Assembly: GCF_025244725.1 (NCBI RefSeq)
Contig: NZ_CP104203.1
Span: 496,001-560,000, forward strand
Direction: 5' to 3'
DNA: 64,000 nt
Source: Chryseobacterium oranimense
Lineage (GTDB): Bacteria; Bacteroidota; Bacteroidia; Flavobacteriales; Weeksellaceae
Both the position numbers and the translations under genes were made by a program. The notes under the pieces are model-generated. The model saw only the letters and a program-made list of their open reading frames with translations. It was not told the DNA's origin and made no database searches. Shown in pieces: positions 1-64,000 of this stretch. Positions within the stretch are counted from its first letter, which is position 1. Every line of letters begins with the position of its first letter.

Positions 1-839
1 TTTTGGATACCTCGCTGCTGAATCTCGTGCTGCTTGAGAAAGAGTTTATCATGACATCTTCCGCAATTGGAGACAACCTGGTTCAGAAAACATTTTTACA
101 TGTACTGGCAAAGCTGAACCGTAACTTTTTGGTTCAGAGAGGGCTTTCCATCCGTGAACAGCTGAAGAGTTCCCAGACCATGTCCGAATATATTGAACAG
201 CTTTTACATGTCGAAAAACGTTCCGTCTGGATTGCCCAGCGGGAAGGCCGTACCAAAGACGGAAACGATGCTACGCAACAAGGTGTTTTAAAAATGCTGG
301 CAATGGCAGCCGGTGATCTTTCTTTGACGGATTATTTTAAAACGCTCAAAATAGTTCCCATATCCATCTCTTACGAATACGATCCTACCGATTCCTTAAA
401 AATGCCGCAGCTTCTGGCCAGGCACAGGGATGAGGAATACATAAAAGGCAAGGATGAGGATTTTATGACCATGCTGAGCGGAGTATTGGGGCAAAAGAAG
501 AGAATCCACATCCATGCGGGAACCGTGCTGGATACAGAACTGGACGATATAGCGCACCTTGAGAATAAAAATAAGCAGCTGCAGGCGATTGCCCAGATGA
601 TTGACGATTCCATCATACAGAACTATAAACTTTGGCCTACTAAGTTTATCGCTTATGATCTTCTCCACAATACTGATACTTACGCATCAGAATATACGGA
701 CCAGGAAAAACAGTTGTTTATCAGAAGACTTGAAATGCGGATAGATCTTTCTGATGCCGTTTCACAAGAGTTTTTCTTAGCAATGTATGCCAACCCTCTG
801 ATTAATAAAATGAAGTCCGGACAAAAGTCTCCGGAATAA
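1..839 (+). CDS. Glycerol-phosphate acyltransferase family protein, 5' end cut by window
   Basis: C-terminal part of a PlsC-like acyltransferase, which would transfer acyl chains to (lyso)glycerophosphate at the inner membrane. The frame is open from the first bases, so the true start and the HX4D catalytic motif lie upstream; about 278 residues remain. The visible signature is the block WIAQREGRTKDGND near residue 78, which contains the EGxR substrate-binding motif of the family and is followed by the TQxGVLKML stretch seen in flavobacterial long-form acyltransferases. The C-terminal third is helical and charged. The downstream gene is convergent. The family call is good; the exact substrate (glycerol-3-phosphate or 1-acyl form) cannot be read from this fragment. 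Confidence 0.75.
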   Translation, partial: LDTSLLNLVLLEKEFIMTSSAIGDNLVQKTFLHVLAKLNRNFLVQRGLSIREQLKSSQTMSEYIEQLLHVEKRSVWIAQREGRTKDGNDATQQGVLKMLAMAAGDLSLTDYFKTLKIVPISISYEYDPTDSLKMPQLLARHRDEEYIKGKDEDFMTMLSGVLGQKKRIHIHAGTVLDTELDDIAHLENKNKQLQAIAQMIDDSIIQNYKLWPTKFIAYDLLHNTDTYASEYTDQEKQLFIRRLEMRIDLSDAVSQEFFLAMYANPLINKMKSGQKSPE

Positions 840-987
840 TGCCTCACAGTCAATCAATCTGCGTTTAGCAGTCTTATTAACCATCCGGTAATATCAACGC
901 TTCATCAGATCAACGAAGTTGATCCATCTTTGCCATCCTTAAAATATAAGGCATCATTAATTATTCTTTGCGTCAAAAAACTACGCA

Positions 988-1428
988 TTAATAATAAAAG
1001 TGATGGGTAAAAAAGTAAATAAAAGAATCTCCTGTCTCAATAATATAGCTGATCTCACTGTCATAGTTTTTTCTGCCGGGATCTGCATCATCTTGATACA
1101 CATACTGAACTTCACCCTCCAAATAAGCCTCTATTCCTAAGCTGATCTTCCAGAGTCTTTCAAAATCAGCAATTTTTTCTGCCATTGATTCCTTATCCCT
1201 CGGGATGATTTCTGAATTCTGTATTTCAAACTCATCCGAACCGGAAGCCGCCATCGCTGAAATAATAAAGGAATGAATATCCGGGATTTCACTTTTTCGG
1301 ACTTTAATAAGGATAAAGACAATTTCATCTTTATTGAAAACAGTTTCTAGGATGTCTTTTTTCAGTATTAAAAAATCGTGGTCCCGTTTCTTTAATTTTT
1401 CCGTTAATACAGATTGATCGAATGGCAT
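988..1428 (-). CDS. Hypothetical protein, 146 aa
   Basis: I do not recognise this protein. It is 146 residues, acidic, with no signal peptide and no membrane segment, and looks like a small mixed alpha/beta cytosolic protein. The N-terminus (MPFDQSVLTEKLKKRDHDF) is charged and helical; the C-terminus ends in an aromatic run (FIYFFTHHFYY). The gene stands alone: it converges on the acyltransferase fragment and diverges from egtD, leaving about 130 bases between the two starts for opposed promoters. Codon use looks like that of its neighbours. A real gene is likely because no alternative frame explains the stretch, but no function can be given. Confidence 0.6.
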   Translation of the reverse strand: MPFDQSVLTEKLKKRDHDFLILKKDILETVFNKDEIVFILIKVRKSEIPDIHSFIISAMAASGSDEFEIQNSEIIPRDKESMAEKIADFERLWKISLGIEAYLEGEVQYVYQDDADPGRKNYDSEISYIIETGDSFIYFFTHHFYY

Positions 1429-1557
1429 TTTTTAAATTCTTACGATAAATATAAAATTAATATATTTATTAAGCTGAAACTAAGGGTGTTTTATGGAATT
1501 TAATGTTGGAGCGGCAAGATAGTTGTAGTGAACTAAAAACCACACAAATTAAAACAT

Positions 1558-2541
1558 ATGAATTTACAGTTAAAACCACATGCAATGGTAGAGAACCGTC
1601 ATGCCGGCAGTTTTCATCTTGATATTCTGCAGGGCTTAAAAAGCATTCCGAAAAGGTTATCTTCCAAATATTTTTATGATAAAGAAGGCGACCGTATTTT
1701 TCAGGAAATTATGGCCATGCCCGAATACTATCTTACCCAATGTGAACTCGATATCTTCAAAAATAAAACAGCAGATCTCGCCAGCCTCATCATCCCGGAA
1801 AATGAACCTTTTGATCTTATAGAACTAGGAGCGGGGGATGCTATGAAATCTACCTTTTTACTCAGGTACCTCGTTGAAAAGAAAACTGATTTTACCTATA
1901 TGCCCATCGATATTTCAGGTAATATTCTTTCCATTTTAAATGAAAAACTAAGCCGGGAGTTACCGGGTCTGAAAACAATTACCCTGGAAGGTGAGTACTT
2001 TCAAATGCTTCAGAAAGCAGCCTCGTTATCAGGCAGGAAGAAGGTGATCCTGTTTCTGGGCAGCAATATCGGCAATATGAATATAGATGAAGCTGAAAAT
2101 TTTCTGTATGATTTAAACCAAAACCTGGCTTCCGGAGATAAGCTGCTGATCGGTTTCGATCTTAAGAAAAACCCACACACTATTTTAAATGCCTACAACG
2201 ATAAAAATGGAATTACTGCAGCCTTTAACCTTAATCTGCTGAGCCGTATCAACAGGGAGCTCGATGCCAACTTTGATCTTGAACAATTTCAGCATTACCA
2301 AACCTACGACCCTGTAAGCGGAGCCTGCAGAAGTTTTCTCGTAAGCCTCAAAGATCAAACGGTAACGATAGGAGAAGACAGGATTTCATTTAAAGAAAAC
2401 GAACTTATCGACATGGAAATTTCACAGAAATTCTCTACAGAAAAAATAGAAGAACTAAGAGAAAAATCAGGTTTTAAAAGGGTAGGAGAAATCAAAGATT
2501 CAAAAAATTGGTTTGTAGACACCGTCTGGGAAGTAAAGTAA
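1558..2541 (+). CDS. egtD: L-histidine N-alpha-methyltransferase (ergothioneine biosynthesis)
   Basis: SAM-dependent enzyme that trimethylates histidine to hercynine, the first step of ergothioneine synthesis, in the cytosol. The 327 residues match the usual family length. The N-terminal part carries the SSKYFYDKEGDRIFQEI and PEYYLTQCE blocks typical of EgtD; LGAGDAMKS (residues 90-98) is the SAM-binding loop; FLGSNIGN (166-173) holds the Asn expected to contact the histidine amino group; MEIS near residue 286 matches the Glu/Ser pair described for mycobacterial EgtD. It is followed by egtB after 227 bases that hold two hairpin repeats, so the two may still be co-transcribed. Start chosen at the first ATG, ahead of conserved sequence. 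Confidence 0.93.
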   Translation: MNLQLKPHAMVENRHAGSFHLDILQGLKSIPKRLSSKYFYDKEGDRIFQEIMAMPEYYLTQCELDIFKNKTADLASLIIPENEPFDLIELGAGDAMKSTFLLRYLVEKKTDFTYMPIDISGNILSILNEKLSRELPGLKTITLEGEYFQMLQKAASLSGRKKVILFLGSNIGNMNIDEAENFLYDLNQNLASGDKLLIGFDLKKNPHTILNAYNDKNGITAAFNLNLLSRINRELDANFDLEQFQHYQTYDPVSGACRSFLVSLKDQTVTIGEDRISFKENELIDMEISQKFSTEKIEELREKSGFKRVGEIKDSKNWFVDTVWEVK

Positions 2542-2551
2542 ATAAAATCTC

Positions 2552-2723
2552 CCACAGATCCATCAGATTACACAGATTCAGCCATTCTTATAGTAGTCTG
2601 CTCAATCTGCAAAATCTGCGAGAACAAAAAAATAAATATTACAATCTTCCACAGATTAATCAGATTACACAGATTCAGCCATTCTTATAGTAATCTGCTC
2701 AATCTGATTAATCTGCGAGAATA
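2552..2723. repeat. Two tandem CAGATTNNN inverted-repeat hairpins
   Basis: Two copies of a roughly 73-base hairpin lie 97 bases apart (about 2553-2625 and 2650-2723) between egtD and egtB. In the second, a 24-base left arm (2652-2675) pairs with a right arm (2692-2715) with only a short mismatch; the loop is 16 bases. The arms are built from 9-base units of the form CAGATTNNN, and the whole ends in a CTGCGAG block. Related sequences occur at 20221-20346 and 41679-41824 and, as single arms, inside the 308-bp array. The position inside a likely operon suggests an mRNA-level effect on egtB, but that is inference. Confidence 0.8.
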
Positions 2724-2768
2724 AAATATAAGCATCAATAAACTCTGTAACTACTGAAACTAAACAAC

Positions 2769-3941
2769 ATGACCCCAAACACAGCAACATCAGATTTAGT
2801 AAAACAATATACCGACATCCGTAAACATTCCGAAGAAATATGTGCCCCACTGGAAATAGAGGACTATGTTGTACAGCCTATCGTTGATGTAAGTCCTCCG
2901 AAATGGCACCTCGGGCACACCACCTGGTTTTTTGAAACGTTTATTCTGGAACCTAATTTTCCGGATTACAAAATTTTCGATCCGCAATACAACTTTGTTT
3001 TTAACAGCTATTACGAAACTATTGGAGCAAGAGTGATCCGTACCGACCGGGGGAACTTAAGCCGGCCTTCCGTTTCCGATATTTATAAATACCGCAAGTA
3101 TGTGGACGAGCATATGAAAATCTTTCTTGAAAGCCAATTCATGACCGAAGCTGTTGAACCTCTTTTAGAATTGGGTCTTAACCACGAACAGCAGCATCAG
3201 GAACTTTTAATTACTGATATCAAATATATTCTGGGACATAATCCGCTTTTCCCGGCTTATAAATCTGAGGGTACTTTGCCAAAATCCGATCCGGGGAATA
3301 CTCAAATGATCAGGTTTCCTGAAGGTGTTTATGAAATAGGCTTTAACGGGGAAGGCTTTTGTTTTGATAATGAACTTGGAAGGCATAAAGTATATCTTCA
3401 TGATTTTGAAATCGCAGGCCGGCAGGTTACCAACAGGGAGTATCTGGAATTTATGGATGCGGGAGGCTACACTGATTTTAAGCATTGGCATGCCGAAGGC
3501 TGGGACTGGGTGAAGCAAAATAACGCTCAATCTCCACTGTACTGGCATTATATTGATGGTAAGTGGATGAATTATACATTAAATGGCTTACAGGAAATAG
3601 ACCTGAATGAAGCAGTCTGTCATATCAATTTTTATGAAGCATCCGCCCTTGCATCCTGGAAAGGAATGCGCCTTCCTACCGAGGCTGAATGGGAGATTGC
3701 TTCAGGAAATTTCGATTGGGGAAGCCGTTGGGAATGGACCAATTCCGCGTACCTGCCTTATCCCGGCTTTAAAAAAGAAGCCGGAGCAGTGGGAGAGTAC
3801 AACGGAAAGTTTATGGTTAATCAAACGGTTTTGCGTGGAGCTTCGGAGGCTACACCTCCTGGGCACAGCAGGAATACTTACCGTAATTTCTTCCAGACCA
3901 ATCTGAAATGGCAGTTGACAGGAATCAGGCTGGCCCGATAA
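2769..3941 (+). CDS. egtB: Ergothioneine biosynthesis sulfoxide synthase EgtB
   Basis: Non-haem iron enzyme that joins a thiol donor to hercynine with oxygen. The 390 residues show a DinB-like helical domain (about 10-155) and an FGE-sulfatase domain (about 175-390). Iron ligands are visible as H139 and H143 in NHEQQHQE, with a third histidine in WHLGHTTWFFETF (H50). The end RLPTEAEWE...LRGASEATPPGHSRNTYRNFF...GIRLAR is the FGE signature. No egtA, egtC or egtE is adjacent, so either free cysteine is the sulfur donor, as in the known type II EgtB enzymes, or those genes lie elsewhere. Nine bases separate it from the transporter genes, which suggests one operon. Confidence 0.93.
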   Translation: MTPNTATSDLVKQYTDIRKHSEEICAPLEIEDYVVQPIVDVSPPKWHLGHTTWFFETFILEPNFPDYKIFDPQYNFVFNSYYETIGARVIRTDRGNLSRPSVSDIYKYRKYVDEHMKIFLESQFMTEAVEPLLELGLNHEQQHQELLITDIKYILGHNPLFPAYKSEGTLPKSDPGNTQMIRFPEGVYEIGFNGEGFCFDNELGRHKVYLHDFEIAGRQVTNREYLEFMDAGGYTDFKHWHAEGWDWVKQNNAQSPLYWHYIDGKWMNYTLNGLQEIDLNEAVCHINFYEASALASWKGMRLPTEAEWEIASGNFDWGSRWEWTNSAYLPYPGFKKEAGAVGEYNGKFMVNQTVLRGASEATPPGHSRNTYRNFFQTNLKWQLTGIRLAR

Positions 3942-3950
3942 TTTGTGTGT

Positions 3951-4856
3951 ATGATTAAAGTAGAATCAGTTTCAAAGAATTTTAATGGAAAACCGGCGGT
4001 TGACCATATTTCCTTTCACGCCAATGATCAGGAAATTCTGGTACTCCTCGGAACCAGCGGTTGTGGCAAAACAACCACGCTTAAAATGATCAATCGCCTG
4101 ATAGAAGCAGATTCCGGAAATATTTTCATTGATGGCAAAAATATCCGTGATCAGAAACCGGAGGAACTTCGGATGGGAATAGGTTTTGTGATGCAGCATT
4201 CCGGCTTGTTTCCCCATTATACCATTAAACAGAATATTGCTGTAGTTCCCGAGCTCCTGAAATGGGATAAAGCAAAAACTCAGAACCGGACTTATGAACT
4301 TTTACATAAACTTCATCTTTCCGAAGACGTACTTTCAAGGTTTCCCAATGAACTTAGTGGTGGCCAGCAGCAGAGAGTAGGAATTGCGCGAGCCTTGATT
4401 GCCAATACTCCTGTTTTGCTGATGGATGAACCTTTCGGGGCATTGGATAATATCACCAAAGCAGATATTCATTCAGAATTTAAGTCTTTGGAAGAACTTA
4501 AAAACAAGACGATCATTCTTGTTACCCATGATGTACAGGAAGCTTTTGAACTGGGACACCGGATTTGTTTGATGGACAAAGGGAAAATTATCCAGACCGG
4601 AACGCCAAAAGAAATGCTTTACCGCCCTGAAAATGATTTTGTCACAGATTTTTTTGCTGAAAACAGGCTTTTGCTTGAATATAAGATAGCAACATTAAAA
4701 GATACAGGTACTTTCCTGAACTCAGAATTGGGTTTTAATGAAAATACAAGCGTTTGGAATGCCCTGCAAAAGTTAAGTTCGGATCATAAAAATATTCCAT
4801 ACTACGAAAACCTGATCAAGGCATTTAATGATTACAGAAAATTACAGATCGTATGA
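3951..4856 (+). CDS. ABC transporter ATP-binding protein, osmoprotectant/ergothioneine (EgtV-like) type
   Basis: ATPase subunit of a quaternary-amine type importer (OpuCA/OsmV/EgtV family), 301 residues. Walker A GTSGCGKTTT, signature LSGGQQQRVG, Walker B LLMDEPFGALD and the switch histidine in VTHD are all present. The C-terminal 65 residues are an extension without an obvious pair of CBS domains, unlike ProV. I start at the ATG at 3951; a GTG two codons upstream is possible. The gene begins 9 bases after egtB, and its stop overlaps the permease start (ATGA), so the two subunits are translationally coupled. Being next to egtDB makes ergothioneine, hercynine or a precursor betaine the likely substrate; glycine betaine or choline remain alternatives. 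Confidence 0.88.
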   Translation: MIKVESVSKNFNGKPAVDHISFHANDQEILVLLGTSGCGKTTTLKMINRLIEADSGNIFIDGKNIRDQKPEELRMGIGFVMQHSGLFPHYTIKQNIAVVPELLKWDKAKTQNRTYELLHKLHLSEDVLSRFPNELSGGQQQRVGIARALIANTPVLLMDEPFGALDNITKADIHSEFKSLEELKNKTIILVTHDVQEAFELGHRICLMDKGKIIQTGTPKEMLYRPENDFVTDFFAENRLLLEYKIATLKDTGTFLNSELGFNENTSVWNALQKLSSDHKNIPYYENLIKAFNDYRKLQIV

Positions 4857-6418
4857 CGCAGCAAAGCCTTTGGCAGTTTATTATTGAACAGCAGGAAAAA
4901 CTTCTGACCCAAATTGTACAGCATCTGGGACTTACTTTTTTGTCGCTGGTTCTGGCCATTATCGTCGGTGTACCCTTAGGAATACTGATTGCCAGGAAAA
5001 GAAAGCTGTCCAGCCCTGTTCTGGGGGCCGCTGGAATTCTGCAGACTATTCCAAGTATTGCCTTGCTGGGTTTTATGATTCCTGCTTTTGGAATCGGGCC
5101 TAAACCTGCTATTGTTGCATTACTCATCTATGCTCTTTTACCCATCATCCGCAATACGTATACAGGAATCACAGGCGTTAATCCAACCGTTATCGAAGCT
5201 GCAAAAGCAATGGGGATGAACAGGAGCCAGCTTCTTTTTAAGGTAGAACTTCCACTGGCAATGCCCGTTATCATTGCGGGAATAAGAACAGCAGCCGTCA
5301 TCAATGTCGGAGTGGCTACTTTAGCCTCGTTTGTAGCTGCAGGAGGCCTGGGCGAATTTATTTTTGGAGGAATTTCATTGAATAATACCAATATGATCCT
5401 GGCAGGGGCAATTCCGGCAGCATTACTGGCGGTTTTGCTGGATCAGGGTATTGCTGTGGTGCAGAAATCAGGATATCGCCTGTTTCGGAAATTAAAATAT
5501 ATTGTTCCTGCCTTATTAATCCTTATTGGAACAATCTATCTGTTCAAATCTGTTTCCGGAAATAAAATTAAGGCTGGTTTTACTCCCGAATTTATGGGAA
5601 GGCAGGATGGAGACCTTGGCCTGCGGTCCGTGTACGGGCTTAATGTAAATCCTGTGGTGGTAAATGATGCTATTATGTACAAAGCGGCCTATGAAAAAGA
5701 GCTGGATCTCATCAGCGGATATTCTACGGACGGCAGGATCAAAGCCTTTGATCTGTATGTTTTGAATGATGACAAAAAAATATTTCCTCCTTATTTTGCT
5801 GCTCCGATTATTAAAACCAAAACACTGCAGAAATTTCCTGATCTGGAAAAAACGCTGAACCTTTTGGCAGGTAAATTCAATGATTCCATTATGACCGATC
5901 TGAATTATAAATCCGATTATCTTAAACAGACTCCGGAAAAGATCGCAAAAGATTTTTTAATTAAAAATAAACTCTATAAGCCTTCGAGGAAAGGCAATTC
6001 CGGAACGGTGCGCATTGGCTCAAAAATCTTTGGGGAACAGTACATTCTCACAGAAATGTATAAAATGCTGATTGAAGGCTACACCGATTATAAAGCGGAA
6101 ACGAAGACCGGACTGGGAGGAACCAAAATCTGCTTTGATGCGCTGGTGAATGACGCCATTGATTTTTACCCTGAATATACGGGAACCGGGCTTCTGGTAC
6201 TTTTAAAACCTACACCGGAAACGCTCAAAACGGTGACACAAAGTGCTGATAAAACTTATCAATACGTCAATTCTGAATTCCGTAAACAGTATGGAATTCA
6301 ATGGTTGAAGCCGCTTGGATTTAATAATTCCTATGCACTGATGATGCGTAAGAAACAGGCTCAGAATCTTAAAATAGGAAGCATATCGGACCTGAAAAAG
6401 TATTTTAATACAAACTGA
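4853..6418 (+). CDS. ABC permease fused to a circularly permuted OsmF/EgtU-type substrate-binding domain
   Basis: One 521-residue chain combining permease and binding protein. Residues about 15-212 form the BPD_transp_1 permease, with the EAAKAMGM coupling loop (115-122) and AAGGLGEFIF. A further TM (about 216-231) leads to the extracytoplasmic part. There the family's usual C-terminal half comes first (GFTPEFMGRQDG at 242, STDGRIKAFDL at 291, FFPPY-type motif at 311) and the usual N-terminal half comes last (VRIGSKIFGEQYILTE at 386, DFYPEYTGTGL at 437, LGFNNSYAL at 488). The two halves are therefore swapped relative to OsmF/YehZ. Permease-binding domain fusions are known for EgtU; the swapped order is the odd point. 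Substrate is inferred from the egt neighbours. Confidence 0.9.
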   Translation: MTQQSLWQFIIEQQEKLLTQIVQHLGLTFLSLVLAIIVGVPLGILIARKRKLSSPVLGAAGILQTIPSIALLGFMIPAFGIGPKPAIVALLIYALLPIIRNTYTGITGVNPTVIEAAKAMGMNRSQLLFKVELPLAMPVIIAGIRTAAVINVGVATLASFVAAGGLGEFIFGGISLNNTNMILAGAIPAALLAVLLDQGIAVVQKSGYRLFRKLKYIVPALLILIGTIYLFKSVSGNKIKAGFTPEFMGRQDGDLGLRSVYGLNVNPVVVNDAIMYKAAYEKELDLISGYSTDGRIKAFDLYVLNDDKKIFPPYFAAPIIKTKTLQKFPDLEKTLNLLAGKFNDSIMTDLNYKSDYLKQTPEKIAKDFLIKNKLYKPSRKGNSGTVRIGSKIFGEQYILTEMYKMLIEGYTDYKAETKTGLGGTKICFDALVNDAIDFYPEYTGTGLLVLLKPTPETLKTVTQSADKTYQYVNSEFRKQYGIQWLKPLGFNNSYALMMRKKQAQNLKIGSISDLKKYFNTN

Positions 6419-6445
6419 TGATTGTATAGATTATGGATAAAACAG

Positions 6446-6500
6446 TATTGGCTTAATGCATAAAACTGGGCTTCGGCTTTGTATTTTACATTAGCCAATA
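6446..6500. terminator. Imperfect stem-loop between convergent genes
   Basis: TATTGGCTTAATG (6446-6458) can pair with CATTAGCCAATA (6489-6500), with one bulged base and a 30-base loop. It lies between the stops of the convergent transporter and protease genes, a natural place for a two-way terminator. The loop is long and no clean T-run follows, so this is a weak call. Confidence 0.35.
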
Positions 6501-6519
6501 CAATGGAATAATGGATATT

Positions 6520-7539
6520 TTACAGTTGAATATCGGGCCATTTGCTTAAAACGGCATCGATCGGAGAAACCAAACCCAATCCGTTTGTAACGCCGGAACC
6601 AAAAAGAACGCCAATCATTGTGAAATCATTCGTCTTAAAAACTGCTGATCCGGAATCTCCTGACCTTGAGAAATATCCGCCATCACCCCTTACTGTTACT
6701 ACATTATGGGCGACAACCTCGCTTCCGTCTAATTTCTTAGCTTTTAAAGATTCTGTAATACTTGTTATAGTACCTGTTGTAATTTCAGTAGTAATCCCAC
6801 TTTTCATGACTTCTTCGCCAATCAGGGCAGTGTTGACCTCTCCAAATCCTGTAATGGTATTTCCTACGCCATATACTTTCCCTATATCAGCATTCCTGAA
6901 ATATCCTTTTCTTGCAATAGCACAGTCCAGCCAGGCATCTATAACCATTGAATTTCTGTCAAAGAATACATTCTCTTTATAATAGTCCTTCAGTGCTGCA
7001 CAGTCATGACAATAGTTTAAAGTAGTCTGCCATTTAGACTGCTGGCATATATCAGAATCAAGCTTTGTAGTAGTTCCCGCCACTACATGGGCGCAGGTGA
7101 TCATATAAGGATTTTTGTCCCCTTTTTTATTCACCATAACTCCCAGCGTACCGTTGCCTGCAATTGCCTTTCCGCCCTGCATCAGTTCTCCATTTGCTGA
7201 GATACTGATTCCGCCGATCAATGGATCTGTTTTTTCATTTCTGGTCGCATCTGCCACCATATCAGGTGTAGCCAGGTGATTGTCCTGAATTTCAAACTCA
7301 ACTACATCTGTAGGGAATCCAAAAAGTGTAGAAGGGATAGCATTTTTCACCTGTGAAAGAGGAAGTTTCTCTTTTACCCCGAAAGTATAGCTGAGACTGT
7401 TGATTAATTGATCATTTACAGTCTTTAATGAAACACTCAAAGAGGTTATTTCCGGCCTTTTGAAATATTCTTCAACAAGTTCGGGTAACTTTTCTGCCAT
7501 TTTATCGTGCAGGATGATATCTTCTTTACTTAGCTTCAT
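6520..7539 (-). CDS. Trypsin-like serine protease without signal peptide
   Basis: 339-residue protein with a chymotrypsin-fold catalytic part from about residue 105. The triad is visible: H151 in MITCAHVV, D205 in DAWLDCAIA and S296 in SRSGDSGSAVF; a GFG-containing stretch and a C-terminal GLVSPIDAVL follow. The first 100 residues are helical and unrelated to proteases I know. No signal peptide or lipobox is seen, so it probably acts in the cytosol or leaves by an unrecognised route, which is uncommon for trypsin-like enzymes. It lies downstream of the 219-residue protein on the same strand, separated by a strong hairpin; the two are probably a functional pair with tuned expression. The protease fold is confident, the target unknown. 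Confidence 0.8.
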   Translation of the reverse strand: MKLSKEDIILHDKMAEKLPELVEEYFKRPEITSLSVSLKTVNDQLINSLSYTFGVKEKLPLSQVKNAIPSTLFGFPTDVVEFEIQDNHLATPDMVADATRNEKTDPLIGGISISANGELMQGGKAIAGNGTLGVMVNKKGDKNPYMITCAHVVAGTTTKLDSDICQQSKWQTTLNYCHDCAALKDYYKENVFFDRNSMVIDAWLDCAIARKGYFRNADIGKVYGVGNTITGFGEVNTALIGEEVMKSGITTEITTGTITSITESLKAKKLDGSEVVAHNVVTVRGDGGYFSRSGDSGSAVFKTNDFTMIGVLFGSGVTNGLGLVSPIDAVLSKWPDIQL

Positions 7540-7597
7540 GATTTTGTTATTTATTGGTTAATAGATTGATTAGAGTATTTAATCATCATTGTATTAA

Positions 7598-7626
7598 AAT
7601 TCGGAACGGCAAAGCCGTTCCGAATT
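7598..7626 (-). terminator. Perfect 13-bp stem-loop terminator between the 219-aa gene and the protease gene
   Basis: Arms at 7598-7610 and 7614-7626 are perfectly complementary around a 3-base loop, and on the minus strand a TTTTAATAC run follows. It sits 20 bases after the stop of the 219-residue gene and about 60 bases before the protease start, so it would end most transcripts and let some read through. Confidence 0.8.
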
Positions 7627-7646
7627 ATTTCCTTACCAACTTAATA

Positions 7647-8306
7647 TTAGTTCAGTTTAATGGTTCCCGAAGAAGGAGCTCCGCCGCCAGCAGGAGGAGG
7701 ACCTCCGGCAGAAGCCTGGTCAGCCAGCATACGGTATTGGGCAGTGCCTTTTTCAGTTTTGATTGTTCCCGAAACAGTATACAGGTACAGATCTCCCGAA
7801 ACAGCATAATCATTGGCTGAATTATTAACATAGAAGTCAATATTTACAGTAGACATCTGTTTTGCTTTTTCAAGAAATGCATCCATTAATTTGGTGATCT
7901 GTTCTTCTGTAAGCCCCTTTGATTTCATGGTTTCTTTGGTTTTTTCATAAGAAGCAGAAGCCCCGCCGCCGCCGAAGAACCACGTCCAGACAGATAAATT
8001 GGCACTTGCAGAGGTCTTCTCATACTCTTTTACCTGCTCTTTATAACTGGCATCCAGCATACCCATAGCCAGGTCATTTAGATTTTTCACATCCTGGCTG
8101 GACATGGCAGATACCTGAAGGGATGCAGTGATCCTTCCCTGAGTGAACGGAGGTACAGTATAAGATAGTCCTGTAAGCTGCCCTTCACCTGATACTTCAA
8201 TAGAATAAGATTCTTTAGATTCTCCTCCTGCTTTTTCAGAAAAAATAACGCGTTCGAACGGATCTTTGAACCCTACTTCAGTCTGTGTAATTTGAATTGT
8301 TTCCAT
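7647..8306 (-). CDS. Hypothetical protein with central GGGG motif and Pro/Gly-rich tail
   Basis: 219-residue protein that I do not recognise. I use the ATG at 8306 (METIQITQTE); the only start further upstream is a TTG. No signal peptide is present. Visible features: an N-terminal beta-rich half, a helical segment (KNLNDLAMGMLDASYKEQ), a hydrophobic patch VWTWFFGGGGASAS near residue 110, an amphipathic helix (EEQITKLMDAFLEKAKQM) and a low-complexity C-terminal tail (ASAGGPPPAGGGAPSSG). Alternating small and hydrophobic residues with a GGGG break recall membrane-active proteins, but that is impression only. The partner gene downstream encodes a trypsin-like protease, so this could be its substrate or regulator. 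Confidence 0.6.
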   Translation of the reverse strand: METIQITQTEVGFKDPFERVIFSEKAGGESKESYSIEVSGEGQLTGLSYTVPPFTQGRITASLQVSAMSSQDVKNLNDLAMGMLDASYKEQVKEYEKTSASANLSVWTWFFGGGGASASYEKTKETMKSKGLTEEQITKLMDAFLEKAKQMSTVNIDFYVNNSANDYAVSGDLYLYTVSGTIKTEKGTAQYRMLADQASAGGPPPAGGGAPSSGTIKLN

Positions 8307-8482
8307 GAGTTTTGTTTTTGGTTGTTTTTGTAATTCTTTATTATTGAACAACCCAAAGGAACGAAGAAAAAGAGATGAATTTTAGAGTGTAAATAACCAA
8401 ATATCCTCTTCAGTAGAAATACGTATGGATTTAATTTGTTGTTTATTAGTTATTTATGTTTTGGACTGAATTTTACAATTAA

Positions 8483-9690
8483 GGCAATATTGACATAGGA
8501 AAATGGAGCGTTAAGAAAATGATTTCTGTGAACGTTAAGAAAATTCTATTGTCCGAAGCGCGGGACTACATCTGATTCTCAACATAGATTGTTACCGCGC
8601 AAGTTTTAGAATTTTTAGAGAACAGAATTCATTTTTAGCGGAAGTTTCCCGTTCTTGAACTTTTGATTCTTTTGTTTCAAGACAAAAGAATGTAGTTAAG
8701 CTTCTCGCAGATTTTGCAGATGATGCAGATTTTTGAGCCCAAGATTTAAATGACTGACACAGTTTTTTTTGAGAGCGGCTTTTCAACAGTGGCAATATTG
8801 ACATAGGAAAATGGAGCGTTAAAAAAATGATTTCTGTTAACGTTAAGAAAATTCTACTGTCCGAAGCGCGGGACTACATCTGATTCCCAACATAGATTGT
8901 TACCGCGCAAGTTTTAGAATTTTTAGAGAACAGAATTCATTTTTAGCGGAAGTTTCCCGTTCTTGAACTTTTGATTCTTTTGTTTCAGGACAAAAGAATA
9001 TAATTAAGTTTCTAGCAGATTTTGCAGATGACGCAGATTTTTGAGCCAAAGATTTAAAGGACTGATACAGTTTTTTTTGAGAGCAGCTTTTCAACAGTGG
9101 CAATATTGACATAGGAAAATGGAGCGTTAAGAAAATGATTTCTGTGAACGTTAAGAAAATTCTACTGTCCGAAGCGCGGGACTACATCTGATTCCCAACA
9201 TAGATTGTTACCGCGCAAGTTTTAGAATTTTTAGAGAACAGAATTCATTTTTAGCGGAAGTTTCCCGTTCTTGAACTTTTGATTCTTTTGTTTCAGGACA
9301 AAAGAATATAATTAAGTTTCTAGCAGATTTTGCAGATGACGCAGATTTTTGAGCCAAAGATTTAAAGGACTGATACAGTTTTTTTTGAGAGCAGCTTTTC
9401 AACAGTGGCAATATTGACATAGGAAAATGGAGCGTTAAGAAAATGATTTCTGGGAACGTTAAGAAAATTCTATTGTCCGAAGCGCGGGACTACATCTGAT
9501 TCTCAACATAGATTGTTACCGCGCAAGTTTTAGAATTTTTAGAGTACAGAATTCATTTTTAGCGGAAGTTTCCCGGTCTTGAACTTTTGATTCTTTTGTT
9601 TCAAGACAAAAGAATGTAATTAAGTTTCTCGCAGATTTGCAGATTAAGCGGATTCTTCGGTTACAGATTTAAAAAATTGACATAGGAATA
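8483..9690. repeat. Tandem array of a 308-bp repeat (three full units plus one truncated)
   Basis: Units begin with GGCAATATTGACATAGG at 8483, 8791, 9099 and 9407, a constant 308-base period; a last TTGACATAGGAA at 9677 closes a shortened fourth unit. Units 2 and 3 are nearly identical, while 1 and 4 are more diverged. Each contains two copies of CGTTAAGAAAAT 25 bases apart, a GCGCGG...CCGCGC pair spanning about 43 bases, a perfect hairpin ATTCTTTTGT-loop-ACAAAAGAAT and a CAGATTNNN-type tract. The 70-codon open frames in each unit are a by-product of the repeat. No protein gene is seen from 8307 to 9794. Function unknown: possibilities are a recombination-prone non-coding element, an sRNA cassette or a decayed mobile repeat. 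Confidence 0.9.
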
Positions 9691-9741
9691 TTGTGTATTA
9701 CCGGTGATAATTCCTCTCCTCCGGACGAGTGATAAAAAAGA

Positions 9742-9771
9742 AAAGCTATTCCGGGTGATTGGAATAGCTTT
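9742..9771 (-). terminator. Terminator of the TonB receptor/DUF4249 operon
   Basis: Arms AAAGCTATTCC (9742-9752) and GGAATAGCTTT (9761-9771) form an 11-bp stem with an 8-base loop. Read on the minus strand, a T-rich run (TTTTCTTTTTT) follows. It is 24 bases past the stop of the DUF4249 gene. Confidence 0.85.
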
Positions 9772-9794
9772 TTTATAAAATAGTGTACTGTAGT

Positions 9795-10610
9795 TTACTG
9801 AATTACAATGCTTCTTTTCTGTACCGTATGTGCCGAGAAATATCCCAAAGCACCATTATTGATATTACTTGGAGGGTTGGTAGGCGTAACGCCTCCTCCA
9901 GGCCCGCCTCCTTCTGAAATCTGCAGCAGGGCAGAATAATAAGTGAAGATATTATGATCAATAGACTGCATTTCAACGTAAACAGTATCTCCGGGAGCTA
10001 CTTTATGATCGGTGGGATCATCCTTATCATCTTCGTTAGGAAGAAGTAATGGTCTTTGGTTCACCAATCCGTTATTCACATTGTCTGAGAATACCTCAAA
10101 GGTCTTTTTAGTCATATTGTTAATGGTAAAATTAAAAAGATAGCGGTTCCCCAATGCCGGCGGATCAGTAAAGACTGGTAAAAGGGTATAGGTAGTCTCA
10201 CCTCCGAATGTGAAAGAATCCTGTGTAAGACCATCAAAGCTTACAGCCTCAGGCATTGTACTCTGAGCGGTATACTGCTGGCCTTCCGCCTGTATTTTCA
10301 GGGTATAGGTACGGCCCGTTATTCCCGTGAAAGCTGTCGTTATATACTTTCCGTCGCCGATGTATTGTAAAGTTTCAGTCTGGCCTGTATTGTCGCTTAA
10401 AATAACCTGTGCTCCTGTAACTGCAGGATACTGGTTGTTTTGGGTAAAAGCCACAGATTTAGTTATCCTTACAGTATAAGGTCCCGGTTGGTTGGTGACA
10501 TTGCCTTCTATGACAATGGTTCCGCTCTTGTCGTCCAGATCCAGATTGATCTCCTTTTCACAGGAAGTGACTACAAACAGTGATAATATGATAAAAATAA
10601 TATTTTTCAT
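9795..10610 (-). CDS. DUF4249 family lipoprotein
   Basis: 271-residue outer-surface or periplasmic lipoprotein. A lipobox-type signal (MKNIIFIILSLFVVTSCEKE, Cys at about 17) is followed by the acidic ...EINLDLDD start and an Ig-like beta domain (IVIEGNVTNQPGPYTVRITKS) typical of DUF4249. It starts 3 bases after the TonB-dependent receptor stop and so is co-transcribed. In Bacteroidota this family is repeatedly found next to a TonB receptor and is thought to act as its surface partner, much as SusD does for SusC, though it is not a SusD homologue. The ligand cannot be read from sequence. Confidence 0.85.
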   Translation of the reverse strand: MKNIIFIILSLFVVTSCEKEINLDLDDKSGTIVIEGNVTNQPGPYTVRITKSVAFTQNNQYPAVTGAQVILSDNTGQTETLQYIGDGKYITTAFTGITGRTYTLKIQAEGQQYTAQSTMPEAVSFDGLTQDSFTFGGETTYTLLPVFTDPPALGNRYLFNFTINNMTKKTFEVFSDNVNNGLVNQRPLLLPNEDDKDDPTDHKVAPGDTVYVEMQSIDHNIFTYYSALLQISEGGGPGGGVTPTNPPSNINNGALGYFSAHTVQKRSIVIQ

Positions 10611-10613
10611 GAT

Positions 10614-12944
10614 CTAAAATTTGAAATTATAAGTGATGTTAGGAACCCAGCGGAATAATGAAGTCTGCACAGCTCGGGTTGTTCCCGGATTATTAGGATT
10701 GTCTTCGAACGTAATGGTATAGGCATTTTCGCGGCCGTAGATATTATAGATACCGAATGACCATGAACCTTTGAAGCGTTTGGTAGATTCCGGCTCATAA
10801 GTGGCACTCAGGTCCATTCTGTGGTAGGCGGGCATACGGTCGGCATTTCTGCTGCTGTACTGGAATATCGTCTGCCCGTTCAACTCGTACTTGGCAGTAG
10901 GAAAGGTTACGGCATTTCCGGTACTATAAACAAACAATCCGGATAGAGACCATTTCTTATTCAGTTCATAAGTGGCTACAATCGAAAGATCGTGGGTTTT
11001 GTCCATCCTGGCATTATACCATTCATTATCGTTGATACCGTTTATTTTTCTCTCGGTTTTAGACAAAGTATAGGAAATCCATCCGGTCAGTCTTCCGTTT
11101 TTCTTTTTGGCGATAAGTTCCAAACCGTAAGCTCTTCCTTTACCATACAAAAGTTCACTTTCTACATCTGCAGCAGTATCAAAGGTGATCTGCGCCCCGT
11201 TTTTGAAGTCGATTTGGTTTTGCATGGATTTATAATAGATTTCAGCATTCAGTTCATAATTATTGTTGTTGAAATTCCTGCTGTATCCGGCACTGATCTG
11301 GTCTGCTATTTCAGGTTTTACGCTATAGCTGCTCCCGATCCACTGGTCTGTAGGATTTCCGCTGCTGCTGTTGCTCAAAAGGTGCAGATTTTGTGTATTC
11401 CGTGAATATCCTGCCTTTACACTGCTAACTTCATTGATCCGGTAATTGGCCGTGATCCTTGGCTCCAGATTAACATATGTTTTTCCGAATTTACCCTTTT
11501 CCAGGAATCTTGTGTCTGTAATAACACCATTTTCATATGTATTATAAGTATCCCCACCCAACACACTGAAGGTAGAAAGTCTTAAACCATAATTCACGGT
11601 AAGCTTATTATTTACTTTAAAATCATCATTCATATATAAAGCATTTTCCCATGATTTTCTTGGATTTCTCGGGAAGCTGCTTACACTTGTTCCTGATGCG
11701 CTGCTCGGAGTAATGGTGTGGTAAATAGACTGCAGTCCGAAACGTACAGAATGCTTATTTCCCGCAAACCATGTAAAATCCTGCTTAAGGTTCCAGTCTT
11801 CGATCTGCGAATCCAGGCCAAAAGTGTTGTCATTACTGTGAAGACTGATTTTATAATTATAGTTGCTGTAAATAAACGAAGTATTGGAAAACAATTTGCT
11901 GTTGATAATGCTGTTCCAGCGTAGGGTTGCTGTTGTGTTTCCCCAGTCGGTAGAAAAAGTATCACCCAGTCCCAAAACATCTCTGCCAAAATATGCGGAT
12001 AAATAAAGACGGTTGTTGTCATTGATCTGATAATTTGCTTTTAAATTGAGATCATAGAAATACAGCTTACTGTCTTTGAAATCATCAGTTGTTTTTAGGA
12101 ATAGATCAGCATACGTTCTTCTTCCCGAAACAATAAATGAAGATTTTTCCTTCTGGATAGGCCCTTCCACGCTCAGCCTGCTGCTGATCAGCCCGATTCC
12201 CCCATTCACATTATAATCCTTATTGTTCCCGTCTTTCATCTTGACATCCATTACCGAAGAAAGACGTCCTCCGTATTGGGCGGGGCTGTTTCCTTTAATA
12301 ATACTCGCATCCTTCAGGGCGTCACTATTGAATGTGCTGAAAAAACCAAGAAGATGGGAAGCATTATAAACAGGAGCTTCGTCTAATAAAATCAAGTTTT
12401 GGTCTGTAGCACCACCTCTCACACTGAAACCGCTGCTTCCCTCACCATTGCTTTTAATTCCCGGTAAAAGCTGTATTGTTTTCATTACATCCTTTTCCCC
12501 GAATAAAACCGGAAGTTTTTCAATGTTTTTAATGCTTAGAGTCTCGGTTCCCATTTGGGCTGTGGTAAGATTTTTATTCTTCTTTACCCCTGAAATAACC
12601 ACTTCATCAATATTTCCTACTTTCTGATCCTCCTGATTTAAAGGAAGGTCTATCTTTGTATTTTGCTCAACTCTGATAGCCTGTTCAAAATCGCGGTACC
12701 CCGGATATGAAATAATCAATGTATAATTTCCCTCAGGAAGCGACAGCGAGTAGAAGCCATATTCGTTGGCAACCACAGAAATTGTGGGATCTTCACTTAC
12801 TTTTATAGTGACCCCGATCAGCAGTTCGCCATTCTTGTTATCTTTCACAGTACCGCTTACTGAGTATTTTTGCTGCGCCAAAGCCAGGGAGCCGAAACAG
12901 AGTGCGGCGGCCGTGACGGCAGTTTTAAAAAACAATTTTTGCAT
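10614..12944 (-). CDS. TonB-dependent receptor with carboxypeptidase-like regulatory domain
   Basis: 776-residue outer-membrane transporter. A signal peptide ends at about residue 23 (ALAQQ). A CarboxypepD_reg-like domain (YSVSGTVKDNKNGELLIGVTI, about 25-110) precedes the plug (about 130-240; GFSVRGGATDQNLILLDEAPVYN, KGNSPAQYGGRLSSVMDV), then a 22-strand barrel ending in the aromatic RWVPNITYNFKF. The order and the DUF4249 partner directly downstream mark it as one of the Bacteroidota receptor/DUF4249 pairs. There is no adjacent sigma/anti-sigma pair and no enzyme gene to name the substrate. The upstream 550 bases are free for regulation. Confidence 0.92.
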   Translation of the reverse strand: MQKLFFKTAVTAAALCFGSLALAQQKYSVSGTVKDNKNGELLIGVTIKVSEDPTISVVANEYGFYSLSLPEGNYTLIISYPGYRDFEQAIRVEQNTKIDLPLNQEDQKVGNIDEVVISGVKKNKNLTTAQMGTETLSIKNIEKLPVLFGEKDVMKTIQLLPGIKSNGEGSSGFSVRGGATDQNLILLDEAPVYNASHLLGFFSTFNSDALKDASIIKGNSPAQYGGRLSSVMDVKMKDGNNKDYNVNGGIGLISSRLSVEGPIQKEKSSFIVSGRRTYADLFLKTTDDFKDSKLYFYDLNLKANYQINDNNRLYLSAYFGRDVLGLGDTFSTDWGNTTATLRWNSIINSKLFSNTSFIYSNYNYKISLHSNDNTFGLDSQIEDWNLKQDFTWFAGNKHSVRFGLQSIYHTITPSSASGTSVSSFPRNPRKSWENALYMNDDFKVNNKLTVNYGLRLSTFSVLGGDTYNTYENGVITDTRFLEKGKFGKTYVNLEPRITANYRINEVSSVKAGYSRNTQNLHLLSNSSSGNPTDQWIGSSYSVKPEIADQISAGYSRNFNNNNYELNAEIYYKSMQNQIDFKNGAQITFDTAADVESELLYGKGRAYGLELIAKKKNGRLTGWISYTLSKTERKINGINDNEWYNARMDKTHDLSIVATYELNKKWSLSGLFVYSTGNAVTFPTAKYELNGQTIFQYSSRNADRMPAYHRMDLSATYEPESTKRFKGSWSFGIYNIYGRENAYTITFEDNPNNPGTTRAVQTSLFRWVPNITYNFKF

Positions 12945-13498
12945 TGAGTTTAAATTTTAATGGAGTAGAAATCTATCAAATAGTGTAGTTAAATTGATTG
13001 AGAATAAAGCCGATCAGAAAACCGAAAAAATTAGACTGGTGAAACTTTATAGTTAGATAAATGGTTAATAGTTTACTTTCAAACGGGGAAAAGCAGTCTA
13101 TATTATGATATGCATAAAAAAAATATGATACCGTATGCTAATACGAAACAGCAGAAAAATATTTAGGAATCCTCATCATCCTGGTCACAGGTACTTTTCT
13201 TGTTGATTTAATTAGCTGCATCTTGTTTTCTGGTTTATCGTTTGGTGTAGTTATTTTGAAAAAGGAAAAAATCCCTCTTCCGGGAATACAAAAATAGCAA
13301 AATACCTGTATCAGCCTTATAATTAATTGTAATCTTATTGTTAATTATTGATTGAGCTTTAATAATTAAGATGTTAAAAGAGAAAATCGATCGGGAACTA
13401 AACCTACTAATCATACGAAACATTTATATTTGTCCGATGATTTTCTTTACAGTTGAAAAAAGACTTTCGAAATATATTTTTAACTAAATGATTACAAG
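12945..13498. other. 554-bp intergenic region between divergent genes
   Basis: AT-rich spacer between the TonB receptor and the LysE-type gene. I see no convincing gene in it. A candidate promoter for the LysE gene is TTG (13453-13455) with TATATTTT (13473-13480) 17 bases later, one base off the flavobacterial -7 box; a perfect -7 box, TATATTTG, also occurs at 13425-13432 but without a -33 element. Confidence 0.5.
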
Positions 13499-14134
13499 AT
13501 GATTCCATTTCACGAACTCTTATTTTTTGTCCTTGCTGCACTGATATTGGTGATAAGCCCCGGGCCAAATATGATCTATCTGATTTCCAAATCGATAACG
13601 CAAGGTAAAAAATCAGGAATGATTTCGCTGGCCGGAATAGTTTGCGGTTTTCTCTTTCACATCATTATGGTATCATTCGGGCTTACAGCGGTATTGCTGG
13701 CTGTTCCGCTTGCTTATACGGTGCTGAAAACGCTTGGAACAGTTTATCTTTTGTATCTGGCATATCAGGCAATTAAGCCCAAAAGCAGAAATATATTTGA
13801 AGTAGATAAAAACGGTTCACACGATAGTCCCGTAAAGCTTTTCACAGTTGGTTTTATGACGAATGTACTGAATCCGAAAGTGGCTGTATTTTACCTGTCT
13901 TTTTTCCCACAGTTCATTAAGCCTGAATATGGTTCAGTATTGACCCAAAGCCTGGAGCTGGGAGTGATCCAGGTTTTTGTGAGCTTCAGTATCAACTTTA
14001 TCATCGTACTGGCGGCGGCAAGAGTTGCTGCGTTTTTTGCAGGTAATCCTTTTTGGGTAAAGGTTCAAAAGTGGTTTATGGCAAGCGTTTTAATGTTTTT
14101 GGCAGTAAAAATGGCCTTTTCAAAAGCTAAATAG
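13499..14134 (+). CDS. LysE/RhtB family amino-acid exporter
   Basis: 211-residue inner-membrane protein with six hydrophobic segments, the size and layout of LysE/RhtB exporters of amino acids or similar small metabolites. The family signature SPGPNMIYLISKSITQGKKSG is at residues 20-40, and the second conserved block FMTNVLNPKVAVFYLSFFPQF at about 120-140. The AraC-type regulator gene begins 13 bases after its stop, so the two are likely co-transcribed. Substrate cannot be assigned; nearby siderophore and regulatory genes do not settle it. Confidence 0.88.
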   Translation: MIPFHELLFFVLAALILVISPGPNMIYLISKSITQGKKSGMISLAGIVCGFLFHIIMVSFGLTAVLLAVPLAYTVLKTLGTVYLLYLAYQAIKPKSRNIFEVDKNGSHDSPVKLFTVGFMTNVLNPKVAVFYLSFFPQFIKPEYGSVLTQSLELGVIQVFVSFSINFIIVLAAARVAAFFAGNPFWVKVQKWFMASVLMFLAVKMAFSKAK

Positions 14135-14147
14135 CCTGAAAGCAAAT

Positions 14148-15020
14148 ATGAAGCAGAAAATCCCCACATACGACTTAAGTGGAATTACCCGGCATGGCAT
14201 CCTGATTGAAAGAATTGAAAAGCGCACTATCAGTACTGAGGATAATCTGTTTGATAAAGGCATTCACCGTGACAGTCATTATATTTTTACGTTTCTGGAA
14301 AGCGGGCGGGCTAAAATGATGGTTGATTTTAAGATGATAGAAGCGCGTGATACAGCTGTTTTCTTTCTGCTGCCGGGACAGGTTCACGAAGGTATTCTTA
14401 TGGAACAAGTTACCGGATGGTTTATTGCAGTGAAGGCAGACCTATTGCCGGATCCTGTGAGATCGGTTTTTGAGGAGGCCATTGTGGATATACATCCGGT
14501 TTCCATCGACAAAAACTGGGCTGAGAAGCTCAGTACATGTGCCGGAATGCTTCAGATGTCCTGTACAGAAGAAATGCTTGGAACCAAAGAAGGCTTTTTG
14601 GTCATCCGGTCTTTAATAAACGCTTTTACAGGGATGTATGCGATGATTTTTTCAGGAGAAACTAATTCCGGGATATCCGTTGAAAGCCGGGCGGTTCAGT
14701 TAGTAAGAAAATTCAGGATTCTTGTAAGGAAAGAATTTAAAACCATGAAAAGTCCATCATCTTACGCCGAAGCTTTGAATATTTCCCGCGGCTATCTTAC
14801 TGATGTTATCCGGGAAGTTACAGGAAGATCTGCACAGTACTGGATTCATCAGGAAGTTTTAATTGAAGCCAAAAGGCTCTTGTCTTTTACTCAACTATCA
14901 GTAAAAGAAATTTCTTATGATCTCGGGTATAGTGATTATGCCTATTTTTCCCGTTTATTTTCCAAGATTGAAGGCTGTCCGCCGTCAGAATTCCGGAACA
15001 AAAAAGAAAATGGAGAATAA
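14148..15020 (+). CDS. AraC family transcriptional regulator
   Basis: 290-residue regulator. The N-terminal part (about 1-160) is a cupin-like sensor (DSHYIFTFLESGRAKMMVDFK, FFLLPGQVHEG). The C-terminal 100 residues carry the double helix-turn-helix: AEALNISRGYLTDVIREVTGRSAQYWI and VKEISYDLGYSDYAYFSRLFSKIEGCPPSEFR, the standard AraC end. It follows the LysE gene by 13 bases and precedes a siderophore-interacting protein gene by 80 bases. It may control this small group, but no effector is visible. Confidence 0.9.
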   Translation: MKQKIPTYDLSGITRHGILIERIEKRTISTEDNLFDKGIHRDSHYIFTFLESGRAKMMVDFKMIEARDTAVFFLLPGQVHEGILMEQVTGWFIAVKADLLPDPVRSVFEEAIVDIHPVSIDKNWAEKLSTCAGMLQMSCTEEMLGTKEGFLVIRSLINAFTGMYAMIFSGETNSGISVESRAVQLVRKFRILVRKEFKTMKSPSSYAEALNISRGYLTDVIREVTGRSAQYWIHQEVLIEAKRLLSFTQLSVKEISYDLGYSDYAYFSRLFSKIEGCPPSEFRNKKENGE

Positions 15021-15100
15021 CCGCGAATTGTCCAATTAATTCCCTGAAACGGCTATCGGTCCGTTTTTGTTTTGAAGCTTCCTTTGCATTAAAATTTTTT

Positions 15101-15823
15101 ATGCCAAGCTTACCAAAATGGATCAATGACACTTTAGAAAATGTCATGTCCTCAAAATTTAAAGACTGTACCGTTATTTATACTGAAAATATTTCAAAAG
15201 ATCTTAGGCTTATCCGCTTTGCTGCCGATCTGGAAGATATTTCATTTGAACCTGCTTATGCCATTGGAATGAGAGTCAACGAAAGGGATTACCGTAATTA
15301 TTCACCCTTCAATTTTAACAGGCAGGAAGGGACTTTCGATGTTCTGTTTCATCTCCATAATGCCGATTCTGTCGGAAGCCGTTTCGCTCATGATCTGTCA
15401 GAAGGTGATGTTACCAAAATTTTAATGCCCAGAGGAAAACGTTTTTTTGAATCTAATGCAGAAATTCATTTTTCGATAGGTGACGAAACTTCGCTTGGGA
15501 GCTCTCTGGCCATCAAAGAAGCAGCGGAAGAAACAGGAGGCTCGTTTGTCTGCCTTCATGAGCTGGAAGAATCTTCATCCCTGAAAAAGATCGAATTATA
15601 CGGTTACCATGCATCCAAAAATGATATACATAACATCATAGGAGCTTTGAACGACTTTTTGAAAGAAGAAAAGGAGGCTGTTTACAACAACAAAGTAGTT
15701 TTTTATCTTACAGGAAACGGGAATACAATGTCTGCAGTCAGGAAATTTCTTAAAACAAAGAGTGTGGATGCTAAATGTATCAGATCGCAGGCATATTGGA
15801 TGGAAGGGAAAAAGGGGTTATAG
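15101..15823 (+). CDS. Siderophore-interacting FAD protein (ferric-siderophore reductase family)
   Basis: 240-residue flavoprotein of the SIP family, which reduces ferric siderophores in the cytosol with NAD(P)H. The FAD-binding region includes YRNYSPFNF (RxYS-type motif, about residue 63-73); the NAD-binding part has SIGDETSLGSSLAIK (about 125) and VVFYLTGNGNTMSAVRKFL (about 205); the C-terminal RSQAYWMEGKKG is the family ending. I keep the ATG at 15101, although an ATG 16 codons later is possible. It is in the same direction as the AraC regulator, which may regulate iron acquisition, but no siderophore synthesis genes are in the window. Confidence 0.85.
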   Translation: MPSLPKWINDTLENVMSSKFKDCTVIYTENISKDLRLIRFAADLEDISFEPAYAIGMRVNERDYRNYSPFNFNRQEGTFDVLFHLHNADSVGSRFAHDLSEGDVTKILMPRGKRFFESNAEIHFSIGDETSLGSSLAIKEAAEETGGSFVCLHELEESSSLKKIELYGYHASKNDIHNIIGALNDFLKEEKEAVYNNKVVFYLTGNGNTMSAVRKFLKTKSVDAKCIRSQAYWMEGKKGL

Positions 15824-15915
15824 TGAAAGTTAAGTGTTTATATTTTTTGTTAGAATACTGAAGACTGAATAAATTTCTGAAAATCTGTATTTTACAAACT
15901 AATAATAACCAAAAC

Positions 15916-15946
15916 GAGCAATGAAAACCTCCATTGCTCATTTTTT
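15916..15946. terminator. Bidirectional terminator
   Basis: GAGCAATG (15916-15923) pairs with CATTGCTC (15932-15939) over an 8-base loop; a T-run follows on the plus strand and an A-run precedes it. It lies between the convergent siderophore-interacting protein and T9SS-cargo genes. Confidence 0.8.
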
Positions 15947-15966
15947 GAAAATAATATATCAAGCAT

Positions 15967-17142
15967 TTAATCCTCCAGAACCATTTTTTTAGAACCTGTA
16001 ATTTTTCCGTCGGTCATCATTGTATACATATATGTACCGGATGGAAGGTCTGAACTTGAAACAGTAACTGCACCGTTCCCTTTTTCACGAAGCGGGAAAG
16101 ATTTTACCAGCTGCCCGGAGATGCTGTAGATCTCAATAGAAGCTGTTTTTGCATTTTTCGGCAGATAATAGCTGATGCTTGTTCCGTTTTTAGTGGGATT
16201 GGGAACATTCTGGGCTAGTTTTGCTACATCAGATGACGATATATCAGTTGATGAAATGCCCTTTTTCAATAGCAGTTGCTTCAGTTCATCTACCGTGTTT
16301 TCGAGGTTTTTGATGCGGTCTTCCAGTTTCAGGATGGTTTCATCCGGAGATGCCATTCTGTTAAGAGCAGTATTGGAAACCATTACATTTCCGCTAGGAT
16401 CCACTACCAGGGCGCGACCGCTTCCTGTAGGCAGGTTTTCATGTCTTACGGTTCCTACGGTATGGAAATTGGCGGTAGGAGTGAGCGTAAGAATACCTAC
16501 ACTTTTATCTTTGATCAGCATCGTTGATGTAGTCGATAACCCAAACATAATTGACAATGGAATGTTGTTCGTCAGTTTTGCACCTCCGGTTCCGGAACCT
16601 ATTACAAAAGAACGGTTACCCGTAGCGGCAAGATCAATTCCGAATCCGCCGGAATAAACATCTTTAAGATCAATACCTACTCCTAATGCAAACTGGTTAT
16701 GGTTTCTGATGATGTTTTTCCAGCCCAGAGCTACAGATTTGCTTGATCCATTCAGGACAGCATTGGCCTGGCCGCCAATAACATTGGCTCCTCCGCCGTT
16801 GGCCAGATCATTTTCCCAGCCTGCTACCAGTGAGCTTCCGGCGTTGCCTCCAAGAACATTGGAGATGCCGACAACGATGCTCCCCTTTGCTTTGGCAGCA
16901 TTGGAATTGTTCACAGCATCTACGATAAATGTGCCGGGTTCATTAAGAATAGCCTGCCCCGGATTAGCTGAAGCGCCATTGGTTCTCAGGTAAAAAGCGG
17001 TTGGGTCTACTGTTCCTGCATAATTGGCCGGGGTAATACCCGCATTTCCGTTGATGTCCCACTGCTGGGCACTGGCGATGCCTGTTAAAAGGGCCATAGC
17101 AGCAGCCAGGCCATTTTTCATGGATAATAATGATGTTTTCAT
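15967..17142 (-). CDS. Secreted protein with type IX secretion (type A) sorting domain
   Basis: 391 residues. A signal peptide is seen (cleavage after ALLTGIASAQQ). The middle (about 60-230) has short Gly/Asn/Ala repeats such as VVGISNVLGGNAGSSLVAG and FALGVGIDLK, resembling head repeats of surface adhesins. A short coiled coil (ILKLEDRIKNLENTVDELKQLL, about 265-290) precedes the C-terminal T9SS type A domain (about 305-391: NVPNPTKNGTSISYYLP, IEIYSISGQLVKSF, LPSGTYMYTMMTDG, KKMVLED). It is therefore predicted to be exported by the Sec system, then crossed to the surface by T9SS and anchored or released. A structural or adhesive role is inferred; no enzyme motif is seen. Confidence 0.85.
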   Translation of the reverse strand: MKTSLLSMKNGLAAAMALLTGIASAQQWDINGNAGITPANYAGTVDPTAFYLRTNGASANPGQAILNEPGTFIVDAVNNSNAAKAKGSIVVGISNVLGGNAGSSLVAGWENDLANGGGANVIGGQANAVLNGSSKSVALGWKNIIRNHNQFALGVGIDLKDVYSGGFGIDLAATGNRSFVIGSGTGGAKLTNNIPLSIMFGLSTTSTMLIKDKSVGILTLTPTANFHTVGTVRHENLPTGSGRALVVDPSGNVMVSNTALNRMASPDETILKLEDRIKNLENTVDELKQLLLKKGISSTDISSSDVAKLAQNVPNPTKNGTSISYYLPKNAKTASIEIYSISGQLVKSFPLREKGNGAVTVSSSDLPSGTYMYTMMTDGKITGSKKMVLED

Positions 17143-17707
17143 AAATTTTGAATTTTGATGGTTTTAGTTATCACTAAAGTATGAAATATTTGTATTGAAA
17201 ATATATTTTAATCACAATAAAGTGATTTTAAAATAATGTTAATTGGTTTGAAATCAATAATAAAGGGGATAATTTGAATTATTTTTAATATCTATATGTT
17301 TTATTTGTTTAATCTAATTATTCTGAAATCCTTTTCAGTACAAAGATTTCAAATTATTTACCCCAAATTCTTTTAAGAAGATAGGCTCACTTCCCTGACC
17401 AGTCTTAAAACCTAGAAATAACCCTCGAAGATGTACAATAATGTGCATCTTTTTTATGATAATATAATGTTATTAATTTTTAATTATTAAAATAAAGACA
17501 ATACGCTTAAAATAATTTTAGTTTTTTTCTTTACCATTTAAGTCTCTTATACTACGTGAACTAGCCCTGTTTAATTCAAAAAAACGGTCAGTAAATAGGA
17601 TGTTGAAAAAATACTTTGGTATGCAAATTGTTGATAGGTCCTGTATTTTGGAAAACGCATTTTGGTTCTTAAAATGCGTAAATAATCTTAATTTATTATA
17701 AAAGCGT
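17143..17707. other. 565-bp intergenic region between divergent secreted-protein genes
   Basis: Very AT-rich spacer (long T and A runs around 17455-17540). No gene is seen. It must hold the promoters of both flanking genes. The only clear structure is the perfect hairpin at 17655-17679 near the downstream gene, listed separately. Confidence 0.5.
17655..17679 (+). promoter_or_regulatory. Perfect 9-bp hairpin in the leader of the 17708 gene
   Basis: ACGCATTTT (17655-17663), a 7-base loop and AAAATGCGT (17671-17679) form a perfect stem 28 bases before the start codon and just after a TGTATTTTGG block that resembles a -7 box. No T-run follows, so it is more likely an mRNA leader structure or a protein-binding palindrome than a terminator. 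Confidence 0.5.
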
Positions 17708-18760
17708 ATGAATTATTTAAATTTTGGCGCTATTAATGAGAAAATGATTTTCTTGTTAATGGCTCTTTTTTATGGTATTGCAGGGGCTCAGTGTACTGCT
17801 TACACCGGGCAGGCAATGAATCCGGGAACAACCTATTGTCTTAACGGAAATCTTATATTAACCAACGATATTACCATTCCGCAGGGGACGGTTTTAGTTA
17901 TCCAGCCGGGAGCGGCACTTATTGTAAAAGGAATCACAGTCAATGGTGATCTTGAAATCAGGGATGCTGCGAGTGTGAAATCGGAAGGTTCCATCATCAT
18001 CGGGGTTTTCGGAAGTCAGAAAAGCTCAAAAGTGAAATTAGGAACCAAAGCATATCTTTCCCTTACCGGATCGGTTTCCCAGGGAGATCCTTCATTCATG
18101 GGAACATTTCCCGGAGCGACTTCTACCATTGATATGGGAACATACAGCGTTGTGGAAATATGCGGGACTTTCAGTCAGCAGTCTGTTACCTATCCTTTTG
18201 TAAATTATGTCGGAGCTCCGTTAGGAAAAGCTTACTGTATTGCCAAAGCACAGGTGAGTGGAGGAGGAGCTTCTATACTCAGCAACGACAGCCAGATTGT
18301 TGCCATTGCAATGGATACGGTAACAGGACTTGCACCTGGAAATGCCAGTTTCTGTGGTCCGAATGCAACCAAAGCCCTGTGTCCTTCTTTGTGGCCTAAA
18401 GGGCTTCCGGACGATAAACAGGTTTGTGGCTTTGCTGATGAAGTGGTTCATGAACTTGATGATTACTGTACCAAACCCGGAGCTTCAGGCGTACCTGACA
18501 GTTATACCAAAATGGGGATTACGGTACAGCAGAAAACGGCTGGCTGGCCAGAGAATATTCCCAATGGGTTTCTGGCATTGGAATCGAAAACCAAAGGATT
18601 TGTCATTACCAGAGTACAGCATGTAAGCCAGGTTCCTCAATCGGGAGATGCCGTTTCAGAACCGAAAGAAGGGATGCTTGTATATGATATCCAGGATCGT
18701 TGTATAAAATTATATAACGGAACCCAATGGAAGTGTATTGAAAGAAGTTGTAATGATTAA
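17708..18760 (+). CDS. Secreted hypothetical protein
   Basis: 350-residue exported protein without a family I recognise. The start at 17708 gives a 27-residue signal (cleavage near GIAGAQC); a second ATG at 17744 (MIFLLMALFYG) gives a more usual signal peptide and may be the true start. Residues about 50-140 look like a right-handed beta-helix or polymer-like beta region (LILTNDITIPQGTVLVIQPGAALIVKG), then a Cys-containing middle, then a C-terminal module (SEPKEGMLVYDIQDRCIKLYNGTQWKC) that also appears in the next gene and is common in Bacteroidota surface proteins. No T9SS sorting domain is visible. It is followed after 16 bases by a related secreted protein, so the two are probably one operon. 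Confidence 0.7.
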   Translation: MNYLNFGAINEKMIFLLMALFYGIAGAQCTAYTGQAMNPGTTYCLNGNLILTNDITIPQGTVLVIQPGAALIVKGITVNGDLEIRDAASVKSEGSIIIGVFGSQKSSKVKLGTKAYLSLTGSVSQGDPSFMGTFPGATSTIDMGTYSVVEICGTFSQQSVTYPFVNYVGAPLGKAYCIAKAQVSGGGASILSNDSQIVAIAMDTVTGLAPGNASFCGPNATKALCPSLWPKGLPDDKQVCGFADEVVHELDDYCTKPGASGVPDSYTKMGITVQQKTAGWPENIPNGFLALESKTKGFVITRVQHVSQVPQSGDAVSEPKEGMLVYDIQDRCIKLYNGTQWKCIERSCND

Positions 18761-18776
18761 CCTAATTGTAAAAAAT

Positions 18777-19292
18777 ATGAAACATATAAAAAGTATAAGC
18801 ACTATCCTGATCGTATTTGTTTCTAGTGCTTTCAATGCTCAGGTAGCGATAGGCAAGGATACGATTGAAGGTAAAGACACAATATTAGACTTTAGCAACA
18901 GCCCTGACAATACAAAAGGTCTGATTCTTCCTGCTACAAAAGGGCTTCCTGCTGGAAGTCCGGCCAATGGAACATTTATTTTTGATACTTCTGATGATAA
19001 GGTAAAAGTATATGAAAATAATGGTTGGAAAGCATTGAGCGATACGGGAAATTCCACAACAATTAAAGCAAACGATTCGAATGAAAACGGAGCGGGAGTT
19101 GTAATAGGAGAGAAGGAGGGAAGCGCTGATGGAGTTCTTGTCCTGGAATCACAGGATAAAGCAATGATTCTTCCTAAAATATCTTCTCCCCATCTCAGCG
19201 TAAAAGATCCGTATCCCGGAATGATCTGTTATGATACAGCCAGCAAAACATTCGCTGTTTTCGACGGAACAGTTTGGAATTTTTGGAAATAA
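18777..19292 (+). CDS. Secreted hypothetical protein, paired with upstream gene
   Basis: 171 residues from the ATG at 18777, which opens a signal peptide (MKHIKSISTILIVFVSSAFNAQ). The mature part holds two copies of a module seen at the end of the preceding protein: GTFIFDTSDDKVKVYENNGWKAL and GMICYDTASKTFAVFDGTVWNFW. Such 'YD...vyng..W' modules are frequent in secreted Bacteroidota proteins with collagen- or tail-fibre-like architecture; their job is unknown. It begins 16 bases after the upstream stop and is followed by a strong terminator, which closes the two-gene unit. Confidence 0.75.
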   Translation: MKHIKSISTILIVFVSSAFNAQVAIGKDTIEGKDTILDFSNSPDNTKGLILPATKGLPAGSPANGTFIFDTSDDKVKVYENNGWKALSDTGNSTTIKANDSNENGAGVVIGEKEGSADGVLVLESQDKAMILPKISSPHLSVKDPYPGMICYDTASKTFAVFDGTVWNFWK

Positions 19293-19310
19293 TAACAGTT
19301 GAGAACGTCA

Positions 19311-19347
19311 AAAGCCCTGCATTAATCGTAAGCAGGGCTTTTTTTAT
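19311..19347. terminator. Strong rho-independent terminator
   Basis: AAAGCCCTGC (19311-19320) and GCAGGGCTTT (19332-19341) form a perfect 10-bp stem followed by a T-run. It ends the secreted-protein operon and overlaps the last codons of the convergent methyltransferase gene at 19344. Confidence 0.9.
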
Positions 19348-20111
19348 TTTTTTCTTCCGTACATCAATATCCTTTTGAAAGCATAAATAGCAGGAAGTTT
19401 TGGAAAATTTTTCTGAATACGTTTTTTAAATTCTGCTGTGAAACTTTTCTGCTGTTCCTCATCAAGCCTTTCCAGGTAAGGAATTAAAGCAGATCCGGAA
19501 ATAAAGTTAAACAAAGTTTCATGATCGTCAGCAATAATAGGATACACCTTCTGAAACAGATTTAAATCTTTAATCCCGTTATCGAACAAAATCTGTGCAT
19601 ACTCATCTATGGTAAGAACAGCAGACGGGCGGTTCCAGTCTTTAAGCTGGGATCTGAATGGCTGGTCTTCTGCCAGTTCAGAGAGAATTTTGTTCAATGT
19701 ATTTCCCGGCTGGTAAGGCATCTGTATGGCAAGTTGTCCGCCTGATTTCAACTTTGAGATGAGTTTTGGGAACAGATCATGATGATTGTCTGACCATTGT
19801 AAAGCGGCATTGCTGAAAATAAGATCCCAGTTTTCGTCAGTTTTCAGCATTTCTTCCGTTGTAGCAAGCTTGAAATGGAGACGTTCATTTTCCAGTGCTT
19901 TAGATTTTTCCAGCATTTCAGGAGAAGAATCGATTCCTGTAAATAAGGCGTTGGGAAATTTTTCAGTAAGAATGGCTGTCTGCTCCCCCGTTCCGCAGCC
20001 AAGATCTACCGCTTTCATTTCCTTTTCATCAGTAATCAGTTCAGCAAGATCAAAAAAAGGTTTGAAACGGATATTTTTAAATTGATTGTAAATATCAGGA
20101 TTCCAGGGCAT
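19344..20111 (-). CDS. tam: Trans-aconitate 2-methyltransferase family protein
   Basis: 255-residue class I SAM methyltransferase, close to the 252 residues of E. coli Tam, which methylates trans-aconitate (a citric-acid-cycle by-product) in the cytosol. I start at 20111 (MPWNPDIYNQFKNIR), since WNPxxYxxF is the conserved N-terminus; the open frame extends 20 codons further without conservation. SAM motif I is VDLGCGTGEQT (about 34-44), then TGIDSSPEML, FSNAALQWSDNH and GGQLAIQMPYQPGN, all Tam-like. The gene is single, with a degenerate hairpin repeat upstream. Substrate is inferred by family. Confidence 0.82.
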   Translation of the reverse strand: MPWNPDIYNQFKNIRFKPFFDLAELITDEKEMKAVDLGCGTGEQTAILTEKFPNALFTGIDSSPEMLEKSKALENERLHFKLATTEEMLKTDENWDLIFSNAALQWSDNHHDLFPKLISKLKSGGQLAIQMPYQPGNTLNKILSELAEDQPFRSQLKDWNRPSAVLTIDEYAQILFDNGIKDLNLFQKVYPIIADDHETLFNFISGSALIPYLERLDEEQQKSFTAEFKKRIQKNFPKLPAIYAFKRILMYGRKK

Positions 20112-20220
20112 ATTTGTGAGATTAGAATGAAGTTTCAATTTAGTAATTCCGGAAAGAAATACTGAAAACAAAATGATAAAATATTCTTAATATTCAAGTT
20201 TATATTGTGGAGAATAGTTT

Positions 20221-20346
20221 CTCTCGCAGATTGAGCTGATTTAGCAGATGTTTATGTATAATTATGATGAAAATGATTTTTGATTTCAAATATTTGATAA
20301 GCTTAAAATTAAATTACGCTATCAGTATAAGTCTGCTCGATTAGCA
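20221..20346. repeat. Degenerate CAGATTNNN inverted-repeat element
   Basis: A left arm starting CTCGCAGATTGAGC (20221 onward) and a right arm TCTGCTCGATTAGCAAGAGA (about 20331-20350) are imperfectly complementary and flank about 90 AT-rich bases. The ends and layout match the perfect element at 41679-41824, so I read it as an older, decayed copy. It lies between two minus-strand genes. Confidence 0.6.
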
Positions 20347-20389
20347 AGAGACAAAAAAAATTATAGAAACTGCTTTGGTCTACAAATAT

Positions 20390-20860
20390 TTAAAGAATCT
20401 GCGAACTTTCCTTGATGCTGTTCATCACAAAAATACTTTTCGTCTGCCCGATTCCTTCAATTTCAGATAGCTTATTCACAAAAAACTCATGAAAATCATC
20501 CATATTCGGAGCAAGAATTTTAAGCATAAAATCAAAATCTCCACTGATGTTGTAGAATTCTACCACCTCTTTCAGTTTTCCCACTTCTTCTATAAATTTT
20601 CCTGCAGTTTTTTTGTTGTGAACATTCAGAGCGATAATACAGATCACCATCATGCCTTTGTTTACTTTTTTACGGTCCAGCACCGCGGCGTATTCCTTGA
20701 TGATGCCCAGCTTTTCCATCCGTTTGATCCGTTCATGTGTAGGAGTTGAGCTTAAATTGATTCTGGCCGAAATATCACGTACGCTCATTTTAGCATCCTT
20801 TTGAAGTAATCGCAGGATAGAAAGGTCTTTTTCGTCGGGAATGTAATGGTCTGTAGTCAT
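20390..20860 (-). CDS. Lrp/AsnC family transcriptional regulator
   Basis: 156-residue regulator. An N-terminal HTH (about 10-60: DLSILRLLQKDAKMSVRDISARINLSSTPTHERIKRMEKLGIIKEY) is followed by the RAM ligand-binding domain (about 75-150: VICIIALNVHNKKTAGKFIEEV, VVEFYNISGDFDFMLKIL). These proteins assemble as octamers and wrap DNA in response to amino acids. It is divergent from an MFS exporter gene with 142 bases between the starts, holding regularly spaced TGTTC boxes; the exporter and its own gene are the likely targets. The effector is unknown. Confidence 0.92.
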   Translation of the reverse strand: MTTDHYIPDEKDLSILRLLQKDAKMSVRDISARINLSSTPTHERIKRMEKLGIIKEYAAVLDRKKVNKGMMVICIIALNVHNKKTAGKFIEEVGKLKEVVEFYNISGDFDFMLKILAPNMDDFHEFFVNKLSEIEGIGQTKSIFVMNSIKESSQIL

Positions 20861-20969
20861 TTGTTCTGTTTTTTAAGATTGATATTCTGTTATTAGTTTA
20901 TATGTTCTTTTATATTGTATTAAATAGTTTATTTGTTCCAAATTTATCATATAATTTTCAAATATGTTC
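20860..20969. promoter_or_regulatory. Phased TGTTC boxes, probable Lrp operator array
   Basis: In the lrp-MFS divergent spacer, the motif (A/T)TGTTC recurs with its last base at 20866, 20907, 20938 and 20969: spacings of 41, 31 and 31 bases, close to four, three and three helical turns. The middle two share TAGTTTATNTGTTC. A flavobacterial -7-like TAATTTTG at 20979-20986 lies just after the last box, so a bound protein would touch the MFS promoter. Confidence 0.65.
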
Positions 20970-21002
20970 TTTTAAAATTAATTTTGCAGAAAATTTGAAT
21001 AC

Positions 21003-22391
21003 ATGAGTACGAGGAAAAATTTAATATTAATATTAGCATCGGTAGGAACATTTGTGGAGGCATTGGATATTGCCATTATTAATTTAACTATTCCTTCTAT
21101 TCAGGAGCAGTTCAACATTGGAGCTGCAACCGTACAGTGGCTTCAGACTTTATATGTATTGTTTTTTGGTGGGTTTCTGATTATTGGCGGGAAGCTTTCC
21201 GATCAGATCGGGCGCAAGAAAATATTTCTTACCGGAGCTCTGATCTTTATGCTCACTTCGTTAGGAGCCGGTCTCTCCCAAAGCTTTGAAACGTTGGCTA
21301 TATTCCGTGCTCTTCAGGGATTGGGAGCCGCATTAATCATGCCTTCTGCTTTATCCATTGTGACCAGCACATTCAGGGGTGAGCAGGAACGTAACCGTGC
21401 CATCGGGATTTTCAGCTCATTTGCTGCTATTGGCTCAGGAAGCGGACTTTCGGTGGGGGGAATTATCAGTACATACTTAAGCTGGCACTGGGTTTTCCTG
21501 ATCAATGTTCCCATTCTTTTAATCACCCTGATTTTTGCTTACCAATATCTGCCAGCAGACGAAAAAGATGAAGCGGGACAAAAAACAGATGTTCTATCGG
21601 GAATACTTCTTGTTTTGGGACTTTTAAGTCTTACTTACGGAACGCATGAACTGATTCATATAAAAGAAAATCCTTTTCTTATAATCGGTTCTCTGGTACT
21701 TGCCGTTTTGCTTCTGATTGCTGTATTCATCAGATTAAAATCTGCGGCTCAGCCGTTGATCGATTTGCAGATGTTCAGACACAGATCACTAGTCATTTCT
21801 AATTCAGTTTTCTTCACATTAGGGGCATTTTTCATAGGATTTTTATTCCTTATTTCATTAATGCTTCAGAAGGATATGGGGTACAGTGCTGCTTCTGCCG
21901 GGCTGATGCTGGTGCCGTTCAGTATCATGTCTGCACTGGCTGCAAAATTTGTATTGCCTTATATTTCCAAAAGGTTGAATTCTTCCCGGATGGGAGTGTT
22001 TGGCTGGAGTTTTATGCTTGCAGGTGCATTATCTTTATTGATTGCCGTTTATACAGGCCATCCATTGACGGTTGTATTATTGGGAGCAGCCTGTATTTCA
22101 GGAATCGGGATGACGTTTTGCTTTACTGCACTTTCGGTAATGGGAATCCAGGATGTGGCGCCCTCTCATTATGGAGTAGCTTCCAGCTTAAGCTCTACCA
22201 GTTACTTTTTAGGTGCAGGGATCGGGCTTTCGTTCATGACTTTAATGAGCCAGATTTTTCCTTCTCAATATGCCGTAGGAGATTTAAGCCTCATCATTCT
22301 GGTCGGATATGCTTTGCTGGCTCTTGGATTGCTGCTTTATTTTATTGTTAGAAGCTCAAAAATGAGGCATACGGAAATAGCTGTTTCATAG
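21003..22391 (+). CDS. MFS transporter, DHA2 (14-TM) drug:H+ antiporter family
   Basis: 462-residue inner-membrane transporter with about 14 hydrophobic segments. Motif D1 appears as LDIAIINLTIPSIQ (residues 21-34), motif A as GGKLSDQIGRKKIF (about 61-75) and the exporter motif C region as GSGSGLSVGGIIS (about 147-160). This layout is EmrB/QacA-like and points to proton-driven efflux of drugs or metabolites. It is divergent from the Lrp regulator, which suggests that the pump answers an amino-acid-like signal and may export such a compound. Confidence 0.9.
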   Translation: MSTRKNLILILASVGTFVEALDIAIINLTIPSIQEQFNIGAATVQWLQTLYVLFFGGFLIIGGKLSDQIGRKKIFLTGALIFMLTSLGAGLSQSFETLAIFRALQGLGAALIMPSALSIVTSTFRGEQERNRAIGIFSSFAAIGSGSGLSVGGIISTYLSWHWVFLINVPILLITLIFAYQYLPADEKDEAGQKTDVLSGILLVLGLLSLTYGTHELIHIKENPFLIIGSLVLAVLLLIAVFIRLKSAAQPLIDLQMFRHRSLVISNSVFFTLGAFFIGFLFLISLMLQKDMGYSAASAGLMLVPFSIMSALAAKFVLPYISKRLNSSRMGVFGWSFMLAGALSLLIAVYTGHPLTVVLLGAACISGIGMTFCFTALSVMGIQDVAPSHYGVASSLSSTSYFLGAGIGLSFMTLMSQIFPSQYAVGDLSLIILVGYALLALGLLLYFIVRSSKMRHTEIAVS

Positions 22392-22463
22392 TTTTATTAA
22401 AAATATACAAACTATATGAAAGGGGATCGGCATTATTGTGCCGGTTCTTTTTATTTTAGCAGA

Positions 22464-23210
22464 ATGAAAATACAGATTATCAGTGATCTCCATCAGGAAT
22501 TCGGATCGGCTGATTTATTTTTTGAGAATGCAGATATTGTTGTTTTGGCCGGAGACATTAACCTGGGTACAAAAGGAATTGAATGGATCAAGTCGAAGAT
22601 AGAAAAAAAGCCTGTCGTCTATGTTCTGGGAAATCATGAATATTACAAAGGTTCTTATCCGAAAACTTTAAACAAAATTAAGCAGGCTGCTGAAAATTCA
22701 AACGTCTTTGTTCTTGAAAATGAATCCGTGGATATCGATGGCATTCGTTTTCATGGTGCTACACTTTGGACGGACTTTTCTATTTTTGGAGATCCGATGT
22801 ATTATGGAATGATTTGTCAGCCCAAAATGAATGATTATAAAAAAATCAAGCGGGATCCGTCCTATTCGAAGATGAGAACCATTGATACTTTTAAAATTCA
22901 TCAGCTTTCAAAGTTTTGGTTAAAAGAAAGTCTTGAAAACTCTTCAGGCCTAAAGAATATTGTCGTGACCCATCACGCACCGAGTATTCAGTCTGTTCCT
23001 GATTATTATAAAAAAGACCCTTTAACGGCAGCTTATGCATCCGATCTGGAGGATTTTATCATGGCATATCAGCCAAAATACTGGATTCACGGACATATTC
23101 ACACACCCTGTAGATACAAGATCGGGGAGACTGAAATTATCTGTAATCCTCATGGATATATTGACGAAAAATATAATGGTTACGAAAAAGAATTAATTAT
23201 TGAGATATAG
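22464..23210 (+). CDS. Calcineurin-like metallophosphoesterase
   Basis: 248 residues from the ATG at 22464 (MKIQIISDLHQEFG); the frame extends upstream but conservation begins here. All metal-binding motifs of the fold are present: DLH (8-10), GDIN (about 32-35), GNHE (about 57-60), THHAPS (about 170) and GHIHTP (about 210). No signal peptide, so cytosolic. Substrate is not predictable from this family (phosphodiesters, nucleotides or RNA). It lies 72 bases after the MFS gene on the same strand, with no evident link. Confidence 0.88.
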   Translation: MKIQIISDLHQEFGSADLFFENADIVVLAGDINLGTKGIEWIKSKIEKKPVVYVLGNHEYYKGSYPKTLNKIKQAAENSNVFVLENESVDIDGIRFHGATLWTDFSIFGDPMYYGMICQPKMNDYKKIKRDPSYSKMRTIDTFKIHQLSKFWLKESLENSSGLKNIVVTHHAPSIQSVPDYYKKDPLTAAYASDLEDFIMAYQPKYWIHGHIHTPCRYKIGETEIICNPHGYIDEKYNGYEKELIIEI

Positions 23211-23301
23211 AAAGAACGGCAAAAAGAGCTAATTTCCCTTCTTCATAAAGTAAAATAAATTCTTCTTCGTCTATGATGATGAAAGCTTAAACGATCTCAT
23301 C

Positions 23302-23856
23302 ATGAAGAATACAAATATACATGCAGGCGTCATTCTTATTCCGGATTTTAGCGGGTTTACTGAATTTGTGTTCAATACAAAACTTTATACGGGAGAATAT
23401 ATTGTAAGACAGCTATTATCTATCCTGATCGATATGAATGATCAGTATTTTGAAATTTCAGAGATTGAAGGAGATGCTATTTTATTTTACAAGTATGATA
23501 ATAATCCTTCCTATCAGCGAATTTCTAAAATGCTCTGGAAAATGCGGAATGCTTTTAACCAAAAGATTAAAGAATTGAGTAAGGAGCTGAGCATTCCTAT
23601 TGACATGTCACTCAAATTCATTGTACACTATGGAAAGTTTTCACAGTATACCATCGGGAATTTTAAGAAACTCTATGGCAAAACAGTGGTTGAAGCCCAT
23701 CAAATGCTTAAAAATAACTTCGCGGAACAGCCTTCATATGCCCTTTTTAGTAATTCTTTCCTGGAAAACAGCGGAAACAGGGAGTCAGAGATCAATACGC
23801 AAGAATACCATCTTCCTGAAGGAGAGATGATTCATTATTTTGAGAATGCCCATTAA
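23302..23856 (+). CDS. DUF2652 protein, degenerate class III nucleotide cyclase fold
   Basis: 184 residues. The start ILIPDFSGFTEFV (residues 11-23) and EIEGDAILFYK (54-64) match the two metal-Asp blocks of class III adenylyl/guanylyl cyclases (D15 and D58). In the later block YGKTVVEAHQ (125-134), the positions usually held by the catalytic Asn and Arg are Val and Gln, so cyclase activity is unlikely. DUF2652 proteins are known only as cytosolic proteins of unknown role, often beside SRPBCC proteins; none is adjacent here. It stands alone between the phosphoesterase and the HNH gene. Confidence 0.8.
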   Translation: MKNTNIHAGVILIPDFSGFTEFVFNTKLYTGEYIVRQLLSILIDMNDQYFEISEIEGDAILFYKYDNNPSYQRISKMLWKMRNAFNQKIKELSKELSIPIDMSLKFIVHYGKFSQYTIGNFKKLYGKTVVEAHQMLKNNFAEQPSYALFSNSFLENSGNRESEINTQEYHLPEGEMIHYFENAH

Positions 23857-23992
23857 TATATCTATTTTTTAATAATATCATTTGATACTATCAGACAATG
23901 GGTACTTTAAAACAGTTTCCATAAAACATTTTTTTTCATTTAAAACTTAGTATACGAAATAAAAATATTATATTTATTTTCACACTTATTGC

Positions 23993-24931
23993 ATGAAAAT
24001 AAAATCAAACTATCCAATAAACGAGGAAGCTTTTTCTAATTTACAAAAATTAAGTGAAGAGTATGAAATTATTGATTCTATTGAAATTCAGGAGAATGAT
24101 TCGAATAATAAAAGAGTTTTAAAAGGTACGAAAGAAAAAGAATGTAGATTTTGTAAAAAACAATTTCCTGAGGTTAAATTTAAAAATGTATCTCATACAA
24201 TTCCTGAATTCTTAGGTAACAAAAATTTAACTTCAGATTTTGAATGTGATAATTGTAATAAATATTTTTCTGCATTTGAAAATGAACTTGCTAACCTTTT
24301 ATTACCATTAAATACTCTTTCAAGCACTAAAAATAAAAAAAACAAGACACCTAAATTTAAAAATAAATTAGAGATACATCAAGATGATAAAAATGTGTTC
24401 CACATTACGAACTTTCCTGATGATCTTATAAACAGTAAAAAAGAAATAAATTTTATAATAGAAACAGCTTCATATATTCCAGAATATGTGTATAGAAGCT
24501 TAATTAAAATTGGCCTATCGATAATTAATGAAGAGATAATTAAGAATTATAATGAGACTATTGAATGGCTCATGTCATTAGAACAAAATGTGATTATTCG
24601 TCCATGTTTGGCTTTTACAATTTTTCCATTTAATAGTCCAACAGATAAAATTAGATGTGCAATTTTTGATAGAAAATTAAATGTTACTAGACAAATTCCT
24701 AAAACATTACTGATATTAAGCTATAAAAACTTTGCTATTCAAACTTTTTTTCCAGTTTTTCCTTTTGAGGGTTTCACTGAATTATCACCTTTTCCTCATG
24801 TGATTCCAACAGCTTTAGACTTAAACAATAATTTAAAGAATAAGAAAGAATATGGATTGATTTATTTGGATAAAAATATAAGAGTTAAAGGCGAAAAAAT
24901 AGAGGTTAATATTAGATCAGTAGAAGAATAA
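23993..24931 (+). CDS. HNH endonuclease family protein (HNH_5-like), AT-rich gene
   Basis: 312 residues. A zinc-binding HNH core is seen at residues 51-88: CRFC, then SHTIPEFLGN with H68, then CDNC. That order and the IPEFLGN string fit the HNH_5 group. The rest (about 100-312) is Lys/Asn/Ile-rich, with no domain I can name. Base use is markedly more AT-rich than both neighbours by eye, which suggests recent arrival. Genes of this type often sit in defence islands, but the flanks here are ordinary, so a role in defence is only a guess. The start ATG at 23993 is the first in frame. Confidence 0.75.
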   Translation: MKIKSNYPINEEAFSNLQKLSEEYEIIDSIEIQENDSNNKRVLKGTKEKECRFCKKQFPEVKFKNVSHTIPEFLGNKNLTSDFECDNCNKYFSAFENELANLLLPLNTLSSTKNKKNKTPKFKNKLEIHQDDKNVFHITNFPDDLINSKKEINFIIETASYIPEYVYRSLIKIGLSIINEEIIKNYNETIEWLMSLEQNVIIRPCLAFTIFPFNSPTDKIRCAIFDRKLNVTRQIPKTLLILSYKNFAIQTFFPVFPFEGFTELSPFPHVIPTALDLNNNLKNKKEYGLIYLDKNIRVKGEKIEVNIRSVEE

Positions 24932-24954
24932 TTAATAAAAGAAATGATTTAAAA

Positions 24955-24978
24955 AAGCAGGCCCCTTAGAACCTGCTT
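24955..24978 (-). terminator. Terminator of the GH3 gene
   Basis: AAGCAGG (24955-24961) pairs with CCTGCTT (24972-24978); on the minus strand a run of six T follows. It is 26 bases beyond the stop of the glycosidase gene. Confidence 0.75.
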
Positions 24979-25004
24979 CAAAATTAAATATACTAATATG
25001 ATGA

Positions 25005-27266
25005 CTACTTCAATGTAAACTTCACCTTCGTCTTAATAGCATCAGAAGAATTACCGATCTGTGCTTCAAAATCTCCGGGTTCAGCTACCCAGTCATGCTT
25101 GTCAGCATCAAAATAGCTCAACGCTGTTTTATCAATGGTAAAGGTTATTTCTTTCTGCTCTCCGGGATTTAAAAATACTTTTTCAAACCCTTTCAGTTCT
25201 TTTGCGGGGCGTGGTACGGAAGCTTTCATATCACTGATGTAAAGCTGGGCAACTTCAGCACCTGCTTTATTTCCGGTATTTTTTACACTTACGGTAAAAG
25301 TGATCTTGTCATCCTGAGACATCACGCTTTTATCTGCCGTTGCTTTTTCGAATTCAAATGTAGTATAGCTCAGTCCATGTCCGAAACTGAATAAAGGTTT
25401 TATCTTCTTCGTGTCATGCCAGCGGTATCCTATAAAAATACTTTCATTGTACGTAATATTGATTGGGTTCTTCTGGTCTTTACCTTTTCCGGCAGCTAAT
25501 TCATCTTTCTGTCCGGGATATTCTCCCAATTGATGCGCTGAATTATCTTCGAGTTTCACAGGGAATGTAAACGGAAGCTTTCCGGAAGGGTTTGAGTCAC
25601 CTGCCAAAACGGAAGCGATAGAATTACCGGCTTCAGATCCAAGATACCAGGATTGAAGTACAGAAGGAACCTCTTTAATCCATGGCATGGCTACTGCATT
25701 TCCGGAAACCAGAATTACTGCAAAGTTTTTATTTGCTTTTGCCAATGCCGAAATCACATGGTCCTGGTTGTAAGGAAGTCCGTAGCTTTTTCTGTCGTTA
25801 CCTTCGCTGTCCTGGAAGTCAGATTTATTCAGCCCTCCTACGAAAATCACATAATCAGATTTTTTTGCCAGCTCTACAGCTTCGTTGAGCAATTCTTCTG
25901 CAGAACGATCATCTTTAAGGTTCTGACCGGATTTTACGCCATTGTATTCTCCGCCGATATCGCCTACATAACCTCTTGCGTACTGTACATCGGCCTGCTT
26001 ACCAAACCTGCTTTTGATTCCGTCCAGTGGAAGGGTTTCATATTTTACTTTTAGCGATGAAGAACCTCCGCCGACGGTCATGACCTTAATGGCATTTTCG
26101 CCGATAACGGCAATTTTTTTAGCTTTATTAATATCAATGGGAAGTACGTTTCCTTGATTTTTCAGTAGTACAATACCTTCTTCCCCGATTTCTTTGGCTA
26201 TAGCCTTATGTTCCTCAGAAGCAATATTCCCGAAAGGTTTGTTTCTGTTCATCGTGGTTTTATAAGCCAGGCGTAGAAGTCTTGTTACCTTGTCGTCAAG
26301 TTCTTTAGTTCCAACTTTTCCGTCTTTAATAAGGTCTAAGTAAGGTTTTGCCAGATAATAATTATCGTAAGCATTTTTAGTTCCTTTAGAAAGTCCGTTC
26401 GTCCAGCTGCCGAATTCAAGGTCGAGTCCATTGTGGATGGCCTGCTCTGTATTGTTGACTGCTCCCCAGTCAGATACCACAACACCTTTATAGCCCCATT
26501 CCTTTTTCAGAATGTCATTTAAAAGATATTGATTCTGGCTGGCATATTGGTTTTTGTACATATCATAAGCCCCCATGATCGTCCACGAATCACCTTCGGT
26601 TACTGCTGCTTTGAAAGGCGGAAGATAGATTTCGTAAAGCGCTCTGTCGTCTACATTAACGTTACTGGTATGGCGGAACATTTCCTGGTTGTTTAAAGCA
26701 AAATGCTTCACGGAAGTAGCCACCCCGTTAGATTGAACTCCTTTAATATAAGGAACCACCATTTTTGAAGTTAAATACGGGTCTTCCCCCATGTATTCAA
26801 AGTTTCTTCCGTTCAGGGGAGTTCTGTAAATATTAACGCCGGGTCCCAGTAGGATGTCTTTTTTTCTGTAGCGGGCTTCTTCACCAAGAGCTTTTCCGTA
26901 ATTCCATGACATTTTCTTGTTCCATGTTGCAGAAAGTGCTGTAAGGGCAGGGTAGGCTATGATCGAGTCATTGGTCCATCCGGCCTGGTCCCATTCGTCC
27001 CACATCACTTCAGGCCGTACCCCGTGAGGACCGTCTGTTGTCCAGAATTCAGGAATTCCCAGTCTTGGAACACCGGGTGAGCTGAACTTGGACTGTGCAT
27101 GCAGCATAGCTACTTTTTCTTCAAGCGTCATTCTTGAAAGAGCGTCCTGAATACGCTGCTCCACAGGTTTTGATTCATCTAAATAGACGGGTTGAGTTTG
27201 AGTCTGAGCCATATATGAAGCAGAAATAAGAGTGAATAAACTTACAATGGCGGTTTTCTTGAACAT
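25005..27266 (-). CDS. bglX: Glycoside hydrolase family 3, periplasmic beta-glucosidase
   Basis: 753 residues from the ATG at 27266 (MFKKTAIVSLFTLISASYMAQ, a signal peptide); a frame extension of 9 codons upstream lacks support. The order is GH3 N-terminal TIM barrel (about 45-350; nucleophile Asp in GYKGVVVSDWGAV), GH3 C-terminal alpha/beta sandwich (about 385-620; GGGSSSLKV, GNAVAMPWI) and a fibronectin III-like end (about 660-745). This is the BglX layout: hydrolysis of beta-glucosides or beta-xylosides from the non-reducing end in the periplasm. No SusCD pair is adjacent, so it is an isolated enzyme gene. Confidence 0.9.
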   Translation of the reverse strand: MFKKTAIVSLFTLISASYMAQTQTQPVYLDESKPVEQRIQDALSRMTLEEKVAMLHAQSKFSSPGVPRLGIPEFWTTDGPHGVRPEVMWDEWDQAGWTNDSIIAYPALTALSATWNKKMSWNYGKALGEEARYRKKDILLGPGVNIYRTPLNGRNFEYMGEDPYLTSKMVVPYIKGVQSNGVATSVKHFALNNQEMFRHTSNVNVDDRALYEIYLPPFKAAVTEGDSWTIMGAYDMYKNQYASQNQYLLNDILKKEWGYKGVVVSDWGAVNNTEQAIHNGLDLEFGSWTNGLSKGTKNAYDNYYLAKPYLDLIKDGKVGTKELDDKVTRLLRLAYKTTMNRNKPFGNIASEEHKAIAKEIGEEGIVLLKNQGNVLPIDINKAKKIAVIGENAIKVMTVGGGSSSLKVKYETLPLDGIKSRFGKQADVQYARGYVGDIGGEYNGVKSGQNLKDDRSAEELLNEAVELAKKSDYVIFVGGLNKSDFQDSEGNDRKSYGLPYNQDHVISALAKANKNFAVILVSGNAVAMPWIKEVPSVLQSWYLGSEAGNSIASVLAGDSNPSGKLPFTFPVKLEDNSAHQLGEYPGQKDELAAGKGKDQKNPINITYNESIFIGYRWHDTKKIKPLFSFGHGLSYTTFEFEKATADKSVMSQDDKITFTVSVKNTGNKAGAEVAQLYISDMKASVPRPAKELKGFEKVFLNPGEQKEITFTIDKTALSYFDADKHDWVAEPGDFEAQIGNSSDAIKTKVKFTLK

Positions 27267-27612
27267 AAAATGCCTTTTATTGATTAACAACAAAAGTAAG
27301 TAAAATTTTTATTATCTCAAATTGAGAAAATAAAATTAAGCCAATTAATTTTAAGTTTAAGAAGTTTGAGTGTTGGAGAGTTTTAGGGTTGCGGGGTATG
27401 GGTTTCGTGTTCCGGGGTTTGAGTTTTGTGTTCTGATATTGAAGGTTGGCCTTTCGAGGGTGTGGTTGATAATTCCATAAATATTGAGTGAAGGACAAAT
27501 ATCTGGTGGCTGAGGCACTCGAAGCCACCAGTTTTTAGCTAAGCTCTTCCTGCCGCGACGTACAACCTGTACCCCGCACCACGAAACTCAACCCCCGCTC
27601 CCAGCATCCGCA
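27267..27612. other. 346-bp intergenic region with repeat-derived sequence
   Basis: No gene is seen. Bases about 27370-27450 and 27545-27600 are runs of GGGTT/GTGTTC and the reverse sense CCCGCACC/AACCCC, the kind of degenerate intergenic repeat also met near 45220-45260. A 9-bp hairpin (27503-27531) described separately lies between them. The region must hold the bglX promoter and the metQ downstream end. Confidence 0.5.
27503..27531. repeat. Intergenic hairpin repeat, copy 1
   Basis: CTGGTGGCT (27503-27511) and AGCCACCAG (27523-27531) form a perfect 9-bp stem around GAGGCACTCGA, followed by TTTTT on the plus strand. The same 25-base core occurs at 28452-28476 with one base changed, so it is a dispersed repeat. 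Here it lies downstream of metQ and could act as a terminator or mRNA end-stabiliser. Confidence 0.8.
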
Positions 27613-28431
27613 TCATTCATGATCTGCCCATCCCTTCACTGCACCGCCTTTAAAAATTTCTTCTGCTTTTTTAACCACGGCCTCTGACTGATATGCTTTT
27701 ACAAAGTTTTTAACTTTTGCAGAATTCTTATTGTCATGGGTGGCAACAATTACATTCACATATGGTGAATCTTTATCTTCACTGAAAACGCCCTGTTTTT
27801 CTGCATCTAACCCAGCCTGTGAAGCGAAATTATTATTGATGATGGCAATAACCACTTCTTTGTCATCCAGTACTCTTGGCAGCTGTGGGGCTTCAATTTC
27901 CAGGATTTTCAACTGTTTTGGATTTTCCGTAATGTCGGTAACTTTAGGTAGTAATCCGACACCTTCCTTTAATTTTAACAGTCCGTTTTTCTGAAGAAGA
28001 AGTAATGACCGGCCTTCATTTGTAGGATCATTGGGAATGACGATCGTGCTTCCGTTCTGCAACTGGCTAATATTTCTGATCTTTTTTGAATAAGCCACAA
28101 TAGGATATACAAAAGTATTCCCGACTACGGCCAGTTTGTATCCTCTCTGTCTCGATTGTTCATTCAAATAGGGAACATGCTGGAAGGCATTAGCTTCGAT
28201 ATCTCCGTTGTTTAAAGCTTCATTCGGAACTACATAATCATTGAACGGAATAAGCTCCACGTCAAGATTATATTTTTCTTTAGCCACTTTTTTTGCTGCT
28301 ACGGCAATTTCCATTTCCGGGCCGTAAGTAATTCCTACTACAATATGATTCGGATCATCTTTTTTCCCTGAACATGAATTGAATATAAAGAGTCCGGCTG
28401 CTAAAAGACCTATAATGTTTATCTTTTTCAT
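27613..28431 (-). CDS. metQ: Methionine ABC transporter substrate-binding lipoprotein MetQ
   Basis: 272-residue NlpA/MetQ family lipoprotein that binds methionine outside the inner membrane. Lipobox: LLAAGLFIFNSCSGKK (Cys at about 20). Family blocks follow: IVVGITYGPEMEIAVAAKKVAKEKYNLDVELIPFNDYVVPNEAL is cut into the usual beta-strand and PNEALNNGDIEANAFQHVPYL; later IVIPNDPTNEGRSLLLLQKNGL. It is the last gene of the metNIQ operon, 55 bases after metI, with a hairpin repeat in that gap which may let MetQ be made at a different level from MetNI. Confidence 0.92.
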   Translation of the reverse strand: MKKINIIGLLAAGLFIFNSCSGKKDDPNHIVVGITYGPEMEIAVAAKKVAKEKYNLDVELIPFNDYVVPNEALNNGDIEANAFQHVPYLNEQSRQRGYKLAVVGNTFVYPIVAYSKKIRNISQLQNGSTIVIPNDPTNEGRSLLLLQKNGLLKLKEGVGLLPKVTDITENPKQLKILEIEAPQLPRVLDDKEVVIAIINNNFASQAGLDAEKQGVFSEDKDSPYVNVIVATHDNKNSAKVKNFVKAYQSEAVVKKAEEIFKGGAVKGWADHE

Positions 28432-28451
28432 TAGATTTTTTTTGTTAAAGA

Positions 28452-28476
28452 GGTGGCTGAGGTACTCGAAGCCACC
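28452..28476. repeat. Intergenic hairpin repeat, copy 2, between metI and metQ
   Basis: GGTGGCT (28452-28458) pairs with AGCCACC (28470-28476) around GAGGTACTCGA; the core is identical to the copy at 27505-27529 except for one loop base. Its site in the metI-metQ gap is where a 3'-stabilising hairpin would alter the ratio of the two proteins. Confidence 0.8.
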
Positions 28477-28486
28477 GTTATTGTAT

Positions 28487-29143
28487 TTACCTGTGGTCGA
28501 ATTTCTTTGCTAATCTGTCTCCTGCAAACTGTATGATGAAAACCAATACAACAAGCAGTACCAGAACTACATTCATAATCACAGCATCATAGCCGATATA
28601 CCCATACTGATAGCCGATCTGTCCTAAACCGCCTGCGCCCAATGCACCTCCCATTGCGGAATAACCTACTAATGTGATTAAGGTAATCGCTGCGTTGTTT
28701 ATCAGGGAAGGAAGTGCTTCCGGAAGCAATACTTTTTGAATGATCTGTAAAGGTGATGCACCCAAAGCTCTTGCGGTTTCTATCAAACCATGCGGAACCT
28801 CGAGAAGACTGTTTTCCACCAACCTGGCAATAAATGGAGCTGCTCCTACACTCAGCGGAACAAGGGCTGCATTCATTCCAATTGAAGTTCCAATAATTAC
28901 CCTTGTAAATGGAATCATCCAAACAATCAAAATAATAAAAGGAATAGAGCGGAAAATATTAACCAGAATAGAGGTTACTCTATAGTAAGCTGTATTTTCC
29001 AGCAACTGGCCTTTCCTTGTTAAAAACAGTAGAATTCCGACCGGAAGTCCTAAAACAAATCCAAAAAATCCTGAAACAAACGTCATATAAACCGTTTCCC
29101 AAAGCCCCTTTCCCAATAGAGAAATTACCGAATCACTAAGCAT
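28487..29143 (-). CDS. metI: Methionine ABC transporter permease MetI
   Basis: 218-residue inner-membrane permease with about five TM segments, the usual MetI size. The conserved coupling loop LIETARALGASPLQIIQKVLLPEALP (EAA motif) is at about residues 115-140, and AMGGALGAGGLGQIGYQYGY follows at about 160-180. Its start overlaps the metN stop by 8 bases, indicating translational coupling. With MetN and MetQ it imports methionine. Confidence 0.93.
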   Translation of the reverse strand: MLSDSVISLLGKGLWETVYMTFVSGFFGFVLGLPVGILLFLTRKGQLLENTAYYRVTSILVNIFRSIPFIILIVWMIPFTRVIIGTSIGMNAALVPLSVGAAPFIARLVENSLLEVPHGLIETARALGASPLQIIQKVLLPEALPSLINNAAITLITLVGYSAMGGALGAGGLGQIGYQYGYIGYDAVIMNVVLVLLVVLVFIIQFAGDRLAKKFDHR

Positions 29144-30164
29144 ATCCTTTTACTGTATTTTGAATTTTATTCTGGTTAAAATAATAGATCGCTTTCTGGT
29201 TGTCTTCGGTTTCTCCCTGTAGCTGAAGCAGTAGTTTTCCGAAATTGGAATCACCAAGGTATTCTACATCAGCTTTCAGGAGTTTGTAAGGTATTTTATA
29301 TTGGTCGTAAAGGGTTGACAGAAGTTTTTCAACACTGATATTTTCGTTAAGTTCTATTTCCACCAGCGGAAATAAACCGTCTTGCGGTTCTTTCTGCAGT
29401 TTTTTATTAAGTTCCTGAGGTATGGTCATGATATCTGAATTTATAAATTGTCGGATCACCGGATTTTCCCTGTCCGAAATAATCTCGCTTAATGTTCCTT
29501 TTGCTAATAATTTTCCTTTGTCGATCACCGCAACATGATTGCATACAGCTTTGATAACTTCCATTTCGTGGGTAATCAGCAGGATGGTGATGCCAAGTCT
29601 TTGATTAATATCTCTTAAAAGCTGCAGGATCGACTGTGTGGTCGCCGGATCCAGTGCGCTGGTCGCTTCATCACAAAGAAGGAGATAGGGGTCATTGGCC
29701 AGAGCCCTTGCAATGGCAACTCTTTGTTTCTGCCCTCCGGAAAGGCTCTTAGGATAATCATTGGCCTTGCTTTCCAGTCCTACAATCTTCAGCAGTTCAT
29801 TTACTTTTTTATTGATCTCATCTTTACTTACATGGTCAAGCTCTAAGGAAAGAGCTACATTGTCAAAAACCGTTCTTGATGAAAGCAGGTTAAAATGCTG
29901 GAAGATCATCCCGATTTTTTTTCGTTCACCTGCAAGCTGTTTAGGGCTTAGCTTAGTGAAATCCTTTCCGTTGATAATGATCTGGCCTTCGTCAGGTCTT
30001 TCCAGAAGGTTTACGGTACGGATCAGAGTACTTTTTCCTGCGCCGGAAAACCCTATGATCCCTACGATATCTCCCTTTTCAATGCTCAGGCTTACCTGAT
30101 CCAGTGCTTTGAAAGACTGCTTTTTTTGATGAAATGTTTTTGAAATGTTCTTAATTTCTATCAT
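29136..30164 (-). CDS. metN: Methionine ABC transporter ATP-binding protein MetN
   Basis: 342-residue ATPase. Walker A is GFSGAGKST, the signature LSGGQKQRVAIARAL, Walker B LLLCDEATSALDP, and the switch histidine lies in LITHEM. The C-terminal 75 residues (about 268-342) form an ACT-like NIL domain (LVEIELNENISVEKLLSTLYDQYKIPYKLLKADVEYLG cut here into its start and end), which in MetN binds methionine and slows uptake when the cell is replete. It starts 23 bases after the EamA transporter stop, so it is in the operon behind the Met leader. Confidence 0.93.
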   Translation of the reverse strand: MIEIKNISKTFHQKKQSFKALDQVSLSIEKGDIVGIIGFSGAGKSTLIRTVNLLERPDEGQIIINGKDFTKLSPKQLAGERKKIGMIFQHFNLLSSRTVFDNVALSLELDHVSKDEINKKVNELLKIVGLESKANDYPKSLSGGQKQRVAIARALANDPYLLLCDEATSALDPATTQSILQLLRDINQRLGITILLITHEMEVIKAVCNHVAVIDKGKLLAKGTLSEIISDRENPVIRQFINSDIMTIPQELNKKLQKEPQDGLFPLVEIELNENISVEKLLSTLYDQYKIPYKLLKADVEYLGDSNFGKLLLQLQGETEDNQKAIYYFNQNKIQNTVKGYA

Positions 30165-30187
30165 TTTTTTAATGTATAGTTTTAATT

Positions 30188-31183
30188 TTAAATAGGCTGA
30201 TACGGTCTCACGGTCTTATTGAAGAACCTTTTCACTCTCCTGATCTTTACTTTTGAGCGCTTCGAAAGCCTGAAGTATTTGGTCGTATTGGTAAGAAGTA
30301 CTCCCAACAATATCACAGATAGGCCGTACAGCTGGCTTCCGTTAATGGTTTGCCCGGCTACGATCCAGCCTGCGAATACAGTAACGATCGGGTTAATATA
30401 AGTATGGGTACTTACCAGTGCTGCCGGCTTTACAGATAGGAGCCATATGTAAGATAAATAAGCGACTATCGATCCGAAAAATACAAGGAACAGTACTCCT
30501 GCCCATGCCGATACAGGAACATTGGAGAATGAAAAATCGTGCCATTCTCTTCTGAATGAGGCAATAATAAAGGAAGCAGCTCCGGCAATGATAAGCTGCT
30601 GGGCAATATTCATAAACGTGGACTGTGAGGCCGGGTTTTTCTTTGAATATAAAGATCCCAGAACCCATGCCACAGAACTTAATGCCAGTACAATAAATGC
30701 GGAGATCCGCAGTTTTCCGTCAGCTGCTGTATGATGTGCACTGGAAACGCTTCCATTCAGAAATAGTACTAAGCCTGCAAATCCTATAATCAATCCGATT
30801 GGAATGAATTTATCGGAGAAATAGTATTTCCAGTTTTTCTTATCAATTGCAATGAACCAAAAAGGACCTGTTGCAATGGCGATTGCTGCTTCAGAAGCAG
30901 ATACATACTGTTCGCCCCAGGCTACAAGACCCGTTCCTCCGGTAAGAATCAGTATTCCGGTAATCCCGTTTTTTTTCCAGTTGGTTAAAGAATTTGCTTT
31001 TTCACCTTTAGCAACCAACCACCCCAGCATTAGCAGTCCTGCAGCTAAAAACCGGAATCCGGAAAGGATAAAAGGAGGAAATCCTTTAAGACCGAAAGAA
31101 ATGGCGAGGAATGTAATTCCCCAAATCACATAAATATTGATAAATGCGAGCGGCACCAGCCAGCTGTTTTTAAGAGTGCTCAT
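30188..31183 (-). CDS. EamA/DMT family transporter, first gene of the met operon
   Basis: 331-residue inner-membrane protein with ten hydrophobic segments in two EamA repeats (about 8-140 and 160-300), typical of DMT transporters. Recognisable strings are WGITFLAISFGLKGFPPFILSGFR-like near residue 20 (here split over the first two TMs), SEAAIAIATGPFW (about 97) and PAALVSTHTYINPIVTVFAGW (about 250-270). The Lys/Arg-rich C-terminal tail is cytosolic. It sits between the leader peptide/terminator and metN, 23 bases upstream of metN. Its place there suggests a substrate linked to methionine or cysteine metabolism, but DMT proteins transport many metabolites in either direction. Confidence 0.85.
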   Translation of the reverse strand: MSTLKNSWLVPLAFINIYVIWGITFLAISFGLKGFPPFILSGFRFLAAGLLMLGWLVAKGEKANSLTNWKKNGITGILILTGGTGLVAWGEQYVSASEAAIAIATGPFWFIAIDKKNWKYYFSDKFIPIGLIIGFAGLVLFLNGSVSSAHHTAADGKLRISAFIVLALSSVAWVLGSLYSKKNPASQSTFMNIAQQLIIAGAASFIIASFRREWHDFSFSNVPVSAWAGVLFLVFFGSIVAYLSYIWLLSVKPAALVSTHTYINPIVTVFAGWIVAGQTINGSQLYGLSVILLGVLLTNTTKYFRLSKRSKVKIRRVKRFFNKTVRPYQPI

Positions 31184-31211
31184 TTGTATGTTTTTGTATA
31201 TTATTTATATT

Positions 31212-31246
31212 AAAATAAAAAGGCCCTACAACGTGGTAAGGCCTTT
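31212..31246 (-). terminator. Attenuator terminator ahead of the EamA-metNIQ operon
   Basis: On the minus strand AAAGGCCTTAC (31246-31236) pairs with GTAGGGCCTTT (31229-31219) in an 11-bp stem with one G-T pair and a 6-base loop, then a T-rich run. It lies between the stop of the 32-codon leader (31272) and the EamA start (31183), so it controls entry into the operon. An alternative pairing of leader bases 31268-31280 (CGTGG and CCTT, minus strand) with the terminator 5' arm at 31232-31245 (CCACG and AAGG) could act as antiterminator. Confidence 0.8.
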
Positions 31247-31271
31247 AGAATATGGTATATTTAAATCAAGG

Positions 31272-31370
31272 TCAGCCACGGAATTTCTGATGCATAGGCA
31301 TACAGTTGCACATCATCATAGTTTTGATGGCCTGTTTATTTAGGGACTGATGTTTTAATTCCTGTTTCAT
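31272..31370 (-). CDS. Met/Cys-rich leader peptide, 32 aa (probable attenuation leader)
   Basis: A 32-codon frame opens with ATG at 31370, about 20 bases after the expected transcription start, and ends with TGA at 31272. The peptide starts MKQELKHQSLNKQ and contains TMMMCNCMPMH at residues 17-27: five Met and two Cys in nine positions. It has no signal peptide. Its position between a -7 box and a strong terminator, ahead of an EamA transporter and metNIQ, is the layout of a transcription-attenuation leader in which ribosomes stall at Met (or Cys) codons when the amino acid is scarce. An alternative is a small metal-binding peptide. Not a frame found by a length filter; no family name known to me. 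Confidence 0.7.
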   Translation of the reverse strand: MKQELKHQSLNKQAIKTMMMCNCMPMHQKFRG

Positions 31371-31396
31371 TTTATTTCATTTCCTGAATACGGTTG

Positions 31397-31404
31397 CAAA
31401 TATA
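31397..31404 (-). promoter_or_regulatory. -7 promoter box of the leader/EamA/metNIQ operon
   Basis: On the minus strand TATATTTG matches the flavobacterial -7 consensus TAnnTTTG exactly. No clear TTG is seen 17-23 bases upstream. Transcription would begin near 31390, giving a roughly 20-base leader before the small ORF. Confidence 0.6.
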
Positions 31405-31732
31405 GGACATATATTTTTATTAGTCCACTGAAATTATAGACTTTTTAATGTTTTTTGTTTATTTAATTATTAATGTATTGTTTTTCAGGTTCTTGTGTTG
31501 TTTTAAGTTTTGTTAATACATTGATTAGAAATTTAAGGGGCGGATTATTTCTTTTTGTTGGTTCAAATGTTTCGATGATATCAGCAACTAAATTTCACCT
31601 AAAAATATATAATCATTCATTAACCTTTATTCCAGATATTTATCCTGACGAAGCAAACATCAACTCCTAACTAAATTAGCAAAATCCAAAAAAAATCCCG
31701 ACTTTTGTCCCCCTTCAATAATCCCGAAATTC

Positions 31733-33853
31733 ATGAAACTTTGTATTGCCGAAAAGCCAAGTGTTGCCAGAGATATCGCCAAAGTATTAGGTGCTACAAT
31801 GTCTAAGCAGGGCTATATGGAGGGCAACGGATACTGTGTGACCTGGACATTCGGACACCTCTGTACTTTAAAGGAGCCACATGATTACGGTCCTCAGTAC
31901 AAATCCTGGAATCTGTTTTTACTGCCGATCATTCCAAGCAGCTTTGGGATCAAATTAATTCCAAACAAAGGCGTTGAAAACCAGTTCAAAGTGATTGAGA
32001 AATTAGTGGAGGAATGTGACGAGGTCATCAACTGTGGTGATGCCGGGCAGGAAGGAGAGCTGATTCAGCGGTGGGTTTTGCAGAAAGCAAAATGCAATAA
32101 ACCTGTTCAGCGTTTATGGATTTCATCTCTTACCGAAGAAGCCATTAAAGAAGGTTTTGATAACCTGAAACCTGCTGAAGACTATAAAAACCTGTATCTG
32201 GCAGGAAATGCAAGAGCAATCGGCGATTGGCTGCTGGGAATCAATGCTACAAGGTTATTTACCAAAAAGTTTGGTGGAAATAAAGCCGTCCTTTCCATCG
32301 GAAGAGTGCAGACTCCGACTCTGGCGATGCTTGTTCAGCGTCAGAAAGAAATTGATGCTTTTACCACCGAAGAATATTGGGAGCTGAAAACAAAATACCG
32401 TGACGTTATTTTCAACGCGGCGATTGACCGTTTGAAAACCCTAGACCGGGCTGAAAAAGGACTTGAATACCTGAAATTAAATCCTTTTGAGATCGTTTCT
32501 TTCGAAATTAAAGAAGGAAAAGAGAAAAACCCAAGGCTTTTCGATCTTACCGGACTTCAGGTGGAAGCGAATAAAAAATATGGATATTCTGCAGAAAATA
32601 CCTTGAATTATATCCAAAGTCTCTACGAGAAAAAGCATGTGACCTATCCGCGTGTTGATACAACTTATTTATCAGATAGCTTATATCCGAAAATAGCAGG
32701 TATTCTTCAGAAAATGTACCCTTATCAGGATCTGATTGCCCCTTTACTGGAAGCTCCGATTCCAAAATCAAAAGCTGTTTTTGATGATACAAAAGTAACA
32801 GATCACCACGCAATTACTCCAACAGAAGTTCCGCCCTCTCAAAATCTGAGCAGGGAAGAAAAGCTGATCTATGACCTTGTTGCGAAACGTTTTATCTCTG
32901 TTTTTTATCCTGAATGTAAAATCTCAAATACCCTGGTGGAAGGGAAAGTAGGAACCATTCCTTTTAAAACCAGTGGAAGACAGGTTCTGGAACCGGGATG
33001 GAGAGCTGTTTATGCCAAAGAACCGAAAGAGGAAGTAGCTGATAAAGAGAAGGAGAAAGAAGAGGAGCAGACTATTCCTGAATTTAAAGTAGGAGAAAGC
33101 GGTCCTCACGATCCTATGATTCACCAGGGGAAAACCACCCCGCCAAAACCATACACCGAAGCAACCCTGTTGAGAGCGATGGAAACTGCGGGAAAACAGG
33201 TGGAAGACGAGGAACTGCGTGAACTGCTTAAAAATAATGGAATCGGAAGGCCGTCCACCCGTGCCAATATCATTGAAACCCTTTTTAAAAGGAAATATAT
33301 TGAGAAAAAAAGAAAAAATCTCATTGCTACCCAAACCGGCATCCAGTTAATTGATACCATTGAAGACGAACTCTTGAAAAGTCCCGAACTGACCGGAGAA
33401 TGGGAACAAAAGCTGCGAAAAATAGAAAAAGGGGAATATGAAGCCAATCAGTTTAAAGAAGAGCTGATCCAGATGGTTTCCGACCTTACCCGAAAAGTGG
33501 TTGACGGTAAAGGAAAAGTAATCATGCTGCAGGAAGAGGAAAAAGCAGAGGAAAAAAAGAAAAGAGAGCCTGCACAGAAAAAAGAACTTCAGTCCTGGGA
33601 AGAAACAAAGTGCCCGAAATGTAAAGAACATCACCTGATCAAAGGAAAAGCAGCAGTAGGATGTTCAGATTTTAAAAATTGCGGTTTCAAAATTACCTTT
33701 GATATTTTTGGGAAGAAACTTTCTGATAAACAGCTTTTAGACTTGGTTTTAAAGGGAAAAACTTCAAAACTGAAAGGATTTACAGCTCATCCGGGAGAAC
33801 TTACGGAAGGCATTTTGACTTTAAATGATGATTTTCAGGTACAGCTTTCTTAA
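31733..33853 (+). CDS. topB: DNA topoisomerase III (type IA)
   Basis: 706-residue type IA topoisomerase that relaxes and decatenates DNA through a 5'-phosphotyrosine. The toprim domain is at the N-terminus (CIAEKPSVARDIA with E7; CGDAGQEGE at 101-109); SIGRVQTPTLAMLV (188-201) and TYPRVDTTYL (304-313, catalytic Tyr305) are the central signatures; NNGIGRPSTRA lies about residue 500. The C-terminus has an acidic/Lys-rich stretch and one zinc ribbon (CPKCKEH...GCSDFKNCGFK). Length matches chromosomal TopB. Although TopB is also carried by conjugative elements, no such genes are nearby. A single gene with 360 bases of upstream sequence to the met leader start. Confidence 0.93.
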   Translation: MKLCIAEKPSVARDIAKVLGATMSKQGYMEGNGYCVTWTFGHLCTLKEPHDYGPQYKSWNLFLLPIIPSSFGIKLIPNKGVENQFKVIEKLVEECDEVINCGDAGQEGELIQRWVLQKAKCNKPVQRLWISSLTEEAIKEGFDNLKPAEDYKNLYLAGNARAIGDWLLGINATRLFTKKFGGNKAVLSIGRVQTPTLAMLVQRQKEIDAFTTEEYWELKTKYRDVIFNAAIDRLKTLDRAEKGLEYLKLNPFEIVSFEIKEGKEKNPRLFDLTGLQVEANKKYGYSAENTLNYIQSLYEKKHVTYPRVDTTYLSDSLYPKIAGILQKMYPYQDLIAPLLEAPIPKSKAVFDDTKVTDHHAITPTEVPPSQNLSREEKLIYDLVAKRFISVFYPECKISNTLVEGKVGTIPFKTSGRQVLEPGWRAVYAKEPKEEVADKEKEKEEEQTIPEFKVGESGPHDPMIHQGKTTPPKPYTEATLLRAMETAGKQVEDEELRELLKNNGIGRPSTRANIIETLFKRKYIEKKRKNLIATQTGIQLIDTIEDELLKSPELTGEWEQKLRKIEKGEYEANQFKEELIQMVSDLTRKVVDGKGKVIMLQEEEKAEEKKKREPAQKKELQSWEETKCPKCKEHHLIKGKAAVGCSDFKNCGFKITFDIFGKKLSDKQLLDLVLKGKTSKLKGFTAHPGELTEGILTLNDDFQVQLS

Positions 33854-33915
33854 ATATTAAGCTGCCGGAAAGCTTAAGAAAGAGAATGATTTCTTGATAT
33901 TGATAAGATTATGTG

Positions 33916-34785
33916 CTAGTTTATTGTAAACTTTTTCGGTGACTTTCCAGTGATCTGCGTAAATTTTCTGTAAAAATACTCAAGTGTATTAAAACCGGAT
34001 TCAAAACATATGCTTTTAATCCCAATTTCAGGATTGCTTATGAGTAGCTGTTTGGCATGCTCTATTCTTAATTGGATAATATATTCTACCGGAGTACAGT
34101 TGTACGAATGCTTGAACTTTTTAAATAAATTTGCTTCGCTCATCCCTGCAATCACTGCGAGCTTTTTTATTGTAATGGGCTCTCTGTAATTTTTTTTGAT
34201 AAAGTAAACTACATCCTGAAGTCCATTCTGCATATTTTCCGACTTGTCAGAATGTAGCAGAATATGTTTGGCATTGGTCCGCATCAATTCATAAATAAGC
34301 TCTTTCAGGCTCAAGCTTAAAAGAAAATCTGAGGTGCCATGGATATTCACGTCTATTCTTCTGTTATAGAGGTTGGTAAGGCTTCTCCACAAAGATTCGT
34401 CTGAGCTTACAAACTTCTTCACAGTATTCTCTTTCATCATAATTCCAGTTCTGTCCCAGTCCGGATGCCAGTTTTCAATAACTTCAGAGAAAACACTGTC
34501 AATATATTCCTGTTCTATATTTAATACCAGGCATTTCGTAGGTTCTTTAAAGGCAGGATGAATATCAATACTCAATTCTTTATTGCAAGGCGGAATAAAT
34601 ACGCTTTTTTCATTAAACTCAAATGTTTCGTCTTCACTGCGGATTATCTTATTACCACTCAGCATAAGGGTAATAACAGGTTTTTCAAAAAAGAAAGGGA
34701 AACCTTGGCAAACTACATTCGTTTCAAATACATTCAATTCACCAAAAGGAATGCTGAACACAGTTCTTTCTTCGATCTTTTCCAT
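33916..34785 (-). CDS. AraC family transcriptional regulator
   Basis: 289-residue regulator, with a cupin-type N-terminal part (IRSEDETFEFNEKSVFIPPCNKEL) and a C-terminal AraC double HTH (about 190-289: TIKKLAVIAGMSEANLFKKFKHSYNCTPVEYIIQLRIEHAKQLL; IKSICFESGFNTLEYFYRKFTQITGKSPKKF, here quoted in parts). It is divergent from the aldehyde dehydrogenase/GMC operon with 102 bases between the starts; control of that operon is the obvious inference. The spacer has TGTCAT-type half sites around 34835-34856. Confidence 0.9.
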   Translation of the reverse strand: MEKIEERTVFSIPFGELNVFETNVVCQGFPFFFEKPVITLMLSGNKIIRSEDETFEFNEKSVFIPPCNKELSIDIHPAFKEPTKCLVLNIEQEYIDSVFSEVIENWHPDWDRTGIMMKENTVKKFVSSDESLWRSLTNLYNRRIDVNIHGTSDFLLSLSLKELIYELMRTNAKHILLHSDKSENMQNGLQDVVYFIKKNYREPITIKKLAVIAGMSEANLFKKFKHSYNCTPVEYIIQLRIEHAKQLLISNPEIGIKSICFESGFNTLEYFYRKFTQITGKSPKKFTIN

Positions 34786-34887
34786 AACAGGTAGAGTTTA
34801 GGTTAAAAAAAATAGAGAATAGATAAATGATTTATGTCATGTTATTGTCATTTTCGAGTAGTGTAAAATACAAAATAAATTAAAACA

Positions 34888-36294
34888 ATGGAAAATACAT
34901 CATTTGCAAGAGAAACCCGCATCTCAGATACTCCATTTTTATCCTTAAATCCTTCTACCTTAGAAGTAATTGGGGAAGTGGTGAATACCTCCCGCGAAGA
35001 GATTGATGCTAAAATTGAGAAAGCAAAAAAAGCCCAGAAACTCTGGTCAGCAAGACCTGATACAGAAAGAAAAGACATTTTATTAAAAGTGGCAGAAGCC
35101 TTACAGCTGCATTCAAAAGAGCTGGCAGAATGGATTACCAGAGAACAGGGAAAACCGCTCAGTGGGCCGGGAGCCAATTTTGAAATGCAGGCTTGTGTAG
35201 GCTGGACACAGGTTCCTGCATCACTTGATTTACCCGAAGAAATTGTCTTTGAAGATGATACCCGAAAAGATGTTTTATACAGAAACCCCATCGGAATTGT
35301 TGCCGCTATTGCCCCATGGAACTGGCCCCTGATGATTGCCATCTGGCAGATTATTCCGTCACTCAGAATGGGAAATGCGGTGATCATTAAACCCTCTGAA
35401 TATACAACGTTCTGCAGTCTGGAAATGATAAAAGTGATCAACAGTGTACTTCCTGAAGATATTTTGCAGGTCGTTACCGGAAGAGGCGAAGTCGGAGGCT
35501 ACCTTACAGCCCATCCCGAAATCGGAAAAGTTATGTTTACAGGCTCTATTGCCACAGGAAAAAAAGTTATTGAAGCTTCTGCTAAAAATATGGCGCGATT
35601 AACACTTGAATGTGGGGGTAACGATGCCGGCATTATTCTGCCAGGACTTGATATAGCCCAACATATTGAAAATCTTTTTTGGGGAGCTTTCTTAAATATG
35701 GGACAAACCTGTGCATGTTTAAAAAGACTATACGTTCATGAAAATGATTACGAAAAAATAACTCAGGCATTGACAGACTATTGTTCCAATATCCCAATGG
35801 GAAATGGTGCGGATGAAAGTAGTGTTTTAGGGCCGGTTCAGAATAAAATGCAGTACGACAAAATCCAGGATCTCATCAGCGATTCTGAAAATGTGGATGC
35901 AGAATTTATATTCACCGGTCAAAAACCTGATCTGGAAGGATATTTTATCCCATTAACCCTTATAGGAAATGTAGATAATGGAAACCGGATTGTGGATGAA
36001 GAGCAATTTGGGCCGGTACTGCCTGTTATTAAGTATAAAACTTTGGAAGAAGCCATCAGCAAAGCCAATGATTCGGAAACCGGGCTGGGGGCTTCTGTCT
36101 GGAGTAATGATCTTGATGAAGCACAAAAAGTGGCGGCACAATTGGAAGCAGGAACAGTCTGGATCAATCAGCATGGAGCCATTCATCCGTTTGTTCCGTT
36201 CGGAGGAGTAAAACAGTCCGGCTACGGAGTAGAATTCGGCATTGAAGGGCTGAAAGCTGTAACCGTTCCTAAAATAATCAGTATCAAAAAATAA
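34888..36294 (+). CDS. Aldehyde dehydrogenase family protein
   Basis: 468-residue NAD(P)-dependent aldehyde dehydrogenase, normal length. The NAD-binding and catalytic signatures are APWNWPL, KPSEYT, FTGSIATGK, LECGGND with Glu241 and GQTCACLKR with Cys275. It lies 17 bases before a GMC-type alcohol dehydrogenase/oxidase gene and divergent from an AraC regulator. The pair would oxidise an alcohol to the aldehyde (GMC enzyme) and then to the acid (this enzyme). The BetB-BetA choline route is one possibility, but the sequence is not specific enough to choose choline over another alcohol. Confidence 0.9.
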   Translation: MENTSFARETRISDTPFLSLNPSTLEVIGEVVNTSREEIDAKIEKAKKAQKLWSARPDTERKDILLKVAEALQLHSKELAEWITREQGKPLSGPGANFEMQACVGWTQVPASLDLPEEIVFEDDTRKDVLYRNPIGIVAAIAPWNWPLMIAIWQIIPSLRMGNAVIIKPSEYTTFCSLEMIKVINSVLPEDILQVVTGRGEVGGYLTAHPEIGKVMFTGSIATGKKVIEASAKNMARLTLECGGNDAGIILPGLDIAQHIENLFWGAFLNMGQTCACLKRLYVHENDYEKITQALTDYCSNIPMGNGADESSVLGPVQNKMQYDKIQDLISDSENVDAEFIFTGQKPDLEGYFIPLTLIGNVDNGNRIVDEEQFGPVLPVIKYKTLEEAISKANDSETGLGASVWSNDLDEAQKVAAQLEAGTVWINQHGAIHPFVPFGGVKQSGYGVEFGIEGLKAVTVPKIISIKK

Positions 36295-36311
36295 AAACAA
36301 ATTGAAAACAG

Positions 36312-37862
36312 ATGAAATATGATTTTATAGTTGTCGGATCAGGTTCGGCAGGGGCTGTTATAGCCAACAGATTAAGTGAAAATGAAAACATCAATGTACT
36401 TCTGCTGGAAGCAGGACCGGATGATAAAGTGGCGGAAGTGCAGGAACAGGCTGGCTGGCCCGCTGTATGGAATACTGAAAGAGACTGGGCCTATCATACC
36501 GTTGCCCAGGAAAGCGCAGGAGGAAATACCCGGTACTGGCCTCGTGGTAAAACACTGGGTGGTTCAAGTTCTATCAATGGAATGATTTATATCAGAGGAC
36601 ATCAGCAGGATTATGACAGCTGGGCTTATAAAGGATGTGTAGGCTGGGACTGGGAGAGTGTTTTACCTTACTTTAAAAAATCCGAAACCCATGAAGATGG
36701 AGGAGATAGTACCCACGGAGGAGAAGGGCCGCTTTTTGTAAGTCGCATCAAACACCCGAATACCATTTCAATTAGTGCTATTCAAGCCTGTAAAGAACTG
36801 GGCTATCCTTTGACAAATGACTTTAATAAAGAAATATGGGGAGCAGGGCTTAACCATCTAAGTGTAGGAAAAGACGGTAAAAGATGCTCAACTGCAAAAG
36901 CATTTTTAGATCCCGTGAAATCCCGTACCAATTTACATATTCAAACGGATGCTTTAGCACAGAAACTTATTTTTGATGGAGATCATTGCATTGGTGTTCA
37001 GTATTTAAAAAACGGTGAGATAGTGGAAGCAAGGGCAGAAAAAGAAGTTATTGTATCCTGCGGAACCATAGAATCGGCCAAACTTCTGATGGTTTCAGGA
37101 ATCGGGGATAAAAAAGAACTGGAATCGGTAGGGATTCCGGTAATAAAAGATTTGAAAGGGGTGGGGAAAAACCTTCAGGACCATTTACTGACAAGTGTTA
37201 TTTTTAAAGCTAAAAAAGAAATTCCTGCTCCACAGGCCAATCTGCTGGAAGCCCAGTTATTCTGGAAAAGCAAGGAAGAAATGATTTATCCCGATCTGCA
37301 GCCTTTGTTCATGGGAATTCCTTATTACAGCCCGGGATTCACGGGGCCGGAAAATGCCTTTACATTCTGTGCAGGATTTATCAGACCTGCAAGTAAAGGA
37401 TATATTAAACTGACCTCTTCCGATCCTGCAGCACCATTGGAAATCAATCCAATGTACCTTTCCGAGGAATCTGACCTTGAAGCTCTTTACCAATGTGTCG
37501 AGATATGTCGTGAAATGGGCAGAACAGAAGCAATGAAAGAATGGAATGACGGTGAAATTTATCCGGGCGAAGGAAAAACAAAAGAGGAAGTAATCGATTA
37601 TATCAAGAAATCATGTTCTACCTATCATCACATGACAGGAACCTGCAAAATGGGAACAGACAGTTATTCTGTAGTTGATCCTAGACTGAAGGTATATGGT
37701 ATAAAAGGATTGAGGGTGGCAGATGCTTCTATTATGCCGGACGTTGTTTCAGGAAATACCAATGCACCTACCATCATGATTGGAGAAAAGGCAGCTGATA
37801 TGATCAAAGAGGATCATCATCTGAAAGTAGAAGGTTCATCAGAGAAATTGTCGTTTGTTTAG
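36312..37862 (+). CDS. GMC family FAD-dependent alcohol dehydrogenase (choline dehydrogenase-like)
   Basis: 516 residues. FAD-binding GSGSAG (9-14), LLLEAGP, the GMC signature 1 GGSSSINGMIYIRGH (about 85-99), signature 2 near CGTIESAKLLMVSGIG, and the catalytic-histidine region YHHMTGTCKMG with the ending NTNAPTIMIGEKAADMI are all present, as in BetA and related alcohol dehydrogenases. No signal peptide. It follows the aldehyde dehydrogenase by 17 bases (operon). Substrate unproven; the partner enzyme makes a two-step alcohol-to-acid conversion likely. Confidence 0.9.
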   Translation: MKYDFIVVGSGSAGAVIANRLSENENINVLLLEAGPDDKVAEVQEQAGWPAVWNTERDWAYHTVAQESAGGNTRYWPRGKTLGGSSSINGMIYIRGHQQDYDSWAYKGCVGWDWESVLPYFKKSETHEDGGDSTHGGEGPLFVSRIKHPNTISISAIQACKELGYPLTNDFNKEIWGAGLNHLSVGKDGKRCSTAKAFLDPVKSRTNLHIQTDALAQKLIFDGDHCIGVQYLKNGEIVEARAEKEVIVSCGTIESAKLLMVSGIGDKKELESVGIPVIKDLKGVGKNLQDHLLTSVIFKAKKEIPAPQANLLEAQLFWKSKEEMIYPDLQPLFMGIPYYSPGFTGPENAFTFCAGFIRPASKGYIKLTSSDPAAPLEINPMYLSEESDLEALYQCVEICREMGRTEAMKEWNDGEIYPGEGKTKEEVIDYIKKSCSTYHHMTGTCKMGTDSYSVVDPRLKVYGIKGLRVADASIMPDVVSGNTNAPTIMIGEKAADMIKEDHHLKVEGSSEKLSFV

Positions 37863-37981
37863 ATAAGAATTTAAAACTTAAAAAGCTGTCTCATCAACTG
37901 CGAAATACTTCTGTACGAAATTTTTAAAAATAATTAAAGATAAAATTTAGATAGGACTTACCTTTGTTTAAAATAAAATTC

Positions 37982-38404
37982 ATGACCCCGGAAAAAAAGA
38001 AACTCATTACAGACAGCTTTGGCCGCTCCGAAACATTGAAATTCTATAACGCCGAACTCCTGGAAGTAGATACCGATTTCGTTTCCATCAAAATTCCGAA
38101 AATGGAAATGATGACCCGGAAAGCGGGAATGTTCAATGGTGCGATGATCGCTTCCCTGGTAGATGTTTCTTCCGGCTATGCTTCGGTAAGCCACTACAAA
38201 GACGACTGCTATGTAGTGACAGTGGAACTTAAGGTCAATTACCTTCGTCCTGCCCTGGGAGATGCTCTGATATCGCGGTCTTACGTTATAAAAGGAGGTG
38301 CAAAAATTATTGTGGTAAGAACTGAGATCTATGTGCTGGACGAAAATACGGGCTCTGAAAGTCATGTAGCCACTTCACTGGTAACTATGATGAGGATCAA
38401 ATAA
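37982..38404 (+). CDS. PaaI-like hotdog thioesterase
   Basis: 140 residues from the ATG at 37982; the frame extends six codons upstream to a TTG, without support. The hotdog-fold signature GMFNGAMIASLVDVSSGYASV (about residues 49-69; here the usual HGG is NGA) and VTVELKVNYLRPALGDALI (about 80-98) place it in the PaaI/YdiI acyl-CoA thioesterase family. The substitution in the HGG site may alter activity. A -7 box TACCTTTG at 37959-37966 precedes it closely. Single gene. Confidence 0.82.
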   Translation: MTPEKKKLITDSFGRSETLKFYNAELLEVDTDFVSIKIPKMEMMTRKAGMFNGAMIASLVDVSSGYASVSHYKDDCYVVTVELKVNYLRPALGDALISRSYVIKGGAKIIVVRTEIYVLDENTGSESHVATSLVTMMRIK

Positions 38405-38514
38405 ATAGAACTTCAGGAACTAAAATATCCCTGAATAAAGGAGTTTACAGGAATTTTCAGACATAAATGGAACAGGATTTGCAAAGTTAAAACCATAACA
38501 TTAAAAAATATAAT

Positions 38515-38859
38515 ATGAACTTAATTATCAGGCTGCTGATTACAGCAATTGTTGCTTACCTTTTAACTAAGGTGCTTCCGGGTGTACATTTCGAAGGATT
38601 TTCTTCGGCGATTATTTTTGCCATCGTTCTCGGGGTATTAAATATTTTTGTGAAACCTATTCTGGGGCTTTTAGGATTGCCATTAACCATCATTACTTTA
38701 GGTTTATTTGCCTTGGTAATCAATGCATTGATTATTCTGATTGCAGATTATTTTATAGACAGCATGGTTGTCGACGGTTTCTGGTGGGCGCTGATCTTTA
38801 GTGTACTGCTGTCCTTCGTGACTTCGCTGGCCAACTCCATGTTTTCTGATGGAGATTAA
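38515..38859 (+). CDS. Small membrane protein of the phage-holin-4 family (DUF360-like)
   Basis: 114 residues with four hydrophobic segments, beginning at the start (LIIRLLITAIVAYLLTKVLPGV). The block FAIVLGVLNIFVKPILGLLGLPLTIITLG (about 37-65) is the Phage_holin_4_2 signature. Despite the name, these are ordinary chromosomal membrane proteins of unknown role in most bacteria, and there are no phage genes around. A terminator follows at once. Confidence 0.85.
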   Translation: MNLIIRLLITAIVAYLLTKVLPGVHFEGFSSAIIFAIVLGVLNIFVKPILGLLGLPLTIITLGLFALVINALIILIADYFIDSMVVDGFWWALIFSVLLSFVTSLANSMFSDGD

Positions 38860-38883
38860 CGGATCAGAAATAAAATTTATATC

Positions 38884-38913
38884 AGTCTGCTGTTTTTACG
38901 GCAGACTTTTTTA
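38884..38913 (+). terminator. Terminator after the small membrane-protein gene
   Basis: AGTCTGC (38884-38890) pairs with GCAGACT (38901-38907), followed by six T. Confidence 0.85.
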
Positions 38914-39046
38914 ATTCAAAACTTAAATGTTAATTTTTTCGCTCCTTTTTATTTTAAATATTAACTTTGGCAATCTTTGAATTAAACAAAATAGGAAATG
39001 TGAAATCTGCAAGAATTCATATTTCCGTAAAAAAGAATATCAACAT

Positions 39047-41041
39047 ATGAAACTTAAGTACAGTCTGCTGGCTCTGGCAGCTCCGCTTTTAATGAATGCA
39101 CAACAGTTAATGACGCCTGAAATCCTTTGGACCTTGAAAAAAGTCGGAGTACAGGCAGTTTCACCGGATCAGTCTTCATTGATCTATAAAGTGGGACAGG
39201 TAGATCTGAAAACAGAGAAAACAAAAAATGAGAACTATTTTCTAAATGTTCTTAATAACCAGTCTTCCAAAATAGATTTTGGCAAAAAAGCTCTTATTCA
39301 GTGGGATAAGAATGGAATCTATGCTCAGGAAGGAGATAAAATATTTCTTTCAAAAGATAACGGAAAAACCTGGTCTGAATTTTATACCATTGGAGAAGTG
39401 GACAATATCGTCATCTCTCCTGACGGGAAAAAAATAGCGTTCAGCAAGCAGGTTCTTGTAGAGAAATTGATGGGGAAAGACAAATACAGCGATACCCCTA
39501 AAACCACGGCTCAGGTATATACGGACCTGAACCACAGACACTGGGATTATTTCAATGAAGGAAAATACAACCACGTATTTGTAGTCAATACCACGGACAA
39601 GGCAGAATCTGCAAAAGATCTTCTGGAAGGTAAAACATGGGATTCCCCGCAAAGACCTTTCGGTGGGGCGGAGGATTTTATCTGGAGCCCGGATTCTTCA
39701 CAGCTTTTATATGTTACCAAACCTAAAAGCGGAAAAGAATATTCTACAAGCACCAATACGGATATTTTTGCTTACGACATGGCTTCAGGAACAACAAAAA
39801 ACCTGACAGAATCCAATAAAGGATATGATGTGAATCCAAAATTCAGCCCGGACGGAAAATCTCTGATCTGGCAGAGTATGGCCAGAGACGGATATGAAGC
39901 AGATAAAAATGATGTGAAAATCATGGACTGGAAGTCTGGAAAAACAACGAACCTTACCGCCGGATGGGACGAAAGCGTTTCCGGAGACGTATTCTGGAGC
40001 GGAGATTCCAAATCGATCTATTTCACAGCAGCATTCAGAGGAACAAAACAGCTTTTCTCTTTAGATCCTAAAACATCGAAAGTACAGCAGATCACAAAAG
40101 GGGATTTTGATGTCAACGAAATTTTCACCGACAATAAATCTTCACTTTTAGTAGGAAGAACAGATATTAACCATGCAACGGAATTATTCTCTGTCAACCT
40201 GAAAAACGGTGAAATGAAACAGGTAACCGAAGCCAATAAAGATACTTATGCCAAGCTGGCACAAGGTAAATCCGAACTGAAAATGGTAAAAACAACGGAT
40301 GGTAAAGAAATGGGCGTATGGTTCCATTATCCGCCAAACTTTGATCCTAATAAAAAATATCCTACACTGATATACTGTCAGGGAGGGCCTCAATCTGCAC
40401 TGACCCAATATTTCAGTACAAGATGGAACTTCGCGCTGATGGCAGCCAACGGATATATCATCGTTGCTCCAAACAGAAGAGGAATGCCCGGATGGGGAAC
40501 AAAATGGAACGAAGACATTTCCAAAGACTGGGGCGGCCAGCCGATGAGAGATTATCTGGCAGCAACAGATTACGCAAAAACATTACCATACGTGGATGGT
40601 GAAAGGGTAGCAGCAGTAGGGGCAAGCTACGGAGGATACAGTGTATTTATGTTAGCCGGAATCCATGAAAACAGGTTCAAAACATTCATCGCTCACGATG
40701 GATTATTCGATATGAAATCCTGGTATCTTACTACAGAAGAGCTTTGGTTTGCCAACTGGGATCTTGGTTCGCCATGGGAAAAACCGCTTCCTAAAGCTTA
40801 CACAGAATTCAACCCAAGCAATTTTGTTGAAAAATGGAACAAGCCTATCATGATTGTTCAGGGTGGCATCGATTTCCGTGTACCTTACGAGCAGGGACAG
40901 GAAGCATTCCAGGCAGCAAAATTAAGAGGACTGAAATCTAAACTGGTTTATTTCCCGAACGAAAACCACTGGGTACTTCATCCACAAAACGGACTGGTTT
41001 GGCAGAGGGAATTCTTCGACTGGCTGAAGGAAACTTTATAA
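39047..41041 (+). CDS. S9 family peptidase (prolyl oligopeptidase / DPP5-like), exported
   Basis: 664 residues. Signal peptide MKLKYSLLALAAPLLMNAQQ. The N-terminal half is a beta-propeller with TolB/WD-like repeats (VISPDGKKIAFSK, FIWSPDSSQLLYV, KFSPDGKSLIWQS, VFWSGDSKSIYFT). The C-terminal alpha/beta hydrolase domain has the triad Ser527 in GASYGGY, Asp609 in GGIDFRVP and His641 in NENHWVL. This is the layout of periplasmic dipeptidyl-peptidase 5-type enzymes, which remove dipeptides from peptide nutrients. A single gene with a -7-like TAACTTTG at 38962-38969 and a strong terminator after it. Confidence 0.92.
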   Translation: MKLKYSLLALAAPLLMNAQQLMTPEILWTLKKVGVQAVSPDQSSLIYKVGQVDLKTEKTKNENYFLNVLNNQSSKIDFGKKALIQWDKNGIYAQEGDKIFLSKDNGKTWSEFYTIGEVDNIVISPDGKKIAFSKQVLVEKLMGKDKYSDTPKTTAQVYTDLNHRHWDYFNEGKYNHVFVVNTTDKAESAKDLLEGKTWDSPQRPFGGAEDFIWSPDSSQLLYVTKPKSGKEYSTSTNTDIFAYDMASGTTKNLTESNKGYDVNPKFSPDGKSLIWQSMARDGYEADKNDVKIMDWKSGKTTNLTAGWDESVSGDVFWSGDSKSIYFTAAFRGTKQLFSLDPKTSKVQQITKGDFDVNEIFTDNKSSLLVGRTDINHATELFSVNLKNGEMKQVTEANKDTYAKLAQGKSELKMVKTTDGKEMGVWFHYPPNFDPNKKYPTLIYCQGGPQSALTQYFSTRWNFALMAANGYIIVAPNRRGMPGWGTKWNEDISKDWGGQPMRDYLAATDYAKTLPYVDGERVAAVGASYGGYSVFMLAGIHENRFKTFIAHDGLFDMKSWYLTTEELWFANWDLGSPWEKPLPKAYTEFNPSNFVEKWNKPIMIVQGGIDFRVPYEQGQEAFQAAKLRGLKSKLVYFPNENHWVLHPQNGLVWQREFFDWLKETL

Positions 41042-41110
41042 TAAATTGAAAAGTGAATAATTAGAAATGAATTGTTTTTCCTGATAATTATTCCTCAAAA
41101 TATTGATAGG

Positions 41111-41133
41111 AGCGGGCTTTAGCCCGCTTTTTG
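41111..41133 (+). terminator. Terminator of the S9 peptidase gene
   Basis: AGCGGGCT (41111-41118) and AGCCCGCT (41121-41128) form a perfect GC-rich stem with a TT loop followed by TTTTTG. A shorter GGCTTTAGCC echo occurs at 41151-41160. Confidence 0.85.
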
Positions 41134-41179
41134 TTTTCAACAGGAAAGAAGGCTTTAGCCGAATTTTATATATTTGAAT

Positions 41180-41671
41180 ATGCAAAACAGAATTTCCTCG
41201 TTTCCTCCACTCATTGATTCTCAGTCTGGAATTTTAATTCTGGGCTCTATTCCCGGAGTTAAATCCTTGGAAAAGCAACAGTATTATGCCCATCCGCAAA
41301 ATAAATTCTGGACCATTATTTTTCACCTGTTCAAAGAAGAGTTTACAGAAGATTATGCAGAAAGAAAAAAGGTTTTAAAAAAACATCATATAGCAGTCTG
41401 GGATGTGATTGATTCCTGTGAGAGAAAAGGAAGTCTGGATTCTGAAATCAAAAATGAAGAAGCCAACCGAATTGCTGAGCTTTTAGATGAACATCCCAAC
41501 ATCAAAGCTATTTTCTGTAATGGAGGAAAATCATACAAAAATCTTCAGAAGCTTTTAGGAAAAAACTATAAACTTCCAATATTTCAACTACCTTCCACAA
41601 GCCCGCTCCATACTGTTTCCTTTGATAGAAAATTGGAAGAATGGAAGAAGATTTTAGAGTTTTTGAAATAA
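41180..41671 (+). CDS. DNA-deoxyinosine (hypoxanthine-DNA) glycosylase, UDG superfamily
   Basis: 163 residues from the ATG at 41180 (a TTG two codons upstream is not needed). The motif LGSIPGVKSLEKQQYYAHPQNKFW (in parts: GSIPG 24-28, YYAHPQNKFW about 37-46) and the C-terminal LPSTSPLHTV are those of the family that cuts hypoxanthine or uracil from DNA in base-excision repair. A TATATTTG -7 box ends only 4 bases before the start codon, so the message may be nearly leaderless if that box is used. A perfect-TIR repeat element begins 8 bases after the stop. Confidence 0.85.
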   Translation: MQNRISSFPPLIDSQSGILILGSIPGVKSLEKQQYYAHPQNKFWTIIFHLFKEEFTEDYAERKKVLKKHHIAVWDVIDSCERKGSLDSEIKNEEANRIAELLDEHPNIKAIFCNGGKSYKNLQKLLGKNYKLPIFQLPSTSPLHTVSFDRKLEEWKKILEFLK

Positions 41672-41678
41672 ACTTTTG

Positions 41679-41824
41679 TTCTCGCAGATTGAGCAGATTG
41701 AGCAGATGTTTGCGCATATGACAGAGCTTATTAATACATTTCTGTAGTGTAAAAAGATTCATTCGGAGCTCAAAACAAAAAATGATATCAAAAAAATCTG
41801 CTCAATCTGCTCAATCTGCGAGAA
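41679..41824. mobile_element. MITE-like element with perfect 29-bp terminal inverted repeats
   Basis: Left arm 41679-41707 and right arm 41796-41824 are exact reverse complements over 29 bases; the outer end is TTCTCGCAGATTGAGC and the arms consist of repeated 9-base CAGATTGAG units. The 88-base interior is AT-rich and non-coding. The element fills almost the whole gap between two convergent genes (stops at 41671 and 41830). Related but weaker copies are at 2552-2723 and 20221-20346. It could be a non-autonomous mobile element, a two-way terminator, or both. No transposase or target duplication is visible. Confidence 0.8.
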
Positions 41825-41829
41825 TTATA

Positions 41830-42854
41830 TTAATCATCTTTCAAATATTTTCTTAAACCTCTTAGCAGTTCCAGCTGATTTCTGGTCCTGTCCAGATTGT
41901 GTTCAGGATATTTTATAGAGTAATAAGTGCTTCCATTCAGGTAATCAGTCAGAAAACGGACGGCCTGAATATAAATGACAACCTGCGCCGCGTAATCCAG
42001 GTTTTCAAGCTCTTCAAAAGTTAGTTTCTCTTTCAAATACAGTAAAAATCCGTCTTTTACAGTTCTGTAAATCTGGGAATTAAAATTATCGGCTGCATTT
42101 CCATCATCTTCATCCAGCGTATTGGTATAAGATCTGGCCATATCGCCGAAGTCATACAGAATGGTAGAAACCGTTACCGTATCGAGGTCAATAACAGCCA
42201 GGGGACTTGAATTCTTATCAAAAAGTATATTTCTTACATTAGGATCTCCGTGGATGATTCTTTTGGGAAGAAGGCCTTCTTTTTCCATTTCCATCCACTT
42301 TTGCGGAAGAAAAAGAAGCTCATTCGTTAATTCAATTTCTGGTTCCGCATTGCTCAGCAGATCTGCATTTGCATTCTGTAAAGAAATTTGATAATCTGAA
42401 ATCCTTTTCTCAAAATTAATAAAATCAGGAATAGGGATTTTTATATCAGGCAGTTCTGAAGGATTAACGGTATTTAAAAAGCTTCCGACAGCCTTTGCAG
42501 ATTCATAAGCAGTTTCTATATCGGGAATTTTAAAAAATGTCTTCGTATCTTCAATGAAACTGAGCATTCTCCACGACTCTCCCTCATCATCCTTCATCAT
42601 CAGATTGCCGGATAGAGTTTCCTTCAGTTTTACCAGCTGCAGAGGATAATTTCCGCTTTCCAGCATTGTATTGATCAGCAGGTGGTTACCGGTGATAATT
42701 TCGGGAAAATGAAAAACCTGTCTGTTGATTTTCTGAAGGATAAATTTTTCCTCAGAATCATGATTTTCCACCAAATAGGTTGTATTGATCAGTCCATTGG
42801 TAATAGGAGTAATCGTACAGTTTTCAGTTCCGGTGAATCCGGTCACGATTTGTT

Positions 42855-42864
<10 letters not shown>
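41830..42864 (-). CDS. APH-type sugar kinase (N-acetylhexosamine 1-kinase-like)
   Basis: 344-residue kinase of the aminoglycoside-phosphotransferase fold. Nucleotide-binding lobe: TTYLVENHDSEEKFILQKIN. Catalytic loop: IIHGDPNVRNILFD with the base Asp; metal motif: AVIDLDTV. This type includes NahK, which makes N-acetylhexosamine 1-phosphate. The start overlaps the nucleotidyltransferase stop by 10 bases; together with the upstream GH109 enzyme this points to a kinase for released GalNAc or GlcNAc rather than drug resistance. Substrate inferred from context. Confidence 0.8.
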
Positions 42865-45159
<2,295 letters not shown>

Positions 45160-45262
45160 CTAAATATATTAAAAAGTTGTGAGGTAGAGAGTATGGAGGC
45201 GGGATGATGGGGTTTAGATAATAGGATTTTGAGATTAGGGTTGCGTGGGTATGGGAAAATAA

Positions 45263-45296
45263 AAAACAGCTGCCTCGACAGGAAGACAGCTGTTTT
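45263..45296 (-). terminator. Terminator downstream of AIM24 gene
   Basis: AAAACAGCTG (45263-45272) and CAGCTGTTTT (45287-45296) pair perfectly over a 14-base loop; on the minus strand a T-run follows. It separates the AIM24 gene from the GH109 operon. Confidence 0.8.
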
Positions 45297-45372
45297 ACAA
45301 TTATTTATCAAATAGAGTGAGTAAGGGTGCAGCTTCAGGCTTTCCGTTTACAATTTCAAGCCTTTGAACAAT

Positions 45373-46065
45373 CTATTTTTCTGTGAAATATACTTCTTCA
45401 TAAGGTTGGATCAGTACCCATCCGTTTCCTGAAAATTTCATCTGGAATTCTTCTCCGCTGCCTCTTCCGATCAGGCTTTTGAATGAAACATTTGTTTTCA
45501 GGTCCGGAATTAGATTACCCGACCAGGCCACTGTAGCATTAGGATCCGTAAAAACAGGACTGTCCGGGGTTACCATAAGGGTTAGCGGCTCACCATGAGT
45601 AGTGATGGCAATGTGCCCCGTTCCGGAAAGCTTTACCTGGAAAAGACCGCCGGCCATCATGCCTGCAATACTTTTAAGCATGGTAATATCACTTTTCACA
45701 CTCTGTTCATGAGCCAGTACATCGTTTCCGTTTACACATACCGACTCATTATTCAGATAAAGGATGCGTACTTTTTTACCGGAATCTGCCACGTATAGTT
45801 TGCCTGATCCTTCTGCTTTCATCAGTTTTGCTCCTTCACCGCTGATTGCTTTCTTTAAAAGATTCCCAATTCCTCCTGCCAGCATTCCCTGTCTTTCAAA
45901 ATTAATCCCTCCTACATAAGCTACCATGCTTCCTCTTTTGGTCCAGACTGCCTGGTTATTAAGGTTAATTTCCAGCATGTGCGGTGTTTCAAGCTCAAAA
46001 TAGTCTTTCTGTTGTGGGTTTTCTTTAGTTTCGTTGACAAAGGCTTCCAATGAATATTTGCTCAT
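45373..46065 (-). CDS. AIM24 family protein
   Basis: 230-residue protein of the AIM24/TIGR00266 family, whose bacterial members are of unknown role and fold as a beta-sandwich trimer related to tryptophan-RNA-binding attenuators. Recognisable strings: NNQAVWTKRGSMVAYVGGI near residue 36, GLFQVKLSGTGHIAITTHGEPL near 138 and FSGNGWVLIQPYEE at the end. No signal peptide. Single gene, divergent from queA, with a terminator behind. Confidence 0.85.
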   Translation of the reverse strand: MSKYSLEAFVNETKENPQQKDYFELETPHMLEINLNNQAVWTKRGSMVAYVGGINFERQGMLAGGIGNLLKKAISGEGAKLMKAEGSGKLYVADSGKKVRILYLNNESVCVNGNDVLAHEQSVKSDITMLKSIAGMMAGGLFQVKLSGTGHIAITTHGEPLTLMVTPDSPVFTDPNATVAWSGNLIPDLKTNVSFKSLIGRGSGEEFQMKFSGNGWVLIQPYEEVYFTEK

Positions 46066-46157
46066 AGTGTAAATTTTTTAATGTTTCCAAAAATAATCTT
46101 TTTTTCCTCCATAGATTACCGTAGAATCACGGTTTTAAATTTGATTTTAAATAATAC

Positions 46158-46189
46158 TTGACAAAGGGGTATTCAATGTCGTATATTTG
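46158..46189 (+). promoter_or_regulatory. Flavobacterial promoter of queA
   Basis: TTG (46158-46160), 21 bases, then TATATTTG (46182-46189): an exact match to the TTG-N17-23-TAnnTTTG consensus. It ends 56 bases before the queA start. Confidence 0.8.
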
Positions 46190-46245
46190 CACTCCGAAAA
46201 ATTACACTTGTAATTCGAATAATTTTTAAACCGTAATTTAAAAAA

Positions 46246-47295
46246 ATGAAAACATCAGATTTTAATTTTGATCTTCCTGCGGAATTATTGGCAGAACACC
46301 CATCCGAACACAGAGACGAAGCTAGGTTAATGGTTCTTAACAGAAAAACAGAAACCATTGAGCATAAGCTGTTTAAAGATGTTGTGGATTATTTCGACGA
46401 GAAAGATCTATTTATTTTCAATAATACTAAAGTTTTTCCTGCACGTCTTTATGGAAATAAAGAAAAAACAGGAGCTAAAATTGAGGTTTTCCTTTTAAGA
46501 GAGCTTGATAAGGAAACCAGAGTATGGGACGTTCTTGTAGATCCTGCAAGAAAAATCAGAATCGGTAACAAATTATTCTTCACTGAGGATGAATCTTTGG
46601 TAGCTGAAGTTATCGATAATACAACGTCAAGAGGAAGAACTCTGAGATTCTTATTCGATGGTTCTTATGACGAATTCAGAACAAAACTGAAGGAACTGGG
46701 AGAAACTCCGCTTCCAAAATACATCAAAAGAGCCGTAGAGCCGGAAGATGCAGAAAGATACCAGACCATCTATGCTAAAGTAGAAGGAGCGGTTGCTGCA
46801 CCTACTGCAGGTCTTCACTTCTCTAAGCATTTGATGAAAAAATTAGAAATCAAAGGAATTGATTTTGCTGAAGTAACTCTTCACGTTGGTTTGGGAACTT
46901 TCAACCCGATTGAGGTAGAAGATCTTTCCAAACACAAAATGGAGTCTGAAGAAATCATCATCGACGAGAAAAATGCTGAGATCATCAATAAAGCGGTAGA
47001 TGCTCACAGAAGAGTTTGTGCAGTAGGAACCACTACTATGAGAGCATTGGAAACTTCCGTTTCTTCAAACAAAAAAATCTCTGCTTTCAATGGCTGGACG
47101 AATAAATTCATTTACCCGCCTCACGATTTTGGAGTTGCCAACTCAATGATTACTAACTTCCATACGCCGAAATCAACATTATTGATGATGATTGCTGCGT
47201 TTGCAGGAAAAGATTTCATTATGCACGCTTATGAAGAAGCCGTAAAAGAAAAGTATAAATTCTATTCTTACGGTGATGCAATGTTAATTTTATAA
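46246..47295 (+). CDS. queA: S-adenosylmethionine:tRNA ribosyltransferase-isomerase QueA
   Basis: 349 residues, standard length. QueA uses SAM as ribosyl donor to make epoxyqueuosine at tRNA position 34. The conserved start [12 protein letters not shown], the [11 protein letters not shown] block, the [15 protein letters not shown] centre (about residue 182-196) and [10 protein letters not shown] are all present, with a regular C-terminal end. A clear promoter precedes it. The rlmN gene follows in the same direction after 72 bases that hold a hairpin-forming repeat, so co-transcription is possible. Confidence 0.96.
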
Positions 47296-47302
47296 AAAAG
47301 AT

Positions 47303-47366
47303 ATCAGGTAAAAGGTTGCAGGTAGTAGTTACCTGCGACCTGAAACCTATCATCTGCAACCTTACT
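47303..47366. repeat. GGTTGCAGGT-type inverted repeat between queA and rlmN
   Basis: GGTTGCAGGTA and TACCTGCGACC can pair (10 of 11 bases), with further partial copies on both sides (AGGTAAAAGGTTGCAGG; ATCTGCAACCTT). It fills the queA-rlmN gap and resembles a short dispersed intergenic repeat; a role is not evident. Confidence 0.55.
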
Positions 47367-47367
47367 A

Positions 47368-48402
47368 ATGAAAGATATCCGAGTTTTATCACTGGACCAG
47401 CTTAAAGATTACTTTGTAACTTTAGGAGAAAAGCCGTTTCGTGCGAAACAGGTTTATGACTGGCTATGGAGTAAAAACCTCCATTCGATTGATGAAATGA
47501 CCAATCTTTCGAAGTCTCTCCGTGAAAAAATTTCCGAAGAGTATACCATCAATCCTGTTTCTGTCGACCAGCTTCAAAGAAGCACGGATGGAACAATCAA
47601 AAACGGAGTGAAGCTCCATGACGGATTATTGGTAGAATCTGTTCTTATCCCAACAGAAACAAGAACTACTGCCTGCGTTTCCTCACAGGTAGGATGTTCC
47701 CTGAACTGTGAATTCTGTGCAACGGCAAGACTCAAGAGAATGAGAAACCTTGAAGTCGCTGAGATCGTAGACCAGGTAGCCCTGATCGACAGTCAGAGCA
47801 AAATGTACTTCAACAGACCGCTCACCAACATTGTCTTTATGGGAATGGGAGAGCCGATGATGAATTACAAAAATGTAGTGGAAGCCATCAGAAAAATTAC
47901 CCAGCCGGAAGGTTTGGGAATGTCTCCAAGAAGAATTACCGTTTCTACATCCGGAATCCCGAAGATGATCAAAATGCTGGCAGACGATGAACTTCGTGTA
48001 AAGCTGGCCCTTTCACTTCACTCTGCTATTGAATCCAAGCGGAATGAAATTATGCCTTTTTCCGATAAATTTCCACTCACGGATATTATGGAGGCTCTTC
48101 AATACTGGTATCAGAAAACAGGTTCTGTGATTACTTTTGAATACTGCGTATGGAAAGGAATCAATGATGGTGATGAGGATATTAAAGCTCTGATCAGATA
48201 TTGTAAACAAGTTCCTTCCAAGGTGAATCTTATCCAGTATAACCCTATCGGGGATGGTAAATACGACCAGTGTAATAAGCAGGCAGAAGAGAATTACGTA
48301 CGCCAATTAGAAAATGCCGGAATTACTGTAATGATCAGAAAAAGCCGTGGTGGCGATATCGATGCTGCATGCGGACAGCTTGCCAATAAAACAGCGGATT
48401 AA
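47368..48402 (+). CDS. rlmN: Dual-specificity 23S rRNA/tRNA adenine-C2 methyltransferase RlmN
   Basis: 344-residue radical-SAM enzyme that methylates C2 of A2503 in 23S rRNA and A37 of some tRNAs. The cluster motif is GCSLNCEFCATA (C110, C114, C117); FMGMGEPMMNY is the GGEP-type block; the methyl-carrying Cys335 is in DAACGQLA near the end. The N-terminal helical domain (about 5-75: EKPFRAKQVYDWLW) is typical. Length matches the family. Confidence 0.95.
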   Translation: MKDIRVLSLDQLKDYFVTLGEKPFRAKQVYDWLWSKNLHSIDEMTNLSKSLREKISEEYTINPVSVDQLQRSTDGTIKNGVKLHDGLLVESVLIPTETRTTACVSSQVGCSLNCEFCATARLKRMRNLEVAEIVDQVALIDSQSKMYFNRPLTNIVFMGMGEPMMNYKNVVEAIRKITQPEGLGMSPRRITVSTSGIPKMIKMLADDELRVKLALSLHSAIESKRNEIMPFSDKFPLTDIMEALQYWYQKTGSVITFEYCVWKGINDGDEDIKALIRYCKQVPSKVNLIQYNPIGDGKYDQCNKQAEENYVRQLENAGITVMIRKSRGGDIDAACGQLANKTAD

Positions 48403-48478
48403 AATTTTCTTAAAAAATCTAATTTTTTTCTTAAAAATTTCCCAAAATCCTATCTTTACGTAAAATAAAAAAGTTATT

Positions 48479-49405
48479 ATGGACTTCTTTATGAGCGAAG
48501 ATGGGCTGGAAAACGTATATGCATGGGCAATTCCGTTTCATGCTGCCGTTATTTTGGCAGAAATGATCTACAGTCATGTTTCTGAAGCTAAGCTGTACAA
48601 CGGAAAAGATGTTGCGACAAGCGTTTACCTGGCCCTGATGAACTTTGGCCTGGATCTCATTATGAAGGCCTTCGCCATGGGAGTGATGTTCTTTTTTTAC
48701 AACCACAGGCTTTTTACATGGGAGTTTACAGTTTGGTATTGGCTTATCTGCTTTGTGATCACAGATTTTGCTTATTATGTGCTGCATTATGTGGATCACC
48801 ATTCCAGGGCATTCTGGGCAGTTCATATTACCCATCACAATTCGGAATACTTCAATCTGACAACCGGATTCAGAAGTCCGGTGCTGCAGCCGCTTTACAG
48901 ATACCTTTATTTTTCCCCTCTGGCTTTTTTAGGCTTTAATCCATGGCATATCATGGTTGTGTATGCGATAGGACAGGTATATGGAACCTGGGTACACACA
49001 CAGACTGTAAAAACAATGGGAATCCTGGAATACATTCTGGTAACACCTTCCCATCACAGGGTACATCATGCATGCAACATCAAGTATCTGGACCGGAATA
49101 TGGGAATGTGTCTCATCATCTGGGATAAAATCTTCGGTACTTTTGAAAAAGAAGATCCGGATGTGCCTGTCAAATATGGGATCTACCCCAAAATGCCGGA
49201 CAATAAACCCGATACAGTTCTTCTTTACGAATGGAGAAAGATCTGGAAAGACATCAGACAACCGGGACTGAAATTTTCAGACAGGATCAATTATATCTTC
49301 AATTCTCCGGGCTGGAGACATGATGGGACAGGAAAAACGGTAAGACAATACCAGAAAGATTATTTAAAGAAAAAGGCTAAAAAACAAAAAATGAAATCTG
49401 CCTGA
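48479..49405 (+). CDS. Sterol desaturase / fatty acid hydroxylase family protein
   Basis: 308-residue inner-membrane di-iron enzyme with several TM segments (about 15-35, 60-80, 85-110). Three His clusters of the family are seen: HYVDHHSRAFW (about 100-110), HITHHNSEYFN (about 115-125) and TPSHHRVHHACN (about 191-202). These enzymes hydroxylate or desaturate lipids at the membrane; the substrate in Bacteroidota (hydroxy fatty acyl lipids, carotenoids) is not known from sequence. A TATCTTTA -7-like box lies 20 bases upstream. Confidence 0.88.
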   Translation: MDFFMSEDGLENVYAWAIPFHAAVILAEMIYSHVSEAKLYNGKDVATSVYLALMNFGLDLIMKAFAMGVMFFFYNHRLFTWEFTVWYWLICFVITDFAYYVLHYVDHHSRAFWAVHITHHNSEYFNLTTGFRSPVLQPLYRYLYFSPLAFLGFNPWHIMVVYAIGQVYGTWVHTQTVKTMGILEYILVTPSHHRVHHACNIKYLDRNMGMCLIIWDKIFGTFEKEDPDVPVKYGIYPKMPDNKPDTVLLYEWRKIWKDIRQPGLKFSDRINYIFNSPGWRHDGTGKTVRQYQKDYLKKKAKKQKMKSA

Positions 49406-49464
49406 TGTGTTTTCGTATTGCGAAATCATTGGTTTTTAGGATAACTCAATCTGTCAGATCCCAA

Positions 49465-49520
49465 TTCCCCTCCTGTGGAGGGGTGGCGAAAATTCAAAGA
49501 ATTTTTGACGGGGTGGTTTT
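49465..49520. repeat. Dispersed intergenic repeat (CCCCTCC...GGAGGGG plus GAATTTTTGACGGGGTGG)
   Basis: Two adjoining stem-loops: CCCCTCC (49467-49473) with GGAGGGG (49477-49483), and AAAATTC (49489-49495) with GAATTTT (49499-49505), followed by TGACGGGGTGGTTTTTAA. I know this combination as a frequent intergenic repeat of flavobacterial genomes. It lies in the gap before the secreted-protein gene. Confidence 0.75.
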
Positions 49521-49576
49521 TAAACAAAATATCTCTCAACTTTCCCAATCATCCCGTAAACACTTACCTTTACCCT

Positions 49577-50452
49577 ATGAAAAAACTCCTTCTTTTCTCT
49601 GCTTTTATCATTTTCCAACTCTCATTTTCACAACAGACCGATTTTTTGAAAATAAGAAAATTCAGACTGGCTTATTTAGATGATAAAATCAAGGAAACTT
49701 CAGGACTGAGCATTCTGAATGGAAAACTTTATACCTTCAATGACAGCGGTAATGAACCTGAAATTTTTGAACTTGACGAAACTTCCGGAACTATCAAAAA
49801 TACATTTACAATCAATGCTAAAAATAAAGATTGGGAAGCTCTGACCAATGACGGCAAGAATTTCTACATAGGGGATTTCGGTAATAACGGCGGAACAAGA
49901 AGAGATCTGGAAATTTATAAGCTGCCTTTTCAGGATGAGCCAAAGAATGATTCCATTACCAAAATAACATTCTACTATCCGGAGCAGACAGAATTTATTC
50001 CCCATTATACCAACAATGATTTTGATGCCGAAGCGATGATCTATCTCAACGGAAAACTTCACCTTTTTACCAAAGAATGGAAATCAAAGTCTACATCCCA
50101 TTATATTATTGATCCCAATATATCAGAAAAACAAAAAGCTGAGAAAACAGAGACTTATAAGACCAGTTTTGTAGTGACTGACGCTTCTTATTATAACCGG
50201 AAACTTTATCTGGTAGGATATACCAAAAAAACGGAAGTATTTCTGAATATATTCACAGAAACAGAACCCGGAATTTTCTTTAAAGAAAAACCTAAGCATT
50301 ATTATCTTGGAAGTGCTCTGACAGTCGGACAGATTGAAGGAATTGCGGTAAATGACAGCGGAATCTACATTTCAGGGGAAAAATTTAAGTCGAGATTAGG
50401 AGGATCACAGCCGGCATTGTATTTTATTCCTAAAGAACAATTCAAAGATTAA
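49577..50452 (+). CDS. Secreted beta-propeller-like hypothetical protein
   Basis: 291 residues from the ATG at 49577, which opens a clear signal peptide (MKKLLLFSAFIIFQLSFSQQ); the longer frame reads through the intergenic repeat and is rejected. The mature part has propeller-like strands: SGLSILNGKLYTFNDSGNEPEIFELD, then WEALTNDGKNFYIGDFGNNGG and DAEAMIYLNGKLHLFTKEW, ending EGIAVNDSGIYISGEKF. That is similar to SdiA-regulated or phytase-like surface propellers, but I cannot name it. No lipobox, no T9SS domain. Confidence 0.78.
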   Translation: MKKLLLFSAFIIFQLSFSQQTDFLKIRKFRLAYLDDKIKETSGLSILNGKLYTFNDSGNEPEIFELDETSGTIKNTFTINAKNKDWEALTNDGKNFYIGDFGNNGGTRRDLEIYKLPFQDEPKNDSITKITFYYPEQTEFIPHYTNNDFDAEAMIYLNGKLHLFTKEWKSKSTSHYIIDPNISEKQKAEKTETYKTSFVVTDASYYNRKLYLVGYTKKTEVFLNIFTETEPGIFFKEKPKHYYLGSALTVGQIEGIAVNDSGIYISGEKFKSRLGGSQPALYFIPKEQFKD

Positions 50453-50525
50453 TTTTATCCCGAAATTGCGTGAAAAAAATTATCTTTGTGAGAATTAATA
50501 AGTATTTACCTTTCATTCACAGATT

Positions 50526-51503
50526 TTGGCAAACATCGTAGAAGAAATCAAACGACCGATCAATGAGGAAATGAAACTTTTCGAGCAGAAGTTTTATGAA
50601 TCGATGCAGAGCAAAGTGCCTTTATTAGATAAAGTAACCCGTTTTATTGTTACTACTAAAGGAAAGCAGATGCGTCCTATGTTCGTTTTCCTATGTGCAA
50701 AGCTGATAGGTGAGGTGAATGAAAAAACATACCGTGGTGCTTCTATGATCGAGCTTATCCATACCGCAACTCTGGTACATGATGATGTGGTGGATGAAAG
50801 CTTCAAGCGCCGTAATTTCTTTTCAATCAATGCCTTGTGGAAGAATAAAATTGCTGTTTTGGTAGGGGATTATCTTTTATCAAAATCAGTACTCCTTTCT
50901 ACGGATCATAAAGATTATGATCTTTTGGGTGTGATTTCCAGAACAATCCGCGAAATGTCCGAAGGCGAGCTTCTTCAGCTGGAAAAGGCCAGAAAACTGG
51001 ATATTACAGAAGATGTTTACTATGAAATTATCCGCCAGAAAACAGCTACTCTTATTGCTGCCTGCTGTGAAATCGGAGTTTTATCCAATAACGCGGATGA
51101 AAGTCTTGCTAAAAAAATGATGAATTTCGGTACATACACCGGGATGGCTTTTCAGATTAAAGATGACCTTTTTGATTATTTAAGCTCAAATGTGATCGGG
51201 AAACCTGTTGGTATAGATATAAAAGAGCAGAAAATGACCCTTCCTCTGATCTATACATTGAAAAATGCCAGTGAAAAAGACAGGAAATATTATTTCAATA
51301 CCATAAAGCGTTATAACAATGATCAGAAACGGGTAAAGGAACTGATAGAATTTGTAAAAAGCTCCGGAGGGATGGATTATGCTATAAAAGTGATGAAAGA
51401 TTTTCAGCAGAAAGCCAAAGACATCCTGGAAGAATTTCCGGATTCTGAAGCGAGAAAATCATTACATAGTATGCTTGATTACGTAATTGAAAGAAAATTC
51501 TAA
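50526..51503 (+). CDS. ispB: Polyprenyl (octaprenyl/heptaprenyl) diphosphate synthase
   Basis: 325-residue trans-prenyltransferase that extends FPP to the side chain of menaquinone or a similar quinone. Both Asp-rich motifs are present: LVHDDVVDES (first) and FQIKDDLFDY (second), and GKQMRPMFVFL near the N-terminus. The start codon is probably TTG at 50526 (reading ANIVEEIKRPINEEM), because homologous sequence begins there; the next ATG is at 50571. A -7-like TATCTTTG lies at 50481-50488. Followed by a strong terminator. Chain length cannot be told by eye. Confidence 0.9.
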   Translation: MANIVEEIKRPINEEMKLFEQKFYESMQSKVPLLDKVTRFIVTTKGKQMRPMFVFLCAKLIGEVNEKTYRGASMIELIHTATLVHDDVVDESFKRRNFFSINALWKNKIAVLVGDYLLSKSVLLSTDHKDYDLLGVISRTIREMSEGELLQLEKARKLDITEDVYYEIIRQKTATLIAACCEIGVLSNNADESLAKKMMNFGTYTGMAFQIKDDLFDYLSSNVIGKPVGIDIKEQKMTLPLIYTLKNASEKDRKYYFNTIKRYNNDQKRVKELIEFVKSSGGMDYAIKVMKDFQQKAKDILEEFPDSEARKSLHSMLDYVIERKF

Positions 51504-51526
51504 GGATTTGGAATTAACGAAATAAA

Positions 51527-51557
51527 AAAACGGGATGTATCGCTGCATCCCGTTTTT
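51527..51557. terminator. Bidirectional terminator after the polyprenyl synthase gene
   Basis: AAAACGGGATG (51527-51537) and CATCCCGTTTT (51546-51556) pair perfectly over an 8-base loop, with A- and T-runs on either side. It separates convergent genes. Confidence 0.9.
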
Positions 51558-51567
51558 ATTTTTAAGA

Positions 51568-52356
51568 TTAAATTTTTTGTACTGTAACATTGGTTACGTT
51601 TCCGCTTCCTGTACTTCCGGTTTCAGTAGATAAAACTGTACAGTTTTGATTAGGAGCAGCTGTAAAACGGATCTGGTAACCTGCCGTTGGTATTACCAGC
51701 ACAGTGGTATAGTTCATCAATTCTCCTACCGTTGCACTGGTTGCTGTTGCATTATAATGGCTTCCTCTTCCCAGATAATTGGCATCCGGATTAGGTCTTA
51801 CCCCAATCAGTAGCTGAGTTCCGGCCGGAGCATTCGCAAAGCTTGCCTGTAGCGTAACCAGATAATTTCCAGGCTGATTGAAAGTTAATACACCGGTGCC
51901 TGGACTGTAAGAATAGAACGGTGAAGTTGCCAAAGGAGTAGAAAATAATAGAGTAGTAATCGTGCTTGACGTCAAATTCTGGTTGGCAGTCAGACGCGCA
52001 TGGAATAATGAATAAGCAGTAAAGTCTATTGTTTTCAATATACCAGTTGCATCGGCTACAACAACCCTGTCCGTTCCTCCGATTCCAATATTTGAGTTAA
52101 TGTTACGGATTCTCGCATTTCCTGAAGCCACATCCAGTTTATCTGTTGGGCTTGTAGTCCCAATACCAACATTGGCAGTACTGGTTACAACAAAATCATT
52201 AGCCTGTTGTGCGGCCGAAGGCGCACCTGACAACGGATTGTCTTTTGCTGCATCAATATGAAAGCTGGCTTGTGGATTATTTGTGTTTATACCTATTTGG
52301 GCACAGAGAATGCCTGACGTTAAAAAAACGCCACATAACGAAATAAATTTTTTCAT
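51568..52356 (-). CDS. Secreted tail-fibre-like protein with C1q/TNF-like end
   Basis: 262 residues. Signal peptide MKKFISLCGVFLTSGILCAQ. The IGINTNNPQASFHID and VGIGTTSPTDKLDV strings (about 22-36 and 63-76) are the repeats found in tail-fibre-like surface proteins of Bacteroidota. The C-terminal 150 residues (SYSPGTGVLTFNQPGNYLVTLQASF, then LIGVRPNP and VLVIPTAGYQIRFTA) resemble a C1q/TNF-like jelly-roll. No T9SS sorting domain. Surface or periplasmic, role unknown. Confidence 0.75.
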   Translation of the reverse strand: MKKFISLCGVFLTSGILCAQIGINTNNPQASFHIDAAKDNPLSGAPSAAQQANDFVVTSTANVGIGTTSPTDKLDVASGNARIRNINSNIGIGGTDRVVVADATGILKTIDFTAYSLFHARLTANQNLTSSTITTLLFSTPLATSPFYSYSPGTGVLTFNQPGNYLVTLQASFANAPAGTQLLIGVRPNPDANYLGRGSHYNATATSATVGELMNYTTVLVIPTAGYQIRFTAAPNQNCTVLSTETGSTGSGNVTNVTVQKI

Positions 52357-52628
52357 CTTTTAATTTTTTTTCTTTTGTGTGTTAAAATTACTCAATAATT
52401 CGATTCATTTAACAATTTTCGTACCATTATAGAAATAATGATTAACAATATGGTAATTTTTGATGTTTTTTTTAGGCTTTTTTTATTAATAATGTAAAAA
52501 AATCCCTTTTGTTTGAAATAATTTATACTTTGAAATGTACTGTTATTTTACTATAGTAATAACAAATAAGTGAATTATTTATAAGGAAAAAGAATATATT
52601 GGAAAGTGAACGTGACCAGATTATAGAT

Positions 52629-52928
52629 TTAGTCAATTATTTTTACTGTCACAATAATAACTGCTAAAACAATACAAAATAAAGCGATTAAAAATAGATA
52701 ATCCGCAATGGTCTCATATTTATTTTCCCGCCTTTCACTTTTAGTTCGTATAGCCAGAAATGAGAAAAAACAGCTGCATGCAAAAAGCATACAGGATACG
52801 CCGGCAAATTCGTCCAGATGCGTATGTTCACTGATTTTTGTGATTTTTAATGAAGTGATGATGATCAGGGAAAACCCTAAAAGATTGCTGGATGCATTCA
52901 GAATATGAGGTGACTTTTTTTCCATCAT
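52629..52928 (-). CDS. Hypothetical membrane protein, 99 aa
   Basis: 99 residues with three hydrophobic segments (about 14-32, 42-62, 78-97) separated by a basic loop (RTKSERRENKYE). Two consecutive ATG codons at 52928/52925 give the start. I do not recognise a family. It stands alone between the tail-fibre-like gene and the E1 gene. Confidence 0.6.
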   Translation of the reverse strand: MMEKKSPHILNASSNLLGFSLIIITSLKITKISEHTHLDEFAGVSCMLFACSCFFSFLAIRTKSERRENKYETIADYLFLIALFCIVLAVIIVTVKIID

Positions 52929-53061
52929 TTACAATTTTTCACAATATAAAACACATTTTTTTTATTATCAAATTTTTAAAAAAAATTATTGAAAATTAAA
53001 ATTAGTTTAAAAATTGTATATTAGCGCAATACTTGAAGAATAAAAACTTTTATATCTAGCT

Positions 53062-55494
53062 ATGCAGACAACCTATATTGAAACACAGCAAATTTCTTTC
53101 CAGGATTTTAAAAATCAGATACTTGAAGATTATAGATTAGGAAGGATATCGCGCGAAATGTCCTATCTTGGAAGAAGAGAAGTACTGACAGGAAAAGCTA
53201 AATTCGGAATTTTTGGGGATGGTAAGGAACTTCCTCAGCTGGCAATGGCGAAGGTTTTCAGAAATGGAGACTTCCGTTCAGGATATTACAGGGATCAGAC
53301 TTTTGCATTAGCGGTAGATGCTTTAACGGTTGAAAGCTTTTTTGCACAGCTGTATGCAGATACAAGTGTAGAAAGAGAGCCGGCATCAGCGGGTAGACAG
53401 ATGAACGGACACTTCGCAACAAGAAGTTTAAACGAAGACGGAAGCTGGAAAGACCTTACGGCACAGAAAAACATCTCTTCCGATATTTCTCCTACAGCAG
53501 GACAGATGCCAAGGCTTTTAGGGTTGGCTCAGGCTTCCAAAGTGTATAAAAGTGTAAAATTTGAAGGTTCTGAAAAGTTTTCAAAAGAAGGAAATGAAAT
53601 TGCTTTCGGTACCATTGGGGATGCTTCTACAGCAGAAGGACACTTCTGGGAAACCCTGAATGCGGCCTGTGCTCTTCAGGTTCCAATGATTGTTTCTATA
53701 TGGGATGATGGCTACGGAATTTCTGTTCCGACCAGAAATCAGAGAGCAAAAGCGGATATTGCTGAAATGCTGAGCGGTTTTCAGAGAAAAGAAGGTGAAA
53801 ATCAGGGTTGCGAGATCATTCAGGTAAAAGCATGGGATTATCCTTCATTACTGGATGCTTATGCAAGGGCAGAACATTTTGCAAGAACGGAAAGTATCCC
53901 GGTTGTGGTTCACGTTATTGAAGTTACACAGCCTCAGGGACATTCTACTTCAGGGTCTCATGAGAGATATAAAAATGAAGAGCGTCTTTCGTGGGAGGCA
54001 GATTTCGATGGTTTGGTTAAATTTAAAGAATGGATCCTGAACTATTCAATCGAAATTGAAGGAAAAGAAGAAATTATTGCTTCAGCAGAAGAATTGGATA
54101 CAATCGACGAAGAAGCTAAAAAAATAGTAAAAGCAGGTCAGAAAAATGCCTGGGAAAATTACCAGAAGACCATTACGGATCTAATTCAGTCGGTTCTTCC
54201 TTTAGTTGAAAACATTAAAGGGCAGAATGCTGAAATCGAAGCTTATATCGCTCAGTTCAATAAGCTTGTTTCCAAAGCGAAAAAAGATGTTTTCCATCTG
54301 ACAAGAAAAGTATTATTAGCTACAAGAGGAACAAATTCTGCAGAAAGAGCCCAGCTGATGCAGAAGTACAATGAAATCTTTGAAACAGAAAAAGACAACT
54401 ATTCTTCTCACTTATATTCCCAATCTCAGTGGAAAGCTGAAAATGTGAAGGAGATCAAGCCGGTTTTCTCAGACAGCTCTGAAGAAGTGGACGGAAGAGT
54501 AGTGGTAAGAAATAATTTTGACAAAATTTTTGAAAAATATCCTCAGACTTTAGTATTTGGTGAAGATGCCGGAAATATAGGTGATGTCAACCAAGGATTG
54601 GAAGGAATGCAGGAAAAATACGGTGATGTGCGTGTAGCAGATACCGGAATCCGTGAAGCCACTATTCTTGGTCAGGGAATCGGGATGGCGATGAGAGGTC
54701 TGAGACCTATCGCTGAAATCCAGTATTTAGACTATATCCTTTACTGTTTACAAGGAATGAGCGACGATCTGGCAACTGTTCAGTACAGAACAAAAGGAGG
54801 TCAGAAAGCGCCTGTAATTATCAGAACAAGAGGTCACAGACTGGAAGGTGTTTGGCATTCAGGTTCTCCGATGGCGGGAATTCTGAACCTTTCTAAAGGT
54901 ATCCTAGTATTGGTTCCGAGAAACCTGACGAAAGCTGCCGGTTTTTACAACACAATGCTTCAAAGCGATGACCCGGCTGTCATTGTTGAATGCCTGAACG
55001 GATACAGGTTAAAAGAAAAACAGCCTGATAACCTGGGTGAATTCACAGTTCCTGTAGGAAAAATTGAAGTAACCAAAGAAGGAAAGGATGTCACGTTGGT
55101 AACCTATGGTTCTACCTGGAGAATTGTGATGGATGCAGCTGAACAATTGGAAAAATTGGGAATCTCTGCAGAAGTTATCGATGTTCAGTCTTTAATTCCT
55201 TTCGATTTAACGAATGAAATTTCAGAAAGTGTTAAGAGAACCAACAGATTAGTTGTTATTGACGAAGATGTGGAAGGTGGAACTTCAGCATTTATTCTTC
55301 AACAAATTTTAGAGAAACAAAAAGCATTCAGATATCTGGATTCAGATCCGTTAACGATTGCTGCGAATGATCACAGACCTGCGTATGCAAGTGACGGAGA
55401 TTACTTCAGCAAGCCGTCTGCAGATGATATGGTGGAAAGAATCTATGCTATGTTCAATGAAACAAATCCTCAGAAATATCCTGCGATATTTTAG
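53062..55494 (+). CDS. 2-oxoacid dehydrogenase E1, fused alpha and beta subunits
   Basis: 810 residues that join E1 alpha (about 1-360) and E1 beta (about 470-810) of a 2-oxoacid (branched-chain type) dehydrogenase. The alpha half has the ThDP region FGTIGDASTAEGHFWETLNAACALQVPMIVSIWDDGYGIS, quoted in parts: GDAST...WDDGYG where the family usually has GDG...NN. The beta half has FGEDAGNIGDVNQGLEGMQEKYGDVRVADTGIREA-type sequence and DEDVEGGTSAF. The fused form is common in Bacteroidetes and would feed an E2/E3 made elsewhere. Single gene, terminator behind. I leave the symbol empty because substrate (branched-chain or other) is not proven. Confidence 0.9.
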   Translation: MQTTYIETQQISFQDFKNQILEDYRLGRISREMSYLGRREVLTGKAKFGIFGDGKELPQLAMAKVFRNGDFRSGYYRDQTFALAVDALTVESFFAQLYADTSVEREPASAGRQMNGHFATRSLNEDGSWKDLTAQKNISSDISPTAGQMPRLLGLAQASKVYKSVKFEGSEKFSKEGNEIAFGTIGDASTAEGHFWETLNAACALQVPMIVSIWDDGYGISVPTRNQRAKADIAEMLSGFQRKEGENQGCEIIQVKAWDYPSLLDAYARAEHFARTESIPVVVHVIEVTQPQGHSTSGSHERYKNEERLSWEADFDGLVKFKEWILNYSIEIEGKEEIIASAEELDTIDEEAKKIVKAGQKNAWENYQKTITDLIQSVLPLVENIKGQNAEIEAYIAQFNKLVSKAKKDVFHLTRKVLLATRGTNSAERAQLMQKYNEIFETEKDNYSSHLYSQSQWKAENVKEIKPVFSDSSEEVDGRVVVRNNFDKIFEKYPQTLVFGEDAGNIGDVNQGLEGMQEKYGDVRVADTGIREATILGQGIGMAMRGLRPIAEIQYLDYILYCLQGMSDDLATVQYRTKGGQKAPVIIRTRGHRLEGVWHSGSPMAGILNLSKGILVLVPRNLTKAAGFYNTMLQSDDPAVIVECLNGYRLKEKQPDNLGEFTVPVGKIEVTKEGKDVTLVTYGSTWRIVMDAAEQLEKLGISAEVIDVQSLIPFDLTNEISESVKRTNRLVVIDEDVEGGTSAFILQQILEKQKAFRYLDSDPLTIAANDHRPAYASDGDYFSKPSADDMVERIYAMFNETNPQKYPAIF

Positions 55495-55517
55495 TTAGGA
55501 CTTTTAGATAAAATAAA

Positions 55518-55545
55518 GCCGCTTTCTTTTGGGAAGCGGTTTTTA
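55518..55545 (+). terminator. Terminator of the E1 gene
   Basis: CCGCTTTC (55519-55526) pairs with GGAAGCGG (about 55532-55539, one G-T pair), followed by TTTTT. Confidence 0.75.
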
Positions 55546-55611
55546 ATTTATACTTGTTAAACTATTTAGTTATAAACATGAAATTCAAACTTTTAAAGAA
55601 ATAAAAGGCCA

Positions 55612-56001
55612 TCAAACGACAGCCTTTTTTGTATTCTTTTGTTGCAAAAGAGTTTTGCAGTCTTTCTCTTTCTCAGGATCATACACATGATATTTCGTTT
55701 CCCACTCTTCCAGCTGATATAAGATTGGTAACAATGCCAATCCTTTTTCCGTCAATGAATATTCTACTCTTGGAGGGATTTCTTTAAATTCTTCACGAAT
55801 TACCAGTCCGTCGGCTTCCATTTCACGTAACTGGTCGGTTAAGACTTTTCTGGAAATTACATTAATCCGCACCGCAAGTTCTCCAAAACGTAATTTTCGG
55901 TCCTTAATCACCAATACGATGATCGGTTTCCATTTGCTTCCTAAGGCTGACATTGCTTTTCCTAAAGGACAGCTGTAAGCCATTAATTCATTTTGCTTCA
56001 T
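55612..56001 (-). CDS. HxlR family transcriptional regulator
   Basis: 129-residue winged-helix regulator. CPLGKAMSALGSKWKPIIVLVIKDRKLRFGEL is the HxlR N-terminal helix with its conserved Cys (quoted in parts); VLTDQLREMEADGLV and PPRVEYSLTEKGLALLPIL are the recognition helix and wing. Cys10 is in the position used by thiol-sensing members (HypR, YodB, QorR). It is divergent from an old-yellow-enzyme gene, a classic pair in which the regulator senses quinones or electrophiles and controls the reductase. Confidence 0.92.
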   Translation of the reverse strand: MKQNELMAYSCPLGKAMSALGSKWKPIIVLVIKDRKLRFGELAVRINVISRKVLTDQLREMEADGLVIREEFKEIPPRVEYSLTEKGLALLPILYQLEEWETKYHVYDPEKEKDCKTLLQQKNTKKAVV

Positions 56002-56003
56002 AT

Positions 56004-56100
56004 GTTACTTTTACGTTACTAATGTAAGTTACTGCAAAGTTACCACTTTTTTAAATTTAAAAGATACAAAAATGAACTATTATTAGTTACTTTGTGTAAC
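56004..56100. promoter_or_regulatory. GTTAC box cluster, probable HxlR operators
   Basis: Between the divergent HxlR and oxidoreductase genes, GTTAC occurs at 56004, 56015, 56028, 56039 and 56086, and its reverse GTAAC at 56096, giving the palindrome GTTAC-N5-GTAAC just ahead of the oxidoreductase gene. A second inverted pair is TTAC-TAAT-GTAA at 56016-56027. These are good candidate dimer sites for the regulator. Confidence 0.65.
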
Positions 56101-56123
56101 AATTATAAAATACCAATTTAAAA

Positions 56124-57185
56124 ATGAGTACAGAATCATTATTTAAACCTTTCACTTATAAAAGTCTTGAACTTAAAAATAGAATTGTAATGGCTCCTAT
56201 GACCAGAGCCCAGTCTGACAATGGAGTTCCTACCCAGAATATTGCAGAATATTATGCCAGAAGAGCGGCTTCAGAAGTCGGATTGATTCTTTCTGAAGGA
56301 ACTGTCATTAACAGAACTGCTTCAAAAAATATGCAGAATATCCCGGATTTCTATGGCAATGAAGCATTGGCTGGCTGGAAAAACGTTATCAATGCAGTTC
56401 ATCAGAACGGAGGTAAAATGGGGCCTCAGATCTGGCATGTGGGAGATACAAGAATGTCCGAAGATTATCCTCTGGCGCCAATGGAGAAGGCTTCAACAAT
56501 GACTTTGGAAGATATTCAGGATACCATTGCACAGTTTGCAGCTTCTGCAAAATCCGCAAAGGATTTAGGCTTTGATGTTGTTGAAGTTCATGGAGCCCAC
56601 GGATACCTTATTGACCAGTTCTTTTGGGAAGTTACCAATACAAGAACCGATGAATATGGCGGAAAAACAATCAAAGAGAGAAGCCGCTTCGCGATAGATG
56701 TGATTAAAGCGATAAGAGAAGCAGTAGGTGAGGATTTCACCATTATTCTTCGTCTTTCACAATGGAAACAGCAGGATTATAGCAGCAGGTTGGCTTTAAC
56801 ACCAACAGAAATGGAAGATTGGCTGTTACCTTTAAAAGATGCCGGAGTAGATATTTTCCACTGCTCGCAGCGTCGTTTCTGGGAACCGGAATTTGAAGGT
56901 TCAGACTTAAACTTTGCAGGTTGGGCAAAGAAAATTACAGGCCAGCCAACAATCACTGTTGGTTCCGTAGGTTTAAAAGGAGATTTTATGGGAGCTTTTG
57001 CTGGTCAGGGAACTGAAAAAACAGATTTGACTGAATTAATCAAAAGGCTTGACAATGAAGAATTTGACCTTGTTGCAGTAGGACGTGCCATTTTGCAGGA
57101 TCCTCAATGGGTTCAAAAGATAAAAACAGGAAATACCGGAGAACTGCTGGACTTTTCAGCGGAAAGCATGGGAAAACTGTATTAA
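56124..57185 (+). CDS. Old-yellow-enzyme family NADH:flavin oxidoreductase
   Basis: 353-residue FMN-dependent TIM barrel (NemA/OPR type) that reduces activated alkenes, quinones or nitro-compounds. Family motifs: NRIVMAPMTRAQS (about 19-31), GLILSEGTVIN, GPQIWHVGDTR, GFDVVEVHGAHGYLIDQFFWEVTNTRTDEYGG (in parts, about 150-180) with the catalytic region, and FDLVAVGRAILQDPQW near the end. It lies behind an HxlR-type regulator, which suggests induction by electrophiles. Not co-transcribed with the peptide genes that follow on the opposite strand. Confidence 0.92.
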   Translation: MSTESLFKPFTYKSLELKNRIVMAPMTRAQSDNGVPTQNIAEYYARRAASEVGLILSEGTVINRTASKNMQNIPDFYGNEALAGWKNVINAVHQNGGKMGPQIWHVGDTRMSEDYPLAPMEKASTMTLEDIQDTIAQFAASAKSAKDLGFDVVEVHGAHGYLIDQFFWEVTNTRTDEYGGKTIKERSRFAIDVIKAIREAVGEDFTIILRLSQWKQQDYSSRLALTPTEMEDWLLPLKDAGVDIFHCSQRRFWEPEFEGSDLNFAGWAKKITGQPTITVGSVGLKGDFMGAFAGQGTEKTDLTELIKRLDNEEFDLVAVGRAILQDPQWVQKIKTGNTGELLDFSAESMGKLY

Positions 57186-57332
57186 ATATATCCATATCGT
57201 GAATGGTTAATGGTGAATTCATTTCGCTGTCAATTTTTAATTTCTGGGAATAATTATAATTCACTTGCAGAGCAAAATTAACTATTGACTATTCACTTTA
57301 AATATTAAATTTTCACCTATCTATTATTTAAG

Positions 57333-57366
57333 AAACCCGCTTTCAGAATCTCTGAAAGCGGGTTTT
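57333..57366. terminator. Perfect 15-bp stem terminator between convergent genes
   Basis: AAACCCGCTTTCAGA (57333-57347), a 3-base loop, and TCTGAAAGCGGGTTT (57351-57365) pair without mismatch. It stands between the oxidoreductase gene and the GG-leader peptide gene on the other strand. Confidence 0.92.
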
Positions 57367-57374
57367 ATCTGCTC

Positions 57375-57536
57375 TTAATCCGGGCATTCCATTGTGTTTG
57401 AAATACATTTCCAGCGGGAAGGAAATCCGTTTTTAGGCGGAATATAGCATGCAATTGTTCCTTCAGGACATTCAGGAGCATTTCCCCCGTTGATTTTCTT
57501 TAAATCCGGTTTTGTTAATTTTTTTAGATTTTTCAT
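57375..57536 (-). CDS. GG-leader cysteine peptide (bacteriocin-like), copy 1
   Basis: A 53-residue peptide. The leader MKNLKKLTKPDLKKINGG is a double-glycine type, cut after GG at residue 18 by C39-type exporters. The core of 35 residues holds four Cys (23, 30, 44, 51), Pro-rich ends and the string NAPECPEGTIACY. The four cysteines suggest two disulfides. The paralogue 45 bases upstream shares the leader and core pattern. In flavobacteria these are annotated bacteriocin-like, but activity is unproven; signalling or surface roles are possible. No exporter gene is within the window. The stop is followed within 10 bases by a terminator. Confidence 0.85.
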   Translation of the reverse strand: MKNLKKLTKPDLKKINGGNAPECPEGTIACYIPPKNGFPSRWKCISNTMECPD

Positions 57537-57580
57537 ACTTTTCGATTTAGTTTAAAATGTAAGCTTTGCTTAATCAGATC

Positions 57581-57739
57581 TTAGTTCGGACATCCAACAC
57601 CCGGCTCACAGGTCCAGTAACTTGGAATACCGTTTTGAGGACGGTGATAGCATGCAGTTGTTCCGTCCGGACATTCAGGAGCACTGCCTCCGTTGATTTT
57701 TTTCAGATCTGATTTTACTAATTTTTTTAAATTTTTCAT
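57581..57739 (-). CDS. GG-leader cysteine peptide (bacteriocin-like), copy 2
   Basis: A 52-residue paralogue of the next downstream peptide. Leader MKNLKKLVKSDLKKINGG; core starts SAPECPDGTTACY and has Cys at 23, 30, 44 and 50. The two cores share CP-GT-ACY--P-NG-PS-W-C----CP, so they arose by tandem duplication and are kept by selection on Cys and Trp. The two genes lie 45 bases apart and are likely transcribed together, behind the terminator of the peptidase gene. Confidence 0.85.
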   Translation of the reverse strand: MKNLKKLVKSDLKKINGGSAPECPDGTTACYHRPQNGIPSYWTCEPGVGCPN

Positions 57740-57825
57740 AGATAATAATTTGTTTGATACTTAAAAGTAGAATATTTTCACTTAACAGCGAAATAATTTA
57801 GGTAAAAATATAGAAACAATAAAAC

Positions 57826-57859
57826 AACCGCGCTCCGAAATATTTCGGAGCGCGGTTTT
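57826..57859 (-). terminator. Strong terminator between the C1 peptidase and the GG-leader peptide genes
   Basis: AACCGCGCTCCGAAA (57826-57840) pairs with TTTCGGAGCGCGGTT (57843-57857); the very GC-rich stem is followed on the minus strand by a T-rich stretch. It ends the peptidase transcript before the peptide genes. Confidence 0.9.
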
Positions 57860-57913
57860 AACAGATTTAAATATCTAAAATTACCGTCAGAGACAGTAAC
57901 AGTGATTTATTGA

Positions 57914-59116
57914 TTACAAACCAATATTTTTAGTAGGCTTTAGCTGTTTCAGGATGCTTTTAGGAACAGCATTCTTATGAATAAGAATAGCTGTCGATTT
58001 ATATTCCACGTAAGGTCTAGTTACATAAATATAACCCTCGAAATCGTTGGTTACACCCCACGAATTCTTTACCATATAATATTCTTTGCCCGTTTGGTCT
58101 TTTGCAAGCCCTACGATGTGCATACCGTGATCATCCGTTGTTGACAGGTTGTTAAGCGCTTTTTGACGAAGATCTTCTGTAATGGTTTTATCTTTTTTAG
58201 ATTCAGTAAATAAAGACTGCTTGTTCTCATCGGTTATCGTGTTCAGGTCGATATCCGGAACATAAGCCACCCCGTTTTTGTAAGAGAAATAAGGTTCGGT
58301 AACGTCTGTTGCCCAACCTACAGAATATCCTTTGTTTACAGCATTGTCAATGATAGCTGTAAGATCTTTCATCGGAACATTCCAGTCAGAATCGTGGCTC
58401 CAGTTATCAGGAATAGGAACTACAAATTTTTGGTAATACGGATAATCTTTATAAGAAGAGATTTCGATATAATCTTCAGGGTTGATTCCTACCACTTCTT
58501 TAGCAAATGTTTTAGGAGTATAATTTTTCCCTTCATAAGTAAAGTTAGCGGGCACTTTTCCAAGGTATTCATCCAGAATTGCATCTACCGGATCCATCCA
58601 GTTATCAGTCAGTTTTGATTTTGAGCCTGCCTGAACAAGACTGTCTAAAACGGTTTTTAATTTCCCCTGCATTTCTTTGAAGTTATTCAGGGTTTGTCCT
58701 GCTTTCAGACCTGTATAAACATCCTGGGGAACAGCACCGTATTTTTTGTACATATTGATAACGTCATGCAGTTCGCCTCCGTCGCCCCAGCTAATGGCTC
58801 CGTTGTTCAGAACAAACAATTTAGCTTTATCATGGTAAGAGTTCCTCGCTGTAAAGATTTCAGCAAGATCTACAGGTTTTTTACCCATTCTCTGCATTTC
58901 GGATTCCAGGAATGAATTTCCTGAATAGCTCCAGCAAGTTCCTGATGAACCCTGGTTTTTTACTGAAGTAGCCCCCACGTCCTTTAACGTTGTGAACTGG
59001 AAATTAGCATTTTGAGATTGATTGTTTTTTAATTTGTTGATCAAGTCATCTTGGGCAAACATCATACTTCCTGCAGACAAAACAAAAAGTAATGAGGCAA
59101 TTTTGGTATTTTTCAT
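57914..59116 (-). CDS. Exported C1 (papain/bleomycin-hydrolase-like) cysteine peptidase
   Basis: 400 residues. A signal peptide is present (MKNTKIASLLFVLSAGSMMFAQ). The catalytic elements are Gln55 and Cys61 in KNQGSSGTCWSYSGNSFLE, His333 in DHGMHIVG and Asn351 in VKNSWG. The size and the order resemble the C1B (PepC/bleomycin hydrolase) family, but those are cytosolic; here a signal puts it in the periplasm or outside. It is divergent from the sigma factor and ahead of two GG-leader peptide genes, from which it is cut off by a terminator. A link to processing of those peptides is possible, but unproven. Confidence 0.88.
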   Translation of the reverse strand: MKNTKIASLLFVLSAGSMMFAQDDLINKLKNNQSQNANFQFTTLKDVGATSVKNQGSSGTCWSYSGNSFLESEMQRMGKKPVDLAEIFTARNSYHDKAKLFVLNNGAISWGDGGELHDVINMYKKYGAVPQDVYTGLKAGQTLNNFKEMQGKLKTVLDSLVQAGSKSKLTDNWMDPVDAILDEYLGKVPANFTYEGKNYTPKTFAKEVVGINPEDYIEISSYKDYPYYQKFVVPIPDNWSHDSDWNVPMKDLTAIIDNAVNKGYSVGWATDVTEPYFSYKNGVAYVPDIDLNTITDENKQSLFTESKKDKTITEDLRQKALNNLSTTDDHGMHIVGLAKDQTGKEYYMVKNSWGVTNDFEGYIYVTRPYVEYKSTAILIHKNAVPKSILKQLKPTKNIGL

Positions 59117-59347
59117 TACTATAAAAGATTATTTATATGAATAGTCGTTCATATTAAAGATTTGTTACAAAGGGAAAAGTTAAATTTGGGTGAATAAAAA
59201 AAATGAAAAGGTTAAACGGTAAAACAGCAAAAAGGGGCAATATGCAGACACTATTTGGTTTCATATTCTTAGCTTTTTTACAAAAAATAAAACCATTTTC
59301 CAACCCATCTGAAAGTTTAAGCATCTATAAGAGTATAAAGCCTGACT

Positions 59348-59866
59348 ATGGAAAGAGAATTACTATTAGAATGCCAGCGTAGCAGCCGCAGTGCACAGCG
59401 GAAGGTATACGAGAAAATGGCGGGCAAGCTGTACTCAGTCTGCAGACGCTATCTGAAAAACGATGAAGATATTGAAGAAGTACTGGCCGATACTTTTTAC
59501 AAGATATTCACCAAGATTACCCAGCTTCAGAATCTGGATACTTTTGAAGCATGGGCCAGAAAAATTGCTGTGAATGAATGCCTTCAAAAGCTGCGGACCA
59601 CTAAAGCTCAGTTCATCTCTATGGATGAAAGCTTCGTGGAGACTTCAGGCATCTTGTCAGAAAATATTTCGTTTGAAAAAGATATCCTGAGCCTCCTGAA
59701 CTTTCTTCCCGAAGGCTGCCGAGCAATATTCAATCTTTTTGCGATAGAAGGATATCCGCATAAGGAAATTGCGGCTATGCTTTCCATTAGCGAAGGAACA
59801 TCGAAATCCCAACTCAATTTTGCAAGGAAAAAATTACAGGAACTTTTGATCAATCAGAACATTTAA
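59348..59866 (+). CDS. ECF-type RNA polymerase sigma factor
   Basis: 172 residues. Region 2 (about 15-80: KMAGKLYSVCRRYLKNDEDIEEVLADTFYKIFTKI) and region 4 (about 115-165: LNFLPEGCRAIFNLFAIEGYPHKEIAAMLSISEGTSKSQLNFARKKLQ) are both present, in parts quoted. The gene is followed after 11 bases by the VWA/plug fusion gene, which has an anti-sigma-like N-terminus, so the two form a sigma and anti-sigma-like pair. Confidence 0.93.
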   Translation: MERELLLECQRSSRSAQRKVYEKMAGKLYSVCRRYLKNDEDIEEVLADTFYKIFTKITQLQNLDTFEAWARKIAVNECLQKLRTTKAQFISMDESFVETSGILSENISFEKDILSLLNFLPEGCRAIFNLFAIEGYPHKEIAAMLSISEGTSKSQLNFARKKLQELLINQNI

Positions 59867-59877
59867 ACTTTAGAACA

Positions 59878-62217
59878 ATGGAAAATAATCAAGATATAGA
59901 TAAAAGATTCAATGAGGCTTCCAAGCTTTCAGAAGAACCGGCTGTTTTTCCGGGTTTTGATAAAGTCTGGACAAAAGTTGAAGAGAAGCTAGATAAAAAA
60001 GAAGAAAAGAAGAGAATATTGCCGGTTTGGTTTCCTTATGGAGTTGCGGCAAGTTTAGTTATCGGTTTGGGAGTATTTTATTTCATTAGTAAAAATAAAA
60101 CTGTTGATATTTCAAAACCTGTCATCGTAGAAAACAGAATAGAAGCCCGTCCTGAAAAAAATACTGTCCAGGTAGTTGACAGTATAGTAAAATCCAATAT
60201 TCAAAAGGAAATTGAAGTTTCAAAATCATCTCAAAAAGCTCCTGCTCTAGCTTATGAGCCTGAAGTCATTAAAAAAGCTGGTGATAGCAGATATAATGAA
60301 ATCTATTCTTCAAGGAAACCAGAGTATTCAACAAATGAATATCTGATTAAAAAGAAAGATGAAACAGTAACAGCAATACCTGAAAGAAGAGGAGGACAAT
60401 GGAAAGATACAACGAAAACGCAGGAGATTGAAGAAGTGGTAATGGTAGCAGCTATGGGCGTTAAGAAAAAAGTGGATATGGTAACATCTTCATCAACCAT
60501 TACGGTTACTTCAACGGAGAAACCAGGCAGTATGTCAGTGGCTTCTGCCTTAAGTGGTAAAGTAGCAGGATTGGAAATTTCATCAGGCTCGGGAAAATCT
60601 TCAGAAATACGGATAAGAGGTTCAAAAAGCATTAGCACAGGGAAACCGTTATTTGTAGTAGATGGAAAGGTGTTTGAATCAGATTTGTTCAGTGTATTGG
60701 ACGCTAAAAATGTCAAAGAATTAAGAGTTATTAAAGGAGCAGAAGCTGCCGCTTTATATGGAAGCAAGGCAAGTGATGGAGTAATTCTGGTAACCACTAA
60801 AGGATTATCAAAATCTGATTTAGAAAAACTTAAAGAGGAAGTATCCAAAAAAGCTGAAGAAACCATAAAAGAACCGGAACCGGAGCTTCCTAAAGCAGGG
60901 CAGCTGACGGCTGGAGAAGTAAACGATTTCTCAAAATGGGACTACTGGAAAGATATTGCTATTCCTACTCTTGATGAATATAAAAACACCTGGAAGTTCT
61001 TCCCTGATAAACGTGTATCCGTGCAGTTGGTGAATAAAAACAGAAAACCGGTAATCGGGGAAAAACTAAAATTGCTAAATGATAAAAAACAAATTATCTG
61101 GGAAGCTGTCTCCAATAACCTGGGAAATGCAGAATTGTGGATAGATCCTATGAAAAGTGGTGATCAGGTTTCCGGGAAGTTTTATCTGGCTGATGGTTCA
61201 GGCCAGATCATCAGCAGCAATATCAGGGATTTCAGGAGCGGGCAGAACCTTATTATTCTGGATAAGCCATGCATTACCCACAGAAATCTGGATCTCGCAT
61301 TTGTAGTGGATGCAACAGGGTCTATGGGCGATGAGATTTCCTATCTGCAGTCTGAACTTCTTGATGTTTTAAGAAAAGTTGAAAGCAATCTGAAAAATAC
61401 AACCGTAAGATACGGATCTGTGTTTTACAGAGATCAGGGGGATGAATATGTGACCAGAAAATTCGATTTTTCGGATAAAGCAGAAGATCTGGTTAGTTTT
61501 ATTAAAAAACAGACGGCTGGCGGAGGCGGAGATACCCCTGAAGCAGTAGTTGAAGCCATGCAGGTTTCCATTGATGATCTGAAATGGAGCAGTGAAAATT
61601 CAGCTAAAATTATGTTTCTGATTCTTGATGCACCGCCGCACCATTCGGATGAGAATATCAATAAACTCTATGAAAAGATAAAACTGGCAGCCCAAAAAGG
61701 AATTACAGTTATTCCTTTGGCAGCAAGCGATACGGATAAGCAGACGGAATATCTGATGAGAACTTTTGCATTACTGACAAACGGAACATACACTTTCCTT
61801 ACCAATGACAGCGGAATCGGGAATGATCATATAAAACCGACCATTGACTCCTATGAAGTTGAAAAGCTGAATGCTTTACTTCTACGATTAATCCTTCAGA
61901 GAGCCACTCTTCCGGAATGCAGTGACGGTATCTCAAACGATTATCTGAACAAAAAGCTTGAAACGGAAGTTAATAACCAGCCGGAATCCAGAACGGTGAT
62001 TTTTCCCAACCCTACCAAAGGAGTCATCAATATAAAATCAGGAAAGGTCATAGATGAGCTGTTTTTATATGATCTGGCAGGAAAGATCATCATGAGAAAA
62101 GAGAATCTGAGCGAAGGTAAAAACACAATTGATATCACTTCTTACCCCCAGAGTATTTATCTCCTGAGATTAAGAACAAAAGATCAATGGGAAACCTTTA
62201 AAGTGATTAAAAATTAA
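59878..62217 (+). CDS. Sigma-linked TonB plug + vWA + T9SS sorting-domain fusion protein
   Basis: 779 residues with a rare domain order. Residues 1-48 are charged and cytosolic (anti-sigma-like position), 49-70 one TM, about 70-180 a linker, 185-310 a SusC/RagA-type plug (VASALSGKVAGLEI, EIRIRGSKSISTGKPLFVVDG, VIKGAEAAALYGSKASDGVILVTTKG), 375-450 a beta module, 470-680 a vWA domain with the MIDAS DATGS (478-482), GDTPEA (551) and LDAPPHH (583), and 706-779 a T9SS type A end (VIFPNPTKGVINIK...FKVIKN). No barrel follows the plug. A Sec signal for T9SS is absent unless the TM serves as one. It follows an ECF sigma gene by 11 bases. Confidence 0.88.
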   Translation: MENNQDIDKRFNEASKLSEEPAVFPGFDKVWTKVEEKLDKKEEKKRILPVWFPYGVAASLVIGLGVFYFISKNKTVDISKPVIVENRIEARPEKNTVQVVDSIVKSNIQKEIEVSKSSQKAPALAYEPEVIKKAGDSRYNEIYSSRKPEYSTNEYLIKKKDETVTAIPERRGGQWKDTTKTQEIEEVVMVAAMGVKKKVDMVTSSSTITVTSTEKPGSMSVASALSGKVAGLEISSGSGKSSEIRIRGSKSISTGKPLFVVDGKVFESDLFSVLDAKNVKELRVIKGAEAAALYGSKASDGVILVTTKGLSKSDLEKLKEEVSKKAEETIKEPEPELPKAGQLTAGEVNDFSKWDYWKDIAIPTLDEYKNTWKFFPDKRVSVQLVNKNRKPVIGEKLKLLNDKKQIIWEAVSNNLGNAELWIDPMKSGDQVSGKFYLADGSGQIISSNIRDFRSGQNLIILDKPCITHRNLDLAFVVDATGSMGDEISYLQSELLDVLRKVESNLKNTTVRYGSVFYRDQGDEYVTRKFDFSDKAEDLVSFIKKQTAGGGGDTPEAVVEAMQVSIDDLKWSSENSAKIMFLILDAPPHHSDENINKLYEKIKLAAQKGITVIPLAASDTDKQTEYLMRTFALLTNGTYTFLTNDSGIGNDHIKPTIDSYEVEKLNALLLRLILQRATLPECSDGISNDYLNKKLETEVNNQPESRTVIFPNPTKGVINIKSGKVIDELFLYDLAGKIIMRKENLSEGKNTIDITSYPQSIYLLRLRTKDQWETFKVIKN

Positions 62218-62382
62218 AAGGATGATAATCACAATTGGTAAGATTAATATAAAAATCATCCAGAAATAGCATTAGAACAGGCATTGTAAAAAATGTCTGT
62301 TTTATTTTATAATTAATTTTCAAAAATTATTGAAAATTCAAAAAATATAATTACATTTGTTATAGAAATAAAAAGAGAAATA

Positions 62383-62886
62383 ATGAAACTTTCAGAAGCA
62401 AAAGAAAAATACGTACAAACCTGGGGAACATTCGCTACGAACTGGGGAATCAACCGTACTATGGCTCAGGTTCATGCACTGCTTCTGGCAAGTGGGAAAC
62501 CTTTATCTACGGATGAGGTGATGGAGCAGCTGGAAATTTCAAGAGGAAATGCCAACATGAATCTACGGGCACTGATAGATTGGGGAATTGTAAGAAAAGA
62601 ATTCATCAAAGGCGACCGCAAAGAATATTTCGTAGCAGAAAAAGATATCTGGTACCTGTTCAAACAGATTACAAAAGAACGCAGAAAAAGAGAAATAGAA
62701 CCTGTGATTTCTTTTTTGGAAGAACTGAAAAATATTGACGATAAAGATTCCGAGGAAGCCAGAGAATTTATAAAGCTGATGGAAGATTTCAGTTCTGTGA
62801 CAGGAAAGATCAACAATATTATGGATCTTGCCATTAAAAGTGACGACCACTGGCTGGTAGGGAAAATCACCAACCTGTTGAAATAA
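62383..62886 (+). CDS. GbsR/MarR family transcriptional regulator
   Basis: 167 residues. The N-terminal winged HTH (about 10-75: GINRTMAQVHALLLASGKPLSTDEVMEQLEISRGNANMNLRALIDWGIVRK, in parts) is of the GbsR subtype, which in Bacillus answers choline. A charged, helical C-terminal dimer part follows. It leads a set of small membrane-protein genes in the same direction, with 77 bases to the next; regulator and targets are likely one unit. Confidence 0.88.
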   Translation: MKLSEAKEKYVQTWGTFATNWGINRTMAQVHALLLASGKPLSTDEVMEQLEISRGNANMNLRALIDWGIVRKEFIKGDRKEYFVAEKDIWYLFKQITKERRKREIEPVISFLEELKNIDDKDSEEAREFIKLMEDFSSVTGKINNIMDLAIKSDDHWLVGKITNLLK

Positions 62887-62963
62887 GAAAATAGAAGAGG
62901 ACTCAAATCCTTTTTTATTTGAACTTAATTTTCAAAAATTACTGAAAATATAATACATACAAG

Positions 62964-63308
62964 ATGTTCAATATAATATCATATATCATTTTCCTTACGG
63001 TGAGTTTTTACATCACCATCGATGTGGGAAGAAGATGCTTTCAGGCCGGAAAGTCCTATCTGGAATATCTTCTTCATGATAAAGGAATGTGTCTTACGAT
63101 CAACAGGATACTTCTCGGATGCTATTATTTGCTGAATCTCGGATATATTGCTGTTAACCTTGCATTCTGGGACAAAGTAGACTCTGTAGAAGAACTTATT
63201 TCAGTGACGGCAGCCCGTATCGGATACATAGCTTTAATCCTTTGTGTACTGCATTATATGAACATTTTCACCCTTTACTTCTTAAAAAATAAACTAACCT
63301 TAAAATAA
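62964..63308 (+). CDS. Small membrane protein, paralogue A
   Basis: 114 residues with three hydrophobic segments (about 1-18, 43-65, 84-106). I do not recognise the family. It aligns by eye with the next protein: N-x-LLGCYYLLNLGYIAVN and DSVEELISVTAARIGYIALILCVLHYMNIF correspond to GFYLLNIGFALCI and ETVERLVVALSRKIGGFSIYLGIMMLLNLL. It begins 77 bases after the GbsR-type regulator. Confidence 0.75.
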   Translation: MFNIISYIIFLTVSFYITIDVGRRCFQAGKSYLEYLLHDKGMCLTINRILLGCYYLLNLGYIAVNLAFWDKVDSVEELISVTAARIGYIALILCVLHYMNIFTLYFLKNKLTLK

Positions 63309-63315
63309 CACAGTT

Positions 63316-63720
63316 ATGAACACTACAATTTTAACTACCACAACGTACAATTTTTCAGCGTACATGATTTATCTGCCCATTGTCATTGCTCTTACCGTAT
63401 TGGTATCCCAGTTTCTGTTCAAAAATTCAAAAACATTCATGATTGATATTTTTCACCAGAAAGAAGACATCGCAATGGCTACAAACTCTCTCTTTAAAAT
63501 TGGCTTTTACCTCCTGAATATCGGTTTTGCCTTATGCATCATTGAATTTTTCCAGATTGAAACCGTAGAAAGATTAGTTGTTGCTTTAAGTAGAAAGATC
63601 GGTGGATTTTCCATCTATCTCGGAATTATGATGCTATTGAACTTATTACTATTCTTAAAAGGCCGTAAACATGCCATGAATAAAGAAAAACTTATAGAAA
63701 ATGAAGACACTGATATTTAA
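63316..63720 (+). CDS. Small membrane protein, paralogue B
   Basis: 134 residues with three or four hydrophobic segments, starting 7 bases after the previous stop. It shares the GFYLLNIGF and VERLVVALSRKIGG pattern with paralogue A, so the pair may form a hetero-oligomer in the inner membrane. Function unknown. A 28-codon overlapping frame at its end is not called. Confidence 0.75.
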   Translation: MNTTILTTTTYNFSAYMIYLPIVIALTVLVSQFLFKNSKTFMIDIFHQKEDIAMATNSLFKIGFYLLNIGFALCIIEFFQIETVERLVVALSRKIGGFSIYLGIMMLLNLLLFLKGRKHAMNKEKLIENEDTDI

Positions 63721-63792
63721 AATCTGGATGTACCTTACCTTCAGGTCTTCCAACAAAAGAACCAGAGGCGATTTTTTAACCTTTTAAAATTA

Positions 63793-64000
63793 ATGATCAT
63801 GAAAACCTTTGCAAAATACAACTTCTATATCCAATTAGTGATTTTAATTATAGGAATTATCTCAATCTTTACAATGGATAATTCTTCTTTTGGAGGACTG
63901 TCATTTCACTATATGGTAGGGATTTCTCAACTAATAAGCTATATAATCAAGCTTTTTTTAAAGGAAGAAAAATCTATACTTTTCATTATTTACGGAGTAT
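63793..64000 (+). CDS. Membrane protein, 3' end cut by window
   Basis: The frame opens with ATG at 63793 (ATC, ATG follow; 63799 is an alternative) and runs off the window. The visible part reads MKTFAKYNFYIQLVILIIGIIS, a loop with GGLSFHYMVG and then a second hydrophobic stretch, so it is another small membrane protein in the same direction as paralogues A and B. No family recognised. Confidence 0.65.
   Translation, partial: MIMKTFAKYNFYIQLVILIIGIISIFTMDNSSFGGLSFHYMVGISQLISYIIKLFLKEEKSILFIIYGV

Follow-up and report, generated by a model that had tools for sequence, protein, structure and literature searches.

A likely methionine-codon attenuator preceding the EamA-metNIQ operon in Chryseobacterium

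Methionine genes are usually under the control of SAM riboswitches, according to passages in PMC1262725 and PMC3766115. In the window analyzed here, which is a 64,000-nucleotide stretch of the Chryseobacterium oranimense genome, a short open reading frame (ORF) rich in Met codons and an intrinsic terminator lie ahead of a methionine importer operon, raising the question of which signal controls the transcription of this operon. The likely answer, to which we give a probability of roughly 0.8, is a ribosome-mediated attenuator of the classical kind: charged tRNA-Met, and perhaps tRNA-Cys, is predicted to decide the transcription of EamA-metNIQ.

All elements are located on the minus strand in the order of -7 box, leader ORF, terminator with T-run, EamA, metN, metI, and metQ. 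The predicted promoter is a Bacteroidota-type -7 box at 31397–31404 (TATATTTG). The leader ORF of 32 codons (31272–31370, MKQELKHQSLNKQAIKTMMMCNCMPMHQKFRG) ends with the stop codon TGA at 31272–31274 and contains the control-codon block MMMCNCMPM in codons 18 to 26 (31293–31319). The terminator is an 11-bp hairpin (31219–31246) consisting of a 5′ arm (31236–31246, AAAGGCCTTAC), a loop (31230–31235), and a 3′ arm (31219–31229), with a T-run at 31217–31221. The 5′ arm is common to a putative antiterminator, whose 5′ strand (31268–31280, CGUGGCUGACCUU) lies across the leader stop codon and is predicted to pair with 31232–31245. The first gene of the operon encodes an EamA-family transporter (30188–31183, PF00892), and is followed by metN, metI, and metQ, encoding the ATPase (29136–30164) and permease (28487–29143) of a methionine ABC transporter and a methionine-binding lipoprotein (27613–28431), respectively. 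MetI (NF008049, 383.2 bits, cut-off 212) and MetQ (NF008285, 397.4 bits, cut-off 374) scored above the cut-offs of their subfamily models, and MetN was below the NCBIfam MetN cut-off in its best family (TIGR02314, 439.8 bits, cut-off 499.7). An earlier sequence-only reading of the window had described an exact -7 box, a 32-codon Met/Cys-rich leader ORF, an 11-bp terminator with T-run, a competing pairing over the end of the leader, and EamA and methionine importer genes downstream; each was found at its place. Its interpretation of these elements as a classic attenuator for methionine is supported by the sequence comparisons below, with the addition that cysteine may be co-sensed.

We examined how widely the leader is distributed. 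At E ≤ 1, tblastn with the 32-amino-acid leader peptide matched 46 of 60 genus genomes; the weakest of these matches are probably due to chance. Of 296 family genomes, 160 contained the leader according to a covariance model (E ≤ 0.01), comprising 144 genomes of Chryseobacterium and 16 of other genera, and the match was strong (E ≤ 2.6e-7) in 142 of the 144. Among the genus genomes listed, seven had no strong match, two of them with a weak one (G227 and G298) and five with none. These seven and G241 all lacked metI (found in 0 of 8), and the same metI query was positive in 54 of 148 family genomes. In G241, a divergent leader (L139, 94000–98500) is followed by a lone NIL-domain remnant of metN, and metI was not found there. 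The loci of the family matches outside the genus were inspected apart from those of G084, G148, G160, G164, G181, G200, and G218, and two of them contained leaders (L138, and L142 with Cys codons); the weak genus matches of G227 and G298 were set aside.

In 41 distinct genus loci, the gene after the leader was EamA in 30 and metN in 11. Because metN directly follows the leader in these 11 loci, the partner of the leader is metNIQ and not EamA. EamA is apparently shortened in G017 (L037), where the metN match starts 560 bases past the leader stop codon compared with the usual distance of approximately 1,105 bases. Another observation concerns metI, which was matched as two pieces in G154 and G157, suggesting a broken gene; the leader of G154 (L135) is kept.

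Searches over a wider range gave little outside the family. When each GTDB species was represented by one genome and scanned with a DNA pattern, 72 loci were obtained, 64 of which were in Chryseobacterium or Weeksellaceae MAGs; the other eight, outside Weeksellaceae, were dismissed as apparent chance matches having no surrounding leader. An order-level covariance search was positive in 77 of 296 genomes at E ≤ 0.1, the genus included, and the five out-of-family loci inspected from it (L147–L150 and L156) contained no convincing leader. Twenty weak or odd covariance-model loci in and out of the genus included five leaders (L138, L139, L142, L146, and L155). The remaining 15 were set aside as terminators lacking a Met/Cys leader; 11 follow open frames of more than 200 codons. 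L036, whose box (TATACTTG) is one base off in the -7 box, had been left out of an early 30-locus set. As judged from these sequence searches, the leader arrangement is real, conserved, and lineage-specific.

We then compared 75 genus leaders taken from the 142 strong matches (54 with loci already fetched, 20 lower-scoring ones, and that of G223). The sequence-only reading had made its proposal depend on the conservation of the leader as an ORF, and an ORF of 31 to 34 codons was present in all 75, the length range being partly set by our rule (ATG start, 27–36 codons, stop codon 48–75 bases before the match end). The position of the stop codon was kept while the codon itself varied among TGA, TAA, and TAG (65, 9, and 1 leaders). 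In 73 leaders, a TAnnTTTG box was located no more than 60 bases from the start codon. Non-start Met codons numbered 4.45 per leader on average, compared with approximately 0.64 expected, and at least three were present in 74 leaders; tandem Met codons were also present in 74, with their end 13 or 14 codons ahead of the stop codon. The window leader contains five non-start Met in 31 codons (P of approximately 4e-4 at the window Met frequency of 2.06%, calculated from 15,370 residues of long open frames in the window). Cys codons were enriched as well, with a mean of 2.31 per leader in the 75, and those of the window leader are codons 21 and 23, 12 and 10 codons before the stop codon, with no Cys run. 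Since Cys is enriched alongside Met, the signal may be something other than Met alone, and both amino acids may be sensed.

The residues of the leader could instead matter as a product. A functional small Met/Cys-rich peptide, for example one that binds metal, with a terminator that merely tunes the operon, would account for the sequence MMMCNCMPMH in the window, which resembles a set of soft-metal ligands. However, His at -6, Cys at -11 and -12, and Met at -7 and -13 were variable among the 75 leaders, and the last two codons varied mostly with the nucleotides GTGG kept (CGT, TGT, AGT, or GGT before GGN). Many of the ligand residues being variable, a metal-binding peptide was rejected, and we regard a functional peptide in general as extremely unlikely.

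Most leaders also share the motif Cys-Met-Pro, with Cys at -10, Met at -9, and Pro at -8 in 69, 71, and 70 of the 75 leaders, respectively, and with the codon CCT for Pro in 69; the motif's presence in 41 of 41 leaders of the first set is partly by construction, as these were picked with the pattern TG[CT]ATGCC. Such conservation down to the Pro codon would suit nascent-peptide arrest, in which the Cys-Met-Pro peptide would respond to Met, SAM, or some other ligand within the exit tunnel by stalling the ribosome, instead of the codons sensing tRNA charging. The motif is nevertheless lost in leaders that are otherwise kept, being C-M-S in L155, S-M-S in L284, C-M-R in L280, C-A-R in L281, and C-V-S in L287, and leaders of other genera have Met codons without it (MMMCYRMKM in L138 and MIMCYQMAMP in L230). 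The motif is dispensable, and an arrest peptide as the main mechanism was rejected on this ground; we consider it improbable.

An attenuator further implies two mutually exclusive RNA structures. The window terminator folds at -15.5 kcal/mol, and the competing pairing of 31268–31280 with 31232–31245 at -8.9 kcal/mol once the 3′ arm is left out. Folded in full, the 193-nt leader was unremarkable (z of -1.56; 12 of 200 shuffles folded as well). In the alignment of 41 leaders, 99.6% of the cells in the terminator columns were paired. The sequence-only reading had named covariation as a check, and the result was divided: in the terminator, both sides were changed in 15 cells, of which 14 belong to a single pair, a level reached by 0 of 500 shuffles, but the antiterminator in a fixed register showed no covariation beyond shuffles (88.5% vs. 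88.4%). The antiterminator columns contain many invariant positions, and the register shifts between species.

We also scanned each leader for the 18-base window that best matches the terminator 5′ arm. The best complement overlapped the stop codon in 70 of the 75 leaders, and the mean pairing energy was -11.8 kcal/mol for the stop-codon window compared with -8.3 kcal/mol for the best upstream window. For 15 other terminators detected by the same model, which include the near-duplicates L140 and L141, the stop-codon window was best in three, with means of -5.0 and -7.9 kcal/mol, respectively. Pairs from the same leader were also better than swapped pairs (-11.69 vs. -10.88, sd 0.147; 0 of 20,000 permutations of 50 pairs, with relatedness ignored). 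The best complement was upstream in five leaders, in four of them around the Cys-Met-Pro codons. Codons -10 to -8 (TGTATGCCT) can themselves pair with the terminator 5′ arm as an alternative to the stop-codon region, and do so slightly better than that region in 4 of the 75 leaders. The antiterminator was weaker than the terminator in all 75 leaders (means of -9.1 and -15.0), indicating that the switch would depend on the folding order during transcription. These computations predict an antiterminator that is exclusive with the terminator and that a ribosome positioned on the stop codon can cover.

A ribosome at a stop codon covers approximately 15 bases on either side, so the antiterminator strand would be covered. 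When Met is plentiful, the ribosome would thus reach the stop codon and mask 31268–31280, and the terminator would form. When charged tRNA-Met is scarce, the ribosome would stall on the Met codons and leave 31268–31280 free, and this strand would pair with the terminator 5′ arm ahead of the synthesis of the 3′ arm, resulting in readthrough by the polymerase. The last Met codon is located 9 codons before the stop codon in 50 leaders and 7 codons in 20 (5 in two, 13 in two, and 14 in one), and a distance of 7 or 9 codons, as in 70 of the 75, is about enough to free 31268–31280. A stall at the tandem Met codons would leave the antiterminator strand free, and a stall at Met -7 would be borderline. 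Scarcity of Met would also lower initiation, and if the leader is not translated, this strand would likewise stay free. The effects on initiation and elongation would therefore both lead to readthrough, unless an upstream protector pairing intervenes; a protector-type pairing (GGCCAU-GUGGCU) appeared in the predicted fold of the window leader, a single leader. The sequence of the locus itself shows a promoter-like box, a leader ORF, a terminator, an operon, and a stretch around the stop codon that is complementary to the terminator 5′ arm, and the Met control codons match the amino acid of the operon, which encodes a methionine importer.

A metabolite-binding riboswitch or protein-binding RNA in which the short ORF is incidental would explain why the nucleotides between the stop codon and the terminator (ACTTTTATATGACATAT) are well kept in many members of the genus, beyond the needs of spacing. 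These nucleotides are, however, altered in the leader of the window itself and absent from other genera, and, in alignments A1 and A2, the gaps within the ORF span whole codons. Moreover, none of the 4227 Rfam families, T-box and RF01692 included, matched the leader at gathering or at E ≤ 5, and nine divergent loci gave no Rfam match at gathering. We thus judge an RNA of this type very unlikely. The genome contains three SAM-I riboswitches (RF00162) at other places, preceding a metX-like gene, whose best families are MetX at scores under the cut-off, and two TonB-dependent receptor genes. A SAM riboswitch at metNIQ, an explanation that the sequence-only reading had named among the findings that would overturn its own, was rejected, because the leader has no RF00162 match and the SAM-I copies lie elsewhere.

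An operator-like imperfect inverted repeat, AGTCTAT-AATTTCA-GTGGACT(AAT), is located just 5′ of the -7 box (31419–31442, minus strand). It was present 5′ of 74 of the 75 genus leaders at four or fewer mismatches, with an exact right half in 55 and an exact left half in 49, and in many leaders the right half alone is exact. In the window genome, the repeat AGTCTAY-N6-AGTRGACTAAT occurred at zero to two mismatches at eight sites, which include 31419–31442; the others are at 2386106, 2971949, 3659556, 4225145, 4322662, 1919318, and 1929995 of contig 1 (L254–L262). At three or fewer mismatches a reversed-pattern control gave 26 matches and the real pattern 17, so only the near-perfect sites count. 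Near-perfect repeats adjoin two of the three SAM-I riboswitches, those of the TonB-dependent receptors, and one also precedes a further TonB-dependent receptor gene. Others precede genes for a NIL-domain protein, a 1-Cys peroxiredoxin, and a cupin. Another has an Rrf2-family regulator gene on one side and a TauE-type gene on the other. The inverted repeat is probably the operator of one sulfur regulon.

The question arises whether a DNA-binding regulator at this repeat is in control and the terminator is constitutive. The presence of the repeat at nearly every leader is in keeping with such control, as is its recurrence beside the Rrf2-family regulator gene and the SAM-I riboswitches. A regulator would leave the Met codons and the pairing at the stop codon unexplained, and both controls could act together; as the sole explanation it appears distinctly improbable.

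The attenuator reading was also compared with loci beyond Chryseobacterium. Regions upstream of metN were obtained from 20 genomes of six further genera, besides L138 (g26). Met leaders were present in L138 (MMMCYRMKMQRCC, MMMCYRMKM), in four of four loci of g23 (MIMCYQMAMP, IIMCYQMAMP, or MIMCLCMAMP), in the one locus of g10 (MIMCCHIHLSHCCC, MIMCC), and in one of four loci of g21 (MVMNCNGMH). No obvious Met/Cys leader was seen upstream of metN in g16 (1 of 1), g17 (5 of 5), and the other g21 loci (3 of 4). The leaders of g26, g23, and g10 differ from those of Chryseobacterium in the sequence near the stop codon. They too are followed by a terminator, and the strand that pairs best with its 5′ arm once more includes or adjoins the stop codon. 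With terminator arms set by hand for these divergent leaders (L233 was left unscanned), the pairing at the stop codon compared with that upstream was -11.2 vs. -5.9 in L138 (-7.3 vs. -5.9 with the automatic arm), -14.6 vs. -6.3 in L230, -14.6 vs. -7.4 in L231, and -14.4 vs. -6.8 in L232. The margin was small in L235 of g10 (-11.5 vs. -10.9). In L240, the best strand starts one base past the first base of the stop codon (-11.5), with -11.2 over the stop codon and -6.2 upstream. L138 (G180) also has a terminator-like hairpin and T-run just 5′ of the leader ORF, which may be the end of the preceding gene or a tandem element.

A different arrangement was observed in g9, where all five loci contain a short ORF with one to three Cys codons, adjacent to each other in four loci and a single one in the fifth, in a different flanking structure. 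Pairing was weak in the two loci scanned (-6.5 and -7.8; shuffle P of 0.49 and 0.29). In these loci (L237–L239, L243, and L244), the Cys ORF is flanked by near-complementary strands, AACACTAT or ACACTAT before and ATAGTGT after it, most clearly in L238, L243, and L244, and a terminator follows.

Related leaders precede other operons. A second copy of the Met leader, MMMQYYMCRSM, lies before an amino-acid permease gene in G294 (L146, 59500–63500), the best family of the permease being BcaP at a score under its cut-off. The pairing of L146 was weaker at the stop codon than upstream (-9.6 vs. -10.6 with the hand arm, -8.7 vs. -10.1 with the automatic arm), and that of L155 was also slightly better upstream. 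In another genus, a leader with Cys codons (...KICCMEKTIPIFCV) and a terminator (L142, G152, 28000–31600) precede cysM and genes for a JAB-domain protein and a ThiS-ThiF-rhodanese protein. Its pairing was -10.9 at the stop codon vs. -8.3 upstream with the automatic arm and tied at -8.3 with the hand arm. This element is likely a cysteine attenuator; matches to its cysM in the window genome were only 31–32% identical.

From these loci we tentatively outline a Weeksellaceae family of sulfur-amino-acid attenuators responding to tRNA-Met and tRNA-Cys, placed before metNIQ, a BcaP-like permease gene and, with Cys codons, cysM-JAB-ThiF. They would share an Rrf2-type operator that is also found beside SAM-I riboswitches. 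One regulon could in this way combine a protein regulator with two RNA sensors, in which SAM would control synthesis and outer-membrane uptake and tRNA-Met would control import. The effect of Met scarcity on both initiation and elongation would make the leader a double sensor, unlike other attenuators.

E. coli trpL is the type of the classical leader-peptide attenuator. As in the trp, his, leu, ilv, phe, and thr attenuators, the locus studied here has a leader ORF with tandem codons, a terminator before the first gene, and an antiterminator near the stop codon; it differs from them in its Met (and Cys) codons, its importer target, and its Bacteroidota host. The Bacteroid-trp RNA motif RF01692, which reportedly holds a Trp leader peptide, is likewise a cis-regulatory motif of Bacteroidetes, whereas our leader matches no Rfam family. 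That motif is listed in part of PMC2864571, and attenuators are described in sections of PMC1262725 and PMC2965389. Passages of PMC1262725 report leaders with Cys codons in Actinobacteria and none for Met there, Met being under the S-box elsewhere; a polycysteine ORF paper of 2020 is cited in a part of PMC13236596. The Actinobacterial leaders have a sulfur amino acid signal in common with the window leader but carry Cys runs near the stop codon, in Mycobacterium without a conserved terminator hairpin (PMC1262725, same passages), whereas here tandem Met codons far from the stop codon are combined with an intrinsic terminator. The fthC upstream ORF may sense Met indirectly via initiator tRNA, according to a portion of PMC11109978.

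The sequence-only reading had held such a leader to be undescribed in Flavobacteriia. This was correct in part: clues for leader-peptide attenuation 5′ of amino-acid biosynthesis operons are given for Flavobacterium psychrophilum in PMC9723704, which names pheA and hisG among the genes preceded by structured 5′ elements and concerns the same phylum and kind of mechanism, and the word methionine is absent from the main text of that article. Short ORFs in 5′ UTRs of B. thetaiotaomicron are likewise called reminiscent of leader peptides in a part of PMC7366714. We found no description of a Met-codon attenuator in the open-access literature searched, subscription papers being mostly outside this search. 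The kind of mechanism is known, and the amino acid (Met) and the target (an importer) are apparently new. The leader would be a conserved attenuator in a phylum where such leaders were only suggested in the passages of PMC9723704 and PMC7366714 concerned, and its natural sequence variants are available for reporter tests. The SAM-I riboswitch RF00162 is the usual RNA control of methionine genes, and none of its three copies here is at metNIQ. As SAM-I riboswitches and a Met-codon leader for import are present in one genome, SAM sensing and charged-tRNA sensing can be tested side by side as alternative solutions.
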